From the NCBI GenBank assembly GCA_003220495.1, contig QHSP01000023.1, positions 1 to 64,000 of the forward strand: a stretch of DNA of 64,000 nucleotides. Reading direction: 5' to 3'. The notes beneath the pieces are model-generated. The model did not search any database, was not told the origin of the DNA, and worked only from the letters and a program-made list of their open reading frames with translations. Made by a program: the position numbers and the translations under genes. Origin of the DNA: Candidatus Rokuibacteriota bacterium. Lineage in GTDB: Bacteria; Methylomirabilota; Methylomirabilia; Rokubacteriales; CSP1-6. Of the stretch, positions 1 through 64,000 are shown piece after piece (the stretch's first letter is position 1; every line of letters begins with the position of its first letter).

Positions 1-120
1 CTCGAAGATGCCGACCCAGATCTGCAGGGACCGCTTGTCCTCCTCGTCGCGGAGGATGATGATCGGCATGTTCGAGACGGCGTCCAGGGCCAGTCCGCGG
101 ACCTTCATTTCGACAAACAT
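1..120 (-). CDS. bifunctional nuclease (BFN/DUF151) family protein, 5' part only
   Basis: The minus strand opens with an ATG at 120 and reads 40 codons to the window edge without a stop. It gives a peptide with the BFN/DUF151 N-terminal pattern: a short beta strand (MKVRGLALDAVSNMPIIIL), then RDEEDKRSLQIWVG. Members of this family bind or cleave nucleic acid, or serve as small accessory domains; the exact role here is unknown. The start lies inside the last 16 bases of miaB on the same strand, so the two genes are probably cotranscribed and translationally coupled. The gene is incomplete, so the C-terminal half of the domain cannot be checked. Confidence 0.75.
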   Translation of the reverse strand, partial: MFVEMKVRGLALDAVSNMPIIILRDEEDKRSLQIWVGIFE

Positions 121-1448
121 GCGGCCTCCTCCGGTTGGGAAGCGAGTGTCCCCCGCAGGCTGTGCGGCAGCACCTGGTCGATGTTGACCGGCGTCAGGTC
201 ACCGACGGACGCGCTCCCCTGCCCGTCGAAGTTGACGACACGATTGCAGCGGGTCCGGCCCGACAGCTCGCCGGCATTTTTCTTCGACCTTCCGTCCACC
301 AGCACTTCCACCGTCTGCCCGGCGAGCCGGCCGCTCCGCTCGGCGCCGACCCGCGTGGCCGCGTCGAGGAGGCGCAGGTTGCGGCGCGCCTTCACGTCGT
401 CGGCGACCTGGTCCGGCATCGTCGCCGCGGGTGTGCCGGGCCGCCGCGAGTAGCGGAAGACGAACACGTTGTCGTAGCCGACGGTCTCGACCATCTCGAG
501 TGTCTGCTCGAAGTCCGCTTCCGTCTCACCCGGAAAGCCGACGATCAGATCCGTCGAGAACGCCATCTCCGGCACCGCGTCGCGGATCTCCGCCACCAGC
601 TCCAGGTAGCGCTCGCGGGTGTAGCCCCGATTCATGCGCGCGAGCACGTCGTTCGAGCCCGACTGCAGCGGCAGATGGAAATACTCGCACACCTTCGGGA
701 CGTCACGCATGGCGCGGATCAGCTTGGGCGTCAGATTGTAGGGATTCGACGTCGTGAAGCGAATCCGCGCGATGTCCTCGATTTCGCCGACGCGCGCGAA
801 CAGCTCGCCGAGATCGGTGCGCGGCGTGAGGTCGCGCCCGTAGGCGTTCACCGTCTGGCCGAGCAGGGTCACCTCGCGGCAGCCCTCGGCGGCGAGCCGG
901 CGGACCTCGTCGACGATGACGTCGGGCGGATGGCTGCGCTCGCGCCCCCGCGTCTGCGGCACGACGCAGAAGGTGCAGTGTTTCTCGCACCCCTCCATCA
1001 CCGTCACGAACTCTCGGAGCCGCCCGGCGGCCGGCGGGCGCGTCGTGATCTTCACGAGCGGCCCCTCCCCGGTCTCGAGCACCGGCCGGCGCTCGCGTCG
1101 GACCCGATCGACGAGCTCGGCCACACGGGCGATCGCCGGGGAGCCGAAGACCAGATCGACCGACGGCGCCCGGCGCTGGATGGCGTGCTGGTGGAGCTGG
1201 GCCATACAACCCATCACGCCGATGACGAGCTCGGGCTTCTGTGCCTTGAGCAGGCGTAGCTCGCCGAGCTTTGAGAACACCTTGTCCTCGGCCTTTTCTC
1301 GGATCGCGCAGGTGTTGACGAGGATCAGGTCGGCTTCGGCCTGGTCCGAGGTCAGCTCCCAGCTCTCCTCACGGAGCAGGCCAGCCACCCGCTCCGAGTC
1401 GTACTCGTTCATCTGGCAGCCGTATGTGATCAGGTGGAACTTGGCCAT
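105..1448 (-). CDS. miaB: tRNA-2-methylthio-N6-dimethylallyladenosine synthase
   Basis: Radical-SAM methylthiotransferase that converts i6A37 to ms2i6A37 in tRNAs reading UNN codons. The N-terminal UPF0004 domain has its three cluster cysteines (YGCQMN, VNTCAIRE, VMGCMAQ). The radical-SAM CxxxCxxC motif is GCEKHCTFC, and the C-terminal TRAM domain is present. The product is 447 aa, a normal length. The track ORF starts 15 codons earlier, but homologues begin at MAKFHLITYGCQ, so the ATG at 1448 was chosen. The 3' end overlaps the BFN-family gene by 16 bases. Confidence 0.95.
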   Translation of the reverse strand: MAKFHLITYGCQMNEYDSERVAGLLREESWELTSDQAEADLILVNTCAIREKAEDKVFSKLGELRLLKAQKPELVIGVMGCMAQLHQHAIQRRAPSVDLVFGSPAIARVAELVDRVRRERRPVLETGEGPLVKITTRPPAAGRLREFVTVMEGCEKHCTFCVVPQTRGRERSHPPDVIVDEVRRLAAEGCREVTLLGQTVNAYGRDLTPRTDLGELFARVGEIEDIARIRFTTSNPYNLTPKLIRAMRDVPKVCEYFHLPLQSGSNDVLARMNRGYTRERYLELVAEIRDAVPEMAFSTDLIVGFPGETEADFEQTLEMVETVGYDNVFVFRYSRRPGTPAATMPDQVADDVKARRNLRLLDAATRVGAERSGRLAGQTVEVLVDGRSKKNAGELSGRTRCNRVVNFDGQGSASVGDLTPVNIDQVLPHSLRGTLASQPEEAACLSK

Positions 1449-1483
1449 GAGTGCTTGGAAAATCCCACGTTTGCGTTGGTCCG

Positions 1484-1512
1484 ACCGTAGCACCCGCGGT
1501 CGGGCAAGTCAA
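1484..1512 (-). promoter_or_regulatory. candidate sigma-70 promoter for miaB
   Basis: On the minus strand TTGACT (1507-1512) is followed after 17 bases by TACGGT (1484-1489), about 36 bases before the miaB ATG. The -35 matches 5 of 6 consensus bases; the -10 is weak (3 of 6). A 7-bp inverted repeat, CCGACCG...CGGTCGG (1481-1503), spans the -10 and spacer and could be a regulator site. Confidence 0.35.
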
Positions 1513-1572
1513 ACGACGGCCCTCGAAACCGGGCGAAATGACCGACGGGCGGGCACTCGTCGGCTCAGGATC

Positions 1573-1600
1573 TTGACGGATCAAGACTATTTGATACATT
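1573..1600 (+). promoter_or_regulatory. arsR promoter with ArsR-type operator in the spacer
   Basis: TTGACG (1573-1578) and TACATT (1595-1600) are separated by 16 bases. The perfect inverted repeat ATCAA-GACTAT-TTGAT (1580-1595) fills that spacer, where a repressor would block RNA polymerase. A second repeat with the same half-sites lies before arsM. The predicted transcription start falls at about 1607, at or next to the GTG at 1608. Confidence 0.6.
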
Positions 1601-1607
1601 GGCGCAC

Positions 1608-1919
1608 GTGAAGACCGGCGAGACCGCGAGTCGTCGCTTTCACGCCCTGGCCGACGAAACACGGCTGAAGATCATCGATCGCCTCCGGGACGGAGAGGAC
1701 TGCGTCTGCAACCTGACCGGACCGCTCGGGATGCGCCAGTCACTCCTGTCGTTCCATCTGCGCACCTTGAAGGACGCCGGAATCATCCGGGATCGGAAGG
1801 AAGGCCGCTGGGTCTATTACGCCCTGAACCTCGACGTGCTCGACGCGATGCTGACGACCCTCGAAGCCCTCACGAAGCCGCGCAAGGAGTTGCGGCTGGT
1901 CGCGCCGCACTGCGAGTGA
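1608..1919 (+). CDS. arsR: ArsR-family arsenic-responsive repressor
   Basis: Winged-helix ArsR/SmtB repressor that should release DNA when trivalent arsenic binds. The metalloid site is the Cys-x-Cys of EDCVCNL at the start of the recognition region. Counted from the GTG at 1608 these are Cys32 and Cys34, the same numbers as in plasmid R773 ArsR. The helix-turn-helix (MRQSLLSFHLRTLKDAG) and wing (RKEGRWVYYAL) are intact. The track uses TTG at 1599, but that codon overlaps the predicted -10 box, so the GTG giving 103 aa is preferred. No Shine-Dalgarno precedes either start, and the mRNA may be leaderless. First gene of the ars operon. Confidence 0.88.
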   Translation: MKTGETASRRFHALADETRLKIIDRLRDGEDCVCNLTGPLGMRQSLLSFHLRTLKDAGIIRDRKEGRWVYYALNLDVLDAMLTTLEALTKPRKELRLVAPHCE

Positions 1920-1940
1920 CCCCCTTTTTTAGCTGAAGCC

Positions 1941-1956
1941 ATCAAGATTTGTTGAT
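1941..1956 (+). promoter_or_regulatory. second ArsR-type operator before arsM
   Basis: The 52-base gap between arsR and arsM contains ATCAA-GATTTG-TTGAT, with the same half-sites and 6-base spacer as the site at 1580-1595. It ends one base before the arsM Shine-Dalgarno GGAGG (1958-1962). No convincing -35/-10 pair was seen here, so this may be an internal roadblock or extra repressor site rather than the operator of a separate promoter. Confidence 0.55.
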
Positions 1957-1971
1957 CGGAGGAGCCGTGTC

Positions 1972-2796
1972 ATGAGCGACGAAGGCCTCAAGGATCTGGT
2001 GAAGCAGAAGTACGGGCTGGCGGCTCTCAGGGTGACGGCGGCGACCGGGACGACGTCGTGCTGCGCAAGCACAGCGTCCGGGAGCAGCTGTGACCCCGTC
2101 ACCTCGAATCTGTACGGACTCGATCAGACGGCCGACCTACCCGAACAAGCCGTCGCCGCGTCGCTCGGCTGCGGGAACCCGACGGCGCTGGCCGAGCTGA
2201 CACCGGGCGAGACGGTCCTGGACCTCGGGTCCGGCGGCGGAATCGACGTGCTGTTGTCGGCGAAGCGTGTCGGGCCGGCCGGCAAGGCGTACGGCCTGGA
2301 CATGACCGACGAGATGCTGGCGCTGGCGCGCGAGAATCAGCGGAAAGCCGGCGTTGCGAACGTGGAGTTCCTCAAGGGAGAGATCGAGGCGATCCCGCTT
2401 CCGGACGACTGCGTGGACGTGATCATCTCGAATTGCGTGATCAACCTGTCGGCGGACAAGGACCGCGTCTTCAAGGAGGCCTTCCGCGTGCTCAAGCCGG
2501 GCGGGCGGCTCGCCGTATCGGATGTCGTGGTGCGCGGAGAGGTGCCGGCCGCCATCCGGCGCAGCGTCGAGCTGTGGATCGGCTGTATCGCGGGTGCGCT
2601 CGAGGAAGACGACTATCGCGCGAGGCTCGCGCAGGCGGGGTTCGAGGCCATCGAGGTGGAGCCGACCCGGATCTACCGGACCGAGGACGCCCGGGAGTTC
2701 CTGGACCGCGAGGGGATCGACGCGGACGCCATCGCGCCGGCCGTGGACGGCAAGTTCATGAGCGCGTTCGTGCGGGCGCGCAAGCCGTCGGTGTGA
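1972..2796 (+). CDS. arsM: arsenite S-adenosylmethionine methyltransferase
   Basis: Cytoplasmic enzyme that methylates As(III) using SAM, giving mono- and dimethylated or volatile arsenicals. The Rossmann SAM site is [12 protein letters not shown] (about residues 84-95). The cysteines conserved in ArsM proteins are visible in [21 protein letters not shown] and IGCIAGA. The length is 274 aa, typical for bacterial ArsM. The ATG has a strong GGAGG 9 bases upstream. The next gene starts at a GTG overlapping this stop (GTGA), indicating translational coupling. Cys pattern and neighbours make the assignment firm. Confidence 0.93.
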
Positions 2797-3470
2797 CCGG
2801 CCGCGAACGGACCAGCCTCGGCCGTCGTCTCGTCGCGGAGGCCGTCGGCACGGCGCTCCTCCTCGCGGCGGTCGTCGGGTCCGGAATCATGGGAGAGCGC
2901 CTCGCGGGCGGCAGCGTCGCGGTGGCCCTACTCGCCAACACGTTGGCGACCGGCGCGGCGCTCGTGGCGCTCATCCTCGCGTTCGGGCCGATCTCGGGCG
3001 GGCACTTCAATCCGGCGGTCACCCTGGCCGACGCGTCGCAGGGCGGGCTCGCCTGGGGGGAGGTGCCCCTCTATATCAGTGTCCAGATCGCCGGCGCCTT
3101 TGCGGGGGTCGCGGCGGCGCACGCGATGTTCGAGACGCCGCTCTTCTTCGCCTCGCGCCACGTGCGCTCCGGGCCCGCCCAGGTGTTCAGCGAGTTCGTG
3201 GCGACGTTCGGGCTCCTCGCCGTGATCTGGGGATGCGCCCGTATGCGCGCCGACGCGATTCCGTTCGCGGTCGCCGCCTACATCACGGCGGCGTACTGGT
3301 TCACCGCGTCCACCTCGTTCGCGAATCCAGCCGTGACGCTTGCGCGGTCGGCCACCGATACGTTCGCCGGGATTCGTCCCGCGGACGCGCCGGCGTTCAT
3401 CGTCGCGCAGCTGCTCGGGGCCGGCTCCGCGACCGCCCTCTTCGGGTGGCTGGCGCCTCGGTCCGCGTGA
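2793..3470 (+). CDS. MIP/aquaporin-family channel in the ars operon
   Basis: Inner-membrane major intrinsic protein of 225 aa with six hydrophobic segments and two NPA boxes (HFNPAVTL and ANPAVTLARS, the second followed by the usual Arg). In Sinorhizobium meliloti, AqpS takes the place of an arsenite pump and lets As(III) leave the cell down its gradient after ArsC acts. Organoarsenical passage has been proposed for related channels. The operon here lacks ArsB or Acr3, so a similar job is likely. The track ORF begins far upstream in another frame of arsM. The GTG at 2793, overlapping the arsM stop, was chosen. The stop also overlaps the arsN start. Confidence 0.85.
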   Translation: MTGRERTSLGRRLVAEAVGTALLLAAVVGSGIMGERLAGGSVAVALLANTLATGAALVALILAFGPISGGHFNPAVTLADASQGGLAWGEVPLYISVQIAGAFAGVAAAHAMFETPLFFASRHVRSGPAQVFSEFVATFGLLAVIWGCARMRADAIPFAVAAYITAAYWFTASTSFANPAVTLARSATDTFAGIRPADAPAFIVAQLLGAGSATALFGWLAPRSA

Positions 3471-3964
3471 TGGAGCTGGTCGTCCGTCTGGCCACTTCGG
3501 CGGACGCCCCGGCCATCGCGCGCATTCACAACGAGGGCATCGCGGACCGGATCGCCACGTTCGAGACCGAGCCGCGAACGGTCGCGCAGGTGGCGGCCGC
3601 CATGGCCGAGAAGGGCGACCGCTATCCAACGATCGTCGTCGCGCGTGACGGCGAGGTCGTGGCCTGGGCCGGCGCCGGGCCCTATCGCAATCGGCACGCC
3701 TACGCCGGCGTCGCCGAGCACTCGGTCTACGTGGCGCGAAGCGCTCGGGGCGCCGGCGCGGGTCGCGCCGCCCTCGAGGGGCTCTGCCGAGCGTACGCGG
3801 AGCGAGGATTCTGGAAGATCGTCTCCCGCATCTTTCCCGAGAACGTCGCGAGCCTGGCGCTGCACGAGCGCTGCGGCTTCCGCGTGGTCGGTGTCTATCA
3901 GCGACACGGCCGACTCGACGGCGCATGGCGCGATTGCGTCATCGTCGAGCGGCTTCTCGCCTGA
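3470..3964 (+). CDS. arsN: GNAT N-acetyltransferase, ArsN1-like
   Basis: GNAT-fold acetyltransferase of the phosphinothricin acetyltransferase family, 164 aa. Visible features are the N-terminal VRLATSADAPAIARIHNEG, the acetyl-CoA pyrophosphate loop region (VARSARGAGAGRAALEGL) and the C-terminal LHERCGFRVVGVYQRHGR, typical of the PAT/ArsN group. ArsN1 enzymes acetylate the amino group of arsinothricin, an arsenic-containing glutamate analogue, and detoxify it. Position inside an ars operon supports this over phosphinothricin or methionine sulfoximine acetylation, but substrate cannot be read from sequence. ATG overlaps the aquaporin stop (TGATG). Confidence 0.82.
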   Translation: MELVVRLATSADAPAIARIHNEGIADRIATFETEPRTVAQVAAAMAEKGDRYPTIVVARDGEVVAWAGAGPYRNRHAYAGVAEHSVYVARSARGAGAGRAALEGLCRAYAERGFWKIVSRIFPENVASLALHERCGFRVVGVYQRHGRLDGAWRDCVIVERLLA

Positions 3965-3987
3965 GGGGCCAGAGCCTGGAGGACGGC

Positions 3988-4404
3988 GTGAGCACGCCGC
4001 GAGTCCTGTTCCTGTGTACGCACAACTCGGCCCGCAGCCAGATGGCCGAGGGATTCTTGCGTTCGATGGCCGGTCATCGCTTCGAGGTGCAGAGCGCGGG
4101 CACCGAGAAGACCTCGGTTCACTCCCTCGCGATCCGCGCCATGGCGGAGCGTGGTATCGACATCAGCGGGCACGCGTCGAAGACGTACGACAGCCTGATG
4201 ACCGCGCCCTGGGACTACGTGATCACGGTCTGTGACGACGCCAACGAGCGCTGTCCACTCTTTCCCGGCGCGGCGAAGCGCTTGCACTGGTCGTTCGCAG
4301 ATCCTTCGCGCGCGACCGGCGACGAGGAGGCACGACTCTCGGTGTTCCGGCGTGTCCGTGACGCGATCGAAGCTCGACTGTCGGAATGGGTCGCGAGCCG
4401 CTGA
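3988..4404 (+). CDS. arsC: thioredoxin-coupled arsenate reductase
   Basis: Reduces arsenate to arsenite using a Cys cascade regenerated by thioredoxin. The fold is that of low-molecular-weight tyrosine phosphatase, with the P-loop CTHNSARS. Counted from the GTG at 3988 the nucleophile is Cys10 and the relay cysteines are Cys82 and Cys89 (VCDDANERC), exactly the numbering of the Staphylococcus pI258/Bacillus enzymes. Length is 138 aa. The start has TGGAGG 5 bases upstream; the track ORF begins earlier inside arsN. Last gene of the ars operon; its product As(III) would be methylated by ArsM or exit through the channel. Confidence 0.93.
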   Translation: MSTPRVLFLCTHNSARSQMAEGFLRSMAGHRFEVQSAGTEKTSVHSLAIRAMAERGIDISGHASKTYDSLMTAPWDYVITVCDDANERCPLFPGAAKRLHWSFADPSRATGDEEARLSVFRRVRDAIEARLSEWVASR

Positions 4405-4437
4405 GGACGAGGATTCGGGCGGCGTTGCGAGAAACAG

Positions 4438-4467
4438 CTCGGGGGGAGCGGCGCCGCTCCCCCCGAG
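4438..4467. terminator. 30-bp perfect palindrome between convergent genes
   Basis: CTCGGGGGGAGCGGC is followed immediately by its exact reverse complement, giving a very stable hairpin on either strand. It sits between the arsC stop (4404) and the stop of the convergent FBP aldolase/phosphatase (4487), as expected for a bidirectional transcription barrier. There is no U-run on either side, so it is not a canonical intrinsic terminator. Confidence 0.55.
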
Positions 4468-4486
4468 GTCGAATTGCCAAGCTGAC

Positions 4487-5995
4487 CTAGTCGATCTCGT
4501 CCGGCCGGCCGCCCGTGCGCGCGCCCGCGGGCTTCTTGCCGGCGTCGGCGCCATGGCCGTTGCCGTTGCTGAAGGTGAGCGGCGGCTTGACCTCGAACTG
4601 GCGCTCGAGGCGATTCCGGCGCTCCTTCCAGCCCTCCTGATACTCGAGCTCCTCCTCGTGCAAGGTCGCCGGCTGCTTGATCCCGTGCGCGTGGCGGAAC
4701 TGGATGGCGAGCTGCGAAGCGGTGCGTCGCACCTCGTCCCACGGCGTACCGAGCGCGAACTGATCGGAGATGGCGCCGATGCGACCCGTGTGGATGTTGC
4801 ACGAGAGCGTGATCGCCGACAGGATCGGACCCGACCAGTACGAGGTCTGCGAGTTGATCGGCATGGGCAGGATGTGCAGGTTATGGCTTCCGCGGCAGTC
4901 GCCGGCCACCATGGGCGCGGTGGCCCAGGGCGACGTGATCTCGCCGGGCGCCGGCCAGTCGCCCTGAGCGAAGGCCAGCAGGACCGGATCGTCCTTGCCG
5001 CCATACGTGAAGCCCTTCTTGGTCTTGATGTTGTGCAGCCGCTCCGCCGAGCAGATGTAGCCGAGCTGGTCCTTCTCGCCCTTCTCGTTACGGCTCCAGA
5101 CACGGGCGATCACGAAGCGCGAGGAGCGCGTCAGCCCCTCGATGTCGTAGAGGTCTTCGGGCGCCGCCAGGGTGATCACCTTTTCTTGTAACCCCTTGGC
5201 GAGCTCCTCCATCTTGTTGTCGAGCGCCCGCTGGTCCCGCGGGTGGGCGCCCGCCTCGACCGCCTGCGCCTTCGTGTCGAGGTCGACGATCTCGAAGACG
5301 TAGCCGCGCTTCATCTTGGAGGCGGCGATGACGAGACCGGTGTTGAACCGTGGCAGCATGTAGGCGCCGGTGGCGTAGTGGTTGAACGCCATGGGCTCGG
5401 TCTTGTCAGCGAAGGATACGAGAACGGTCTGCGAGGCGTTGTCCTTGCGGACCGGGAACGGCAGCGCCACGGTCGCCGGGCCGGCACCGCGGAGGTTGCC
5501 GGTGAAGGCGTCGGCGACCAGGTCTTGCCCCGGGCCGTACAGGCCCAGCTCGGCCGCCTTGGTAGCGCCTTCCTGCAACGCATCCCACATGAGCTCGTCG
5601 ACGACCGACATGTCGACCGTCTCGGCCATGATCCCGGTCACGGCGCAGTCGTCGCCGGTGTGGGTGACGATCATCGAGGTGAAGATGGGCTCGCCGCGAT
5701 AGCTGTTGTTGTCGAGGACATACTTCGCGATGATCGACTTCACCTCGTCGGCCGCCACAACGTGGCCGCCGACCCCGCCGACGTCGGCCTTGGTGGCCTT
5801 GATGTAGCGCTGCACGAGGGCCGGGTTCTTCGCGAAGATGTACGACTTGTACGAAAAGATGTTCGGCGTGTTCGTGACCGGGATCTTCTCGGCGACGGTC
5901 ACTGGCAGCCCGGCGAGCTCGTCCTTCGACTGATGGTAGTCCGACATCTTGGTGATGGGCTGGCCATCCTGGGGGCCATAGCGCCGCGCAGACAT
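4487..5995 (-). CDS. fbp: fructose-1,6-bisphosphate aldolase/phosphatase (class V FBPase)
   Basis: Bifunctional gluconeogenic enzyme that condenses triose phosphates to FBP and dephosphorylates it, typical of archaea and a few deep bacteria. The metal-binding segment KADVGGVGGHV corresponds to the archaeal N terminus (Asp71 and His78 here, the usual 7-residue spacing). GDDCAVTGI, EGATKAAELGLYGPGQDL and HNLHILPMP-type motifs follow. It is 502 aa, with about 60 extra residues before the usual N terminus and a glycine- and alanine-rich tail of about 40 residues. The ATG at 5995 has AAGGAGG well placed, so the extension looks genuine. Divergent from a SorC regulator. Confidence 0.9.
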   Translation of the reverse strand: MSARRYGPQDGQPITKMSDYHQSKDELAGLPVTVAEKIPVTNTPNIFSYKSYIFAKNPALVQRYIKATKADVGGVGGHVVAADEVKSIIAKYVLDNNSYRGEPIFTSMIVTHTGDDCAVTGIMAETVDMSVVDELMWDALQEGATKAAELGLYGPGQDLVADAFTGNLRGAGPATVALPFPVRKDNASQTVLVSFADKTEPMAFNHYATGAYMLPRFNTGLVIAASKMKRGYVFEIVDLDTKAQAVEAGAHPRDQRALDNKMEELAKGLQEKVITLAAPEDLYDIEGLTRSSRFVIARVWSRNEKGEKDQLGYICSAERLHNIKTKKGFTYGGKDDPVLLAFAQGDWPAPGEITSPWATAPMVAGDCRGSHNLHILPMPINSQTSYWSGPILSAITLSCNIHTGRIGAISDQFALGTPWDEVRRTASQLAIQFRHAHGIKQPATLHEEELEYQEGWKERRNRLERQFEVKPPLTFSNGNGHGADAGKKPAGARTGGRPDEID

Positions 5996-6039
5996 GCACG
6001 CCTCCTTGCGTGGGGGTGGGATTTGGATTCTCGTATTCG

Positions 6040-6068
6040 AGGATATCGGGGTACACTGATGCCGTCAA
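6040..6068 (-). promoter_or_regulatory. sigma-70-like promoter for the FBP aldolase/phosphatase
   Basis: On the minus strand TTGACG (6063-6068) is separated by 17 bases from TATCCT (6040-6045). The predicted start lies about 38 bases before the ATG and leaves room for the AAGGAGG ribosome site. Confidence 0.5.
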
Positions 6069-6071
6069 GCA

Positions 6072-6100
6072 AGAAATTTACGGAAATGAAATTTATTTCT
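6072..6100. promoter_or_regulatory. AT-rich repeat cluster, candidate SorC-family operator
   Basis: This 29-base segment is strikingly AT-rich against its surroundings. It contains GAAATTTA twice (6073-6080 and 6088-6095, period 15), GGAAAT between them, and an outer inverted repeat AGAAAT...ATTTCT. It lies just upstream of the fbp -35 box and just before the regulator start, where either divergent gene could be controlled. Confidence 0.4.
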
Positions 6101-6117
6101 CATGGGCTGACTCCGGC

Positions 6118-7113
6118 GTGAAAACGGCTCCCCTCACCTCGCGCGAGCTGCGGCAGACGGTCCATTGCCTCGAGCTCTACTATCGTCAGAGCAAGAGCCA
6201 GAAGGACATCGCCAACGCGCTCGGCGTGTCGGCGGCGACGGTGTCGCGCCTGCTCAAGCGCGCGTTCGACGAGGGCCTCGTGCGCGTCGAGCTGGATCTG
6301 CCGCGCCGCGAGCAGCTCGAGGCCGGACTGGTCGAGCGCTTCGGTCTCCGCGACGCGGTCGTCGTCGCGGCCGGCGGGCGCGGTGACGTCAAGGAAGAGC
6401 TGGGGACCGCCGCGGCCGCCTACTTCGAAAAGATCGCCGCCAACGGCCTGCGCGTGGGGCTCTCGTGCGGGTTCACGCTCTACCAGACGATCCGCCAGCT
6501 CCACGAGCGCCGGTTTCGCGACCTGGCCCTCTACCCGCTGTCCGGCGAGAGCACGCTCGAGCTCGTCGACCTGTTCCCGAACACGCTCGTGGGGATGATG
6601 GCCGCGAAGTACCGGCCGCACGTGCACGCCTGGGCGCTGCCGGTGCAGCATCTCCTTTCGCTCTCCGAGATCGAGCGCGAGCGGCGCCGGCTGCTGCGCG
6701 ATCCGGCGATCCGTCGAATCTACGAGGCCGCCCAGGACGTGGACATCGCCCTGGTCGGCATCGGGCTCATCGGCGAAGGCACGCCGGGGTTCTGCTCGCT
6801 CGCCGAGTCCTACGGCATCAGTGTCAAACGGCTGCTTCAGCTCGGCGTCGTCGGCGAGATCAACTATCAGCCATTCGACGAGGAAGGGCGTATCGTGGAT
6901 CGCCCGGAGCTTCGGGCGCTCATGCGACGGGTGCTCTCGGTGCCGGGCGACCGGCTGCAGGCGCTCTCGCGGCGCGATGACCGCTACGTCGTCGCGATCG
7001 CCGGCGGGCGGGCCAAGCTCGAGGCGGTGCGCGGCGCCGTGGCGGGCCGCTTCATGAACGTCCTGGTCACCGACGAAGACGTCGCCGCCGCGCTCCTGCG
7101 GCGAGCGAGCTGA
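6118..7113 (+). CDS. SorC-family sugar-sensing transcriptional regulator
   Basis: Regulator of 331 aa with an N-terminal helix-turn-helix (SQKDIANALGVSAATVSRLLKRA) and a C-terminal SorC/DeoR-type sugar-binding domain (GLSCGFTLYQTI, LVGIGLIGEGT, DRYVVAIAGGRAK). CggR, a member of this family, binds fructose-1,6-bisphosphate. Divergence from an FBP-metabolising enzyme suggests that this protein senses FBP or a related phosphosugar and controls that gene; this is inference. The track ORF starts 36 codons upstream through the AT-rich operator-like DNA. The GTG at 6118, giving the usual N terminus, is preferred. Convergent with accA, only 6 bases apart. Confidence 0.85.
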   Translation: MKTAPLTSRELRQTVHCLELYYRQSKSQKDIANALGVSAATVSRLLKRAFDEGLVRVELDLPRREQLEAGLVERFGLRDAVVVAAGGRGDVKEELGTAAAAYFEKIAANGLRVGLSCGFTLYQTIRQLHERRFRDLALYPLSGESTLELVDLFPNTLVGMMAAKYRPHVHAWALPVQHLLSLSEIERERRRLLRDPAIRRIYEAAQDVDIALVGIGLIGEGTPGFCSLAESYGISVKRLLQLGVVGEINYQPFDEEGRIVDRPELRALMRRVLSVPGDRLQALSRRDDRYVVAIAGGRAKLEAVRGAVAGRFMNVLVTDEDVAAALLRRAS

Positions 7114-7119
7114 ACGGCC

Positions 7120-8091
7120 CTACGCGCCGCGGGCCGGAACCGATCCCTCTTCGAACGCGCCGATCCTTCTGAACTTCTCGTAGCGCGCCGCGACGAGATC
7201 GTCTTCCGACTGCCGCGTGAGCTCGCGGAGGTTTTCGCGGAGCGCCTCGCGCAGCTGGCCCGCCGCGCCTTCCCAGTCGCGGTGCGCGCCGCCGACGGGT
7301 TCGGGCACGATCGCGTCGATCACACCGAGCCGCAGGAGGTCGGGCGCGGTGATCCGCATCGATTCGGCCGCCTCGGGCGCCTTGGCGGCGTCGCCCCACA
7401 GAATGGCCGCGCACCCTTCCGGCGAGATCACAGAGTAGATCGCGTACTCCAGCATCAGGACCCGGTTGCCCATGCCGATCGCGAGCGCGCCGCCGCTGCC
7501 GCCCTCGCCGGTCACGATCGAGAGGATGGGCGTCCTGAGCGCGGCCATCTCTCGGAGATTTCGGGCGATCGCCTCGGCCTGTCCGCGCTCCTCGGCGCCG
7601 AGTCCGGGGTAGGCGCCCGGCGTGTCGATGAACGTGACGACGGGTTTGGCGAACTTCTGCGCGAGGTGCATCAAACGCAGCGCCTTTCGGTACCCCTCGG
7701 GGTGCGGCATGCCGAAGTTACGGGCGATCTTCTCGCGCGTGTCCCGCCCCTTCTGGTGGCCGATGACCACGACCCCCTGCTCTTCGAATCGGCCGAGCCC
7801 GCCGACAACCGCCGCGTCGTCGCCGTAGAGGCGATCGCCGTGGAGCTCGACGAAGTCCTCGAAGAGGAGCTTGATGAAGTCGCGGGTGTGCGGGCGCTTC
7901 GGATGGCGCGCGAGCTGCGTGCGCTGCCAGGCGGTCAGGCTCGCGTAGGTGCGCTGGCGCAGGCGGGCGAGGCGCTCCTCGAGCTTCGCGATCTCCTCGC
8001 GCGCCTTCGACCCGTTGTCCTCGGCCTGGAGCGCCGCGATCCGGTTCTCGATATCGAGCAGCGGCTGCTCGAAGTCAAGCGCGTCCGGCAT
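7120..8091 (-). CDS. accA: acetyl-CoA carboxylase carboxyltransferase subunit alpha
   Basis: Alpha half of the carboxyltransferase that moves CO2 from carboxybiotin to acetyl-CoA, the first step of fatty acid synthesis. The 323-aa protein has the N-terminal coiled segment ([16 protein letters not shown]), the [15 protein letters not shown] and HGDRLYGDD motifs and the crotonase-fold core [19 protein letters not shown] and [12 protein letters not shown]. The track ORF runs 19 codons further, but homologues start near [10 protein letters not shown]; the ATG at 8091 overlaps the end of dnaE by 17 bases. Last gene of the guaB-guaA-dnaE-accA run; birA, which biotinylates the carrier protein, is nearby. 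Confidence 0.95.
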
Positions 8092-11000
8092 AGTCCACGC
8101 TGACCGCGCCCGGCCCGAGCCGGCTCTCGCCCTCGGCCACGAGCTCACGGCTCCCGTCTACGGAAAGACCACGCGCCCGCACGACGACTTCCTGGCCGTC
8201 GAGCACGAGGTGCAGGAAGACCGGGACACGCCCGGGATGCTCTCCACAGAGCTGCCGCACGGCGGCGAGGACGGCGGTCGAGTCCTCGCCGGGCGTCACG
8301 CGGATCCGGCAGGCGTTCGGCTCGCTCGTGCCGCCGCTGTTGCGCGAGCGACCGTCGGATTCGGCGAGCGCCTGCGCGAGCAGGCGGACGTCCTCGGCGA
8401 GCACCACCCGTCCCTTGTCACCGTCGTCCACCCGCCCGCGGACCAGTACGGCCTCGCCCGAGCGCAGACACGCGGCCGCCGACTTGAACGGCTCCGGGAA
8501 CACCGTGACCTCGACGGTGCCGTCCATGTCCTCGAGCGTGAAAAACGCCATCCGATTGCCGCCCTTCGTCGATGTTTCCTTGAGACCGTTCGCGTGTCCG
8601 AACAGGAGGACGCGCGAGCCGTGACCCTTGGCGGCCAGATCGCCGGAGGTCGTGACGCCCAGTGGCTCGACCACGCCGCGGTATCGCGCCAGCGGATGGC
8701 CCGAGATGTAGAACCCGAGCACCTCCTTCTCGAACGCGAGACGCTGATCGGCTTCCCACTCCGGTGTGATCTCGGCGGGCGCGCTCGTCCGGGCCGCCGG
8801 CGCCACCGCCGGCATCATCTCGAAGAAGGAGCCCTGGCCCTCCGCGCGGTCGCGCTGCTGACGCTGGCCGCTCTCGAGCGCCGTGTCGGTGGTGGCCAGC
8901 AGATGGGCGCGCGTGAGGCTGAGCGAGTCGAACGCCCCCGCCTTGATGAGGCTCTCCACCACGCGCCGGTTGACGAGCCGCAGATCGACCCGCGCGCAGA
9001 AGTCCTCCAGGGTCCTGAACGTCCCCTCGCCGCTGCGCGACTTCAAGATCGACTGCATCGCCGCCTCCCCGACGTTCTTGATCGCGGCCAGGCCGAAGCG
9101 GACGGTGTCGCCCGCGACGGAGAACTGCACAGCCGACACGTTGACGTCGGGGGGCTCGACGCGGATGCCCATCGCCCGGCATTCTTCGATGTACTTCACG
9201 ATCTTGTCGGTGTCCCCCATCTCGGAGGTCAGCAGCGCGGCCATGAACTCGACGGGGTAGTTCGCCTTGAAGTACGCGGTCTGGTACGCGACGAGCCCGT
9301 ACGCCGCCGCGTGGGAGTTGTGCACGGCGATCCCGTTGGCGATGAAGCTCCGCGCGCCGGGGACCTCGAAGTCGTACGTCGGCTCGACGCCGTCGATGAC
9401 GAACCGCTTCGGCCTCGACCAGCCCATCGCGGGATCGACGAGGCTCTGAAGCGCCGGCGATTCGAGGCGATCGGCAAGATGCTCTAGCGTGTCGCGGCGG
9501 ATGCCTCGCGTGACACGATCCCTCCCGACTAGCCGATAGGCGAGTCCCAGCGCCCGGCATCCTGCCTTCAGTGTGGCGTAGCGTTTAAGAATGGCCTCGC
9601 GGAGCGACTCTCGATAGATCGCCGTCGGAATGACATCGACAGTTCCTCGCGCGAGGAGAGCTCGCGTGTCCGCGGATGAGGCGACGAGCGAGGCGAGAGC
9701 GGCCCGCTTGCTCCCAACGAGATGAATTCCCACGAGCTCATTGAATCGCGCGTAAGTTCTCCGACCGCCAATGAGATTGACTGTGTAGCCGATGCGGCGG
9801 GTCCCACGATACGCGAAGGTCTTCCGATGGATCGTGCTCGGGATGCCGAGTTTCAGGAGCAGGCGACGAACGTCGCCGGCGAGTCCCTCGGAGGACGTCG
9901 CGTAGTACACCGACAGCGTCTTGGGGTGGACGCAGCCATTCCCCTGAAACAGTTTCCCGACGAGAATCGCGATCGCGTGTTGATCCCAAGCGTCGACGAT
10001 CGCCGGTGTCCGTTTGTTGGTTGCGGTCTTTCCCTGGAGGCCACAGTCCCGGAAGAGGAACGCGACGGCTTCCGAGGGGACCGTTCGATCGATCCGACTC
10101 GGACGGACCGATGAAGCCTTGGGCTTCGCACGGCGCTCGACTCGAGCGATCGTGTTCGCGAACGCCAGGACGTTGCGCCGCATGGCCTCGAGTTCGTCCT
10201 CGACTGTCGAGTATGAGGAGAAGTGACTGTCGTCGCCGTGGCTCCCCTCTGACAGCGCGTATCCGAGCAGGGCGGGCCAATGCTTCGGAACCGTCGTCCG
10301 GCCACTCGGGAGTTCGCGAGCGACCGCGACGAAATCGTCATCGGTGAGATCTTCGGCGTTCAGCCACCCTCGTTGCGTGAAGATCGGGTGATCGGGGGTG
10401 CAGCGAAGCGTCATCCCGTTCGCGAGCTGGAGACGACCGACCTGCCGACTTCCGCTTGGTCGGACACCGAGCGCGCGGAACGGGCCGTCCTTGGTGAGCA
10501 CGAGGTCACCCTCGTGGATCGCCGTGATCGGCTTACAGCTGCCGTCGGCCATCTCGATGAGCGTGTCACCGGTCAGGCATTTATTGAATCCATACCCCGC
10601 GAACTTCTCCATCAGCTCCCAGACACGCTCGGCCTTCGCCGCGGAGGTGTTGCGCTCGCGGCAGCCAGTGATGAACTTTTCGCGCTGCTTGGCCATGAGC
10701 TCGCGGTCCTTCTTGCCCATGGCGCGGCGGAGGATGTCGGCCTCGCCCATGGTGAAGCCCGCCATCTCGGAGGCGATCTGCATGATCTGTTCCTGGTACA
10801 CCATGATCCCGTACGTCTCCCGCGTGAACTTCTCCATGGCGGGGTGCTCGTACGTGATCTTGGACCGACCGTGTTTGCGCTGGATGAAGTCGGGGATGAG
10901 CTCCATCGGGCCGGGTCGGTAGAGCGAGACCATGGCGATGAGGTCCTCGAGCTGCTCGGGCCGGAGCCCGCGAAGGGCGTCGCGCATCCCGGACGACTCG

Positions 11001-12826
11001 AGCTGGAACACGCCGAACGTCTTGGCTTCGGAGAGCATCTCGTACGTCTTCTTGTCGTCGAGCGGCAGCCGGTCGAGGTCGAGCTCGAGCCCGCGGGATT
11101 CCTTGATCAGCGCGACCGTGTTGGCGAGCACGGTGAGCGTCCGAAGGCCGAGGAAGTCCATCTTGAGCAGGCCGAGCTTCTCGATCGGTCCCATCGCGTA
11201 GCCGGTGATCAGCTCCGGCCGCTTGGGGTCCTTGTAGAGCGGGATGTGTTCCTCGAGGGGCTCGTCGGAGATCACCACCGCGGAGGCGTGCACCGACGCG
11301 TGGCGCGTGCAGCCCTCGAGCGTGCGGGCGATCTCCCACAGCTCGCGCACGTTGGGCTGGCTGCGCACGATCTCGGCGAGCGGCAGCGACTTCTGGTGGG
11401 CGTCGTCGAGGGTGATGTTCAGCGGGAAGTTCGGCACGAGCTTCGCGATCCGGTCCACGTCGGCGTAGGGCATGCCGAGGACACGCCCCACGTCGCGGAT
11501 CGCGGCCTTGGCGCCGAGCGTCCCGAACGTGATGATGTGCGCGACCCGGTCGCGCCCGTAGCGCTCGGCGACGTAGCGGATGACCTCGTCCCGGCGGTCG
11601 TCGGCGAAATCGATGTCCATGTCGGGCATCGAGATCCGCTCCGGGTTCAAGAATCGCTCGAAGAGCAGGCCGTAACGCATCGGATCGATGTTCGTGATGC
11701 CCAGGCAGTAGGCCGTCAGCGAGCCCGCGGACGAGCCGCGTCCGGGCCCGACCGCGATCCCCTGCTCGCGCGCGTAGCGGATGAAGTCCCACACGACCAG
11801 GAAGTAACCCGCGAAGCCCATCTTCTCGATCACGGAAAGCTCGTGGGCCAGCCGCGCCTCGATGGCGTCGCCGGGGGTCGATCCATAGCGACGCCGGAGC
11901 CCGTCATGGGCCAGCTCGTGCAGGTAGCTGTCGAGCGTGTGCTCGTCGGGAACGAGGTAGCGCGGCAGGTGGAACTGGTTGAAGTCGAGTGTGAGGTTGC
12001 AGCGCTCGGCCACCGCCAGGGTGTTCTGGCACGCTTCGGGGAGCTCGGCGAAGACGCGCGCCATCTCTTCCGCCGACTTGATGTAGAACTCCTGCGTCGA
12101 GAACCTGAAGCGTCCGGTATCTTGAAGATTCGTTCCGGTCTGGATGCAGAGCAGCGCCTCGTGGGCGCGTGCATGGCCTCCCTCGAGGTAGTGCGAGTCG
12201 TTCGTGCCGACGACCGGCGCGCCGATCGACTTGGCGATGCGGAGGGTCTCGGCCATGACCCGTTCCTGCTCTTCGAGCCCGTGCGCCTGGACCTCCATGA
12301 AGTAGTGGTCCTTGCCGAAGACCTCCTGGTACCACCCCGCCGTCTCCCGCGCCCGTACGGCGTCGCCAGCGCTGAGCATCCGCGACACCTCGGAGTTCAG
12401 GCAGCCCGAGAGGACGAGCAGTCCATCGGCGTGCTGGGCGAGAAGCTCGCGATCGACGCGCGGCTTGTAGTAGAAACCCTCGAGGAACGCCCGGGACACC
12501 AGCTTGACGAGGTTCTTGTACCCCGTGCGATTACGAACGAGGACCGTCAGATGGTTCGCGCCCTCGTAGCCGCCGTCCTGCGAGCCGCGCTCCTTCCGCC
12601 CGCCTGGCGCCACGTAGAGCTCGCAGCCGAGGATCGGCTTGACGCCGGCCTTCTGGGCCGCCAGGTAGAAGTCGATCGCGCCGAAGAGGTTCCCGTGATC
12701 GGTGAGCGCGATCGCCGGGAACCTGAGCTCCTTTGCCTTCTCGACCAGCTTCTCGAGCTGTGCGGCGCCGTCGAGCAGGCTGTACTCGGAATGCACGTGC
12801 AAGTGGACGAATTCGCTGTGCCGCAT
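8075..12826 (-). CDS. dnaE: DNA polymerase III subunit alpha, intein-containing precursor
   Basis: Replicative polymerase of the C family. The 1583-aa precursor has the PHP domain ([13 protein letters not shown] near the N terminus), the catalytic palm with [15 protein letters not shown] and [10 protein letters not shown] carrying the metal-binding aspartates, the fingers, and a C-terminal OB-fold. A 421-residue intein interrupts it after GYGFNK; removal leaves about 1162 aa, the usual DnaE length. The ATG at 12826 was chosen over the track start because GGGAG lies 5 bases upstream and homologues begin close to this point. It follows guaA by 11 bases and overlaps accA. Confidence 0.95.
9317..10579 (-). 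mobile_element. DnaE intein with a LAGLIDADG-type endonuclease domain
   Basis: In-frame protein-splicing element covering residues 750-1170 of the DnaE precursor. It begins at Cys (block [14 protein letters not shown]), has block B (RCTPDHPIF, with the TxxH motif) and ends with blocks F and G ([20 protein letters not shown]), followed by Ser as the +1 residue. All residues for canonical splicing are present. The middle carries two LAGLIDADG-like motifs, LLGYALSEG and [10 protein letters not shown]. The second has Asn where the catalytic Asp is expected, so nicking activity may be lost. Insertion is in the GFNK/SHAAAYG segment, four residues past the site of the cyanobacterial split DnaE inteins. 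Confidence 0.95.
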
Positions 12827-12837
12827 CGAGCTCCCGA

Positions 12838-14391
12838 TCACTCCCACTCGATCGTGGAAGGTGGTTTGGACGAGATGTCGAAAACAACCCGGTTGATGCC
12901 CTTGACCTCGTTGATGATCCGATTGCTGATCGTGCCCAGGAGATCATAGGGCAGCCGCGCCCAGTCCGCGGTCATCGCGTCCTGGCTCATGACGGCCCGC
13001 AACGCGATGACGTGCGCGTAGGTCCGGTAGTCGCCCATGACGCCGACGGTCCGGATGGGCAAGAGCACCGCGAACGCCTGCCATACCGTTCGCTCGAACC
13101 CGGCCCGACGCACCTCTTCCTGGACTACGGCGTCGGCCTCGCGGAGCAGGTCCAGCCGATCCGGGCTCACCTCGCCGAGCACGCGGATGGCGAGCCCGGG
13201 TCCCGGGAATGGCTGCCGCCAGACGATCTCAGGAGGAAGCCCCAGGAGCTCGCCGAGCTTACGGACCTCGTCCTTGAAGAGCTCGCGAAGCGGCTCGACG
13301 AGCTTGAACTGCATCTTCAGCGGGAGGCCGCCGACGTTGTGGTGGGTCTTGATCGTGGCCGAGGGCCCGCGGAACGAGACCGACTCGATGACGTCTGGAT
13401 AGAGCGTGCCCTGGGCAAGCCATGGGATGTCCCCGAGCTTCTTGGCCTCGTCCTCGAACACGGCGATGAACTCGGCCCCGATCCGCTTGCGCTTGATCTC
13501 CGGGTCCGTCACACCGCGGATCGCGTCGAGGAATCGGGTGGATGCGTCGATATGGATGAGGTTCATCTTGAATGCGTCGCGGAACGTGTGGACGACCGAG
13601 TCGGCCTCTCCTTTTCTCAGCAGACCGTTATCGACGAAGACGCACGTCAGCTGGTCGCCGATGGCGCGATGAGCCAGGACGGCGACCACCGAAGAGTCGA
13701 CGCCGCCCGAGAGCGCGCAGAGCACGCGCTGGCCACGGACCTGGGCGCGGAGGGCATCGACGGTGGTGTCGATGAAGCCGGCCATCGACCACGTCCGGTT
13801 CACGCCGCACAGGCTGAGGAAGTTGTCGAGGATCGTCCGCCCCTGCGGCGTGTGGAGAACCTCCGGGTGGAACTGGACGGCATAGAGTCGTCGGTCCTCG
13901 TCCGCCATCGCCGCCACCGGGCAGTTCGGGGTCTTCGCAAGCGGCACGAAGCCCTTCGGTGGGCGAAGCACAGTGTCCCCGTGGCTCATCCAGACGGTGA
14001 CGCGGCCGGCGTCGTCGGGTTCGACGCCCCGGAACAGCGGGCTCGATCCCTGGAGCGTGATTTCGGCTTTGCCGTACTCTCGGCGCTCGGCCGGAATCAC
14101 GTGGCCGCCCAGGAGATAGCCCATCGCCTGCATCCCGTAGCAGATCCCCAGGATCGGGATGCCGGCCTCGAAGAGCTGCTTCGGCGGCAGCGGCGCGCCG
14201 TCCTCGTAGACGCTCGATGGTCCGCCGGAGAGGATGATGCCCTGGTAGCCGGCGGACAGGATCTCGGCGGGCGGATGCGTGCAGGAGAAGATCTCGGAGT
14301 AGACGGACATCTCGCGGACCCGGCGGGCGATCAGCTGGGTGTACTGGCCGCCGAAATCGAGGACCGCGATCTTGCCGGCGCCGGCCGACAT
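12838..14391 (-). CDS. guaA: GMP synthase (glutamine-hydrolysing)
   Basis: Converts XMP to GMP with ATP and glutamine. The 517-aa protein has an N-terminal class-I glutamine amidotransferase domain (nucleophile in [10 protein letters not shown], His/Glu in VQFHPEV), the ATP pyrophosphatase P-loop ([13 protein letters not shown]) and the C-terminal dimerisation domain ending in PPSTIEWE, the signature C terminus of GuaA. The ATG is 10 bases after guaB3 and the stop is 11 bases before dnaE, so they form one transcription unit. Confidence 0.97.
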
Positions 14392-14401
14392 CGGCGCCCC
14401 G

Positions 14402-15562
14402 CTACCGCGGGCGCCCGAGCTTCTGAGCCTGCTGAAAGACCTTACCTTCCGTTTTGATCGTGGGCGCGATGATCAGCTCGGTCTGCTGCAGGTCGCGGAT
14501 CGTGCGCGCGCCAACCGAGCCCATACACGTCCGGATCGCTCCGACGAGGTTGAGGGTGCCGTCCTCGGTGAACGCAGGCCCGAAGAGAATCTGCTCGAGC
14601 GAGCCGACGCTCCCCACCCGGATCCGGGTGCCGCGCGGAAGGTTGGCGTGGGGCGTCGCCATTCCCCAGTGATAGCCGCGTCCGGGCGCTTCGATCGCGC
14701 GCGCGAACGCCGACCCGATCATGACCGCGTCGGCGCCCGACGCGAACGCCTTGCACACGTCGCCGCCCGTCGTCATGCCGCCGTCGGTGATGATCGGCAC
14801 GTAGCGGCCGCTCCGCTTCCAGTAGAAGTCACGCGCGGCGGCGGCATCGGCGGTCGCGGTCACCTGGGGCACGCCCAGCCCGAGCACTTCACGGCTCGTG
14901 CAGGCCGCGCCGGGACCCACGCCGATCAGCAGCGCGTCGGCGCCGACGTCCATCAGCTCGAGGCACGCCTCGTAAGTGACGACGTTGCCGATGACGAGCG
15001 GGATCGCGAGCTGCTTCTTCAGCTTGCGGAGGTCGACGGGCGTGTACTCGGTGGCGATGTGGCGGGCGGTGGTGACCGTCGACTGGACCACGAAGATGTC
15101 CGCTCCGGCTTCCTGCGCGATCTGGGCGAACCGCTCGGCGCGCTGCGGGATCGAGGAGACGACGGCCGGGCCGCCCCCCTTTTTGATCTCGGTGATCCGC
15201 TGATGGATCAGATCCTCCTTGATCGGCTCGCCGTAGATCGACTGGATGAGCTTGGTCGCCTCTTCCTGGCTGGCCGAGACGATGCGTTCGAGCACTTCGG
15301 CGGGGTTCGCGTAGCGGGAAAAGATGCCTTCGAGGTTCAGCACGGCGAGGCCGCCGTGCCGCCCCATCTCGATCGCCAGCCGGGGGCCGACGACGCCGTC
15401 CATGGCCGCGGCGATGATCGGCAGATCGAACCGGTGGCCGCAGAGCTCCCAGGAGATGTCGACCTCGTTCGGATTGACCGTGACGGCTCCGGGGACGAGC
15501 GCGATGTCATCGAACCCGTAAGCGACCCTGGCCTTGCGCCCTCGCCCGACCCACATCCCCAT
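14402..15562 (-). CDS. guaB: GuaB3-family IMP dehydrogenase
   Basis: TIM-barrel IMP dehydrogenase that oxidises IMP to XMP with NAD+, feeding GuaA next door. This is the GuaB3 type: 386 aa, no CBS pair, N terminus [13 protein letters not shown], catalytic Cys loop in [13 protein letters not shown], and phosphate-binding [12 protein letters not shown] and [11 protein letters not shown]. GuaB3 of cyanobacteria has been characterised as a true IMPDH. The track start is a TTG; the ATG at 15562 lies 7 bases after GGAGG and is preferred. Whether a classical GuaB with CBS domains also exists cannot be seen here. Confidence 0.9.
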
Positions 15563-15652
15563 CGGCAACCCTCCTTCAGAGCCGTCCGCCGGTTTCGCCT
15601 GGGAGTCCCGTATATAGGGATAGACCCCGACCTGACCTACTAGATTTCGTAG

Positions 15653-15681
15653 AGTATACCCACGAGGCCGGGCGGTGTCAA
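15653..15681 (-). promoter_or_regulatory. near-consensus sigma-70 promoter for guaB-guaA-dnaE-accA
   Basis: On the minus strand a perfect TTGACA (15676-15681), a 17-base spacer and TATACT (15653-15658, 5 of 6). The -35 overlaps the coaX stop codon. The predicted transcript has a leader of about 85 bases before the guaB ATG. It is the closest match to consensus seen in the window. Confidence 0.7.
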
Positions 15682-16460
15682 CGCCGGGAAGCGTCGGGAT
15701 GAGCCTCGTCGTAGAGCATCCGGAGCCCGTCGAGCCTGAGGTTGTCGTCGACCCGCTCGATGCACCGGGCGACGTCGGTGAGGAGCCCGGCGTTGCCCCC
15801 GGTCGCGATCACCTTGGCCCCTCCCCCCAACTCCCCCTGCATCCGTTCGACCAAACCCTCCACGAGGCCGGCATAACCGTAGATCGCCCCGGATTGAAGG
15901 TTGGTCGTCGTGTTGCGTCCGATCGCCTCCTTGGGCCTGACCAGCTCGACCCGGGACAGGCGCGCGGCCCGGTTGATCAGCGCCTCCACGGACGTGACGA
16001 TCCCCGGGGCGATGGCGCCGCCGATGAACTCCCCCCGCCGGTTGACGCAGTTGAACGTCGTGGCCGTGCCAAAGTCGATCACGATCAGCGGCGGGCCATA
16101 CTTCGCCGCGGCGGCGAAGGCATCGACGTACCGGTCGGCGCCGACCTCACGGGGCGCGTCGACGGCGAGCGGCAGCCGCGTGTTCACACCCGGCTCGATG
16201 AAGAATGGCGGCCGGCTGAAGTACTTCTCGCACATCCACTCGAGCGTCTGCTGGACCGGGGGTACCACGTTCGAGATCGACACGCCGTCGATGGACGCTG
16301 GGCGGATCCCCCGCGACTGCAGGAGCATCTCGATGAAGAGCCCGTACTCGTCGGCCGTCTGCTCGCGCCGGCTCGTGAGGCGCCACGAGACGAGCAGGCG
16401 CTCGCCGTCGAACACGCCGATCTTCGTGTTGGTGTTTCCGACATCGGCAACGAGCAGCAT
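15678..16460 (-). CDS. coaX: type III pantothenate kinase
   Basis: Phosphorylates pantothenate in the first step of coenzyme A synthesis. The 260-aa ASKHA-fold protein has the phosphate-1 motif DVGNTNTKIGVFDG, the GADRYVDAFAA motif with the pantothenate-binding Asp, and DFGTATTFNCV. These mark type III (CoaX), which is insensitive to CoA feedback. It lies downstream of birA on the same strand; its stop overlaps the -35 of the gua operon promoter. Confidence 0.95.
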   Translation of the reverse strand: MLLVADVGNTNTKIGVFDGERLLVSWRLTSRREQTADEYGLFIEMLLQSRGIRPASIDGVSISNVVPPVQQTLEWMCEKYFSRPPFFIEPGVNTRLPLAVDAPREVGADRYVDAFAAAAKYGPPLIVIDFGTATTFNCVNRRGEFIGGAIAPGIVTSVEALINRAARLSRVELVRPKEAIGRNTTTNLQSGAIYGYAGLVEGLVERMQGELGGGAKVIATGGNAGLLTDVARCIERVDDNLRLDGLRMLYDEAHPDASRR

Positions 16461-16514
16461 CGGCCGTCTCCTTCCTCGGTCTCGAGGCCCTCAGTCTAGA
16501 GGCGCGCCTCGGCC

Positions 16515-17309
16515 TCAGCCTCGACCGGGCGCGCCGACGGGGTCGCTGGAGGTGATCGCTCCGGCGAGCACGCGCTTGAGCGAGCCGCCCACGTCGACGA
16601 GAAGGGCGCCGTCGCTATCGAGGTCGGCCGCGACGCCGGTGACGGTGTCGATCGTGACCCGCCGCCCGAGGGTGTCGCTGAGCCGCCGCCATCCCTCACG
16701 GATGGGACCGAAGCCCTCGCCCTCGAGGCGGGCCCGCCACGCGTCGAATTCCTCCAGCAAGACCGTGAGCATCGATTCTCGGCTGGGCGCGTGTCCAGTC
16801 TCGAGCGCGACCGAAGTGGCGTTCGCCGCCAGATCGGATGGGAACTCGCGCTGCCCGAGATTGATGCCGATACCGATGATCGTGACGAGCGTCGTGGGGC
16901 TGCTCTGCCCCGGACTGCCCGCTTCCCCCTTCCCTGTCGTGCGAGCTTCCAGCAGGATTCCCGCGATCTTGTTGCCCGCCACCAGGACGTCGTTCGGCCA
17001 CTTGAGCCGCGCATCCACCCGCGCGACGCGCCGAAGCGCCTCGGCGGTGGCGACTGCGGTCGCGAGCGACAACGTGGCCAGGAGCGCCTGAGGAAGCCGC
17101 GGCCGGACGATGATGGAGGCCAGGAGGCTTGTTCCGGCGGGAGCCCGCCAGGTTCGCCCCAGCCGGCCTCGGCCCGCCAGCTGCTGGTCGGCGACGACCA
17201 CCGTGCGATCGGCGGCGCCACGCTCGGCGAGCGCGAAGGCGACCGACTGGGTCGAGTCGACGGTGCCGAGGCGGACGATGACGCCCGACGTGCTACCGCC
17301 CGGCGTCAT
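16515..17309 (-). CDS. birA: biotin--[acetyl-CoA-carboxylase] ligase, class I without HTH
   Basis: Activates biotin to biotinyl-5'-AMP and attaches it to the biotin carboxyl carrier protein. The 264-aa protein has the substrate loop GRGRLGRTWRAPAGTSLLAS and the KWPNDVLVAGNKIAGIL motif, then the C-terminal SH3-like domain. It lacks the N-terminal helix-turn-helix of E. coli BirA, so it should be an enzyme only and not a repressor. The ATG overlaps the end of valS by 17 bases, so the genes are probably coupled. Confidence 0.93.
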   Translation of the reverse strand: MTPGGSTSGVIVRLGTVDSTQSVAFALAERGAADRTVVVADQQLAGRGRLGRTWRAPAGTSLLASIIVRPRLPQALLATLSLATAVATAEALRRVARVDARLKWPNDVLVAGNKIAGILLEARTTGKGEAGSPGQSSPTTLVTIIGIGINLGQREFPSDLAANATSVALETGHAPSRESMLTVLLEEFDAWRARLEGEGFGPIREGWRRLSDTLGRRVTIDTVTGVAADLDSDGALLVDVGGSLKRVLAGAITSSDPVGAPGRG

Positions 17310-19944
17310 CGAACCAGCCGAGGCTCGCGACGAGCTTGGCGCGCACGGCTTCTTGCTCGACGAGACGCTCTCGCTCCTTCGCGACGATCTCGGCGGGCGC
17401 GCGCTCGGCGAAGTCCGGCTTCGCCAGCTTCGCCTTCGCGAACCCGATCCGCTCGTCGACCTTGGCGATCTCCTTCTCGATCCGCTGGCGCTCCGCCGCG
17501 GGGTCGACGATGCCGGCCAGCTCCACGTAGAGCTCCGAGCCGCCGATGACCGCCATGGCCGAGCTGCGCGGGCGCGTCGCCTTCGGATCGACGGTCAGCC
17601 GGACGCGCGCCAGCGAATCGATCAGCGCGCTGTTGGCGGTGAAGAGCTCCGCCGCGTCGGGTCCGGCACGGAGCGTCGCCCCGAGCGCGGCGCCGGGCGC
17701 GATCCGCATCTCGCCGCGGATGTTACGCACGGCGGTGACCAGGTCCATGATCGCCGTCATCTGTCGCTCCGCGTGCGGATTGCGATCCTTCTTCGTCGGC
17801 CGCGGATACGGCGCGAGCATGATCGAGTCGCCCTTGTGCGGCAGGCGCTGCCAGATCTCCTCGGTGATGAACGGCATGAACGGATGGAGCAGCCGGAGCG
17901 TCGCCTCGAGCACGCGCACGAGCGTGGCTTGCGTGCGCGCGCGCCGACCCGGGCTCTCCGCATGGTAGAGAGACAGCTTGGCCATCTCGAGGTACCAGTC
18001 GCAGAACTCGTGCCACAGGAACTGGTAGAGCGCCGACGCCGCATCGCTGAACCGATACCGCTTGAGCGCCGTCCGAGCGTCCGCGACGGCCGCCGCCAGC
18101 CGGCTCTCGATCCAGACGTCCGCGAGAGCCGGCGGCGTTTTCTTGGCGAGCGCCGGATCGAAACCGGCCAGATTCGAGAGGACCAGGCGCGAGGCGTTCC
18201 AGATCTTGTTGGCAAAGTTCCGGTAGCCCTCGATGCGCTCCTCGGAGATCCGGATGTCGCGCCCCTGCGCGAGCGCGGCGAGGGTGAAGCGGAACGCGTC
18301 GGTGCCGTACTTCTCCATGACCACGAGCGGATCCGCGACGTTGCCCTTCGACTTCGACATCTTCTGGCCTTCGGCATCGCGCACGATCGCGTGCAGGTAC
18401 ACGTCGCGGAAGGGCACGTCCTTCATGAAGTGGATCCCGAGCATCGCCATCCGCGCGACCCAGAAGAACAGGATGTCCGGTCCGGTGACGAGCACCGAGG
18501 TCGGATAGTAGGTGCGCAGGTCGGCGGTGTCGTCGGGCCAGCCGAGCGTGGAGAACGGCCAGAGGCCGGACGAGAACCACGTGTCGAGCGTGTCCGGGTC
18601 CTGCCGCAGCGGCCCTCCGCATTTCGGGCACGCCTGCAGGTCCTCCTTCGACACGTGCACGGAGCCGTCGGCGTCGCAGTACCACGCTGGGATGCGGTGA
18701 CCCCACCAGAGCTGACGCGAGATGCACCAGGGTCGGATGTTCTCCATCCAGTGGTAGTACGTCTTCGTCCAGTTGCGCGGGAGGATCGTGATCCGCCGCT
18801 CGCGCACCGCCTTGATCGCCGCCTCGGCCAGGGGCTTCACCTGCAGGTACCACTGCTTGGAGACCAGCGGCTCGACGACGGTCTTGCTGCGATAGCAGAT
18901 GCCGACCGCGTGGCGGTAGGGCTCGATCTTTTCGATCAGCCCGAGCGCCTTCATGTCCTCGACGATCCGCCGGCGGCACTCGAAGCGATCGAGCCCGGCG
19001 TAGCGGCCGGCTTCGGCCGTCATCTTTCCGTCGAAGCCGATGACGGTCTTGATCGGGAGGTTGTGGCGGCGCCCGATCTCGAAGTCGACAGGATCATGGC
19101 CCGGAGTCACCTTGATGACGCCGGTGCCGAACTTCGGATCGACCGCCTCGTCCGCGACCACCTTCACCGTGATCGTGCCGTCGACCGATGGCACCTCGAG
19201 CGTCTGGCCTACGAGGTGCCGGTACCGCTTGTCCTTCGGATGGACCGCCAGGCCGGTGTCGCCGAGCTTCGTCTCCGGCCGCACGGTACCGAGCGTGACC
19301 GGACCGTACTTGATGTAGACGAACTCGTCGTCGCGCTCCTCGCGCTCCACCTCGATGTCGGACAAAACCGTCTGGCACTTCGGGCACCAGTTGACGATGT
19401 AGTCGTCGCGGTAGATCAGCCCTTCTTCCCAGAGCCGCACGAACGATTCGCGCACCGCCCTCGAGAGCCCCGCGTCCATCGTGAAGCGCTCGCGCGACCA
19501 GTCGCACGAGGCCCCGAGTCGCCGGAGCTGCCGGACGATCTGGCCGCCGGACTCTTCCTTCCACTGCCACGCGCGCGCCAGGTACCTGTCGCGGCCGAGG
19601 TCTTCCTTTGTCTTGCCCTCGCCGGCGAGCATGCGCTCGAGGATCACGTGCACGGCGATCGATGCGTGGTCGATCCCGGGAAGCCAGAGCGTGTTGAAGC
19701 CGTCCATGCGCTTCATCCGCGTCAAGGTGTCTTGCAGGGTCATCGTCAGCGCGTGACCCCAGTGGAGCGACCCCGTGACGTTGGGCGGCGGCATCGAGAT
19801 CGAGTACGGCTTGCCCTTGGCGGCGGGATCCGCGCGGAAGTATCCGCGCTCCTCCCAGAGCGGATACCAGCGTTGCTCGACCGCCGCGGGATCGTACCGA
19901 TCCGGGATCTCGCCGGTCGGCGCGCTCGGCGTCGAAGCACTCAC
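17293..19944 (-). CDS. valS: valine--tRNA ligase
   Basis: Class I aminoacyl-tRNA synthetase charging tRNA-Val. The 883-aa protein has the HIGH motif (PPPNVTGSLHWGHA), the editing CP1 domain with TVRPETKLGDTGLAVHP, the zinc-like CPKC/CPKCGGPL segments, KMSKSKGN, the anticodon-binding domain (FCDWYLEMAKLSLY) and the C-terminal coiled coil (ERQRIEKEIAKVDERIGFAKAKL) typical of ValRS. The track ORF extends far upstream through unrelated DNA. The GTG at 19944 overlaps the stop of the preceding gene (GTGA) and gives the expected N terminus ending in YDPAAVEQRWYPLWEE. Confidence 0.96.
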   Translation of the reverse strand: MSASTPSAPTGEIPDRYDPAAVEQRWYPLWEERGYFRADPAAKGKPYSISMPPPNVTGSLHWGHALTMTLQDTLTRMKRMDGFNTLWLPGIDHASIAVHVILERMLAGEGKTKEDLGRDRYLARAWQWKEESGGQIVRQLRRLGASCDWSRERFTMDAGLSRAVRESFVRLWEEGLIYRDDYIVNWCPKCQTVLSDIEVEREERDDEFVYIKYGPVTLGTVRPETKLGDTGLAVHPKDKRYRHLVGQTLEVPSVDGTITVKVVADEAVDPKFGTGVIKVTPGHDPVDFEIGRRHNLPIKTVIGFDGKMTAEAGRYAGLDRFECRRRIVEDMKALGLIEKIEPYRHAVGICYRSKTVVEPLVSKQWYLQVKPLAEAAIKAVRERRITILPRNWTKTYYHWMENIRPWCISRQLWWGHRIPAWYCDADGSVHVSKEDLQACPKCGGPLRQDPDTLDTWFSSGLWPFSTLGWPDDTADLRTYYPTSVLVTGPDILFFWVARMAMLGIHFMKDVPFRDVYLHAIVRDAEGQKMSKSKGNVADPLVVMEKYGTDAFRFTLAALAQGRDIRISEERIEGYRNFANKIWNASRLVLSNLAGFDPALAKKTPPALADVWIESRLAAAVADARTALKRYRFSDAASALYQFLWHEFCDWYLEMAKLSLYHAESPGRRARTQATLVRVLEATLRLLHPFMPFITEEIWQRLPHKGDSIMLAPYPRPTKKDRNPHAERQMTAIMDLVTAVRNIRGEMRIAPGAALGATLRAGPDAAELFTANSALIDSLARVRLTVDPKATRPRSSAMAVIGGSELYVELAGIVDPAAERQRIEKEIAKVDERIGFAKAKLAKPDFAERAPAEIVAKERERLVEQEAVRAKLVASLGWFDDAGR

Positions 19945-21014
19945 GGGAGCACCGGCCCGGCGGCGACCAGGCGCCATCGCGTGCCGCCGCGCTGGAAGGT
20001 GAGCGCCCAGGGCGTGTGCTCCGCCGTCGCCGCCACCGAGACCGACTGGGGGTTGGTGGCGTTGTCGGCGGCGTCGCACGCGGCATCGGGCCGCAAGGTG
20101 GACGGCAGCCGACGACGGATCTGCGCGTCGGCCACGAGCTTCGCCAGGCTCGCCTCGTCCCCCGCCGCCAGCGCGTCGAAGAGCTGGGCCACCGTCGCTC
20201 TGAGCTCCCGGTGCCAGGCGTTGACCTCCCGCCCGGGTCGACGCACGAGCGTGCCGCTCTCGGGCGCGGCGCGGAACACCGCCTCGGCCTCGGTCTGTCC
20301 CTCGCACCCGGGTGTGTGGCCGGGATAGTCGGGCTCGTAGCGGACGCGGATCTCGCCGCCGCGCACCGAGTACCCGCGCACCATCAGCCCCTCGGGAAAC
20401 AGGTCGGTCGAGGACCAGACGACGCGGAGGTCGTCGCCGTGCTGGCGCACGACGTCGAGCCGGAGCGCGCGGATGCCCCGACCGGTGGTCGGTCCTTCCC
20501 ATGCGGCGACGAACTGGGCGGCGCCGCCGGGCGCCGAAGCCCACGGATACACGACGGGGCGACCGTCGCGCGAGAGCGTCGCCAGGAGCGCGGCTTCTCC
20601 GCCGAGTCGCCCGTACACGCGCACCGAGTTGACGCCGGGCACGTCGCTCATCTGGAAGGCGCCGACCATGAGGCGGCCGACGCGAACGACGTCCACCGCG
20701 GCGGCGCCCCAGGCCTCGCCGAACGCGTCGAGTCGATCCTGGAGGAAGCCGGTCGAGGCGTAGAAGCCGCCGGTCCCGAGGCTCTCGACGATCTCCTCGT
20801 CGAGGAGCGCGTACATCTCGCGATAGGCGTCGGGCGAACCGTCGGGCGCGCCGTGTCCGAGCGACCGAGCGCGCCCGAGCGTGCGGAACTGGTCGAGCCG
20901 ATCGACCGGGCCGGCCGCGTCCGGCCGGTCGGTCACGAGGGCGGCGGTGCCGAGCATCGCGAGGCCGGCGAGCAATTTCCGCGTCCTGCCACCAGTTAGC
21001 CGGCTCACGCGCAT
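19941..21014 (-). CDS. secreted protein of unknown function upstream of valS
   Basis: I do not recognise this family. The 357-aa product begins with a basic stretch and a hydrophobic segment (RKLLAGLAMLGTAALV), then Ala-Ala-Gly, consistent with a Sec signal peptide. The rest is soluble and rich in beta-strand-like alternation, with two Cys (GCEGQ and DAACDAAD) that could pair in the periplasm. It is coupled to valS by a GTGA overlap, though a functional link is not obvious. The track ORF starts 36 codons earlier; the ATG at 21014 keeps the signal peptide intact and lies only 16 bases from the divergent lptFG start. Confidence 0.7.
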   Translation of the reverse strand: MRVSRLTGGRTRKLLAGLAMLGTAALVTDRPDAAGPVDRLDQFRTLGRARSLGHGAPDGSPDAYREMYALLDEEIVESLGTGGFYASTGFLQDRLDAFGEAWGAAAVDVVRVGRLMVGAFQMSDVPGVNSVRVYGRLGGEAALLATLSRDGRPVVYPWASAPGGAAQFVAAWEGPTTGRGIRALRLDVVRQHGDDLRVVWSSTDLFPEGLMVRGYSVRGGEIRVRYEPDYPGHTPGCEGQTEAEAVFRAAPESGTLVRRPGREVNAWHRELRATVAQLFDALAAGDEASLAKLVADAQIRRRLPSTLRPDAACDAADNATNPQSVSVAATAEHTPWALTFQRGGTRWRLVAAGPVLP

Positions 21015-21030
21015 ATGGTACAACAGACTC

Positions 21031-23394
21031 GTGCGGTTCCCGGTCCTCGATCGGTACATCGCGCGCGAGCTGGTCTCGCCGTTCGCGTTCAGCTGCGCGT
21101 TGTTGACGTTCTTCCTGGTCATCGATCGGATCTACCACCTCACCGACCTCGTGATCACGAAGGGCGTCCCCTTCTATCTCGTGATGCAGCTGCTCGTGAT
21201 CATGCTGCCGTCGTTCCTGGCGCACACGCTCCCGATGGCGCTGCTGGTCGCGGTACTGCTCGCCGGCGGTCGGCTGGCGAGCGACCTGGAGATCGTCGCG
21301 TGCAAGGCGGCGGGCGTGAGCGCGCTGCGGTTGTTCCGTCCGGTCCTGGCGGCATCGCTGCTGATCACGGTGGTGACCGCGTGGCTGACGTTGATGGTGA
21401 ATCCGGCGGCGAACGGCGAGTTCCAGCGGCAGCTGTTCCGGATCGTGCAGGCCCGGGCGGCCAGTGGGCTGCAGGAGCGAGTGTTCAATTCGACGTTCGG
21501 CGACCTGACGATTTACGTGGAGGACGTGAGCGCCTCGCAGGTGGCCCTGCGCGGCCTCCTGGTGTCGGACGAGCGCGATCCCACGCTGTCGCGCATCATC
21601 TCCGCGCGGGAGGGCCGGCTGCTCACGGACGAGGCCAACCGACGCATCACGCTCCGCATGCTGAACGGCGCGGTCAACGAGGCCGATATCCTGCCGGTCG
21701 ACGTGCCGAAGGCGACGACGGTGGACGCGCCCTCGCCGACCGGCGGCGCGGCCGGCGCCTCGCGCTATCGCTACACGCTCTTCGACATCTACGACATGAG
21801 CCTGTCCGTCGATTCTCCGCTGAAGGGCGCGCCGCGGGTCGAGAAGCCCGAAAAGGATCTCTCCCTCCCGGATCTCGGGGCGAAAATCGCCGAGTATCGG
21901 AACGATCCACACAGCCGGGCGCCGTTCGAGATCGAGCGCCACAAGCGCTACGCGCTGCCGATCGCCGCGCTGGTCTTCGGGCTGGTGGCGTTTCCTCTGG
22001 CAATCCGCTCGCACCGCGGCGGCCGGAGCATCGCCCTGGTCGGCAGCCTGGCGATCCTGGTCACCTATTACCTGACGATGACGTCGCTCGAGGGCGCGGC
22101 GCTGCGCACCCGCATCCCCGCGGCCGTCGCGATCTGGTCGGCGAACGTGGTGTTCGGCGTCGTGGGGCTCGGGCTCCTGATCGCGACCGCGCGGGAGTGG
22201 CGGTGGCCGGCGATGCCGGCGGTGTGGCGCCTCCTGGAGGCGCTGCGGCGCGCGCTGCCCGGACGTCCGTCCTGGCGCCCCCGCCACCACCAGACGGGCG
22301 GGCCGCGCGACTCCACGCACATCATCGATCGGTACCTCGTGCGCGAGTACATCGCGTTCATGGGCATCGGGCTCGCGGTGGCGGCGGCCCTGTTCATCGT
22401 GATCGATCTGGTCAAGACCCTGGACAAATATCTCCGGGTGAAGCCGCCGCTGATCTACATCCTCGAGCACTTCGCCTACCGGCTACCGGCGGCGCTCCAC
22501 GACGGGCTTCCGGTCGTCATGCTCGTGGCGACGATCTTCCTGTTCCTCACCCTGAGCCGCTACCACGAGCTGACCGCGCTCAAGGCGGCGGGCGTGAGCC
22601 TGTACCGCGTCAGCGCGCCGGTGCTGGGGGTAGGGCTGCTGGTGGCGATCGGGGCCGGGCTCTTCCAGGAGCTGGCCTTGCCCGTGCTCAACGAGCGCGG
22701 AGACGAAGTGGACCGCGTGAAAATCCGAGGGCAGGCGCCGAAACACCTGCAGTCGCGCCAGCGGTTGTGGGTGCGGAGCGCGGACACGCGGTTCTACCGG
22801 GTCGAGCTCTTGAACCCGGGGACGAACGATCTCTACGGCGTGACGATCCTGGAGCTGGACCGGGAGTTTCGGCTGACCGGGCGGCTCGACGCGCGGCGGG
22901 CGCACTGGACGGCCGGGGGCTGGGAGCTGAGCGAAGGGGCGTACCGAGAAGTCGAGGCCGACGGCAAGGTCCAGACGGTGCCGTTCGGGTGGACGGCGCT
23001 CGATCTGAAGGAGGAGCTGGAAGACTTCTTGCGGATCCAGAAGCCCGTGAGCACGATGAGCTTCTGGGAGCTCCGGGATTACATCGGGCAGCTGGAGGCC
23101 GCGGGGTTCCAGATCCGGAAGTACCTGGTCGAGCTCTATTCGAAGCTGTCGTTTCCGCTCGTGAATCTGGTGATGGTGCTCGTGGCGATCCCGTTCGCGC
23201 TGCAGTCACCGCGCGGGGGACGCCTGTTCGGGATCGGCCTGGCGATCATGATCATGGCCGGCTACCTGGTGGTCCACTACGTGGCGCTGGCGTTCGCGCG
23301 CGCGGACCTGCTGCCGCCGCTGATCGCGGCGTGGACCGCCAACGTGATCTTCATGGGCCTCGGCGTCTCGCTCCTGCTGCGCGCCCGTACCTGA
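21031..23394 (+). CDS. lptFG: fused LptF-LptG LPS export permease
   Basis: Inner-membrane permease that, with LptB2 and LptC, extracts LPS and passes it to LptA. Normally two separate YjgP/YjgQ-family proteins are encoded. Here one uninterrupted 787-aa ORF contains both: LptF about 1-400 (VLDRYIARELVSPFAF, transmembrane helices, periplasmic domain, LPIAALVFGLVAFPLAI) and LptG about 431-787 (IIDRYLVREYIAFMG, again helices, periplasmic domain, FPLVNLVMVLVAIPFAL). A basic, proline-rich linker of about 30 residues joins them. Twelve helices are expected in total. The start is a GTG. lptA, lptB and lptC lie at 53-55 kb. Confidence 0.9.
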   Translation: MRFPVLDRYIARELVSPFAFSCALLTFFLVIDRIYHLTDLVITKGVPFYLVMQLLVIMLPSFLAHTLPMALLVAVLLAGGRLASDLEIVACKAAGVSALRLFRPVLAASLLITVVTAWLTLMVNPAANGEFQRQLFRIVQARAASGLQERVFNSTFGDLTIYVEDVSASQVALRGLLVSDERDPTLSRIISAREGRLLTDEANRRITLRMLNGAVNEADILPVDVPKATTVDAPSPTGGAAGASRYRYTLFDIYDMSLSVDSPLKGAPRVEKPEKDLSLPDLGAKIAEYRNDPHSRAPFEIERHKRYALPIAALVFGLVAFPLAIRSHRGGRSIALVGSLAILVTYYLTMTSLEGAALRTRIPAAVAIWSANVVFGVVGLGLLIATAREWRWPAMPAVWRLLEALRRALPGRPSWRPRHHQTGGPRDSTHIIDRYLVREYIAFMGIGLAVAAALFIVIDLVKTLDKYLRVKPPLIYILEHFAYRLPAALHDGLPVVMLVATIFLFLTLSRYHELTALKAAGVSLYRVSAPVLGVGLLVAIGAGLFQELALPVLNERGDEVDRVKIRGQAPKHLQSRQRLWVRSADTRFYRVELLNPGTNDLYGVTILELDREFRLTGRLDARRAHWTAGGWELSEGAYREVEADGKVQTVPFGWTALDLKEELEDFLRIQKPVSTMSFWELRDYIGQLEAAGFQIRKYLVELYSKLSFPLVNLVMVLVAIPFALQSPRGGRLFGIGLAIMIMAGYLVVHYVALAFARADLLPPLIAAWTANVIFMGLGVSLLLRART

Positions 23395-23407
23395 GCCCGC
23401 TGTCCCG

Positions 23408-23436
23408 TTGACAGTTCCCCCGGTCCGCCGCATCAT
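23408..23436 (+). promoter_or_regulatory. candidate sigma-70 promoter for the panE-like operon
   Basis: A perfect TTGACA (23408-23413), a 17-base spacer and CATCAT (23431-23436, 4 of 6). The predicted transcript would begin about 33 bases before the ATG at 23476, which has a GGAGAG ribosome site. Confidence 0.45.
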
Positions 23437-23475
23437 TCGACAGCAATTCCTTCACCACCACTCGGAGAGAACTCG

Positions 23476-24504
23476 ATGACGATTTCGGTGTGCGGCGCCG
23501 GTGCGATCGGCGGCGTGACCGGCGCGGCGCTCGCCCGAGCCGGCCACGACGTCCTGCTCGTCGATCGCGCGGAGGACCACGTGGCGGCGATGAATGTTCA
23601 CGGGCTGACCATCGAGAGCCGTGAGGGCTCGATCACCGTGCCGGTTCGCGCGATCTCGCCGGACGCGCTCGGCTCCGAGCTCGGTCTGGTGCTCCTGGCC
23701 GTCAAGTCGCAGGACACGCCGGCGGCGCTCGAGATCCTGGCGCCTCGCCTGGCCGCGACCGGCGCGATCGTGTCGCTGCAGAACGGGCTCAACGAGGAGC
23801 TCATCGCCGCGAAGGTGGGCGCCGCGCGCACGGTCGGATGCCTGGTGAACTGGGCCGCGGACTGGATCGCGCCGGGCCGGATTCTCCACGGCGGTCACGG
23901 CGCCCTCGTGCTCGGCGAGCTCGACGGGCGCCTGAGCGACCGTGTCCAGGGTCTCGCAAAGCTTCTCACCGCGGTGGCGCCGACCGAGGTCACCGACAAC
24001 GTCCTCGGCTACACGTGGGCCAAGCACGTGTACGGCGCCTTGCTGGTGGCAACCGCCGTCGTCGACGCGCACGTCTACGAGGTGGTCGAGCGCTCGCCCG
24101 AGGTGCAGCACATGCTCGTCGCGCTCGTCAGCGAGAACATGCGCGTCGCGGAAGCCGCCGGCATCCGGCTCGAGCCCTTTGACGAGTACTCCCCCGCCGA
24201 TTACCGCGCCGCCGCGCGCGGGGACGTGGCCGCCCGGCAGCGGGCCATGGCGGTCATCGGCCAGCACTATCGCCAGCACACGAAGACCAAGACCGGCATC
24301 TGGCGCGATCTCGTCGTGCGCCGGCGCAAGACCGAGGTCGGCGCGCTCCTCGGCGCGACGGTGGCCAAGGCCGGGACGCTCGGCATCGGGATGCCGCTGA
24401 CCGAGCGGCTCATCGCGATGATCGAGGAGCTCGAGCTTGGCCGGCGCGTCATGAGCTGGGCCAACATCGACGAGCTGGTGGCGGCCAGCCGGAGGAGCGC
24501 ATGA
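23476..24504 (+). CDS. ketopantoate reductase (PanE/ApbA) family oxidoreductase
   Basis: NADP-dependent reductase fold of 342 aa. The N-terminal Rossmann motif is GAGAIGGVTGAALARAGHDV, followed by VLLAVKSQDT and the family signature SLQNGLNEE. The C-terminal helical domain carries the catalytic-Lys region (YTWAKHVYGALL). PanE reduces 2-dehydropantoate to pantoate, but this family has many paralogues acting on other keto acids. The position in an operon with a peptidase and an oligopeptide-type importer favours a catabolic role over CoA synthesis. The stop overlaps the next start (ATGA). Confidence 0.8.
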   Translation: MTISVCGAGAIGGVTGAALARAGHDVLLVDRAEDHVAAMNVHGLTIESREGSITVPVRAISPDALGSELGLVLLAVKSQDTPAALEILAPRLAATGAIVSLQNGLNEELIAAKVGAARTVGCLVNWAADWIAPGRILHGGHGALVLGELDGRLSDRVQGLAKLLTAVAPTEVTDNVLGYTWAKHVYGALLVATAVVDAHVYEVVERSPEVQHMLVALVSENMRVAEAAGIRLEPFDEYSPADYRAAARGDVAARQRAMAVIGQHYRQHTKTKTGIWRDLVVRRRKTEVGALLGATVAKAGTLGIGMPLTERLIAMIEELELGRRVMSWANIDELVAASRRSA

Positions 24505-26240
24505 CGGCCGCGTGGGACTATCGCGATCCGCTGGAGCCGGCGCTGTCCGCCCAGATCTCGGACAAGACCCTCATGGAGCACGTGCGGACGATCGGCTCGC
24601 TCGAGCGCGAGTCGGGCAGCCCGGGCGAGGCACAGGCCTTCGACTACATCGAGCGAGTCTTGAAGTCCTATGGGGTCGAGGTGGAGCGGCGCGACATCGA
24701 CGCCTACATCAGCTTGCCGCTCGAGGGGCGCGTGCACGTCCCGGATGCGGCCGCCATCGAGGGGCTCACGCACTCGTTCTCGACCTCGGTGGAGGCGCTC
24801 GAGGGCGAGCTCGTGGACGTCGGCGACGGGCGTCCCGCCGATTTCGCGCGCGCCAACGCCGCGGGCAAGATCGCGCTCATCAACGGGCTTCCCGCCCCCG
24901 GCCGCGCCTGGGCCGCGCAGCAGGCCGGGACGCTCGGCCAGATCTTCGTCTTGATGGACCATCTCCACAACATGATCGTGACGACGATCTGGGGCACGCC
25001 GTCGCCGGACACGGCGTGGCGGGTCCCGGCGGTCCCGTGCCTCTCGGTGCTCGGCGCCGACGGCCAGCGGCTGCGCGCGCTCCTGGCGAGGGGCCCGCTG
25101 AAGGTGCGGCTGACCACGCGCGTGCGCACGGGCTGGATGGCGATTCCGCATCTGGTCGGCGAGCTGATCGGACGTCACGAGGACCGGTTTGTCCTGTTCT
25201 CCGGCCACGTCGATTCGTGGCACTACGGCGCGATGGACAACGGGACCGCGAACGCCACGATGCTCGAGGTGGCGCGACTGCTCGCCGGCCGGCGCGATGC
25301 GCTCCGCCGCGGCATCCGGTTCGCGTTCTGGTCCGGGCACTCGCACGGCCGCTACGCCGGCTCGGCGTGGTACGCCGATCACGCGTGGCGTGAGCTGCAC
25401 CAGCGCTGCGTGCTCCACCTCAACGTGGACTCGACCGGCGCGCGCGGCGCCACCGACTACTCCGTGCTGCACGCGACGGAGGACGCGCAGCGCTTCGCCG
25501 AGACGGTCGTGGCCGACGTCACGGGCCAGCGGAGCCGCGGCCGGCGCTTCTCGCGCGCGGGCGACCAGTCGTTCTGGGGCGCCGGAGTGCCGTCGGCCTT
25601 CATGTCGCTCTCGGGGCTGCCCAAGCAGGACACGGACCTGTCGCGCGCCATGGAGCGTCTGGTCGGGAGCGCCGGCTTCCCGTGGTGGTGGCACACCAAG
25701 GACGACACGATCGACAAGATCGACGCCGATGTGCTGGTGCTGGACACCAGGGTCTATCTCGCCTCCGCGCTGCGCTGGCTGAACGCGCCCGTGCTGCCCC
25801 TCGACCACGGCCGTGCCGCGCGGGGGCTGCTCGCCGAGCTGGAGACTTTGCTGGTGACCGCCGGGGCTCGATTCGATCTGGCGCCCGCGATCGACGCCGC
25901 CCGCGCGCTGGTCGATCGGCTCGACCGGGTCGCCGCCGCGCTGGCCGCGGTCGATGCCGCGGCGCCGGCGGCGCGGCTCGACGCGGTCAACCGCGGGCTG
26001 ATGCGGCTCTCGCGCGCGCTCGTGCCGCTCAGCTACACGAGTGGCGACCGGTTCACTCACGATCTGGCGCTGCCGCTTCCGCCGCTCGCCGGGCTCCAGC
26101 GCGTGCGCGAGCTGACGGCGCTCGATCCCGACACCGACGCGTTCAAGTTCGCGCGGGCGGCGCTCGTTCGCGAGCGCAACCGCGCGGTTCACGCCTTCGA
26201 CACCGCCGCCTCGGCGGCCGACGACCTCCTGCATCAATGA
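24501..26240 (+). CDS. M28-family metallopeptidase-like protein with altered metal site
   Basis: A 579-aa protein with the Zn-aminopeptidase M28 fold and a PA-like insert (about 80-190). The first metal-ligand region is SGHVDSWHYGAMDNGTANA and the last is WWWHTKDDTIDKID, both normal. Where M28 enzymes have the Glu-Glu pair (general base plus zinc ligand, before xGxxGS) this protein has Ser-His (GHSHGRYAGS). Activity may therefore differ from a standard aminopeptidase. The C-terminal 150 residues are helical. No signal peptide was seen, so it is probably cytoplasmic, acting on imported material. Coupled to the panE-like gene by an ATGA overlap. Confidence 0.78.
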   Translation: MTAAWDYRDPLEPALSAQISDKTLMEHVRTIGSLERESGSPGEAQAFDYIERVLKSYGVEVERRDIDAYISLPLEGRVHVPDAAAIEGLTHSFSTSVEALEGELVDVGDGRPADFARANAAGKIALINGLPAPGRAWAAQQAGTLGQIFVLMDHLHNMIVTTIWGTPSPDTAWRVPAVPCLSVLGADGQRLRALLARGPLKVRLTTRVRTGWMAIPHLVGELIGRHEDRFVLFSGHVDSWHYGAMDNGTANATMLEVARLLAGRRDALRRGIRFAFWSGHSHGRYAGSAWYADHAWRELHQRCVLHLNVDSTGARGATDYSVLHATEDAQRFAETVVADVTGQRSRGRRFSRAGDQSFWGAGVPSAFMSLSGLPKQDTDLSRAMERLVGSAGFPWWWHTKDDTIDKIDADVLVLDTRVYLASALRWLNAPVLPLDHGRAARGLLAELETLLVTAGARFDLAPAIDAARALVDRLDRVAAALAAVDAAAPAARLDAVNRGLMRLSRALVPLSYTSGDRFTHDLALPLPPLAGLQRVRELTALDPDTDAFKFARAALVRERNRAVHAFDTAASAADDLLHQ

Positions 26241-26278
26241 CCGAGCCGAGACGCGACTCGAGACCAAGGAGCCAGCGC

Positions 26279-27868
26279 ATGAGACCGACTCTCCGTTCAC
26301 GATTTCTGACCGGGTGCCTCGTGCTGGGGCTCGCGGCGGCGCTCGTCCCCGCGGCCGACGCGCAGAAGCGCGGCGGGACCCTGACGATCGTCCGGCCGAC
26401 GGACCCCGTCTCGCTCGACCCGAATCTCGAGACCACGGCGCCGGGCGCCTGGGTCTACTTCAACATGCTCGAGGGGCTCCTGACGCTCGACGAGAAGATG
26501 CAGGTCAAGCCGGCGCTCGCGACGTCGTACGAGGTCATGTCGCCGACGAAGGTGCGCTTCAAGCTCCGGCCGGGCGTGAAATTCCACGATGGCACGCCGT
26601 TCAACGCGGTGGCGGTGAAGTTCACGTTCGACCGGGCGCTGCGAGGCACCCCGCCGGCGCGCTGGGCCAGCCTGGCGGGCTCGCTCGACGGCGCCGAGGT
26701 GGTCGACGACCTGACGGTCGACGTCGTCACCAAGGAGCCCTACGGCCCGATCCTCCGCACCCTGGCGATGTACTGCATGGGCATGGTCTCGCCGACCGCC
26801 GTGCAGAAGATGGGCTCGGATTTCAGCCGGGCGCCGGTGGGCACCGGACCGTTCAAGTTCGTCGAGTGGAAGACCAACACCCACGTGATCATCGAGCGCA
26901 ACCCGGACTACTGGGGCGACAAGGCGCTCGTCGACCGCGTCGTCTTCAAGGTCGTGCCCGAGGAAGGGGCGCGCATGATCGCGCTCCAGACCGGGGACGC
27001 CGACATGGTGCTGTTCCCCTCGCCCGCGCAGCTCCCGGCGCTCCGCCGTGACTCGAAGTTCACCGTGCACGAGACCACCGGCATCCGCGTCGTCTTCGCC
27101 GGCCTCCACGCCGGGATGCCGCCGCTCGACGACGTGCGAGTGCGGCAGGCGCTGCTGCACGCGGTCGATCGCAAGGCGATCCTCGACAACATCATGGAGG
27201 GCTCGGCGGGGCCGGCGCTCGGCGTCCTGGCGCCCGGCGTGTTCGGCTTCAAGGACATGCAGCTCGACCGCCTCTATCCGTTCGATCGCGCCAAGGCCAA
27301 GGCGCTCCTGACGCAGGCCGGCTGGACGCCGGGACCCGACGGGATCATGGTCAAGGGCGGTCAGCGGCTGTCACTCTCGTGGCTGGCCGCGCGCGGCCGC
27401 TATCCCAAGGACGGCGAGATCACCGAGGCGATCCAGGCCATGTTCAAGGAGGTCGGCGTCGAGGCGAAGGTGCAGATCCTCGAGTGGGCCGCCGTGTTCC
27501 AGCAGGTCCGCGCCGCCACTCTCAATCACCACATGTTCACGCTCGGCTGGGTGACGTCCAACGCCGACGCGGACTACTCGCTCTACGCGCTCTTCCACAG
27601 CAAGCAGGTGCCGCCGGTGGGCTGGAACACCTCGCGCTACGCGAACGCTCGGGTTGACACGCTCGTCGAGCAGGCGCGGCGCAGCCTGAACCAGACCGAG
27701 CGCGAGAAGCTCTACGGCGAGGTCCAGGACATCCTCGCCAAGGAGATGGTGTGGATCCCGGTCTACACGACCAAGGAAATCATCGTCTCGCGCGCCGGCG
27801 TGAAGGGCTTCCACATCCACCCGGTCGAGTACAATCTGACCCTCTCGAAGAGCTGGATCGACAAGTAG
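26279..27868 (+). CDS. ABC transporter substrate-binding protein, SBP5 (peptide/nickel) family
   Basis: Periplasmic binding protein of 529 aa. It has a signal peptide (basic start, then FLTGCLVLGLAAALVPAADAQ) and the SBP5 family features: GGTLTIVRPTDPVSLDPN, LRPGVKFHDGTPFNA, GTGPFKFVEW, and VRQALLHAVDRKAI. These proteins capture oligopeptides, nickel chelates or assorted small organics; the ligand here cannot be inferred. The ATG at 26279 has AAGGAG well placed; the track ORF starts far upstream inside the peptidase gene. Two permease genes follow at once. Confidence 0.9.
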   Translation: MRPTLRSRFLTGCLVLGLAAALVPAADAQKRGGTLTIVRPTDPVSLDPNLETTAPGAWVYFNMLEGLLTLDEKMQVKPALATSYEVMSPTKVRFKLRPGVKFHDGTPFNAVAVKFTFDRALRGTPPARWASLAGSLDGAEVVDDLTVDVVTKEPYGPILRTLAMYCMGMVSPTAVQKMGSDFSRAPVGTGPFKFVEWKTNTHVIIERNPDYWGDKALVDRVVFKVVPEEGARMIALQTGDADMVLFPSPAQLPALRRDSKFTVHETTGIRVVFAGLHAGMPPLDDVRVRQALLHAVDRKAILDNIMEGSAGPALGVLAPGVFGFKDMQLDRLYPFDRAKAKALLTQAGWTPGPDGIMVKGGQRLSLSWLAARGRYPKDGEITEAIQAMFKEVGVEAKVQILEWAAVFQQVRAATLNHHMFTLGWVTSNADADYSLYALFHSKQVPPVGWNTSRYANARVDTLVEQARRSLNQTEREKLYGEVQDILAKEMVWIPVYTTKEIIVSRAGVKGFHIHPVEYNLTLSKSWIDK

Positions 27869-27890
27869 GCTTGCGTTCCGGAGGCGGCGG

Positions 27891-28811
27891 ATGTTGACGT
27901 TCATCGTCCGCCGCCTCCTCCTCGCCGTGCCGGTGCTGCTCGGCGTGGTGTTCGTGGTCATGCTGACGGTCGATCTCCTGCCGGGCGACGCGGTCACCCT
28001 GATGCTCGGCGAGCACGCGACGAAGGACGCGGTCGCCAGGCTCCGCGACCATCTCGGCCTGGACAAGCCGTTCCTCGTTCGCTATCTCGAATACGTCGGC
28101 CGCGTCGCGCGCGGCGACCTCGGCCGCTCGATCCAGCAGAACCGCCCGGTCGCCGCGGAGCTGGCCGACGCCTGGCCGGCGACCTTGCAGCTGACCGTCG
28201 CCGCGCTGGTGCTCGCGGCCGTCACCGGCATCGTGGCCGGCGTCGCCTCGGCCGTGTGGCCGAACTCACTGTTCGACGCGCTCGCGCGGCTCGGCTCGCT
28301 GTTCGGCCTCTCGATGCCGATCTTCTGGACCGGCCTGGTGCTGATCGTCGTCTTCTCCCTATGGCTCAACTGGCTCCCGGTCGGCGGGGCCGGCTCGCTG
28401 ACGCACCTGGTCCTGCCCGCGGTCACCCTGGCGCTCCCGTCGATCGCGATGATCGCGCGCATGACGCGCGCCGCGGTCCTCGATGTGCTGTACCAGGATT
28501 ACGTGCGGACGGCGCGTGCCAAGGGCGTGGGCGAGTTCCTGGTGCTCGGGCGCCACGCTCTCCGCAACGCCTTCATCCCGATCCTCACCCTGCTCGGCCT
28601 GCAATCGGGGCAGCTCATGGGCGGCGCCGTGCTCACCGAAACCGTCTTCGCGTGGCCAGGGCTCGGCCGTCTCATGGTCAAGGCGATCTTCGCGCGCGAC
28701 TACATCCTGCTGCAGGGCGCGGTGCTCGTCTTCGCGCTCGTGTTCGTCGTGATCAACCTCCTGGTCGATCTCTCGTACGGCCTGCTCGATCCTCGGATCG
28801 GCCGCCAATGA
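27891..28811 (+). CDS. ABC transporter permease, DppB type
   Basis: Inner-membrane permease of 306 aa, first of a DppB/DppC pair. It has the N-terminal helix (RRLLLAVPVLLGVVFVVML), the DppB-specific extracytoplasmic segment with LRDHLGLDKPFLVRYLEY, and the BPD_transp_1 core with the EAA coupling loop (DYVRTARAKGVGEFLVLGRHALRNA). It starts 22 bases after the binding-protein gene. A tandem repeat separates it from the partner permease. Confidence 0.92.
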   Translation: MLTFIVRRLLLAVPVLLGVVFVVMLTVDLLPGDAVTLMLGEHATKDAVARLRDHLGLDKPFLVRYLEYVGRVARGDLGRSIQQNRPVAAELADAWPATLQLTVAALVLAAVTGIVAGVASAVWPNSLFDALARLGSLFGLSMPIFWTGLVLIVVFSLWLNWLPVGGAGSLTHLVLPAVTLALPSIAMIARMTRAAVLDVLYQDYVRTARAKGVGEFLVLGRHALRNAFIPILTLLGLQSGQLMGGAVLTETVFAWPGLGRLMVKAIFARDYILLQGAVLVFALVFVVINLLVDLSYGLLDPRIGRQ

Positions 28812-28813
28812 TG

Positions 28814-28930
28814 GTGTTGCGAGCCGCCGGCCGTCGCGGGGCTGGGGTCCCGCCGGCCGAGGCGAGCCGCTGGACAGTGTTGCGAGCCGCCGGCCGTCGC
28901 GGGGCTGGGGTCCCGCCGGCCGAGGCGAGC
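28814..28930. repeat. tandem 63-bp repeat between the two permease genes
   Basis: A 54-base unit beginning GTGTTGCGAGCCGCCGGC is present at 28814-28867 and again, identically, at 28877-28930, with a 9-base spacer (period 63). It fills almost the whole gap between the DppB-type stop (28811) and DppC-type start (28937). The period is a multiple of 3 and one frame is open across both copies (VLRAAGRRGAGVPPAEAS twice), but nothing suggests translation as a gene. Confidence 0.85.
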
Positions 28931-28936
28931 GTGTAA

Positions 28937-29770
28937 ATGACGGCCTGGATGCGCTTCTACCGGAACCGGCTCGCGGTGCTCGGCCTCGCGCTGATCCTGG
29001 TGCTGGCGCTGAGCGCGGCGCTGGCGCCCTGGCTCGCGCCCTATGATCCGGCCCGGCAGAGCCTCGTCGAGAAGCGCTCGAAGCCCGGCGCCAAGTACTG
29101 GCTCGGGGCCGACGAGTTCGGGCGCGACATCCTCTCGCGCGTGATCTACGGCTCGCGAGTGGCGCTGCTGGTCGGCGTGCTGTCCGTGCTGATCGCGGTG
29201 GCCGGCGGCCTCGTGCTGGGGACGATCTCCGGCTTCGCCGGCGGCTGGGTCGACGCGGTGATGATGCGCGGGATCGAGATCCTCCTCGCCTTTCCCTACC
29301 TGCTGCTGGCCCTCGCGATCGTGGCGGCCATGGGCACCGGCGCCTTGAACACCACGATCGCCGTCGGCGTGTGGGGGATCCCGACGGTGACCCGGATGGT
29401 CCGCGGCGCGGTGCTGGCGCTTCGCGAGACCGAGTACGTCGGCGCCGCGCGCGCGCTGGGGGCCGCCACGCCGGCCCTGCTCCGACGCCACATCCTGCCG
29501 AACATCGTCCCCGGGCTGGTCGTCTACGCGACGCTCTTCATGGCGAACGCGATCCTGTTGGAGGCGGCGCTGTCCTTCCTCGGGCTCGGCGTTCAGCCGC
29601 CGACGGCGTCGTGGGGGCTGATGGTCTCCACCGGCCGTGACGTTCTGCTGGTCGCTCCGCACGTGGCGACGGTGCCCGGCGTCGCGATCATGATCGCCGT
29701 GCTCGCGTTCAACCTCGTGGGCGACGGACTGCGTGACGCGCTCGACCCGCGACTGCGCGGGAGCGCTTGA
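28937..29770 (+). CDS. ABC transporter permease, DppC type
   Basis: Second inner-membrane permease of the importer, 277 aa. It has the DppC N-terminal helix (LAVLGLALILVLALSAALAPWLAPYDP), the GADEFGRDILSRVIYGSRVAL segment characteristic of the family and the EAA loop (TEYVGAARALGAATPALLRRHILPN). The start codon has only a weak ribosome site, inside the end of the tandem repeat. No ATPase gene (DppD/DppF type) follows, so the ATPases must be encoded elsewhere or shared with another system. Confidence 0.92.
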   Translation: MTAWMRFYRNRLAVLGLALILVLALSAALAPWLAPYDPARQSLVEKRSKPGAKYWLGADEFGRDILSRVIYGSRVALLVGVLSVLIAVAGGLVLGTISGFAGGWVDAVMMRGIEILLAFPYLLLALAIVAAMGTGALNTTIAVGVWGIPTVTRMVRGAVLALRETEYVGAARALGAATPALLRRHILPNIVPGLVVYATLFMANAILLEAALSFLGLGVQPPTASWGLMVSTGRDVLLVAPHVATVPGVAIMIAVLAFNLVGDGLRDALDPRLRGSA

Positions 29771-29815
29771 AGCTCGGCCCGCGGCACGGGTATCATCCCG
29801 GGCAGGAGGTGTCCC

Positions 29816-30715
29816 GTGGCGGCGCGAAGGGGACGTCCCACTCTCCGTGACCTGATCCAGCAGCCGATGCCCGTGACCGCGCCGCTGGTGCTCAATCCGT
29901 TGATGGCGCGCATGGCCGAGGCGGCCGGGTTTCCGGCAGGCTATCTGGGCGGCGGCTCGACGGGGTATCAGAAGGTCGCGCTCGAGGCGAACCTGAACGT
30001 GACCGAGATGTGCCAGACGGCCGTCGAGATCGGCGCCGTCTCCTCGCTCCCGCTCATCCTGGACGGGGCGTGTGGCTACGGCGACCCGATGCACATGCAC
30101 CGGACGATCGGCATGAGCGAGGCCGCTGGCTTCGCCGCGATCGAGATCGAGGACCAGCTGGTCCCCAAGCGTGCCCACCATCACGCCGGCATCGAGCACA
30201 TGATCTCGGCCGAGCTGATGGCGGCCAAGGTGAAAGAGGCCGTGGCGGCCCGGCGCAACCCGGACTTCCTCATCGTCGCGCGCACCAACGCCATGCGGGC
30301 GAGCAACATGGACGACGCGCTCCGGCGCGGCGAGGCCTATCGTCGGGCCGGCGCCGATCTCCTGCTGCTCTCGATGGCGCACAAACCGGAACAGCTGCGC
30401 ACGATCTCCGAGCGGCTCGGCGGCCCGCTCATGTACCTCGCCGGGCGCGGCGGTCTCGCGGGTCTCGGCCTGACCCTGGCCGATCTCGGCGGGCTCGGCT
30501 ACAAGATCGTGGCCGATCCCTCGACGCCCTTGCTGGCGGCGTACGCCGCGTGGAAGAAGATCTACGAGGAGCTCGCCGACGGGTTCGGCGCCAACACCAA
30601 GACGAAGCCCGACTGGAGTCCGGTGGAAAAGGACATGCTGGGCGTGATCGATCTCGAGAAGCTCCTGGCGATCGAGCGCGCGACCGTCGAGAACGGCGGC
30701 CAGTCCAGGAGGTAA
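29816..30715 (+). CDS. isocitrate lyase/PEP mutase superfamily protein
   Basis: TIM-barrel C-C or P-C lyase fold of 299 aa, GTG start with GGAGGT 5 bases upstream. The active-site loop reads EDQLVPKRAHHHAG. The catalytic Cys of isocitrate and methylisocitrate lyases (KKCGH/KRCGH) is replaced, and the usual D-x-D-T-G-Y-G is DGACGYG, losing one acidic metal-site residue. It is therefore unlikely to be a true (methyl)isocitrate lyase. A decarboxylase, a lyase of another 2-hydroxy or 2-oxo acid, or an unassigned member fits better. The Rieske oxygenase gene follows after 2 bases, pointing to a shared catabolic pathway. Confidence 0.8.
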   Translation: MAARRGRPTLRDLIQQPMPVTAPLVLNPLMARMAEAAGFPAGYLGGGSTGYQKVALEANLNVTEMCQTAVEIGAVSSLPLILDGACGYGDPMHMHRTIGMSEAAGFAAIEIEDQLVPKRAHHHAGIEHMISAELMAAKVKEAVAARRNPDFLIVARTNAMRASNMDDALRRGEAYRRAGADLLLLSMAHKPEQLRTISERLGGPLMYLAGRGGLAGLGLTLADLGGLGYKIVADPSTPLLAAYAAWKKIYEELADGFGANTKTKPDWSPVEKDMLGVIDLEKLLAIERATVENGGQSRR

Positions 30716-30717
30716 CG

Positions 30718-32025
30718 ATGCTCACAAGAGACGACAACGAGCTGATGTGTCGGGTCGGCCGTGGCACGGCGATGGGCGACCTGCTCCGCCAGTACTGGAT
30801 GCCGTTCCTGCCCTCCACGGAGCTGCCGGAGCCCGACTGCCCCCCGAAGAAGGTGCGCCTGCTCGGGGAGGACCTGGTCGCCTTCCGCGACACGCGAGGC
30901 CGGGTCGGACTGCTCGCGGCCAACTGTCCGCATCGCGGCGCGTCGCTGTTCTTCGGCCGCAACGAGGAGTGCGGGATCCGCTGCGTGTACCACGGCTGGA
31001 AGTTCGACGTGTCCGGCCAATGTATCGACATGCCCAACGAGCCCGCGGAGAGCGCCTTCAAGGACAAGGTGCGCGCCCGCGCCTACTCCTGCCGCGACGT
31101 CAACGGAGTCCTGTGGACGTATATGGGGCCGCGCGCCGAGGCGCCGGCGTTTCCCGCGTTCGAGGTCAACACCTTGCCAGCCGACCATGTCTACCCGCCG
31201 CTCCTGATGCTCGAAGAGTGCAACTGGGTCCAGGCGCTCGAGGGCGACATCGACTCCTCGCACATCGACTACGTCCACGCCAAGCTACGTCCGGACGTCA
31301 AGCAGCGCGGCACGTTTCATCCGGACAAGCGGCCGCGCCTCGAGCTCCTGCCGACGGATTACGGCGCCTGCTACTCGGCTCGGCGGCGCTGGGACGTCGA
31401 CGGCCTCTCCTGGCACCGCATCACGCAGTTCATCCTGCCGTTCTTCTCGATGATCGCCGCCAGCGACCCGAACCTCGTCTCGGCGCGCGCGTGGGTTCCG
31501 CTCGACGACCATTACAACCTCCAGATCATGATGCGCGGGCGACTGGACCGGCCGGTGACGGACCAGGAGCGCGCGCTGACGCGCAACCCGTTCGATGCCT
31601 GGGGCGGTTATCTCGAGGCGACGAGCGATCCGCGGACGCGGTACTACACGAAGGCGAACATTCACAACGACTATCTGGTCGACCGCCAGCTCGCCAGGAA
31701 CGAGCTCATGATCGGCATCCCGTTCCTGGTCAACCTCCAGGATCGCGCGATGACGGAGACGATGGGGCCCATCTACGACCGCACGCAAGAGCATCTGGGG
31801 ACCACCGACGCGATGGTCATCTACGTCCGGCGCCGCCTGATCGAGGCCGCGCGAGCCCTTCGCGAGCACGGCCTGGTGCCGGCGAACGTCGACGACGCCT
31901 CCATGTGCCGGGTGCGTCCGGCCTCCGTGCTGCTGCCGGAAGGCGACAGCTGGATCACGGCGACCGAGAAGGCGCGCCAATCCGACGCGGGCGTGCCGAT
32001 CGCCTGGGTGCCATTCGCGCAGTGA
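30718..32025 (+). CDS. Rieske non-heme iron oxygenase, alpha subunit
   Basis: Ring-hydroxylating-type oxygenase of 435 aa. The N-terminal Rieske domain holds the 2Fe-2S ligands CPHRGASLF and CVYHGWKFD. The C-terminal domain holds the mononuclear iron site EGDIDSSHIDYVH, with the bridging Asp and two His. The overall type resembles phthalate 4,5-dioxygenase and related one-component oxygenases that use a separate reductase; none is encoded next to it. The substrate is unknown. ATG with AGGAGGT upstream; its stop overlaps the start of the HicB-like gene. Confidence 0.88.
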   Translation: MLTRDDNELMCRVGRGTAMGDLLRQYWMPFLPSTELPEPDCPPKKVRLLGEDLVAFRDTRGRVGLLAANCPHRGASLFFGRNEECGIRCVYHGWKFDVSGQCIDMPNEPAESAFKDKVRARAYSCRDVNGVLWTYMGPRAEAPAFPAFEVNTLPADHVYPPLLMLEECNWVQALEGDIDSSHIDYVHAKLRPDVKQRGTFHPDKRPRLELLPTDYGACYSARRRWDVDGLSWHRITQFILPFFSMIAASDPNLVSARAWVPLDDHYNLQIMMRGRLDRPVTDQERALTRNPFDAWGGYLEATSDPRTRYYTKANIHNDYLVDRQLARNELMIGIPFLVNLQDRAMTETMGPIYDRTQEHLGTTDAMVIYVRRRLIEAARALREHGLVPANVDDASMCRVRPASVLLPEGDSWITATEKARQSDAGVPIAWVPFAQ

Positions 32026-32300
32026 GTAATCGGGACGAGAGCGAGACGGTCCACGACCTCGCGTACTACGAGGCGGTGCCGTACCTGCTCGTGGTCGAGT
32101 CGGTCGAGCGCGAGGGCCAGTGGCTCCGGCGGGCCGAGTACCCGGAATTACCCGGATGCGCCGCTGAGGCAGAGTCGGCGGTCGAGGCGATCGAGATGCT
32201 CGAGAGCGAGCGCCGACGCCTCATCCAATTGTTGTGGGATCGTGGCGCACCGATCCCAACTCCGCGCGCTCCCCTCCGCCGAACGCTGATCACTCGGTAG
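32022..32300 (+). CDS. orphan HicB-like small protein
   Basis: A 92-aa protein of the HicB/UPF0150 fold: a short beta sheet containing WLRRAEYPELPGCAAEAESAVEAIEMLESERR, then a C-terminal ...RGAPIPTP tail as in HicB-like proteins. HicB antitoxins usually pair with a HicA RNase, but no HicA-like ORF is adjacent and there is no obvious DNA-binding tail. It may be a stand-alone regulator or relic. The GTG start overlaps the Rieske stop (GTGA). The track shows it only as the end of a much longer frame-shadow ORF. Confidence 0.7.
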   Translation: MSNRDESETVHDLAYYEAVPYLLVVESVEREGQWLRRAEYPELPGCAAEAESAVEAIEMLESERRRLIQLLWDRGAPIPTPRAPLRRTLITR

Positions 32301-32497
32301 GCCTTTCCGACGCCGCGCTATGTATGCACGGCGTGTAAGTGTTACGCGACTGTCCAATCTGGAATACTCACCGCGCGCAATCCGTCCAATCGCCAGATTC
32401 GAACAATCGCTCACTTGGCGACGGTCAGGCTCCTGGCATCTCGGTTGCCATAGAGAGCGCCGGATTTCGTCGGGCCATTCAAAAAGGGAGGACCCTC
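32301..32497 (+). promoter_or_regulatory. intergenic control region of the glycan cluster
   Basis: This 197-base gap is visibly less GC-rich than its neighbours and contains no ORF that looks real. It has a direct repeat GTCCAATC (32352-32359 and 32384-32391, period 32, about three helical turns), the inverted repeat AATCTGG...CCAGATT, and a sigma-54-like promoter. A GGGAGGA ribosome site precedes the GTG at 32498. Confidence 0.5.
32434..32449 (+). promoter_or_regulatory. candidate sigma-54 (-24/-12) promoter
   Basis: TGGCAT-CTCGG-TTGCC keeps the invariant GG and GC of the sigma-54 consensus (TGGCAC-N5-TTGCA/T) at the correct spacing. A start about 12 bases downstream gives a 38-base leader before the GH-GT2 gene. 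The tandem GTCCAATC repeats 45-80 bases further upstream are where an enhancer-binding activator would sit. The motif is also an inverted repeat (TGGCA...TGCCA), so a different regulator could own it. Confidence 0.5.
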
Positions 32498-35065
32498 GTG
32501 CAGCCTCGAGCCGTCGCGTTCGCGTCATCCGGCCGGCTCGACTCCTGTCCATTGGCCAGCGAGCCACTCGAGGCCCGGGGTCGGTTCTTCTTCGCCGGCC
32601 CCGAGAAAGTCCTGCTCAAGGGAATCACCTACGGGCCATTCGCCCCCGCCGGCGACGGCGACCAGTTCCCGGACCCTCAGACGGTCGAGACCGACCTGGC
32701 TCTCATGAACGAGCTCGGGGCCAACACTCTCAGGACGTTCACGGTCCCGCCGCGCTGGTTGCTCGATCTGACGGCGCGCCGAGGTATGCGCGTGATGGTC
32801 GGCATCCCCTGGGCCGAGCACGTGTGCTTCCTCGACTCGAAAGAGCTGACCCGGAGTATTCGCGACACGGTGGCGCGGGCGGCCGAGCAGTGCGAAGGCC
32901 ATCCCGCCGTGGCGGCATTGCTCGTGGGCAACGAGATCCCCTCGGATATCGTTCGCTGGTACGGTGCCAAGCGAGTCGCCGCCTTCTTGCGCGAGCTGGT
33001 GGACGTGGTCAAGAGCCGCGAGCCCGGGCGGCTCGTCGGCTACGCCAACTTCCCTTCGACCGAGTATCTCGAAACCGATTTCACCGACTTCCTCGCGTTC
33101 AACGTCTACCTGCACCGCGAGGAGGATTTGCGCCGCTATCTCTACCGTCTGCACACGCTCGCCGGCGACCGGCCGCTCGTGCTCACGGAGTTCGGCATGG
33201 ACTCCGGCCGCGAAGGCCGCGAGCGGCAGGCGTCCACGCTCTCCTGGCAGGTGCGGACCGCGCTCACGATGGGCGCGGCCGGCACCTTCCCGTTCTCGTT
33301 CACGGACGAGTGGTTCACCGGCGGCTACGAGATCCAGGACTGGGCATTCGGCCTGGTCGACCGCGAGCGGCGGCCCAAGCCCGCGTTTCACGCGGTGCAG
33401 CGCTGGTACGCGTCCGACGAGCTGCCGCCCCTGCCCGAGTACCCGAAGGTGTCCATCGTCGTCTGCGCCTACAACGCCGAGAGCACGATGGACGCGTGCC
33501 TCGAATCGCTTCAGAGCTTGCGCTACCCCGCCTACGAGGTGGTGGTGGTCGACGACGGCTCCAAGGACCGGACCGGCGCGATCGCGGACCAGTACGACGC
33601 CGTGCACGTCGTCCACCAGGAGAACAAGGGGCTGAGCGCGGCCCGCAACGTCGGGATCGCGCATTCCCGCGGCGACATCGTGGCGTTCACCGATTCCGAT
33701 TGCGTCGCGGATCCTGACTGGCTCTACTATCTCGTCGCGACGTTCATCTCCTCCGGGCTGCCGGCGGTCGGCGGACCCAATTTGCCGCCTCCCGAGGACT
33801 CCTTCGTCGCGTCCTGCGTGGCGTCGTCTCCGGGCGGCCCTCTCCACGTGCTGTTGAACGACGAGGAGGCCGAGCACATTCCCGGGTGCAACATGGCGTT
33901 CCGCCGCGAGGTGCTCGAGGAGATCAGTGGCTTCGATCCGATCTACCGAGCCGCCGGCGACGACGTCGACCTCTGCTGGCGACTACAAGAACGGGGTCAT
34001 CGGATCGGCTTCAGCCCAGCCGCGATGGTCTGGCATTTCCGGCGCAACACCGTCCAGGCTTACATCGGCCAGCAGCGCGGATACGGCAAGGCCGAGGCGC
34101 TCCTGTACTTCAGGCATCCCCATCGCTTCAACGCCCTCCTCTACTCGCGCTGGCGCGGCCGGATCTACGGCGGCATCTCGTCGCTGTTCTCGTGGCGCCG
34201 GCCGGTGGTCTACGGCGGTGTCTTCGGCCGCGGCCTGTTCCAGACGCTGTACCAGCCGCCCCAGAGCTTCCTCGCGCATCTGCCCTTCACGTTCGAGTGG
34301 AACGTGGCGGCCGCCGCCCTCGTGCTGCTGGCGTTGGCGCGCCGGAGCTGGGCGATGGCGGCGCTGGGCCTGCTCCCGCTCATGCTCACGTGGGGCTCGT
34401 GCCTGGGCGCTGCGCTGCGCGCGCGCGTGGATCCCCCCGCCGACTTCTTCCGTGGGCGTCTGATGATCGCGCTGCTGACGTATCTGGGCCCGCTGCTCCG
34501 TTGCGTCGAACGATATCGCTGGTGGATCCGCGGTCTTTCCGCCGCGGAGCCGGTGCGGCGAAGCCGATCGCGCATGTTGCCTCTGTCGTGGCGCGAGTGC
34601 GCGTTCTCGCTGTCGTTCTGGAGCGAGAACGGCCTCGAGAAGGAGGCGATCCTGCACGGGCTCCGGGAGGGTGTCACCGCCCGCAAGTACCTGGTCCTGG
34701 TGGACCAGGGATGGAGCGACTGGGATCTCGAGGTCCACGGCGGTCTCTGGTCCAGGGCGCGGATCAAGGTCGCCTCCGAGAACCACGGCGGCGAGCGTCG
34801 GGTCCTCCGTATCAAGTGCGAGATTCGAGGCTCGTGGCTCCTGAGCCTGGGCACGCTGAGCGCGATCACGCTCGCGCTGCTGGGTCTGAAGATCGGCTTC
34901 GTGCCGTTGATTCTCACCGCCGCCGCGCTCGTCATGAGCGTCGCGTTCGTTCGGGAGGGCCTGGGCCTCGGCCGGATGGTCCACGAGGTGCTCCAGACGG
35001 TGGCGCGCCGTGCGCGGCTGCATCACGCCCCGCGCCTTCAGGATTTCCCGGCCCCGGTGAAGTGA
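32498..35065 (+). CDS. GH-A-type glycosidase domain fused to a family-2 glycosyltransferase
   Basis: A membrane protein of 855 aa. Residues about 35-305 form a TIM-barrel glycosidase domain with GH2/GH5-like catalytic motifs: acid/base Glu146 in VGNEIPSD and nucleophile Glu231 in LTEFGMDS, then DWAFGLVDRERRPKPAFHA. From about 317 a GT2 domain follows (VSIVVCAYNAEST, VVVVDDGSKDRTG, FTDSDCVADPDW with the DxD, and GCNMAFRREVLEEISGFDP). The C-terminal third has hydrophobic segments (AAAALVLLALARRSWAM..., LSAITLALLGLKIGFVPLIL). No signal or helix precedes the glycosidase, so both catalytic domains appear cytoplasmic. It heads the cluster; the exporter gene overlaps its stop. Confidence 0.82.
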   Translation: MQPRAVAFASSGRLDSCPLASEPLEARGRFFFAGPEKVLLKGITYGPFAPAGDGDQFPDPQTVETDLALMNELGANTLRTFTVPPRWLLDLTARRGMRVMVGIPWAEHVCFLDSKELTRSIRDTVARAAEQCEGHPAVAALLVGNEIPSDIVRWYGAKRVAAFLRELVDVVKSREPGRLVGYANFPSTEYLETDFTDFLAFNVYLHREEDLRRYLYRLHTLAGDRPLVLTEFGMDSGREGRERQASTLSWQVRTALTMGAAGTFPFSFTDEWFTGGYEIQDWAFGLVDRERRPKPAFHAVQRWYASDELPPLPEYPKVSIVVCAYNAESTMDACLESLQSLRYPAYEVVVVDDGSKDRTGAIADQYDAVHVVHQENKGLSAARNVGIAHSRGDIVAFTDSDCVADPDWLYYLVATFISSGLPAVGGPNLPPPEDSFVASCVASSPGGPLHVLLNDEEAEHIPGCNMAFRREVLEEISGFDPIYRAAGDDVDLCWRLQERGHRIGFSPAAMVWHFRRNTVQAYIGQQRGYGKAEALLYFRHPHRFNALLYSRWRGRIYGGISSLFSWRRPVVYGGVFGRGLFQTLYQPPQSFLAHLPFTFEWNVAAAALVLLALARRSWAMAALGLLPLMLTWGSCLGAALRARVDPPADFFRGRLMIALLTYLGPLLRCVERYRWWIRGLSAAEPVRRSRSRMLPLSWRECAFSLSFWSENGLEKEAILHGLREGVTARKYLVLVDQGWSDWDLEVHGGLWSRARIKVASENHGGERRVLRIKCEIRGSWLLSLGTLSAITLALLGLKIGFVPLILTAAALVMSVAFVREGLGLGRMVHEVLQTVARRARLHHAPRLQDFPAPVK

Positions 35066-36846
35066 GCCGCGTCGCCCGCCGGGTCCTGCCCTACCTGCGC
35101 GCGCACCGAGGGGCGCTCCTGTGGGCGCTCGTCCAGGTGCTGCTCCTCGGCGTGTGCGAGCTGCTGAAACCGTGGCCGCTCAAGGTGATCATCGATTCGG
35201 TGCTGGGCGGGCACCCGCTGCCGTGGGGGCTCGCAGCCGGATGGTCGCCGTCCTCGGTCCTTGTCGCGGCGTGCGCCGCCCTGGTGCTCGTCTACGCGCT
35301 GCTCGCGGCTCTGACCGTGCTGAACAACTACACGACGATCGGCATCGGTCAGCGGATGGTGAACGATCTGCGCGGCAGCCTCTACGGTCACCTGCATCGG
35401 CTCTCGCTCGCGTTTCACAGCCGTGCGGCGGCCGGGGATCTGCTCTACCGCGTGACGGCGGACACGCTGGCCCTGCAAACGCTCACGATGAACTGCTTCT
35501 TCCCCGCGGTCTCCGCGCTGGTCTTCCTCGTCGGGATGAGCGTGATCATGTTCCGGCTCGACGCCGGGCTCACCCTGCTGGCCCTGGCCGTGTGCCCGGC
35601 GCTGTTCCTCGCCATCGCGCGGCTGAACGGACGCATCATGCGGGCCGCCGGCCACATGCGGGCCAGCGAAAGCCAGGTCTACGCGCACGTGCAGCGCAGC
35701 ATGTCGGCGGTGCGGGTGATCCAGGCCTTCACGCGCGAGGACGACGAGCACCGCCGGTTCATGGCGCTGTCCGGGCAAAGCCTCGCCGCCGGTCTGCGGC
35801 TCTACATGCTGCAGACCCTCTCGTCGGGCGTGGTCAGCGTGGTGATCGCCTGCGGGACGGCTGCGCTCGTGTGGGTCGGCGCCCGCCACGTCCTCGACGG
35901 CACCCTCTCCGTCGGCTCGCTGGTCATCTTCGTCTCCTATCTGGCCTCCCTGTACGCGCCGATCAACAGCATGTTCCAGACCTACGGCCTGGCCCAGTCC
36001 TCCGTGGTGGGAGTCCAGCGCGTCTTCGAGGTCCTCGACGTCGAGCGCGACCTCGTCGATGGGCGGCGCGAGTTTCCCGCCGGCGGCGCGCGCGGCGAGG
36101 TGGTGTACGAGGACGTCTCGTTCGAGTACACGGCGGGCCGGCCCGTGCTCCAGGCGGTGACGCTCCGGGTCGCGCCGGGACAGAAGGTGGCGGTGGTCGG
36201 TGCGACCGGCGCTGGCAAGTCCACCTTGCTGAGCCTGCTGCCGCGTTTCTACGACCCGACGGCCGGCCGCGTGCTCGTCGACAGCATCGATGTCAGGGAC
36301 TACAGAATGGCGTCGCTGCGCCGCCAGATCGCCATCGTTCCCCAGCCCGCGCTCGTGTTTCCGACGACCCTGGCCGAGAACATCGCCTTCGGACGGCCGG
36401 GCGCGCGCCGCGAGGAGATCGTCGAGGCGGCGCGGCTGGCCCGCATCGACGCGATGATCGCCGGATTGCCCGCGGGCTACGAGACGGTGGTGGGCGAGCA
36501 GGGCGTGACGCTCTCCGAAGGCGAGAAGCAGCGGCTCACCATCGCTCGGGCCATCCTCCGCGACTCGCCGATCCTCATCCTCGACGAGCCGACGTCCTCC
36601 CTCGACTCGGAGACCGAAGCGCTTCTGATGCAAGGCCTGGAACGGCTGACCGCCGGGCGCACGACGTTCATCATCGCCCACCGGCTATCGACCGTACGGA
36701 AGGCGGACCTGATCGTCGTGCTCCGCCAGGGGCAGATCGTGGAGCAGGGCGCCTTCGACGACCTGATCGCGCAGGGCGGGATGTTCGCCTCGCTCTACCG
36801 GCTGCAGACCGGGTCGCGTTCGGGCGTCACGCTCAGGGCTCCGTAG
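35062..36846 (+). CDS. ABC exporter half-transporter, MsbA/NdvA-like
   Basis: A 594-aa exporter with an N-terminal six-helix domain and a C-terminal ATPase. The ATPase has Walker A (GATGAGKST), Q-loop (IVPQPALVFPTT), signature (LSEGEKQRL, with Glu-Gly in place of the usual Gly-Gly), Walker B (ILILDEPTSSLD) and H-loop (IIAHRLST). Homodimers of this type flip lipids, or export beta-glucans (NdvA/ChvA, similar length) or peptides. Its GTG start overlaps the stop of the GH-GT2 gene (GTGA), so it most likely exports that enzyme's glycan product. The track ORF begins about 390 codons upstream in another frame. Confidence 0.88.
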   Translation: MSRVARRVLPYLRAHRGALLWALVQVLLLGVCELLKPWPLKVIIDSVLGGHPLPWGLAAGWSPSSVLVAACAALVLVYALLAALTVLNNYTTIGIGQRMVNDLRGSLYGHLHRLSLAFHSRAAAGDLLYRVTADTLALQTLTMNCFFPAVSALVFLVGMSVIMFRLDAGLTLLALAVCPALFLAIARLNGRIMRAAGHMRASESQVYAHVQRSMSAVRVIQAFTREDDEHRRFMALSGQSLAAGLRLYMLQTLSSGVVSVVIACGTAALVWVGARHVLDGTLSVGSLVIFVSYLASLYAPINSMFQTYGLAQSSVVGVQRVFEVLDVERDLVDGRREFPAGGARGEVVYEDVSFEYTAGRPVLQAVTLRVAPGQKVAVVGATGAGKSTLLSLLPRFYDPTAGRVLVDSIDVRDYRMASLRRQIAIVPQPALVFPTTLAENIAFGRPGARREEIVEAARLARIDAMIAGLPAGYETVVGEQGVTLSEGEKQRLTIARAILRDSPILILDEPTSSLDSETEALLMQGLERLTAGRTTFIIAHRLSTVRKADLIVVLRQGQIVEQGAFDDLIAQGGMFASLYRLQTGSRSGVTLRAP

Positions 36847-36874
36847 GTCCACCTGCGATCGACGAGGGACAGCG

Positions 36875-37606
36875 ATGACCCAGATGCCGGACCTGACCCG
36901 AGCGCGCCATCTGGACGAGATCGGCTGGTTTCTCTATCACGAAAAGTACCGCCGCGACGAGTTCGGCGGCTCGTACGCGGCCGAGCGGCTCGCGAACTCC
37001 CGACTTTTGCTCGCCGAGGTGGCGAGATTCCTCGGGCGAGACAGCGACTGGTTCCGGGACAAGACGGTCGTGAGCATCGGCTGCGGTTGCACCGGTGATC
37101 TCGCCGCGTTCCCCGCCGCCGTCAAGATCGCCATCGATCCCCTGCTCAACCTGTACCAGCAGCTCGGCATGCTGCTCGCCGACGAGACCGGCGGTCGAAC
37201 GGTGTATCTCTCGATCGGGGCGGAAGACCTGCCGCTGACCGACGAGGTCGCCGACGTGATCATCTGCCGGAACGCGCTCGATCACATGCACGATCCCAGC
37301 GCCGCCTTGAGCGAGCTCTCTCGGATCCTCCGCGACGACGGAGCGCTGTTCGTCAGCGTCGACATCGGCGGCCTTCCGACGCCCGACGAGCCGACGGTCT
37401 TCACGGTCGACAGTCTCCGCGCCGCCCTGCGGGAGCGGTTCGAGGTGGCGGTGCTGACCGACCATTCCGCGCCGCACAGCAAGGGGCGTAGCTGCAGCGT
37501 GAGACTCGTCGGCCGTAAGGCAGCACGGCCGAGGTTGATGCTCGACAAGCAGCAGCTCCTCGAGCGCTACGAGGCCCGCCTGGCGCAGGAGGAGCGCGCG
37601 CCATGA
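36875..37606 (+). CDS. class I SAM-dependent methyltransferase
   Basis: A 243-aa methyltransferase of the Methyltransf_11 type. SAM motif I is VVSIGCGCTGDLAAFP, motif II is LPLTDEVADVIICRNALDHM, and motif III is LRDDGALFVSVD. Placed between the exporter and the first GT-B-like gene, it may methylate a sugar or a lipid acceptor of the cluster's product. The stop overlaps the next start (ATGA). Confidence 0.85.
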   Translation: MTQMPDLTRARHLDEIGWFLYHEKYRRDEFGGSYAAERLANSRLLLAEVARFLGRDSDWFRDKTVVSIGCGCTGDLAAFPAAVKIAIDPLLNLYQQLGMLLADETGGRTVYLSIGAEDLPLTDEVADVIICRNALDHMHDPSAALSELSRILRDDGALFVSVDIGGLPTPDEPTVFTVDSLRAALRERFEVAVLTDHSAPHSKGRSCSVRLVGRKAARPRLMLDKQQLLERYEARLAQEERAP

Positions 37607-38745
37607 GCTTCACCGTCTGTGTCGGCTGCTACACGCTCCGCTACATCGCGGGCGGCGCCTACATGTGGATGTTCCTCAACTGGGTGCTCGGCTTCCAGGC
37701 CCTGGGTTGCCGCGTGATCTGGCTGGACTCCTCGGACATCGGACGGGCGCCCGATGCGGTCGCGCGCGATGTCGAGCTGCTCCGCCGGCGCCTCGTGCCG
37801 TACGGGTTGGACCGCGATCTGAGCGTGATCTACCGCGACGGCACACCGGTGCCGAGGACGACGGACGCGGCCGAGTGGCGCGATCTCGACGGAGCGCGGA
37901 GCGCTGATCTCTTCGTCAACCTGGGCTACGATCTCAGTCGCTCGGTTCGCGAGAGCTTTCGGCGCGCGGCGTTCGTCGACATCGACCCGGGATTGACACA
38001 GCTGTGGGCGCACGCGGGACAGCTCGACATCGGCTCCCACAACATCTACTTCACGCTTGGCGAGACGGTGGGGCAGCCCGGCTCGCGTATCCCGACCTGC
38101 GGCGTGCGCTGGCTGCACGTGCCGCCGCCGGTGTTCTTGCCGGCCTGGCCGATGGCGCGCGCGCACGACGAGGCGCCCTATACGACCGTGTCGAACTGGT
38201 GGGACGCAAACGGCTGGCTCGACGTCGACGGCACGCTCGTGGACAACAGCAAGCGGTCGGCGTTCCTCGAATACCTCGAGCTGCCGTCCCACACCAAGGC
38301 GCGGCTCGAGCTGGCGCTGCCGCTGGCGCCTGATCACGATCCGACCGGGGATTTGCAGACGCTGGCCCGAAACGGATGGCGGGTGCGGCACGTCTCCGGG
38401 GTCAGTGGCTGCCCCGACGCCCACCGCCGGTACGTCCAGGGTTCCCGCGGGGAATTCAGCTGCATGAAGCGGGGCTACCGGCTGCTGCAGACCGCGTGGA
38501 TCGGCGAGCGTTCCGTGAACTACCTCGCCTCCGGCAAGCCCGTGATCGTGGAGCACACCGGCCCGAGCCGCATCCTGCCGGACGCCGAGGGGCTCTTCCG
38601 GTTTCGTAACCCGGAGCAAGCCAGCGCGGCGCTCCGGGCGGTCGAATCGGACTACCCGCGCCACGCGCGGGCGGCCCGAGCACTGGCCGAGACGTATTTC
38701 GATGCGGTAAACGTGGCGCGGGCGGTCGCGGAGCGGGCCGCGTAG
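37603..38745 (+). CDS. GT-B-like glycosyltransferase, paralogue 1
   Basis: A soluble 380-aa protein, first of three related genes. The N-terminal half has a Rossmann-like start (GGAYMWMFLNWVLGFQALGCRVIW) and a middle segment around DIDPGLTQLW. The C-terminal half has the nucleotide-sugar-type region GERSVNYLASGKPVIVEHTG and ends in a helix with RHARAARALAETYFD. This layout matches GT-B enzymes of the CgeB/Glyco_trans_1_2 type. Donor and acceptor are unknown. It is the most divergent of the three. ATGA overlap with the methyltransferase. Confidence 0.7.
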   Translation: MSFTVCVGCYTLRYIAGGAYMWMFLNWVLGFQALGCRVIWLDSSDIGRAPDAVARDVELLRRRLVPYGLDRDLSVIYRDGTPVPRTTDAAEWRDLDGARSADLFVNLGYDLSRSVRESFRRAAFVDIDPGLTQLWAHAGQLDIGSHNIYFTLGETVGQPGSRIPTCGVRWLHVPPPVFLPAWPMARAHDEAPYTTVSNWWDANGWLDVDGTLVDNSKRSAFLEYLELPSHTKARLELALPLAPDHDPTGDLQTLARNGWRVRHVSGVSGCPDAHRRYVQGSRGEFSCMKRGYRLLQTAWIGERSVNYLASGKPVIVEHTGPSRILPDAEGLFRFRNPEQASAALRAVESDYPRHARAARALAETYFDAVNVARAVAERAA

Positions 38746-38802
38746 CCCGTTCGGCCACCGAGGGCGTCCGCGAGCCGGCATTCGGGGGGCGCGGCGAGCA
38801 CA

Positions 38803-39963
38803 ATGGCGCGTATCGCGGTCAATACCTACATGGTGCGATACCCGCTCGGGGGCAACCTGTCCTGGGCGCTGCAATGGATCGTCGGCCTGCAGCGGCTGGG
38901 TCACGACGTCTACGTCGTGGAAAAGAGCGGTTATCGCGACGCGTGCTTCGACCTCGGGCGCAACATCATGACCGACGATTGCCGCTACGGCGTGTCGATC
39001 GTGCGGCCGCTCCTCGCGCGCTTCGGCCTCGAGGATCGCTGGTGCTACGTGGACGCCGGCGGCCGATACCACGGCCTGCCGCGCGCCCGAATCGAGGCGC
39101 TGCTCGGCGCTGCCGATCTGTTCCTGGACATGGGCACCCACGGCGTCACGCGGGAAGGTAGCTGGCTCGAGGAGGCCGTCCACGTCAAGTGTCGCGTGCT
39201 GGTGGGCACGGAGCCGGGAGTCACTCAGATAAGGATGGCGCTCAAGCACGACACCGGGGAGCCGCTACCCGAATACGACGTGTACTACACGACCGGCCTG
39301 AACATCGGCACGGCGGAGAGCACCGCGCCGACGATCGGTCGCCACTGGCGGCCGATCGTCGATCCGGTGGTGATCGAGCTGTTCCCCTGCGCGCCCGCGC
39401 CTGCCGCGGCCCCCTTCACGACGGTGATGAACTGGCAGTCGATGGCGCCCATCGTCTTCGACGGCGTCGAGTACGGTCAGAAGGACCGGGAGTTCGCCAA
39501 GTTCATCGACCTGCCCGCACGAACCCGGATTCAGCTCGAGCTTGCCGCGGCCGGCCGCTCCATGCCGGCCGATCAGCTTCGCGCGGCGGGGTGGCGGCTC
39601 CGGAACGCCCACGAGGTCACCTCCTCGGTCGAGGGCTACCTCGCCTACATCGCGGCCTCCCAAGGAGAGTTCGCGGTCTGCAAGCATTCGTGCGTCGCCA
39701 TGAACGTCGGCTGGTTCAGCGATCGCGGCGCCGCATACCTGGCGAGCGGCCGGCCGGTGGTGATGCAGGAGACGGGCTTCAGCCGCCACCTGCCGTGCGG
39801 ACGAGGGCTCTACGCCGTCCGGACGGTGGAGGAAGCCGCCGCGGCGATCGACGAGATCGCCGGCGACTGGGAGCGGCACGCGCGCTGGGCGCGCGAGGTG
39901 GCTCGGGAATATCTGGACGCGCGAAAGGTTCTCGGCCGGATGCTGGAGGAGCTGGCGCTGTGA
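38803..39963 (+). CDS. GT-B-like glycosyltransferase, paralogue 2
   Basis: A 386-aa paralogue of the genes on either side. Shared landmarks are YPLGGNLSWALQWIVGLQRLGHDVYVVE at the N terminus, a GTEPGVTQIRM stretch, FTTVMNWQSM, YGQKDREFAKFIDLP, and the C-terminal GEFAVCKHSCVAMNVGWFS...YLASGRPVVMQETGFSRHLP. The spacing of landmarks is the same in all three, indicating duplication followed by divergence. It starts 57 bases after paralogue 1. No signal peptide or helix was seen, so it should act at the cytoplasmic face before export. Confidence 0.72.
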   Translation: MARIAVNTYMVRYPLGGNLSWALQWIVGLQRLGHDVYVVEKSGYRDACFDLGRNIMTDDCRYGVSIVRPLLARFGLEDRWCYVDAGGRYHGLPRARIEALLGAADLFLDMGTHGVTREGSWLEEAVHVKCRVLVGTEPGVTQIRMALKHDTGEPLPEYDVYYTTGLNIGTAESTAPTIGRHWRPIVDPVVIELFPCAPAPAAAPFTTVMNWQSMAPIVFDGVEYGQKDREFAKFIDLPARTRIQLELAAAGRSMPADQLRAAGWRLRNAHEVTSSVEGYLAYIAASQGEFAVCKHSCVAMNVGWFSDRGAAYLASGRPVVMQETGFSRHLPCGRGLYAVRTVEEAAAAIDEIAGDWERHARWAREVAREYLDARKVLGRMLEELAL

Positions 39964-40042
39964 GGACCGCGCTCGGACATCTCGCTGGCCTCCGCGCCAA
40001 TCGCGGCGCGGCGCGCATCGTGCGGCAAACGATCCAGGCGCG

Positions 40043-41200
40043 ATGAGCGCCGGGCTTCGGATCGTCGTCAGCGGGCTCATAGCGCAGTATCCGCTGGGCG
40101 GCGTGGCCTGGGACTACCTGCAGTACATCGTGGGCCTGGCGCGCCTCGGCCACGACGTCTACTACCTCGAGGACACGGGGCAGTGGCCCTACAACCCGGT
40201 CGAAGGTGGGTTGAGCAGTAGCTGCACGTTCAACGTCGAATATCTGAATGTCCTCATGGCGCGCTACGGGCTCGCCGATCGCTGGGCCTATCGGTTTCCC
40301 AAGGGGTCCCGGTGGTTCGGCGTCTCCGACGTCCGCCGTGCGGAGGTGCTGCGGAGCGCCGACCTGCTCGTGAATGTCTCGGGGACGCTGGAGCGGCCCG
40401 GGGAGTACCGGTGTGTGCGGCGGCTCGCCTACATCGATTCGGATCCGGTGTTCACGCAGATCAAGCTGGCGCGCGGCCAGGCGGACTTTCGCCAGCTCGT
40501 CGATCTGCACGACGTCCACTTCAGCTTCGGCGAGCGGTTCTCCGAGGCCGTTCCCGATACCGGCCATCGCTGGCATCCCACCCGCCAGCCGATCGTGCTG
40601 TCCGAGTGGCCGGTCTCGCCGCCGAGCCGCGAGGTCTTCACCACCGTGATGAACTGGACCAGTTACAACCCGGTCCTCTACAACGGTCAGAGCTACGGAC
40701 AGAAGGACGTCGAGTTCATGCGCTTTCTCGAGCTTCCGAGCCGGGTGACGCCGACTGTGCTCGAGATCGCCGTCAACGAGGGCAAAGTGCGCCGAACGCC
40801 GCGCGCCCTGCTCGCCCACAAGGGCTGGCGAGTCGTCGACCCGGCGACGGTCTGCCCGGATCTGGAGAGCTATCACCGGTACATCGAGTCGTCCAAGGCC
40901 GAGTGGAGTGTCGCCAAGAACGGCTACGTCGTGGGCCAGGCGGGCTGGTTCAGCGGCCGTTCGGCCTGCTATCTCGCCGCCGGGCGGCCGGTCGTCGTAC
41001 AGGACAGCGGCTTCGCCGGCCTCCTGCCCGTGGGAGAAGGTCTCCTGTCGTTCACCACGATGGACGAAGCGGTGGCCGCCATCCGCGAGGTGCAGGCGAG
41101 CTACGCCCGCCACGCCAAGGCGGCCCGGGCGATCGCGGAGAGCTATTTCGACTCGGACAAGATCCTCACCCGCCTCATCGAGTCCGCCGCGGAAGGCTAG
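40043..41200 (+). CDS. GT-B-like glycosyltransferase, paralogue 3
   Basis: A 385-aa paralogue, closest to paralogue 2: YPLGGVAWDYLQYIVGLARLGHDVYYLED, AYIDSDPVFTQIK, FTTVMNWTSY, YGQKDVEFMRFLELP, and GWFSGRSACYLAAGRPVVVQDSGFAGLLP. The conserved Trp-Phe-Ser...Ser/Gly...YLA-x-GRPVV block probably binds the nucleotide sugar. It closes the cluster; its last 4 bases overlap the end of the convergent dehydrogenase gene. The preceding gap of 79 bases shows no clear promoter, so it likely belongs to the same transcript. Confidence 0.72.
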   Translation: MSAGLRIVVSGLIAQYPLGGVAWDYLQYIVGLARLGHDVYYLEDTGQWPYNPVEGGLSSSCTFNVEYLNVLMARYGLADRWAYRFPKGSRWFGVSDVRRAEVLRSADLLVNVSGTLERPGEYRCVRRLAYIDSDPVFTQIKLARGQADFRQLVDLHDVHFSFGERFSEAVPDTGHRWHPTRQPIVLSEWPVSPPSREVFTTVMNWTSYNPVLYNGQSYGQKDVEFMRFLELPSRVTPTVLEIAVNEGKVRRTPRALLAHKGWRVVDPATVCPDLESYHRYIESSKAEWSVAKNGYVVGQAGWFSGRSACYLAAGRPVVVQDSGFAGLLPVGEGLLSFTTMDEAVAAIREVQASYARHAKAARAIAESYFDSDKILTRLIESAAEG

Positions 41201-42201
41201 TAGCCCTTCGCGCGGTCGACGAGGTTGAGCAACGGCGCGCCGTCCAGGTAGCGCCGCAGATTCTCGGCGAACAAGGTGCAGCAGTCTTCGTCGTAGCTCG
41301 CCACGAAGCCGGAGACGTGCGGCGACAGGATGACGTGGTCGCCGGCGCCGTACAGAGGATGGCCGGCCGGCGGGGGCTCCTGGGCGAAGACGTCGACCGC
41401 GGCCCCGGCGATGCGCTGGTCGGCGAGCGCCCGCGCGAGCGCGGGCTCGTCGACGCTGGCGCCGCGCCCGACGTTGATGAAGTAGGCTGTGGGCTTCATC
41501 GCGCCGAGCTCGCGCGCGCCGATCATGTGCTGGGTCTCGCGGGTCAGTGGGGCGCACATCACGACGACGTCCGAGCCGGCCAGCAGGTCGGTCAGCTGCG
41601 CCGGCGAGAACCACGCGTCGGGCAAGCGGCCCTCGGGATCCCCCGTGCCGGCCGGGCAGTAGCCGTGATCGGCGCGCCGAGCCGGATCCCGCTTGCACGC
41701 GAGCACGCGCATCGCGAACGCGGTCTTGGCAATGCGCGCGAGCTCGCGCCCGATGCTGCCGTAGCCGATGATGCCGAGCGTCGCCCCGCGCACCGCGGTC
41801 GGGACGAACAGCGGCCAGCGCTGCTCGTCGGGCGGCCAGACGCCCCGAGCCTGCCACTCGACCATGCGGGGCACGCGATGCGCCAGCGCCAGGAGCGCCG
41901 TCATCGCGTACTCGGCGACGGTCGCCGCGTGCACGCCGCTGGCGGTCGTGAGGGCGAGCGCGTTGTCGGCGTAAAGCGGGTGCTCGTGGAGCCCGTTCAC
42001 GCCCGCCATGTGCACCTGGACCCACTTGAGGCGCGGCGCTCGCGAGCGATCGCGCGGGAGCATCCCGCCGTAGAGGATCTCCGCGCTCGCATAGTCGGCG
42101 GTCGCGGGATCGGCGCGCGTCACGGTCAGCCGCGGCGAGACCCGCCGCAGCCGGTCGAGCTGGGCGTCGTCGAATGCGGTGGTCACGAGCACGTCGGGCA
42201 T
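41197..42201 (-). CDS. D-2-hydroxyacid dehydrogenase
   Basis: NAD(P)-dependent dehydrogenase of the D-isomer 2-hydroxyacid family, 334 aa. It has the nucleotide motif GIIGYGSIGRELA and the catalytic Arg in FINVGRGASVDE, Glu in AVDVFAQEPPP and His in ILSPHVSG. Candidate substrates are glyoxylate, hydroxypyruvate or other 2-oxo acids; sequence alone does not decide. The ATG at 42201 was taken over the longer track ORF, which runs into the UPF0182 gene. It follows that gene by 17 bases. Confidence 0.87.
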   Translation of the reverse strand: MPDVLVTTAFDDAQLDRLRRVSPRLTVTRADPATADYASAEILYGGMLPRDRSRAPRLKWVQVHMAGVNGLHEHPLYADNALALTTASGVHAATVAEYAMTALLALAHRVPRMVEWQARGVWPPDEQRWPLFVPTAVRGATLGIIGYGSIGRELARIAKTAFAMRVLACKRDPARRADHGYCPAGTGDPEGRLPDAWFSPAQLTDLLAGSDVVVMCAPLTRETQHMIGARELGAMKPTAYFINVGRGASVDEPALARALADQRIAGAAVDVFAQEPPPAGHPLYGAGDHVILSPHVSGFVASYDEDCCTLFAENLRRYLDGAPLLNLVDRAKGY

Positions 42202-42218
42202 GGCGGTCGCGCGTTCTC

Positions 42219-44933
42219 TTACTTCGATTGGGTCAGCGCGCGCAGGGTCTCCTCCAGGCGCTTTTGCTCGGCGCCGTAGGTCGCCCAGTCGCCCCGCCGA
42301 AGCGCGTCCTGCGCCCGGCTCCAGATCTCCCAGGCCCGCTGGCCGAGCTGGCGCGCGCTGGCCGCGCCCTCCGCCGACCCCTCGGTGGAGGACGTCGAGG
42401 GGGTGGCCGCGGACGTCGCCGTCGGACGTCCGCCGAAGATCCGCGAGAGGGACTGCTCGAGCGTCGGCTCCATGGCGATCTGGTTCCCGTACGCCACGAT
42501 CACCCGTCGGAGCTCGGGAAGCGCTCCCTGCTCGGCGGCGGCCAGGTACAGCGGCTGGACGTAGATCAGCGACTGGTCGATGGGGATCGCCAGCAAGGAG
42601 CCGCGGATGACCGACGAGCCACGCTGGTTCCAGAGCGAGAGCTGCTGGGAGATGATCGGGTCCTGATCGATCCGGGCGTCGATCTGGCGCGGTCCGTAGA
42701 CGAGCTTCTGCTTGGGAAAGTTGAAGACGATCAGGCGGCCGTAGTTCGGCGGATCCGAGCGCGCGGCCATCCACGCGATCATGTTGTCGCGACGCGCCGG
42801 ATTGAAGAGCGTGAGCAGGATGAACTCCTCCTTCTGCTCGCCCGGCAGCCGCATGATCGTAAAGTAGGGCTCCATGTCGCGGTCGCGCCCCTCGATGGCC
42901 CGACGCGGCACCGCCCAGAGATCCTCCTTGTTGTAGAACACCTGCGGATCGAGCATGTGGTAGGTCGCGTACTTGCGGGCCTGGATCGCGAAGAAGTCTT
43001 CGGGATACCGGATGTGGCGGCGGAGCGTCTCCGGCATCTTGTCGAGCGGCTTGAGGAGGCCGGGGAAGGCACCGCCGTACGCGCGCACGATCGGGTCGGT
43101 GTCGTCGGCCCGATAGAACGTCACCGAGCCGTCGTAGGCGTCGATCGTCACCTTCACCGAGTTCCGGATGTAGTTGCCCATGCCGGGCACGGGCTCCGAG
43201 TACGGATAGCGGTCGGTCGTCGTGTAGCCGTCGAGCATCCAGATCAGGCGCCCGTCGTCGTCGACGACCATGTACGGGTCGCGGTCGAAGCGGAAGAAGG
43301 GCGCGATCTGGCGCACGCGCTGGGTGACCGTCCGGTAGATCATGATGCGGCTCTGGTCGGTGAGGTCGTTGGACAGGAGGATCTTGATCTCGCCGAACCG
43401 CATCGCGAACGCGACCTTGCGGAAGAACGAGGAGAGCGGGATGCCGCCGACGCCGCTGTAGGTCGTGTAGACGTTCTGGTCGCCCGAGGGATAGTCGAGC
43501 TCCTGGGACTTGGTCCTGACCAGGACGTATTCGTTGGACACTTCTCCGTAGTAGATCTGGGGCCGCGTGATCTTCGGGAAGCCGCTCGTCGACTGGGGCG
43601 GGATGTCCTTGACGAGGAACTCCGGCAGGCCCTCGGCGGTGATCCGGTTGACCGGCCCCACCACCGCGCCGTAGCCGTGCGTGAACGTCAGGTGCTCATT
43701 GATCCAGATCCGCGACTGGAGGTGCTGGTACGAGAGCTCGCGGGGTGACAGCATGAGCTGCCGGTACTCGCCGTTCACGACGTAGCGGTCGTTGTCCACG
43801 TCCACGAACTTGTAGTAGGTCCGGATCTCCTGGAGCTGCGCGAACGTGCGGAGCAAGGGGCGGTAGTCCCACAGGCGGATGTTCTTGACGGTGGCGGCGT
43901 TGCGCTCGAGCGCGCGCGCGTCGAGCGCCTCGTCGGCCGGGAACTCGCGCTCGACGATCCGGTCCAGGCCGTACGCCTGGCGGGTCATCCGGATGTTGTG
44001 GCCGATGAAGGGCCGCTCGGCCGCAAGCTCGTTGGGCGTGACCCGGAAGCGCTGCAGGAGCGCCGGGTAGACGCCCAGGCCGACCACCCAGACCAGCGCC
44101 AGCGCCACCAGGCCACCGGCGACCAGGCGCAGTCCCGACCGCGCGATCTGGGCGAGGCACGCGACGGCGCACAGCGCCGCGAACACCGCGAGCGCGCCGA
44201 GCACCGGCAACGACGCGTAGATGTCGGTATAGGCCGCGCCGAACACGATGCCGCGGGGCGAGAAGACCAGCTCGAACCGGTCGAGCCAGAAGCCGACTGC
44301 CTTGAGACCGAGCGCCACGGCGCCGAGGACGAGCAGGTGCGAGCGGGCGCCGGCCGCCAGCCGCGGGCCACGGCTCGTCAGCACGAGGCTCCGCTGGAGC
44401 ACGTAGACGGCCAAGGTGAGGACGATCGTCGCGCTGACGAGCGTGAGCGCCCAGCCGTGCACGAGCCGCCACAGCGGCAAGACGAAGACGAAGAAGCTCA
44501 GGTCGTAGCCGAACAGCGGGTCGACGGTGCCGAACGGCGTGGCGTTGAGGTAGCCGAGCACCGTCTCCCAGTGGACGGTGGCGCGCATGCCGGAGGCCAG
44601 CGCGATCAGCAGCAGCACGATCGGCAGGAACCGGCGGATCAGCGGCTCGATGATCACGCGACTCGGGAGCCCGAGCTGATCCTCGAGCTCCCAGATGACG
44701 TCGGGCGCCGCCGTGCGGGCGGCGAACGTCAGGTTGGCGTAGAGGAAGACGAGCACCCCGATCGCGAGCGCGGCGAAGAGCGACCCGCGCAGGGACAGCG
44801 TCTTGACGAAGACTTCCGAGTAGCCGACCTCGACGAACCAGAGCCAGTCAGTGTAGAGCGGCACGACCTGGGCGAGGAGGCCCAGGCCCAGGAGTAGCAG
44901 GAGGAGCAGGAGGATGGGCTGCGGCCGGTTCAT
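42219..44933 (-). CDS. UPF0182 family large membrane protein
   Basis: A 904-aa protein with about seven hydrophobic helices in the first 300 residues (for example ILLLLLLLLGLGLLAQVVPL, FLPIVLLLIALASGM, LALVWVVGLGVYPALL). A long extracytoplasmic region follows (NIRLWDYRPLLRTFAQLQEIRTYY, GVGGIPLSSFFRKVAFAMRFGE) and the end is a Ser/Thr/Ala-rich linker plus a short helical tail. These features define UPF0182, widespread in actinobacteria and some other phyla, with no assigned function. It lies between ahcY and the dehydrogenase and is probably cotranscribed with both. Confidence 0.9.
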   Translation of the reverse strand: MNRPQPILLLLLLLLGLGLLAQVVPLYTDWLWFVEVGYSEVFVKTLSLRGSLFAALAIGVLVFLYANLTFAARTAAPDVIWELEDQLGLPSRVIIEPLIRRFLPIVLLLIALASGMRATVHWETVLGYLNATPFGTVDPLFGYDLSFFVFVLPLWRLVHGWALTLVSATIVLTLAVYVLQRSLVLTSRGPRLAAGARSHLLVLGAVALGLKAVGFWLDRFELVFSPRGIVFGAAYTDIYASLPVLGALAVFAALCAVACLAQIARSGLRLVAGGLVALALVWVVGLGVYPALLQRFRVTPNELAAERPFIGHNIRMTRQAYGLDRIVEREFPADEALDARALERNAATVKNIRLWDYRPLLRTFAQLQEIRTYYKFVDVDNDRYVVNGEYRQLMLSPRELSYQHLQSRIWINEHLTFTHGYGAVVGPVNRITAEGLPEFLVKDIPPQSTSGFPKITRPQIYYGEVSNEYVLVRTKSQELDYPSGDQNVYTTYSGVGGIPLSSFFRKVAFAMRFGEIKILLSNDLTDQSRIMIYRTVTQRVRQIAPFFRFDRDPYMVVDDDGRLIWMLDGYTTTDRYPYSEPVPGMGNYIRNSVKVTIDAYDGSVTFYRADDTDPIVRAYGGAFPGLLKPLDKMPETLRRHIRYPEDFFAIQARKYATYHMLDPQVFYNKEDLWAVPRRAIEGRDRDMEPYFTIMRLPGEQKEEFILLTLFNPARRDNMIAWMAARSDPPNYGRLIVFNFPKQKLVYGPRQIDARIDQDPIISQQLSLWNQRGSSVIRGSLLAIPIDQSLIYVQPLYLAAAEQGALPELRRVIVAYGNQIAMEPTLEQSLSRIFGGRPTATSAATPSTSSTEGSAEGAASARQLGQRAWEIWSRAQDALRRGDWATYGAEQKRLEETLRALTQSK

Positions 44934-44952
44934 AGACCTCCGCGCGCCGGGA

Positions 44953-46300
<1,348 letters not shown>

Positions 46301-47452
46301 CTACACCCCTGCGTCGTCGCGCAGGTCCTTGACGCGGTTCGTTCGTTCCCACGCGAACTGGGACTCCGCGCGTCCGAAGTGACCGTAGGCCGCGGTCTTC
46401 TTGTAGATCGGCCGGCGCAGGTCGAGATACTTGATGATCCCCGCCGGCGTGAAGTCGAAGTGACGCCGGATCAGCGCCTCGAGGACCCGGTTCGGAACCT
46501 TCCCGGTGCCGAACGTGTCGACCATGATCGAGACCGGCTCGGCGACGCCGATCGCATAGGCGACCTGGACCTGCGCCCGCTGGGCCAGCCCGGCGGCGAC
46601 GACGTTCTTGGCGACGTGGCGCGCCATGTAGCACGCGGAGCGATCGACCTTCGTCGGATCCTTGCCGGAGAAGGCGCCGCCCCCGTGCGGGCACGAGCCG
46701 CCGTAGGTGTCGACGATGATCTTGCGGCCGGTGAGACCGGTGTCGCCCATCGGCCCGCCGGTCACGAACCGTCCGGTCGGGTTCACGTGGATGACGCACC
46801 GCTGCAGGTCGATCAGCTCGGCCGGGATCGTCGGCTTGATCACCTGCTCGATGACGTCCTCGCGGATCCGCTGCGCGCCGACCTCGGGGCTGTGCTGGGT
46901 GGACACGACGACCGTCTCCACCGCGCGCGGCACGCCGTCGACGTAGCGGATGCTGACTTGAGACTTTCCGTCCGGTCGCAGATAGTCGAGCGCCCCCGAC
47001 TTGCGCCGCTCCGAGAGCCGCATCACGAGCTTGTGCGCGAGCATGATCGGCATCGGCATGAGCTCGGCGGTCTCGGTGCAGGCATAGCCGAACATGAGCC
47101 CCTGGTCGCCGGCGCCGAGCTTGTCGACGCCCTGGGCGATGTCGGACGACTGCTCGTCGATCGCCGCGATGACGCCGCACGTCTCGTAGTCGAAGCCGAA
47201 CTTCGCCCGTGTGTAGCCGACGTCGCGGATCGTCTCGCGCGCGATGCGCGGAATATCGACGTAGCACGACGTCGTGATCTCGCCTGCCACGACCACGAGC
47301 CCGGTGGTCAGCAGCGACTCGCAGGCGACGCGCCCGGTGGGATCCTGGGAAATGATCGCGTCCAGCACCGCATCGGAGATCTGGTCGGCGATCTTGTCGG
47401 GGTGACCCTCGGTCACCGACTCCGACGTGAACAGGTACTCGTCACGCGCCAT
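46301..47452 (-). CDS. metK: methionine adenosyltransferase
   Basis: Makes S-adenosylmethionine from ATP and methionine. The 383-aa protein has the N-terminal [20 protein letters not shown], the hexapeptide-type [12 protein letters not shown], and the P-loop-like [16 protein letters not shown]. The ATG at 47452 is 6 bases after GGGAGG; the ATG two codons upstream abuts that site and is less likely. The track ORF extends much further upstream without support. In the window SAM is used by ArsM, MiaB and the cluster methyltransferase. Confidence 0.97.
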
Positions 47453-47520
47453 CGACATCCTCCCGGGCACCGCGTCGTGCGATGCAAGCGCCGCAACTGT
47501 AACACGAATTTCGAGCGCGG

Positions 47521-48567
47521 CTAAGAGGCTCGCAGTCGTCGCTTCATCTCGTCGAGCACGGGAATCGGCCAGGGGTCGGTTCCGCGGCCGACCGCCAGGT
47601 AGTAGCTCGTCCACGCGCCGAGGTAGGCCAGGCCCAGGAGCCGCGCCACCCGTCCCGCGCCGCGCGTCGAGCACTCGCTGACATCGCCCGCGGCGGACGC
47701 GATGAGGTCGCGCATCACCGCGAAGCGCCGCGCGATTTCGGGTAACTCGTCGCGATCCCGCAGAAAGACCGCGTGCATCGTCGCGCCGACCGGCGCCCGC
47801 CACGCTTCGATCTCGTTGTGGTTCATCTCCGGGATCGCGCCGGCGATCGCGAACCGCTTGGCGTTCTCCTCGACCTCGGTCTTCCAGCGATACGCCACGC
47901 CGCCGGTCGATGGGCCCCCGTAGAACGCCGGCAAGCGCGTGCCGATCGCGAGCGCGAGCCGCTTGGCCTCGTTCTGGGCGACGGGGCGCGCCGGCCCGAG
48001 CTCGGCGGCGAGCGCGGTCACGACGTCGACCGCTTCGGCGATCTCGGCGTCGGTCGCGATCGCCAGCCCCGCGTCACACAGGATCCTGAGCGACGGGAAG
48101 AACAGGTACCCGAGCGCCATGCGCGGCATCAGCCCGTCGGGCAGCTTCACCCGCGACAGTCCCCGCGCGTCGGCGAGCGCTTCCAGCCGGCCCCCCGCGG
48201 TGAGCGCGACTAGCGGGACCGCGCGCTCGAGCGCTGCCTCGGCCGCCGAGAGCACTTCCGCCGTGTCGCCGGAGTAGGACGAGGCCACGACGAGCGTGTG
48301 CTTGCCCGCGGTCGGCGGCAGACCGTATCCGCGGTGGACGACGATCGGGACGTCGAGCCGCTCGGCGGCGCACCCCGCGATCAGCTCGGCGCCGGCGGCC
48401 GACCCACCCATCCCGACGAGGACGACGAGCATCGGGCGCGGAAGCGACATCGGAGGCGTCGCGCGGAGCGCGAGCGCGGCACGACACTGGGCCGGAAACG
48501 ACGCCAGCGCCTCGCGCGCCCGGTGCGGGTCGGTCCGTTCGAACAGGGCTGGATCGTCGAGCGTCAT
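47521..48567 (-). CDS. bifunctional phosphoglucose/phosphomannose isomerase
   Basis: SIS-domain isomerase of 348 aa that interconverts glucose-6-P or mannose-6-P with fructose-6-P, of the archaeal/deep-bacterial type. The first SIS domain has [15 protein letters not shown] and [18 protein letters not shown]. The C-terminal Bact_PGI_C domain has [21 protein letters not shown] and [11 protein letters not shown], which carry the catalytic Glu and His. The ATG overlaps the stop of the GH57 gene (ATGA). Its product F6P/G6P links to the alpha-glucan enzyme and to the FBP aldolase/phosphatase. Confidence 0.87.
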
Positions 48568-50657
48568 CGACGCGCCAGGGTCACGGCCGCCTCGAGCGTC
48601 GCTGCCGCGTCGGGGTCGACGTCGAGGCGCCACACCAGCAGGAGCGCAGTGCCCTGATAGATCCGCTCGAAGCCGCCCTCGGAGAGCGACACCGTCTCGA
48701 CCGGACCCCAGGCAAGCTCCGCCGCGGGACTCCAGCGCAGGCGCGCCTCCACGGCCGCCCACTCGTCCACCAGGGTCACCGCCGAGAGATCCGTCGCGCG
48801 TCCCGAGCTCCCGAGCGTGGGCCGCGCCGCGAGGTCGAGGTACCGGTCGGGCGCATGCCCGGCCGTGAGGGCCAGATTCCACTGGACCGCCCAGCGTCCG
48901 GTGAGCCGCTGCCCGCGGGGCGGTCGTAGACGATAGCGCACCGCGAGCGTCGCGTCGCGGATCGTCACCCGCTTGTCCATCGCGAGCGGCAGATCCGGCG
49001 TCGGCGCGCGCGAGAGCACGATCGAGACGGCGTCGGCGTCGTCCTCGACGGCGCACTCGAGCCGCTCGACGCCGATCACGCCACGCGCCGCGGCCCAGGG
49101 CGCGACAGGATCGAGCGCCGTCTGGGCTTCGGCGAAGAGCCCTTCGGTGAGCGAGCCGCGCCGAATCGCGTCGTAGGCCAGCAACGCGTCGAGACCGGCT
49201 TCCTTGGGCGTGGCGGCGTCGTGGATCGTCCGCGCGCCGTCGGAGGCGCCGAGACCCGCGCGAGCTCGCACCTTGTCGTGGTACGCCTCGGACCGGCGGG
49301 CCAGCACGTCGGCGACGTCGAGTCTTGCCGGGAAGTACCCGAGCTCGGTGACCATCCCGCCCGCCTCGGGCTCGAGCGTGACGGCCAGCGCGCGCGTGCG
49401 GACGTAGACCTCGACGCGTCCGTCGCCGTTGCCGTCTTCGCGAGTCCACGCGGTCTCGGCAGCGGCGCCCGCCTCCACCAGCGAGTGCTCGGCTTCCAGG
49501 AGCGAGGTCTTCACGGCGCGGCGCAGGTGCGGGAGATAACAGCCGCCGAACACACCGTGCCAGTACGCGTCGTTGGCCTGACCTCGCCAGAGCGCGACCT
49601 GACCGCTGATGAGCCGCGCGTCGTCCGGACGCCGCGCGAGGGCGCCGTGGATCGCGCGCGAGAGCCGGAGCATCTTCCAGTAGGTGTCGCCGACCTCGGG
49701 ATACTTCACGAGGAAGCTTCGCCAGAAGCCGCCGCGCAGCAGGCCGACCAGCCGCTCGCCGTCGGCCAGCCGGCTGATCTCGATCTTGGCCGCGTCGAGC
49801 GCGCGCGCGGCATCGGCCGAGAGCGCCCACTCCCCCATCTCTCCGTACGAGGCCGTCGGGAGGTAGACACGGCCGCTCGCGGGGACGCGCTCGACGACGT
49901 CGGCGAGGGTCGTCGCGTCGAGCCAGGGCGTGGACAGGATCCGGTCGAAGAAGCGGTCGAGCCAGCCTTCCGCGTAGACGTGGGCGTGGGTGCCCGGCCA
50001 CACGCCGAACTTCTCGCCGTCGTCGACCATGGTGATCGCCGTCGCCCGTCCCCGCCAGGCGCTCAGATACTCGAACGTCTCGTCGACACCGGCGAACGGA
50101 ATCAAGTAGCGGAGCCGCTGGTTGATCGGGAAGACCCGCAGGCTCTGGCCCTGCTCGTCGGTCATGTAGTAGCCGCCGAGCGTGTCGACGTCGAGCCCCG
50201 CCAGCGCGAAGTGTCGGTCGTCGACCAGCACGTACTCGACGCCGGCCTCGCTCAGGACGCGCGGCAGCTGCGGCTCCCAGACGCGCTCGGCGAGCCACAT
50301 CCCGCGCGGACGCACCCCAAAGTGCGACTTGAGAAACGTCGTCAACCGCTCGATCTGGCCGATCTTGTCGTGGTCGGGGAGCACGGCCAGGATCGGCTCG
50401 TAGAATCCGCCGGTCAGGAGCTCCACCTGCCCGCGCGCGGCGACGGTGCCGAGGAGATCGAAGGTACGAGGCGAACGCTCGCGCAGCCACTCGAGCAGGC
50501 TGCCGGTGCAGTGGACGCTCAGCCGGACCTCAGGCCGTTGCTCGAGCCGCTCGAGAAAAGGCCGGTAGGCGCGCTCGGTCGCCTCGACCATGACGTGATC
50601 GAAGTTGCCGATCGGCTGGTGGTTGTGGACGCCGAAGCAGAACGCCAGACGGTCCAT
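48564..50657 (-). CDS. GH57 4-alpha-glucanotransferase-like enzyme
   Basis: Family GH57 alpha-glucan-active enzyme of 697 aa. GH57 motif 1 is HNHQP (11-15). The nucleophile is Glu124 in MWLAERVWEP and the acid/base Asp213 in VDDGEKFG, nearly the same positions as Glu123 and Asp214 of the Thermococcus litoralis 4-alpha-glucanotransferase. The C-terminal half matches the DUF1925/1926 beta-rich region of that group. It should remodel maltodextrins or glycogen in the cytoplasm; no signal peptide is seen. An alpha-amylase activity is a possible alternative. Coupled to the isomerase by ATGA. Confidence 0.87.
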   Translation of the reverse strand: MDRLAFCFGVHNHQPIGNFDHVMVEATERAYRPFLERLEQRPEVRLSVHCTGSLLEWLRERSPRTFDLLGTVAARGQVELLTGGFYEPILAVLPDHDKIGQIERLTTFLKSHFGVRPRGMWLAERVWEPQLPRVLSEAGVEYVLVDDRHFALAGLDVDTLGGYYMTDEQGQSLRVFPINQRLRYLIPFAGVDETFEYLSAWRGRATAITMVDDGEKFGVWPGTHAHVYAEGWLDRFFDRILSTPWLDATTLADVVERVPASGRVYLPTASYGEMGEWALSADAARALDAAKIEISRLADGERLVGLLRGGFWRSFLVKYPEVGDTYWKMLRLSRAIHGALARRPDDARLISGQVALWRGQANDAYWHGVFGGCYLPHLRRAVKTSLLEAEHSLVEAGAAAETAWTREDGNGDGRVEVYVRTRALAVTLEPEAGGMVTELGYFPARLDVADVLARRSEAYHDKVRARAGLGASDGARTIHDAATPKEAGLDALLAYDAIRRGSLTEGLFAEAQTALDPVAPWAAARGVIGVERLECAVEDDADAVSIVLSRAPTPDLPLAMDKRVTIRDATLAVRYRLRPPRGQRLTGRWAVQWNLALTAGHAPDRYLDLAARPTLGSSGRATDLSAVTLVDEWAAVEARLRWSPAAELAWGPVETVSLSEGGFERIYQGTALLLVWRLDVDPDAAATLEAAVTLARR

Positions 50658-50671
50658 CGGTCACGAGGCTC

Positions 50672-51541
50672 TCACTCGCGCTCGAGGTCCCGATGGACGA
50701 CGGTCGGCGCGTACCCGAGGCCGGTGAGGAACCGCCCGAGCTCCTCGGCCAGCGTGACCGAGCGGTGCCGGCCGCCGGTGCAGCCGATCGCGACGGTCAG
50801 ATAGGCCTTGCCTTCCCGCTCGTAGCAGGGCAGCACGAACTTCAGGAAGTCCTCGAGCCGGCGGATCATCTCCTTGCTTTCCGGATGATCGAGCACGAAG
50901 GCGCGCACGCGCTCGTGGCGGCCGTCGAGCGGGCGTAGCGACTCCACGAAGTGCGGATTCGGCAGGAACCGGACGTCGAACACGAGATCGGCGTCGAACG
51001 GAACGCCGTGCTTGAAGCCGAACGACACCAGCGAGGTGGCCAGGCCGGGCCGCGCTTTCGGCGCGACGTAGAGCTCGACGAGCCGGTCCTTGAGCTGATG
51101 GACCGTGAGCGCCGAGGTGTCGAGGATCCGATCGGCGATCTCGCGGAGGTCCGAGAGCGCTCGGCGCTCGGCCCGGATCCCGTCGAGCGCGTTGCCGTCG
51201 CCGGCCAGCGGATGACGGCGCCGCGTCTCGTGATAGCGGCGTACCAGCGCTTCCTCACTCGCCTCCAGGAACAGCACCTCCACGGCGTGGCCCCGCGCCC
51301 GCAGCTCGCGGATCGTGTCGAGCAGCCGCGAGAGGTAGGCGCCCTCCCGCACGTCCACGCCCAGCGCGACGCGATGGATCGGCTGCTCCGACCGCATGAT
51401 CAGGTCGGCGAAGGTCGGAATGAGCGTGGTGGGCAGATTGTCGACGCAGAAGAACCCCATGTCCTCGAAGCACTTGATCGCGAAGCTCTTGCCCGCGCCG
51501 CTGAGCCCGGTGATGACGACGAACGAGAGAGGGGCCGGCAT
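50672..51541 (-). CDS. rapZ: RapZ-family nucleotide-binding protein
   Basis: A 289-aa P-loop protein with Walker A GLSGAGKS at the N terminus, FCVDNLPTTLIPTFADL, and the conserved C-terminal GCTGGRHRSVTLAEEL. In E. coli RapZ controls glucosamine-6-phosphate synthase by delivering GlmZ RNA to RNase E and senses GlcN6P. In other bacteria its partners are less clear. It sits downstream of rpoN and hpf as in proteobacteria, although ptsN is absent from the series here. Confidence 0.95.
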   Translation of the reverse strand: MPAPLSFVVITGLSGAGKSFAIKCFEDMGFFCVDNLPTTLIPTFADLIMRSEQPIHRVALGVDVREGAYLSRLLDTIRELRARGHAVEVLFLEASEEALVRRYHETRRRHPLAGDGNALDGIRAERRALSDLREIADRILDTSALTVHQLKDRLVELYVAPKARPGLATSLVSFGFKHGVPFDADLVFDVRFLPNPHFVESLRPLDGRHERVRAFVLDHPESKEMIRRLEDFLKFVLPCYEREGKAYLTVAIGCTGGRHRSVTLAEELGRFLTGLGYAPTVVHRDLERE

Positions 51542-51544
51542 GGG

Positions 51545-51871
51545 CTAGTCTCCGCGCTCGCCCGCGGCGCCGGCTGGTGACCTGCGACTCCGCCGCCGCC
51601 GTGTCCGCGCCTCGCGCATCTGGCGGCAGAGCATCTCGACGGCGCCTTCGACGGCCGTCAGCAGGTGGTCGGCGCTCGCCTGGCAGGCGAAGTTGCGCCG
51701 CCGCGCGCGGGTGACGAGGCGGACCGTCTGCTCGAACCGCTGGGACGCGCAGGTGACGCGTACCGCGAGCGGGCGTGTCCCGCCGCGCTCGAGCTTCTCG
51801 ACCTTGCGCTCGATCAGCGACCGGACCGATGGCGTCAGCACCACCCCGCGCCCGCTGATGATGAGCTGCAT
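51545..51871 (-). CDS. hpf: ribosome hibernation promoting factor, short form
   Basis: A 108-aa protein with the S30AE/HPF fold (MQLIISGRGVVLTPSVRSLIERKVEKLER, LLTAVEGAVEMLCRQMREART) and a basic C-terminal tail RRRRSRRS. It binds the decoding centre of idle 70S ribosomes and promotes dimer formation in stationary phase. The long-form C-terminal dimerisation domain is absent. The ATG at 51871 has GGGAGGA upstream; the track start 31 codons earlier gives an unlikely N terminus. It is placed directly after rpoN, as in E. coli. Confidence 0.88.
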   Translation of the reverse strand: MQLIISGRGVVLTPSVRSLIERKVEKLERGGTRPLAVRVTCASQRFEQTVRLVTRARRRNFACQASADHLLTAVEGAVEMLCRQMREARTRRRRSRRSPAGAAGERGD

Positions 51872-51905
51872 CGGGGTCCTCCCCTTGCCGCCCGGAGCCG
51901 GCGGC

Positions 51906-53369
51906 TCACCGCTTCCGCGGCGCGAGCCGGCGCTGGTGCGAGGGCAGGATGCCGAGCTCCTCACGGTACTTGGCGACCGTGCGCCGGGCGATCGTGAGAC
52001 CTCGCTTCTGCAGCGCCTGGGCGACCTCCTGGTCCGATTGCGGCTTCGCCGGGTCCTCCGCCGCCAGAAGATCCTGGATCATCTTCTTGACCGAGACCGA
52101 CGAGACCATCTCGCCGTCGCCGGACGCGATCCCGCTGTGGAAGAAGAACTTCAGCTCGAACAGTCCCTGCGGGGTCTCGACGTACTTGTTCGTCGTCACG
52201 CGGCTGATCGTCGACTCGTGCATGCCGATGTCCTCGCCGACATCCCGCAAGGACAGCGGCCGCAGGTGGGGCAGGCCGCGGTCGAGGAAATCGCGCTGGA
52301 ACTTGACGATCGACTGCGTGACTTTGCGGAGGGTGCGCTGCCGCTGGTCGACGCTCTTGATCAGCCACAGCGCCGAGCGCAGCTTCTGCTCGACGTACTG
52401 CCGCGCCTCGTCGACGCCGGAGTTCTTCAGCAGCGAGCGATAGAGCGCGTTGACCCGCAACCGCGGGACGCCGTCCTCGTTGAGGACGATCGTGTACTCG
52501 TTGCCGAGCTTGTAGACGTACACGTCGGGCACGATGTAGCGCGAGTCGTTGCCGCCGAACCGCCGGCCCGGCTTCGGCTCGAGGCCCATGATTTCCTCGA
52601 CCGACTCCATGATCCGGTCGACCGAGAGCTTCATGGTCCGCGCGATGTCCGGGTAGCGCCGACGGCTCAGGTCGTCGAAATGGACCTCGATGATCTCGAC
52701 CGAGACCGGATCCGGGAGCGGGTCGCGCTGGAGCTGGAGCAGGAGACACTCCTGGATGTTCCGCGCCGCCACGCCCGGCGGATCGAAGCCCTGGACGAGC
52801 GTGAGGACCTTGTTGACCTCCTCGGCGGTGACGCTGCAGCGCTGCGCGAGCTCCTCGAGCTCGGCGCGCAGGTAGCCGTCGTCGTCGAGGTTGCCGATGA
52901 TCTCGGCCCCGATACGCCGGACGGCCGGATCCTCCGTCGCGAAGCGGAGCTGCTCGTCGAGATGGTCGGTCAGCGAGACCTGGTTCCGGACGACGTTCTC
53001 GAACGGCAGGTCCTCGCGATCCTCCTGGGAGACGAGCGAGCGCTCCTCGTGGTCGTCGTCGGCCGACATCACCGCGGTGAAATCGAACGGCAGCTCGTCC
53101 GTCTGGCGCTCGGTAGTCGGCGGCGCCTCCGTCGTCAGCTGCTCCACCGTCGGCGCCGGCGGGGTGTCGGCGGTGACCGGCGCGTCGGCGGGGGTCTCCG
53201 GCGTGTCGGGCGTGACCTCTTCGAGCAGTGGATTCTCGAGCAGCTCTTTCTGGACGACTTCCTGGAGCTCGAGCGTGGAGAGCTGCAGCAGCTGGATGGC
53301 CTGCTGCAGGAGCGGAGTCATGACGACCCGCTGGCTCTGCCGTAACGAGAGGCGCGCCTCCATGGCCAT
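51906..53369 (-). CDS. rpoN: RNA polymerase sigma-54 factor
   Basis: Sigma-54, needed for -24/-12 promoters and dependent on AAA+ enhancer-binding activators. The 487-aa protein has the Gln/Leu-rich region I (LSLRQSQRVVMTPLLQQAIQ), an acidic Pro/Thr-rich region II (about 50-95), the core-binding domain, a helix-turn-helix and the RpoN box ARRTVAKYREELGI near the C terminus. It sits between lptB and hpf, the conserved arrangement. A candidate sigma-54 promoter lies at 32434. No enhancer-binding activator gene is in the window. Confidence 0.97.
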   Translation of the reverse strand: MAMEARLSLRQSQRVVMTPLLQQAIQLLQLSTLELQEVVQKELLENPLLEEVTPDTPETPADAPVTADTPPAPTVEQLTTEAPPTTERQTDELPFDFTAVMSADDDHEERSLVSQEDREDLPFENVVRNQVSLTDHLDEQLRFATEDPAVRRIGAEIIGNLDDDGYLRAELEELAQRCSVTAEEVNKVLTLVQGFDPPGVAARNIQECLLLQLQRDPLPDPVSVEIIEVHFDDLSRRRYPDIARTMKLSVDRIMESVEEIMGLEPKPGRRFGGNDSRYIVPDVYVYKLGNEYTIVLNEDGVPRLRVNALYRSLLKNSGVDEARQYVEQKLRSALWLIKSVDQRQRTLRKVTQSIVKFQRDFLDRGLPHLRPLSLRDVGEDIGMHESTISRVTTNKYVETPQGLFELKFFFHSGIASGDGEMVSSVSVKKMIQDLLAAEDPAKPQSDQEVAQALQKRGLTIARRTVAKYREELGILPSHQRRLAPRKR

Positions 53370-53386
53370 GGGAGTCTTCGCCTCGC

Positions 53387-54109
53387 CTAGAGCGCGAACC
53401 GCTCGCCCAGGTAGATCTCCCGGGCCACGGGGTTGTGGGCGATCTCGGTGGCGGTGCCCGCCACCAGGATCTTGCCGTCGTAGAGGATGTACGCGCGGTC
53501 GGTGATCGCCAGGGTCTCCCGCACGTTGTGGTCGGTGATGAGGATGCCGATGCCGCGCTCGCGGAGCCGGCCGACGATCTCCTGGATGTCGCCGATCGCG
53601 ATCGGATCGATGCCGGTGAACGGCTCATCCAGCAGCAGGTACTGGGGCGAGGTCACGAGCGCGCGGGTGATCTCGAGCCGACGACGCTCACCCCCGGAGA
53701 GCGTGTAGGCCGGATACTGGGCCAGCGGTGTGAGATCCAGCTCGGCCAGGAGGTCGTGCGCCCGCTCGCGCCGCTCGTCGCGCGTCAGGTCGAGCGTCTC
53801 GAGAATCGCGAGGAGGTTTTCTTCGACCGTGAGCTTTCGGAACACCGACGACTCCTGCGGAAGATAGCCGACGCCCATCCGGCATCGCTGGTACATCGGG
53901 AGCGCTGTGATCTCCTGGCCTTCGAGGAAGATGCGGCCGCCGTCCGCGGGCAAGAGGCCGACCATCATGTAGAACGACGTCGTCTTCCCCGCGCCGTTCG
54001 GACCGAGCAGGCCGACGATCTCGCCGCGCTGGATGTCGAGCGAGACGGAGTCGACGACCTTCCGGGTCTTGAACCACTTCATCAACCCCTGCGCCACCAG
54101 GCCTTCCAT
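53387..54109 (-). CDS. lptB: LPS export ABC transporter ATPase
   Basis: Cytoplasmic ATPase that powers LPS extraction with LptF, LptG and LptC. The 240-aa protein has Walker [11 protein letters not shown]-loop YLPQESSVF, signature [11 protein letters not shown], Walker [12 protein letters not shown] and H-loop ITDHN. The Gln-Glu-Ser-Ser-Val-Phe-Arg segment is characteristic of LptB. The ATG at 54109 lies 2 bases after the lptA stop; the longer track ORF reads through lptA in another frame. Confidence 0.96.
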
Positions 54110-54111
54110 CG

Positions 54112-54720
54112 TCAGTTCTTGCAGACTTCGGCCGAGCGCCGAGGCGCCGGCTGGCCGTCTTGCTTGCTTTCGTTCTGGGAGTAGAAGATGCCCTTCACAC
54201 GCTCCTGCTTGCCGCCTTCCACGATCGTACGATCCTGCGCGACGTAGATCGTGATCGTGTCGCCGGACACGACGTTCTCGTCCTGCCAGACCCGCGCGTT
54301 GCCGATGAGCACCACCCGCTGATCGAGGTCGAAGTACTCCGCGCGCTGGGCCGTGCCGGTCCGGCAGTCCTTGGTGATGATGCGGACCGACCCGGTCGAG
54401 ACCGTTCTCAGGACCCGGTCGCCCTTCTCGTCCATGTAGACCTCGACGCGATCGGCGTACTGCACGGAGTTGTCCCGCCGCGCCACGACGTTGCCGCTGA
54501 AGATGACGAGGCTCGCCTTTCCGAATCGCTCCATCTTGTCCGCGTCCACGGTCAGCGGCAGCGCGCCGTCGGTCTTGGCGTCCTTCGCCTTCGGCGTGAG
54601 GGACGACGCGGGCGGCGGCTGGACGGCGGGGGCTGCCGAAGTCTTCGGCGCCGACTGGCCGCCCGACACCGCGGGCGCCAGCACGAGCAGCAGCGCGGCA
54701 AGCAGCGGCCGCCACGTCAC
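54112..54720 (-). CDS. lptA: periplasmic LPS transport protein
   Basis: Periplasmic bridge protein carrying LPS from LptC to LptD. The 202-aa product has a signal peptide ([20 protein letters not shown]), a Pro/Ala-rich spacer and the OstA beta-jellyroll ([29 protein letters not shown]-like strands, [17 protein letters not shown]). The start overlaps the lptC stop by 4 bases, and lptB follows after 2 bases. Confidence 0.9.
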
Positions 54721-55271
54721 CGGCGGTCCTCGGTGAAAACTGCGTGGACGCGTCCGCTCAAGGTCGTGTACTCCTCGGCCATTCGCACCTCGAGCGCCGA
54801 GCCGTCGGCGACTGCGCCCCCGCGCGAGAGCCGCACCGGCTCGTCCGTCCAGAGTCGCTTCTCGGAGCCCGTCCAGCGGAGGACGTTCGTTTCCAGGCGC
54901 ACGCCGTCGCTCGAGGTGAGCACGACGTTTTTCCGGATTTCCAGATTCTTCGTGGCCTGGAACAGGTCGCCTTCTTCGCCCACGATCGTCCAGGAGCGAT
55001 CGCGCTCGAACACGTCGACCGCGATCGCGCGGAGCGCCGTGCGCCCCTCGGCCTCGAAGATCAGGGCCTGCGCAGCCTTGAGCCTCCAGCGCACGCCGGC
55101 GGTCACCTCTTCGATCTGGGCTTCCTTGATCCGGAGGTCGGCGCTCGAGGCGACCGAGCCGGCCGTCTCGGTAGGCGGCATCCGGCTCTTCGCGATCAAG
55201 GTGCCGGCAACCGCCAGGACGAAGACGACGACCATTCCTAGAATCGCCGCCGCCGCGAATCGCGTTCTCAT
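54717..55271 (-). CDS. lptC: LPS export system protein LptC
   Basis: Bitopic inner-membrane protein of 184 aa that receives LPS from the permease. The N-terminal helix is [21 protein letters not shown], followed by a periplasmic beta-jellyroll ([34 protein letters not shown]). The track ORF starts 20 codons earlier; the ATG at 55271, with GGAG close upstream, puts the helix at the N terminus as in the family. It overlaps lptA by 4 bases. kdsC, often found just before it, is missing. Confidence 0.88.
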
Positions 55272-55368
55272 CACTCCATCGATTCTAAAGGGAAGTCGGA
55301 CCGGAGTGCAATTTCGATACCACGCTACCACAGACTCCGGGCTCGAAAAAGGGGAAACACCCTGAAAA

Positions 55369-56349
55369 CTATACGATCTTCGCCCTGAGTATGTCGTGCA
55401 GGTGGATCAGGCCGACGGGCCGACGGGCCTCGTCCACGATGACCAAGCTGGTTATTTGCCAGGTTTCCATCACCTCTAGTGCCTTGGAAGCCAGGTCCTC
55501 GGCGCGGATCGTTTTGGGCTCGGCGCTCGCCATCTGGCCCGCGGAGAGATCGTCGATGGATCGACCGGTCAGGTGGAGCCTCCGGAGGTCGCCGTCGGTG
55601 ATGACCCCGGCGAGCCGGCCGGCCCCGTCGATGACCGTGGTCATGCCCTTGCGTTTCTGTGTCATCTCGACGATGACCTCCCGGAGCGGTGTGCTCTCCG
55701 GGACCACGGGGACGGCGTCCCCGGTGAGCATGAGATCCGAGACGCGGAAGAGGGCGCGCCAGCCGAGCGAGCCGCGGGGGTGCAGCGCCGCGTAGTCCTC
55801 CGGGCGGAGCCCACGGAGCTCGAGGAGCGCCAGCGCCAGAGCATCGCCGACGGCCAGCGCGGCCGTGGTGCTCGACGTGGGCGCCAGATTCATCGGGCAC
55901 GCCTCTTCGGGTACGCTGACGTCGAGCACGACCTCGCACTGACGCGCCAGGGACGAGGTGGGATTGCCCGTCAGCAGCACGATGGGCACCCCCAGTCGCT
56001 TGAGCGGCGGAAGGATCGCCAGCACCTCGTCCGTCTCTCCGGAGTTCGACAGCGCCAGCACGACGTCGCCGCGCGCGACCATCCCGAGATCGCCGTGGAC
56101 CCCTTCGGCCGGATGGAGGAAGTGGGCGGGGGTTCCGGTCGAGGCGAGCGTCGCGGCGATCTTGCGGCCGATCAGCCCCGACTTGCCCATCCCGGTGACG
56201 ATCACTCGCCCGCTGCAGCCGCGCAGGAGCTCGACCGCGCGCTCGAAGCGCTCGTCGAGCCTGGGGATGAGCCCGAGGATCGCCTCGGCCTCGATGCGCA
56301 GCACCCGCTCGGCCAGGCGCCGGAGGTCCGGTTTCTTCTCTGCGCTCAC
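55369..56349 (-). CDS. kdsD: D-arabinose 5-phosphate isomerase
   Basis: Converts ribulose-5-P to arabinose-5-P, the first step of KDO synthesis. The 326-aa protein has an N-terminal SIS domain ([45 protein letters not shown]) and a C-terminal pair of CBS domains ([46 protein letters not shown]), the usual KdsD/KpsF layout. GTG start overlapping the kdsA stop (GTGA). Confidence 0.95.
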
Positions 56350-57188
56350 GAATGAGCCGCCGCGCCGATGGCGCCGAGCTGTCCCAGGAGTCGCGGCAGA
56401 TCGTCGATGCGCAGCATGTTCGGCCCATCCGAGAGCGAACGCCCGTCGGGCAAGGTGCGATCGGGATCCTCGTGCATCTCCATGAAGAGCGCGTCGACGC
56501 CGAACGCGACCGCGGCGCGCGCCAGCGCGGGCACGTACTCGCGCTCGCCGCCGGAGCGGTCTCCGGCTCCGCCGGGCAGCTGCACGGAGTGCGTCGCATC
56601 GAAGACGATCGGGTATCCGAAGGCACGCATGATGGCGAGACCGCGCATATCGACGACGAGATTATTGTAGCCGAAGCTCGTGCCCCGCTCGGTCAACAGA
56701 ATGGCCTCGTTGCCCTTCGAGAGGATCTTGTCGACGACGTTCTTCATGTCGCGGGGGGCCACGAACTGCCCCTTCTTGACGTTCACGGGCTTGCCCGTCG
56801 CCGCCGCCGCGAGGATCAGGTCGGTCTGGCGGCAGAGGAACGCCGGAATCTGGATCACGTCGAGAACCTCGGCGGCGGGATCCACCTCGCTGACCTGGTG
56901 GACGTCCGAGAGCACCGGAACGCGGAGCGTGTCACGCACCCTGCGGAGGATCCGGAGCCCTTCGACGAGCCCCGGCCCGCGGTAGCTGTTGACCGACGAG
57001 CGGTTCGCCTTGTCGTAGGACGATTTGTAGATGAACGGCACCCGACAGTCGGCCGCGATCGTGGCCAGACGCTCGGCGGTCATCAACGCGTGCCGCTCGT
57101 TCTCGATGGCGCAGGGGCCCCCGATGAGGACGAGCGGCCCGCCGCCGCCGATCGTGAGGGAGCCGACCGCGACCGCACGCGTGGTCAT
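56346..57188 (-). CDS. kdsA: 3-deoxy-8-phosphooctulonate synthase, metal-dependent type
   Basis: Condenses arabinose-5-P and phosphoenolpyruvate to KDO-8-phosphate. The 280-aa TIM barrel has [14 protein letters not shown], whose Cys marks the metal-requiring class II enzymes such as that of Aquifex. [27 protein letters not shown] and [15 protein letters not shown] follow. The ATG overlaps the pyrG stop (ATGA); CTP from PyrG is the cosubstrate for activating KDO later. Confidence 0.96.
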
Positions 57189-58792
57189 GGCGCGGCGTGC
57201 TCGAGCGCGGCCTTGACGAACCCGGCGAAGAGCGGATGCGGCTCCCACGGCCGCGAGCGGAACTCGGGATGGAACTGACCGGCGACGAAGTACGGATGCT
57301 CGGGGATCTCGATGATCTCGACCAGCTGCTTCTCGGCCCAGATCCCGGAGATGCGCAGGCCCGTCTTCTCGAGGCGCGGGAGATAGTCGTTGTTCACCTC
57401 GTACCGGTGGCGATGACGCTCCTGGATGATCCCCTGCCCGTAGAGCCGCGAGGCCAGGCTGCCCTCGCCCAGGACGATCGGATAGAGCCCCAGTCGCATC
57501 GTGCCGCCCTTGTCGGCGAGCCCGCGCTGCTCGGGAAGGAGGTCGATCACCAGATGCGGCGCCGACGAGTCGAACTCCGAGGAGCTCGCGCCGCGCAGAC
57601 CGCAGACGTTGCGGGCGTATTCGATGACCGCGCACTGCATGCCCAGGCAGATCCCGAGGTACGGCACGCGCTGCTCGCGCGCGTAGCGGACCGCCTCGAT
57701 CTTGCCCTGGATTCCCCGGTCGCCGAAGCCGCCGGGCACGAGGATGCCGTGGACGCCCGTGAACTGCGCCTCGGCGCCGTCGCGCTCGATGTGCTCGGCG
57801 TCGACCCACTGCACGTCCACGCGCGCCTCGTTGGCGATGCCGCCGTGGGCGAGCGCTTCCACGAGGCTCTTGTAGGAATCCTTCAGCTCGACGTACTTAC
57901 CGACCACCGCGATGCGCGTCTCGAGCAGCGGCGACTTCACCCGACGCACCACGGCCTCCCAGCGCGACAGGTCGATTCGCCTCGGCTCGAGGCCGAGGAG
58001 CTTCACGATGATCTCGTCGAGCCCCTCGCGGTGGAAGTTCAGCGGCACCTCGTAGATCGTCTCGACGTCCTTGGCGGTGATGACGGCCTCTTCCTCGACG
58101 TCGCAGAAGAGCGCGATCTTCGACTTGATGCCGGGCGGCAGATAGCGGTCCGTGCGACAGAGCAGGACGTCCGGCTGGATCCCGATCGCCCGCAGCTCCT
58201 TGACCGAGTGCTGCGTGGCCTTGGTCTTCAGCTCGGAGGCCGCCTGCATGTACGGCACGAGGGTCAGGTGCACGTAGATGACGTTCTCGCGTCCGACGTC
58301 CTTCCTGAACTGGCGGACGGCCTCCAGGAACGGGAGCCCCTCGATGTCGCCGACGGTGCCGCCGACCTCGACGATGACCACGTCGGTGTCGCGCGAGACC
58401 TTGCGGATGGACGCCTTGATCTCGTCGGTGATGTGGGGAATCACCTGGACGGTCCGTCCGAGGTAGTCCCCGCGGCGCTCCTTCTGGATGACCGAGTAGT
58501 AGACCTTGCCGGTCGTCACGTTGTGGTCGCGCGTCACCCGGCTCGAGGTGAACCGCTCGTAGTGGCCCAGATCCAGGTCGGTCTCGCCCCCGTCGTCGGT
58601 CACGAAGACCTCGCCGTGCTGGTAGGGGCTCATGGTCCCCGCGTCCACGTTGATGTACGGATCCATCTTCTGCAGCGTCACGCGGAAGCCGCGTGCCTCC
58701 AGCAGCGCGCCGATCGAGGCCGCCGCCAGACCCTTGCCAAGGGACGACACGACGCCGCCGGTCACGAAGATGTATTTCGGCGCCAAACTCAT
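57185..58792 (-). CDS. pyrG: CTP synthase
   Basis: Aminates UTP to CTP using glutamine and ATP. The 535-aa protein has the N-terminal synthetase domain ([45 protein letters not shown]) and a C-terminal glutamine amidotransferase domain ([17 protein letters not shown] with the nucleophile Cys, FHPEF). The ATG at 58792 overlaps the stop of the upstream gene (ATGA) and gives the standard N terminus. An in-frame ATG six codons earlier is possible but is not needed. Confidence 0.96.
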
Positions 58793-60429
58793 CCTCCTCT
58801 CGCGATCCATTGTCGGACGTGCGCTTCTTCCATGGCCCGGCTCGCGAGCCTCCCGTCCAGCCGCGCGTCCCGCATCTCCGCCAGGACGCGCGCGACGGCG
58901 GGGCCGCGCGGGACCCCGAGCGCGACGACGTCGTCGCCGCTCAGGGAGACGATGCGCGGATCGAGGCCGGCGAACCAGTCGACCGCTTCGCGGACCTCGC
59001 GCTCGCCGGTGAGCCAGAGCCACGCGAGCTCGAGGGGCGCGCAGGCTCGAAGCTCGCGCGCGCGCTCGCTGGGCGCTCCGGCGGCCGCCAGGCGCGCGGC
59101 GAGCGCCCCGCCGTGGGCGTGCGCGCGCTCGAGGACGGCCAGCGGCCCGCCCGCGAACCCGAGCCTCGTGAAGAGCGCACCGGCCGCCGGCGGCGAGTCC
59201 GCCAGGGCGAGCGCCGCGAGCCCGACGGCGTCGACGTCGAGCCCGCGACCGCGGGCCCAGGCGAGCGCCTCGGGCAGCGCGCCGAGGCGGCGCCGGCTCG
59301 GCGTGGTGAACCGGTAGCCCGGGTCCAGCAGCCGGAAGGCACCCGAGCGCCCGAGCCGGAGGAGGATGGGTCCGGCCTGGGATTCGCTCAGGATCAGCTC
59401 GAGCTCGGCGGCGATTCGCTGACCGGAGAGCGCCGCGTAGGGAACGAGGCGCAGGGCCAGCGCCTGCGCGCGGGTCGTGGCGCCGTCGGGCGAGAGCCCG
59501 AGCCGCGCGGCGTATCGCGCCGCCCGGAAGATGCGAGTCGGATCCTCGACGTAGGAGAGCGGGTGCAGCACGCGGAGCCGGCGTCGCGCCAGGTCGAGCC
59601 GGCCCCCGAGCGGATCGATCAAGCCGAAATCGCGGGAGGCGAGCTCGATCGCCATCGCGTTGACCGTGAAGTCGCGCCGCCGCAGATCCGCGGCGATCCC
59701 CGCGGGCAGCACGCGCGGCAGCGCGCCCGGAGCCTCGTAGCGCTCCGAGCGTGACGTGGCCACGTCGATCCGCCCAAACCTCGGCGTGTCGACCGACGCG
59801 GTCAGGAATCGGTGGTGCTCGACGACGGAGCCGCCGAGCGCTCGAGCGAGATCGCGCGCGAGCACGCGGCCGTCGCCCTCGACGACGATGTCGAGATCGC
59901 GCCGAGCAGGCGTGGCGCCGCGCCACAGATCGCGGACGAGCCCGCCGACCAGGTACGCGCGGCCATCCTGCTCCTCGGCGATGCGGCCGATCGTCTCGAG
60001 CAGCTCTTGGACCTCTCCCGGCAGGCCACGGGTGACGCGGCCGGCCGCCGAGGCGTCGGCGAGCCGGACGCCGGCGGCGCGGCCGCTGACGGCGCCCGCG
60101 GCGCCTCGCGAGCCTCGTACCACGACGAGCGGCGCGCCGGCCGCGAGCAGGCGGCGGACCTTCGCCTCGCTCGCCGCCGGGTCGACGCCGGGCAACGCAC
60201 GCGAGAGCTGCGCCGCCCGGAGCGCGCCGAGACCGAGCGACGTCGCGCGGACGAGGTCGTCCCGCAGCACGTACGCCGCGCCGGCCGCGATCACGCCGGC
60301 GTTCCGCTTGCGCGCGAGCACGAGCGCCTCGGCCACGCCGACGCCGGCGGGCGCCGCCGCGACCGCGACGTCGACGAGGTCGGTCGCCGCAAGACTGACC
60401 TGGGGGTACACGTGAGCCCGCTTTGCCAT
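58789..60429 (-). CDS. CCA-adding enzyme/poly(A) polymerase family nucleotidyltransferase
   Basis: A 546-aa class II nucleotidyltransferase. The head domain has [13 protein letters not shown], then [12 protein letters not shown] with the catalytic Asp pair, and [13 protein letters not shown]. The neck is [16 protein letters not shown], with a helical C-terminal body after it. About 130 residues precede the head and look like CBS-type remnants. Related large enzymes in other phyla carry DHH and CBS domains there, but the DHH part is absent. It should add CCA (or A) to tRNA 3' ends. Overlap with pyrG is 4 bases. Confidence 0.85.
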
Positions 60430-60431
60430 GC

Positions 60432-61316
60432 TCACGCCCGTGGGTGGAAGCGCCGGTACATTTGCAGCAGGGTCGCCGACGGCAGGTGCGTGTAGATCTG
60501 CGTCGTCGCGATGTCGGCGTGACCGAGCATGGCCTGGATCGAGCGCAGATCGGCGCCGCCTTCGAGCAGATGGCTCGCGAACGAATGCCGCAGGACGTGA
60601 GGCGAGATGCGCTGGCGGAGACCGGCCCGCGTGGCGGCGTGCCGCACGATCGTCCACAGCGACTGGCGCGAGAGGCGCCCCCCGCGCGGGTTCACGAACA
60701 GGCGGCCGCTGTCGCGGACGCGCGTGTACAGGGCGCGGACGTCCCGGAGGTAGCGGCTCACCCACTGCGTCGCTTCGCCGCCGACGGGAACGAGGCGCTG
60801 CTTCTGGCCCTTTCCCGTGCACACCACGTAGCCCGCGCTCAGGTTGACGTCGTCCAGGGTCAGGCCGAGACACTCGGAAGCGCGCATGCCCGTGGCGTAC
60901 AGGAGCTCGAGCACGGCGCGGTCCCGCACGCCGCGCGGCCCGCTCAGGTCCGGCGACTCGACGAGCGCCGCGATGACCTCGCGCGACAGCGTCCGCGGAA
61001 GCGCCCGCGCGCGCCGCGGTGTTTCGAGATGCTCGGTGGGATCGCGTCGCAGCGCGCCCTCGCGAACCAGATGCCGGTAGAGACCGCGGAGCGCCGAGAT
61101 ACGTCGCGCGACGCTCGCCGGGCGCAGGCCGCGGGTGCGCAGACGCTCCAGGTATCCGACGATGTCGTCGGGCCCGGCGCGGCGCAGACTGCGGTGGTGA
61201 TCGTGGAGGAACTGGGTGAAGTCGGCGAGATCGCGGCGGTAGGCACTGAGAGTATTTCGGGAGGCCCCCCTCTCTGCCTGGAGGGCGCCGAGATACTCGA
61301 CTACCGCATCGGTCAT
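60432..61316 (-). CDS. xerD: site-specific tyrosine recombinase XerD-like
   Basis: A 294-aa tyrosine recombinase that resolves chromosome dimers at dif. The N-terminal SAM-like core-binding domain ([23 protein letters not shown]) is followed by the catalytic domain, with Arg in [12 protein letters not shown], His-x-x-Arg in [13 protein letters not shown], His in [11 protein letters not shown] and the nucleophile Tyr in IYTHL. The housekeeping context, full length and lack of neighbouring mobile genes indicate a Xer protein, not an integrase. XerC and XerD cannot be firmly separated by eye. The ATG at 61316 was chosen within a much longer frame. Confidence 0.88.
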
Positions 61317-61332
61317 AGAGTGACCACGTCGG

Positions 61333-61341
61333 ATTCTATCA
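61333..61341 (-). promoter_or_regulatory. extended -10 promoter before xerD
   Basis: On the minus strand TGATAGAAT matches the extended -10 (TGnTATAAT) with 5 of 6 core bases; no good -35 is present. The predicted start leaves a leader of only about 10 bases before the xerD ATG. It may drive the run from xerD through cca, pyrG, kdsA, kdsD and the lpt genes to rapZ. Confidence 0.35.
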
Positions 61342-61402
61342 CGACGCTCGGCAATCGAGAAGGGCGCGCGCGAGTGCGACGCGCGTCGTGGATCGCGTCG
61401 CG

Positions 61403-63001
61403 TCAGAGCGCGGCGTCGCGCTCGCGCCGACGGGCGAGGCCGAGGAGCGCGGTGCGCTCGGAGATGCCGAGCGCCGCGCTGGCGGCCCAGAAAGCTCCGG
61501 TGCCGGCCGCGATCGTCGCCGCGAGCCACGCCGCGTCGACCACGAATGACGGGTGCGGCGGCCACCACGCGAGCGCGAGCCAGCACAGCGCCGCGAGCGG
61601 CGCCGATGCCAGCAGCGTTCTCGCCGCGCCGTCGACGAGCGCGCGCCCGCCGAGTCGGCCGAGCCGCAGCCGCGCGATCACCAGGAGCGCCAGCAGATTC
61701 ACGTAGGCGCCGACCGATGCGGCGCCGGCGAGGCCGGCGTGGCCGAGCGGTCCCATCAGCGCGAGGGCCGCCACGACGTTGGCGACGATCGAGACGATCC
61801 CCCATCGGACGGCCGTGGCGGCCTCGCTCCGCGCGTAGAAGGTCTGCGCCACGATGCGCGAGCCGGCGAAGCCGGCGAGGCCGACCGCGTACCACGCGAG
61901 CGCCTCCGCAGTGGCCGCGGTCTCCGCCGGACCGAACCGGCCGCGCTCGAACAGCACGCGCACGATCGGCGTGCGCAGCGCCACCAGGCCGACGGTGGCC
62001 GGCACCGACACGTAGAGCGCGAGGCGGAGGGCGAAGTTCAACGTGTCCGCCAGCGCGCGGTCGTCCCGGGCCGCCGCGTGGCGCGACATCACCGGCAGCG
62101 AGGCCGAAGCGAGCGCGATCCCGAACACGCCGAGCGGGAACTCCATCACGCGGTCGGCGTAGTAGAGATACGAGATCGAGCCCAGCGGTAGCAGCGAGGC
62201 GAGCAAGGTGTTGACGAACACCATCAGCTGCACCGCCGCCAGGCCGAAGACCGCCGGCAGCAGGAGCCGCGTGATCCTCCTGATCGCCGGGTGGCGGAGG
62301 TCGCGCGAGGGCATCACCAGGAGCCCGCACGCTGAGAGGGTTGGCACCTGCACGACGAGCTGCCCGACGCCGCCCGCGAGCACGCCGATCGCCAGCGAGA
62401 CGATCGGCTGATCGAGATAACGCGGGAGCAGCACGACGGCGACGATCATCCCGACGTTGAGCACCGCCGGGCCGATCGCGCTCGCGAAAAACCGCCCCTG
62501 CGAGTTGAGGACGCCCGTGGCCATCGCGGCGAGCCCGACGAGGATCAAGTACGGAAACATGATCCGCGTCAGCGACACCGCCAGCGAGGCCTGCGCCGGA
62601 TCGTTCATGAAGCCCGGCGCGATCGCCTGGAGGATGGCGGGCGCGAACAGGATGCCGAGCACCGTGGTCACCGTCAGCGCCAGGAGCGAAAGCCCGAGGA
62701 CGGCGCGCAGCATGCGATGGAGCTCGGGCCGATCCTCGCGCGCCATGTAGTCGGTGAAGACCGGGATCATCGCGGTGGACAGCGCGCCTTCGGCGAGGAG
62801 CCGCCGGAGGATGTTGGGGATGCGGAAGGCCACGAAGAACGCGTCGGTGACGGGCCCGGCGCCGAAGGCCCTCGCGACGACCATGTCTCGCACGAACCCG
62901 AGGAGCCGGCTCAGCAGGGTCGCGCCGGCGATGCCGCCGAGCGCCTGGACGACCTGCCCCTCGCTCGCGCTCACCTTGAAATTCCTCGGCCCCTGCGGCA
63001 T
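61403..63001 (-). CDS. murJ: lipid II flippase MurJ
   Basis: MOP-superfamily integral membrane protein of 532 aa with about 14 hydrophobic helices. It flips lipid II for peptidoglycan synthesis. Family landmarks are the N-terminal GGIAGATLLSRLLGFVRDMVVARAFGAG, TDAFFVAFRIPNILRRLLAEGALSTAMIPVF and the conserved charged residues in the first helices (LSRLLGFVRD). The track ORF begins 23 codons upstream; the ATG at 63001 is the nearest plausible start, although it has no clear ribosome site. Divergent from rpsT, 47 bases apart. Confidence 0.93.
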   Translation of the reverse strand: MPQGPRNFKVSASEGQVVQALGGIAGATLLSRLLGFVRDMVVARAFGAGPVTDAFFVAFRIPNILRRLLAEGALSTAMIPVFTDYMAREDRPELHRMLRAVLGLSLLALTVTTVLGILFAPAILQAIAPGFMNDPAQASLAVSLTRIMFPYLILVGLAAMATGVLNSQGRFFASAIGPAVLNVGMIVAVVLLPRYLDQPIVSLAIGVLAGGVGQLVVQVPTLSACGLLVMPSRDLRHPAIRRITRLLLPAVFGLAAVQLMVFVNTLLASLLPLGSISYLYYADRVMEFPLGVFGIALASASLPVMSRHAAARDDRALADTLNFALRLALYVSVPATVGLVALRTPIVRVLFERGRFGPAETAATAEALAWYAVGLAGFAGSRIVAQTFYARSEAATAVRWGIVSIVANVVAALALMGPLGHAGLAGAASVGAYVNLLALLVIARLRLGRLGGRALVDGAARTLLASAPLAALCWLALAWWPPHPSFVVDAAWLAATIAAGTGAFWAASAALGISERTALLGLARRRERDAAL

Positions 63002-63048
63002 GATGCAACGCGGACTCGACATCGACCCGAACGACGAGGAGCTCTGAT

Positions 63049-63300
63049 TTGGCGAACACGAAGTCGGCAAAGAAGCGGATTCGACAGAGCGAGCGCCGGC
63101 GCCTGCGCAACCGGGCCACGCGCTCGAAGCTCCGCGGCGCGATCAAGACGGCGCGCGGCGCCGAGGGCGCCGCGAAGCCCGCCGCCGTCCTCGAGGCGAT
63201 CCGCGCGCTCGACAAAGCCGTCAGCAAGGGTGTGGTCCATCGCAACACGGCCGCGCGCAAGAAGTCCGCGCTCGCCCGCCGCCTCGTCGCCGCGACCTAG
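63049..63300 (+). CDS. rpsT: 30S ribosomal protein S20
   Basis: Small, very basic ribosomal protein of 83 aa that binds 16S rRNA early in assembly. The N terminus (ANTKSAKKRIRQSERRRLRN) and the C-terminal KGVVHRNTAARKKSALARRL are diagnostic. The start is TTG, preceded by GAGGAG. E. coli rpsT also uses a TTG start, which weakens initiation and allows autoregulation; the same may hold here. The promoter must lie inside the 5' part of divergent murJ. Confidence 0.97.
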   Translation: MANTKSAKKRIRQSERRRLRNRATRSKLRGAIKTARGAEGAAKPAAVLEAIRALDKAVSKGVVHRNTAARKKSALARRLVAAT

Positions 63301-63326
63301 CACCCCGGTCCTCTTCACGCGCCTCG

Positions 63327-63340
63327 GCCCCGGCCGGGGC
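63327..63340. terminator. GC palindrome between convergent rpsT and ceramidase-like gene
   Basis: GCCCCGGCCGGGGC is a perfect 14-base palindrome 26 bases after the rpsT stop and 12 bases before the stop of the convergent gene. It can fold on both strands. No U-run follows, so the terminator role is tentative. Confidence 0.3.
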
Positions 63341-63352
63341 GCCCCGCGCCGC

Positions 63353-64000
63353 TCATCGCGACCCGGTTCCCGGCTCGCACGTCGCGGCCGCGCGCGTCGC
63401 CGAGCCCGACTTCGGGCCGAGCCCACGCAGCAGGTCGATCGCCGCCTCCGTGAGACAGCGGCCGGCCGATCGGCCGTAGACTGTCGCGCACGCGACGTAC
63501 TTGCCGCCGCGCGCGTCCTCGGGTGTCGTGAAATACCCGAGGTAGTCGTTCGAGAGCCCCGCCACGACGACCGACGCGAAGCGCGCGTGCGCCTCGCGCT
63601 TGATCGTCTGGCCGAGCGCCGTCTGCAGCTCGCCCGGAACCGTCACCCACGCGGTGTCCCCGAGCGCGCCCGCGACGAGCGACACGGCGCGCGGCATCGC
63701 TCGACCGAGCGGAACCGCGAAGAAGCGGGGCACCCAGCTGCCGAAGCAGCGCTCGAGCGACACGGCCGCCGCCGGCAGCTGGACCCGTCGTTCCGCGACC
63801 CGCAAGGTCGTGACGGGCCCCGGCCGTGCTTGCGTCCAGCCGACCTCGACCGCCGCGGCCAGTGCGGCGGCCGTCTCGATCATCGCGGCCTCGCCGTGGC
63901 GGGCGGGGCTTACGTCGCCGACCGCGCCGTTGACGAAGAGAGCCGGCACCCCGAGCTTCTGCTCGAGCCGCGCGGACGCGATGCCCATGACGTCGCCCGA
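63353..64000 (-). CDS. neutral/alkaline ceramidase-like protein, C-terminal part
   Basis: The reading frame is open to the window edge, so the 5' end is missing even though the track starts at an internal Met. The visible 215 residues include FVNGAVGDVSPARHG, corresponding to the active-site/metal region of neutral/alkaline non-lysosomal ceramidase-like proteins, and GELQTALGQTIKREA followed by GLSNDYLGYFTTPEDARGGKY, also typical. Related bacterial proteins are often secreted hydrolases of unproven substrate, so ceramide hydrolysis should not be assumed. Confidence 0.65.
   Translation of the reverse strand, partial: SGDVMGIASARLEQKLGVPALFVNGAVGDVSPARHGEAAMIETAAALAAAVEVGWTQARPGPVTTLRVAERRVQLPAAAVSLERCFGSWVPRFFAVPLGRAMPRAVSLVAGALGDTAWVTVPGELQTALGQTIKREAHARFASVVVAGLSNDYLGYFTTPEDARGGKYVACATVYGRSAGRCLTEAAIDLLRGLGPKSGSATRAAATCEPGTGSR

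Follow-up and report, generated by a model that had tools for sequence, protein, structure and literature searches.

How can one open reading frame encode both LptF and LptG, usually separate polypeptides of the LptB2FGC lipopolysaccharide (LPS) exporter, and is the resulting protein truly one chain? The question arises from the window (the whole 64,000-nucleotide stretch of DNA analyzed here), which belongs to the Rokubacteria, an uncultured bacterial lineage of soil and groundwater. The original prediction, that both halves lie in one 787-codon frame, was borne out: the frame runs uninterrupted on the forward strand from a GTG to a TGA at 23392-23394. The frame is also open 5' of this GTG (855 codons from stop to stop), for which no clear ribosome-binding site was seen. 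The gene is organized as follows:

21031-23394, forward strand: lptFG fusion gene, 787 codons plus TGA, with the GTG start at 21031 assigned by homology
21043-22188, forward strand: LptF half, residues ~5-386 (TIGR04407, PF03739, E. coli LptF alignment, model)
22192-22320, forward strand: basic cytoplasmic linker, residues 388-430, ~43 amino acids
22321-23391, forward strand: LptG half, residues 431-787 (TIGR04408, alignment, model)

Both halves are recognized by curated models. PF03739 (LptF_LptG) matches the window protein twice (513 bits), Pfam detecting no domain beyond the two halves, and the NCBIfam equivalog models tell them apart: TIGR04407 (LptF) matches the first half best (339 bits vs. 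a cut-off of 230) and TIGR04408 (LptG) the second (360 bits vs. 240). All PDB sequence matches (18/18) were LptF or LptG chains, or uncharacterized or permease-named chains of the same complexes. A coupling-helix glutamate is kept in each half (E87 in LptF, aligned with ESEITVMHACG of E. coli LptF, and E513 in LptG, aligned with the E. coli RSELV motif); both are invariant in 51 sequences, and presumably face LptB and take part in LptB coupling. An AF2 model (51 sequences; mean pLDDT 79) contains both transmembrane (TM) sets and both jellyrolls, with beta strands at residues 159-258 and 576-657, so that the LptF half, for example, comprises TM helices and a periplasmic beta-jellyroll. Its pTM is 0.64, and the relative placement of the halves is therefore not firm. 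The top Foldseek matches in the PDB were F and G chains of LptB2FG(C) (TMt 0.56-0.87 at E ≤ 0.001). Curated models and fold thus agree with the expectation that each half carries its own TM set and periplasmic domain. Some relatives have longer frames (up to 1388 codons), for which a fused LptB or extra domain was considered and rejected on the Pfam content of the window protein; these extend upstream of LptF, and we read the extensions as high-GC open frame.

The linker had been described as basic and 30 residues long; the charge holds (9 K/R vs. 3 D/E), but the length does not (~43 residues). Across 58 aligned fused sequences it spans 40-54 residues, differing by whole codons only, with a mean net charge of +7. 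Residues 395-408 are predicted to be helical and 410-427 disordered (pLDDT < 50 in the AF2 model), and conservation is seen at a W/R near 399-400 and at R-[DE]-S-T-H just before LptG TM1. The amphipathicity of the helix is weak (median shuffle p 0.13), and we do not claim membrane binding of the linker. Evolutionarily, pooled pN/pS ratios (Nei-Gojobori counts, 17 pairs) are 0.25 for LptF, 0.54 for the linker and 0.16 for LptG. By these counts, the linker is relaxed yet still evolving as coding sequence. Along with a loop in the LptF periplasmic domain, it is the least constrained stretch measured, and any specific role for it is therefore only putative.

Since the window comes from a metagenome-assembled genome (MAG), a sequencing or assembly error could in principle hide a stop between two separate genes, and isolated frame breaks do occur in three relatives (G013, G030, and G071). 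We searched 60 genomes of the window genome's order with the window protein, and the 56 in which the assembly crosses the junction all have its two sides in a single frame. These include one in which a contig edge falls shortly after the junction (G036) and the three with frame breaks, each of which lies inside one half and away from the junction; the four genomes without a junction are two with contig-end fragments (G035 and G022) and two that are incomplete and without match (G075 and G077). In the alignment of 58 fused sequences, almost all of them drawn from the assemblies of other species, the junction is crossed with neither a stop nor a change of frame, and a second copy in the window genome itself is likewise open. 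The nearest named relative of the window protein is on QHTE01000072.1, a Candidatus Rokuibacteriota MAG (95% protein identity). This order-wide conservation of the open junction across many assemblies rules out a sequencing error hiding a stop, and leaves next to no chance that the genes are separate. The survey of relatives suggested with the original prediction thus returned the fusion in every junction-spanning genome, and separate genes at the orthologous locus in none of them. Judged from these genomes, the fusion is real, ancient and conserved across the order.

An open frame could nonetheless yield two proteins in practice, if translation of LptG also began at an internal site close to the linker, or if the chain were cut within the linker. 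The window linker does hold two in-frame candidate starts, an ATG at residue 395 (22213) and a GTG at residue 398 (22222), and a basic, partly disordered stretch that evolves faster than either half would suit such a separation. However, none of the possible linker starts is conserved among the 58 sequences (the best, the ATG at residue 395, is found in 21/58), nor is there a conserved start at the LptG N-terminus (an ATG at residue 432 occurs in 3/58). In addition, the separate lptG of class relatives starts with an ATG immediately before a DRY motif, and this start has been lost across the order. Two proteins therefore seem unlikely to us, and the expected absence of a stop or restart between the halves stands, none being conserved at the junction.

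If lptFG is translated as one chain, do its partners exist? The remaining genes of interest in the window are the following:

17293-19990, reverse strand: valS, a neighbor of the fused gene conserved across the order
19941-21014, reverse strand: conserved hypothetical ORF, divergent from lptFG, neighbor of the main copy in family f1
53387-54109, reverse strand: lptB, the genome's only LptB over the TIGR04406 cut-off
54112-54720, reverse strand: lptA
54717-55331, reverse strand: lptC
55369-57191, reverse strand: SIS/CBS protein (kdsD-like) and DAHP-synthase-family protein (kdsA-like), upstream of lptC

The lptC-lptA-lptB cluster lies 30 kb from lptFG and adjoins rpoN, and its upstream genes give it a Kdo-pathway context, with kdsD and kdsA as putative paralogue-level names. 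With lptD elsewhere in the genome (contig C47), LptB, LptC, LptA and LptD are all present, so that the main lptFG is most likely, from gene content, the permease of a complete and otherwise ordinary Lpt pathway. Most of family f1 has valS and the conserved ORF next to the main copy, and families f2, f3 and f4 have valS there as well. This ORF has no Pfam match, a possible start ~16 nt from that of lptFG, and a homologue beside the main copy in most of the f1 loci read. The arrangement of valS followed by a divergent lptFG (window 17293-23394) resembles E. coli valS-holC-pepA-lptF-lptG, although the Rokubacterial loci showed neither pepA nor holC.

A second fused copy occurs in four species of the genus (G000, which is the window genome, G003, G006, and G007). 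In the window genome it lies on contig C11 (L056 3-2240, reverse strand, 746 codons to the contig edge) with its tail on C37 (L057 3-245, forward strand), the two contig ends sharing an exact 115-base overlap, and is 75% identical to the window copy. The second copies of all four species group as a single clade (support 96/91) next to the genus's nine main copies. In G000 and G006, genes for an oxidoreductase, a DegT aminotransferase and a GT4 glycosyltransferase precede the second lptFG on the same strand, while in G007 it adjoins a PMT-family glycosyltransferase (neighbors were identified by Pfam in G000 and G007, and by matching sequence in G006). Glycan or glycosyltransferase genes therefore lie beside the second copy in at least three of the four species, which suggests that it is a specialized permease and that the two copies may differ in substrate. 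It is tempting to speculate, if only tentatively, that the fused lptFG is a duplicable cassette, the second copy of which would use the shared LptB/LptC/LptA/LptD set to form a second, substrate-specialized exporter of modified LPS, with the tether blocking mispairing of LptF and LptG between paralogues.

These same neighbors could be taken to mean that, rather than serving as the Lpt permease, the fused protein carries some glycolipid other than LPS, and our search of the open-licence literature returned no paper joining Rokubacteria, lipopolysaccharide and Lpt. We consider this very unlikely, as most genomes of the order encode no LptFG besides the main copy, each half of the window protein scores above its equivalog cut-off, and a full Lpt set with Kdo-pathway neighbors is present.

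Beyond these copies, G003 carries a third, diverged fused lptFG (C588, L061 7598-9892; 44% identity, on a long branch); contamination of this genome is 9%. Two genomes encode distant LptF/LptG-type proteins (~32% identity) besides the fused gene (G021:C93 and G076:C125), which look like another permease subfamily; in G021, both genes of the pair are present and separate.

Returning to the LPS permease, where did the fusion come from? Families of the class that fall outside the order keep lptF and lptG as two neighboring, co-oriented genes with a stop/start overlap or a short gap. The sister families (represented, for example, by G044, G045, G050, and G053) share the protein family, adjacency and gene order with the fused gene, and their LptF likewise ends in a cytoplasmic tail beyond TM6; unlike in the fused gene, a stop and a new ATG part the two. 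In G045 (C186, around base 6093) both genes are in the same frame and only a lone TAG, followed directly by the lptG ATG, separates them, a plausible pre-fusion state from which fusion needs only a small step. In the LptG tree, all fused sequences fall on one side of a branch (support 84/91); left unconstrained, the LptF tree calls for two changes, but a single fused clade is not rejected (p-AU 0.505). Because these trees are compatible with it and the gene neighbors agree, we infer one fusion event in the ancestor of the order.

A further long frame was seen in G048 (C275, 4397-6502, reverse strand), from a family with separate genes: relative to the otherwise 98% identical G054, ~166 bases are missing, a loss that takes away the lptF stop together with the lptG start and TM1, leaving a 702-codon frame. 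Either the assembly is wrong here or the fusion is recent and probably damaged.

Altogether, we consider it highly probable, from sequence and predicted fold, that lptFG encodes the permease of an LptB2FGC exporter that is ordinary in other respects, its lptF and lptG having been joined in the order's ancestor. Before that, the two genes would have overlapped or abutted, as in class relatives, and an in-frame loss of the lptF stop would have joined them. The single translated chain would then insert so that its two termini and the linker all face the cytoplasm, and its halves would fold back on each other into the usual pseudo-dimer, binding two LptB and one LptC; closure driven by ATP would squeeze LPS to LptC and LptA. 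Such a chain would fix the 1:1 ratio and the orientation of the two halves, which is a reasonable inference from the frame and was part of the original prediction.

The complex has two lateral gates, TM1F/TM5G and TM1G/TM5F, the latter being the putative LPS-entry site under control of the LptC helix (PMC11458178, PMC12738788). Since the fusion point connects LptF TM6, which would sit beside TM5, to LptG TM1, topology places the tether on the side of this entry gate. Spanning both sides of the gate, it may therefore serve, we propose, to ensure 1:1 supply and pairing in cis. The tether could also limit the opening of the gate, although, at 43 partly disordered residues, it probably has enough length to leave the gate unrestrained.

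How does this permease compare with known systems? With the LptF and LptG of LptB2FGC (E. coli yjgP/yjgQ; PDB 5x5y, 6mit, 6mjp, 6s8g, and 9doh) it shares the TM and jellyroll architecture, the curated-model matches, the coupling-helix glutamates, and the presence of LptB, LptC, LptA and LptD. In contrast, the solved relatives that we found are two chains, whereas Rokubacterial LptF and LptG form one polypeptide, order-wide, with a 40-54 residue cytoplasmic linker; E. coli lptF and lptG overlap by one base yet stay separate. A separate-chain layout is outside the sequence definition of the LptF and LptG families, and its loss makes a variant. A single LptF/G homologue has been reported in Negativicutes and Halanaerobiales (PMC5007114). 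These also depart from the two-gene layout, but with one LptF/G-type protein, whereas the Rokubacterial protein keeps two distinct halves, joined.

Full-length ABC exporters carry both TM domains in one chain, and permease halves have often become covalently paired in evolution; unlike these exporters, the lptFG chain has no nucleotide-binding domain and LptB stays separate. The fusion repackages a well-known machine and creates no new one. No report of a natural LptFG fusion was found in open-licence papers, and it would not be surprising if two-domain PF03739 proteins were already catalogued in sequence databases. We describe the natural LptFG fusion as a new variant of a known exporter's permease.

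LptF and LptG are not interchangeable, and a natural single-chain permease kept across an order suggests that the subunits need not exchange. The protein also offers a ready tethered construct for structural or single-molecule study of gate opening. Surveys of outer-membrane systems that expect one gene per orthologue may miss or mis-score fused genes.

Finally, lptFG may serve as a clean lineage marker. A scan of viral contigs returned no fused lptFG, and plasmid matches covering both halves were two separate genes where annotated. Searching contigs with the fused gene recovered seven labeled Rokuibacteriota and one labeled Actinobacteria. The latter (VAXU01000080.1, isolate AC_40) has part of the gene at 96% identity, and is probably a mis-binned Rokubacterial contig.
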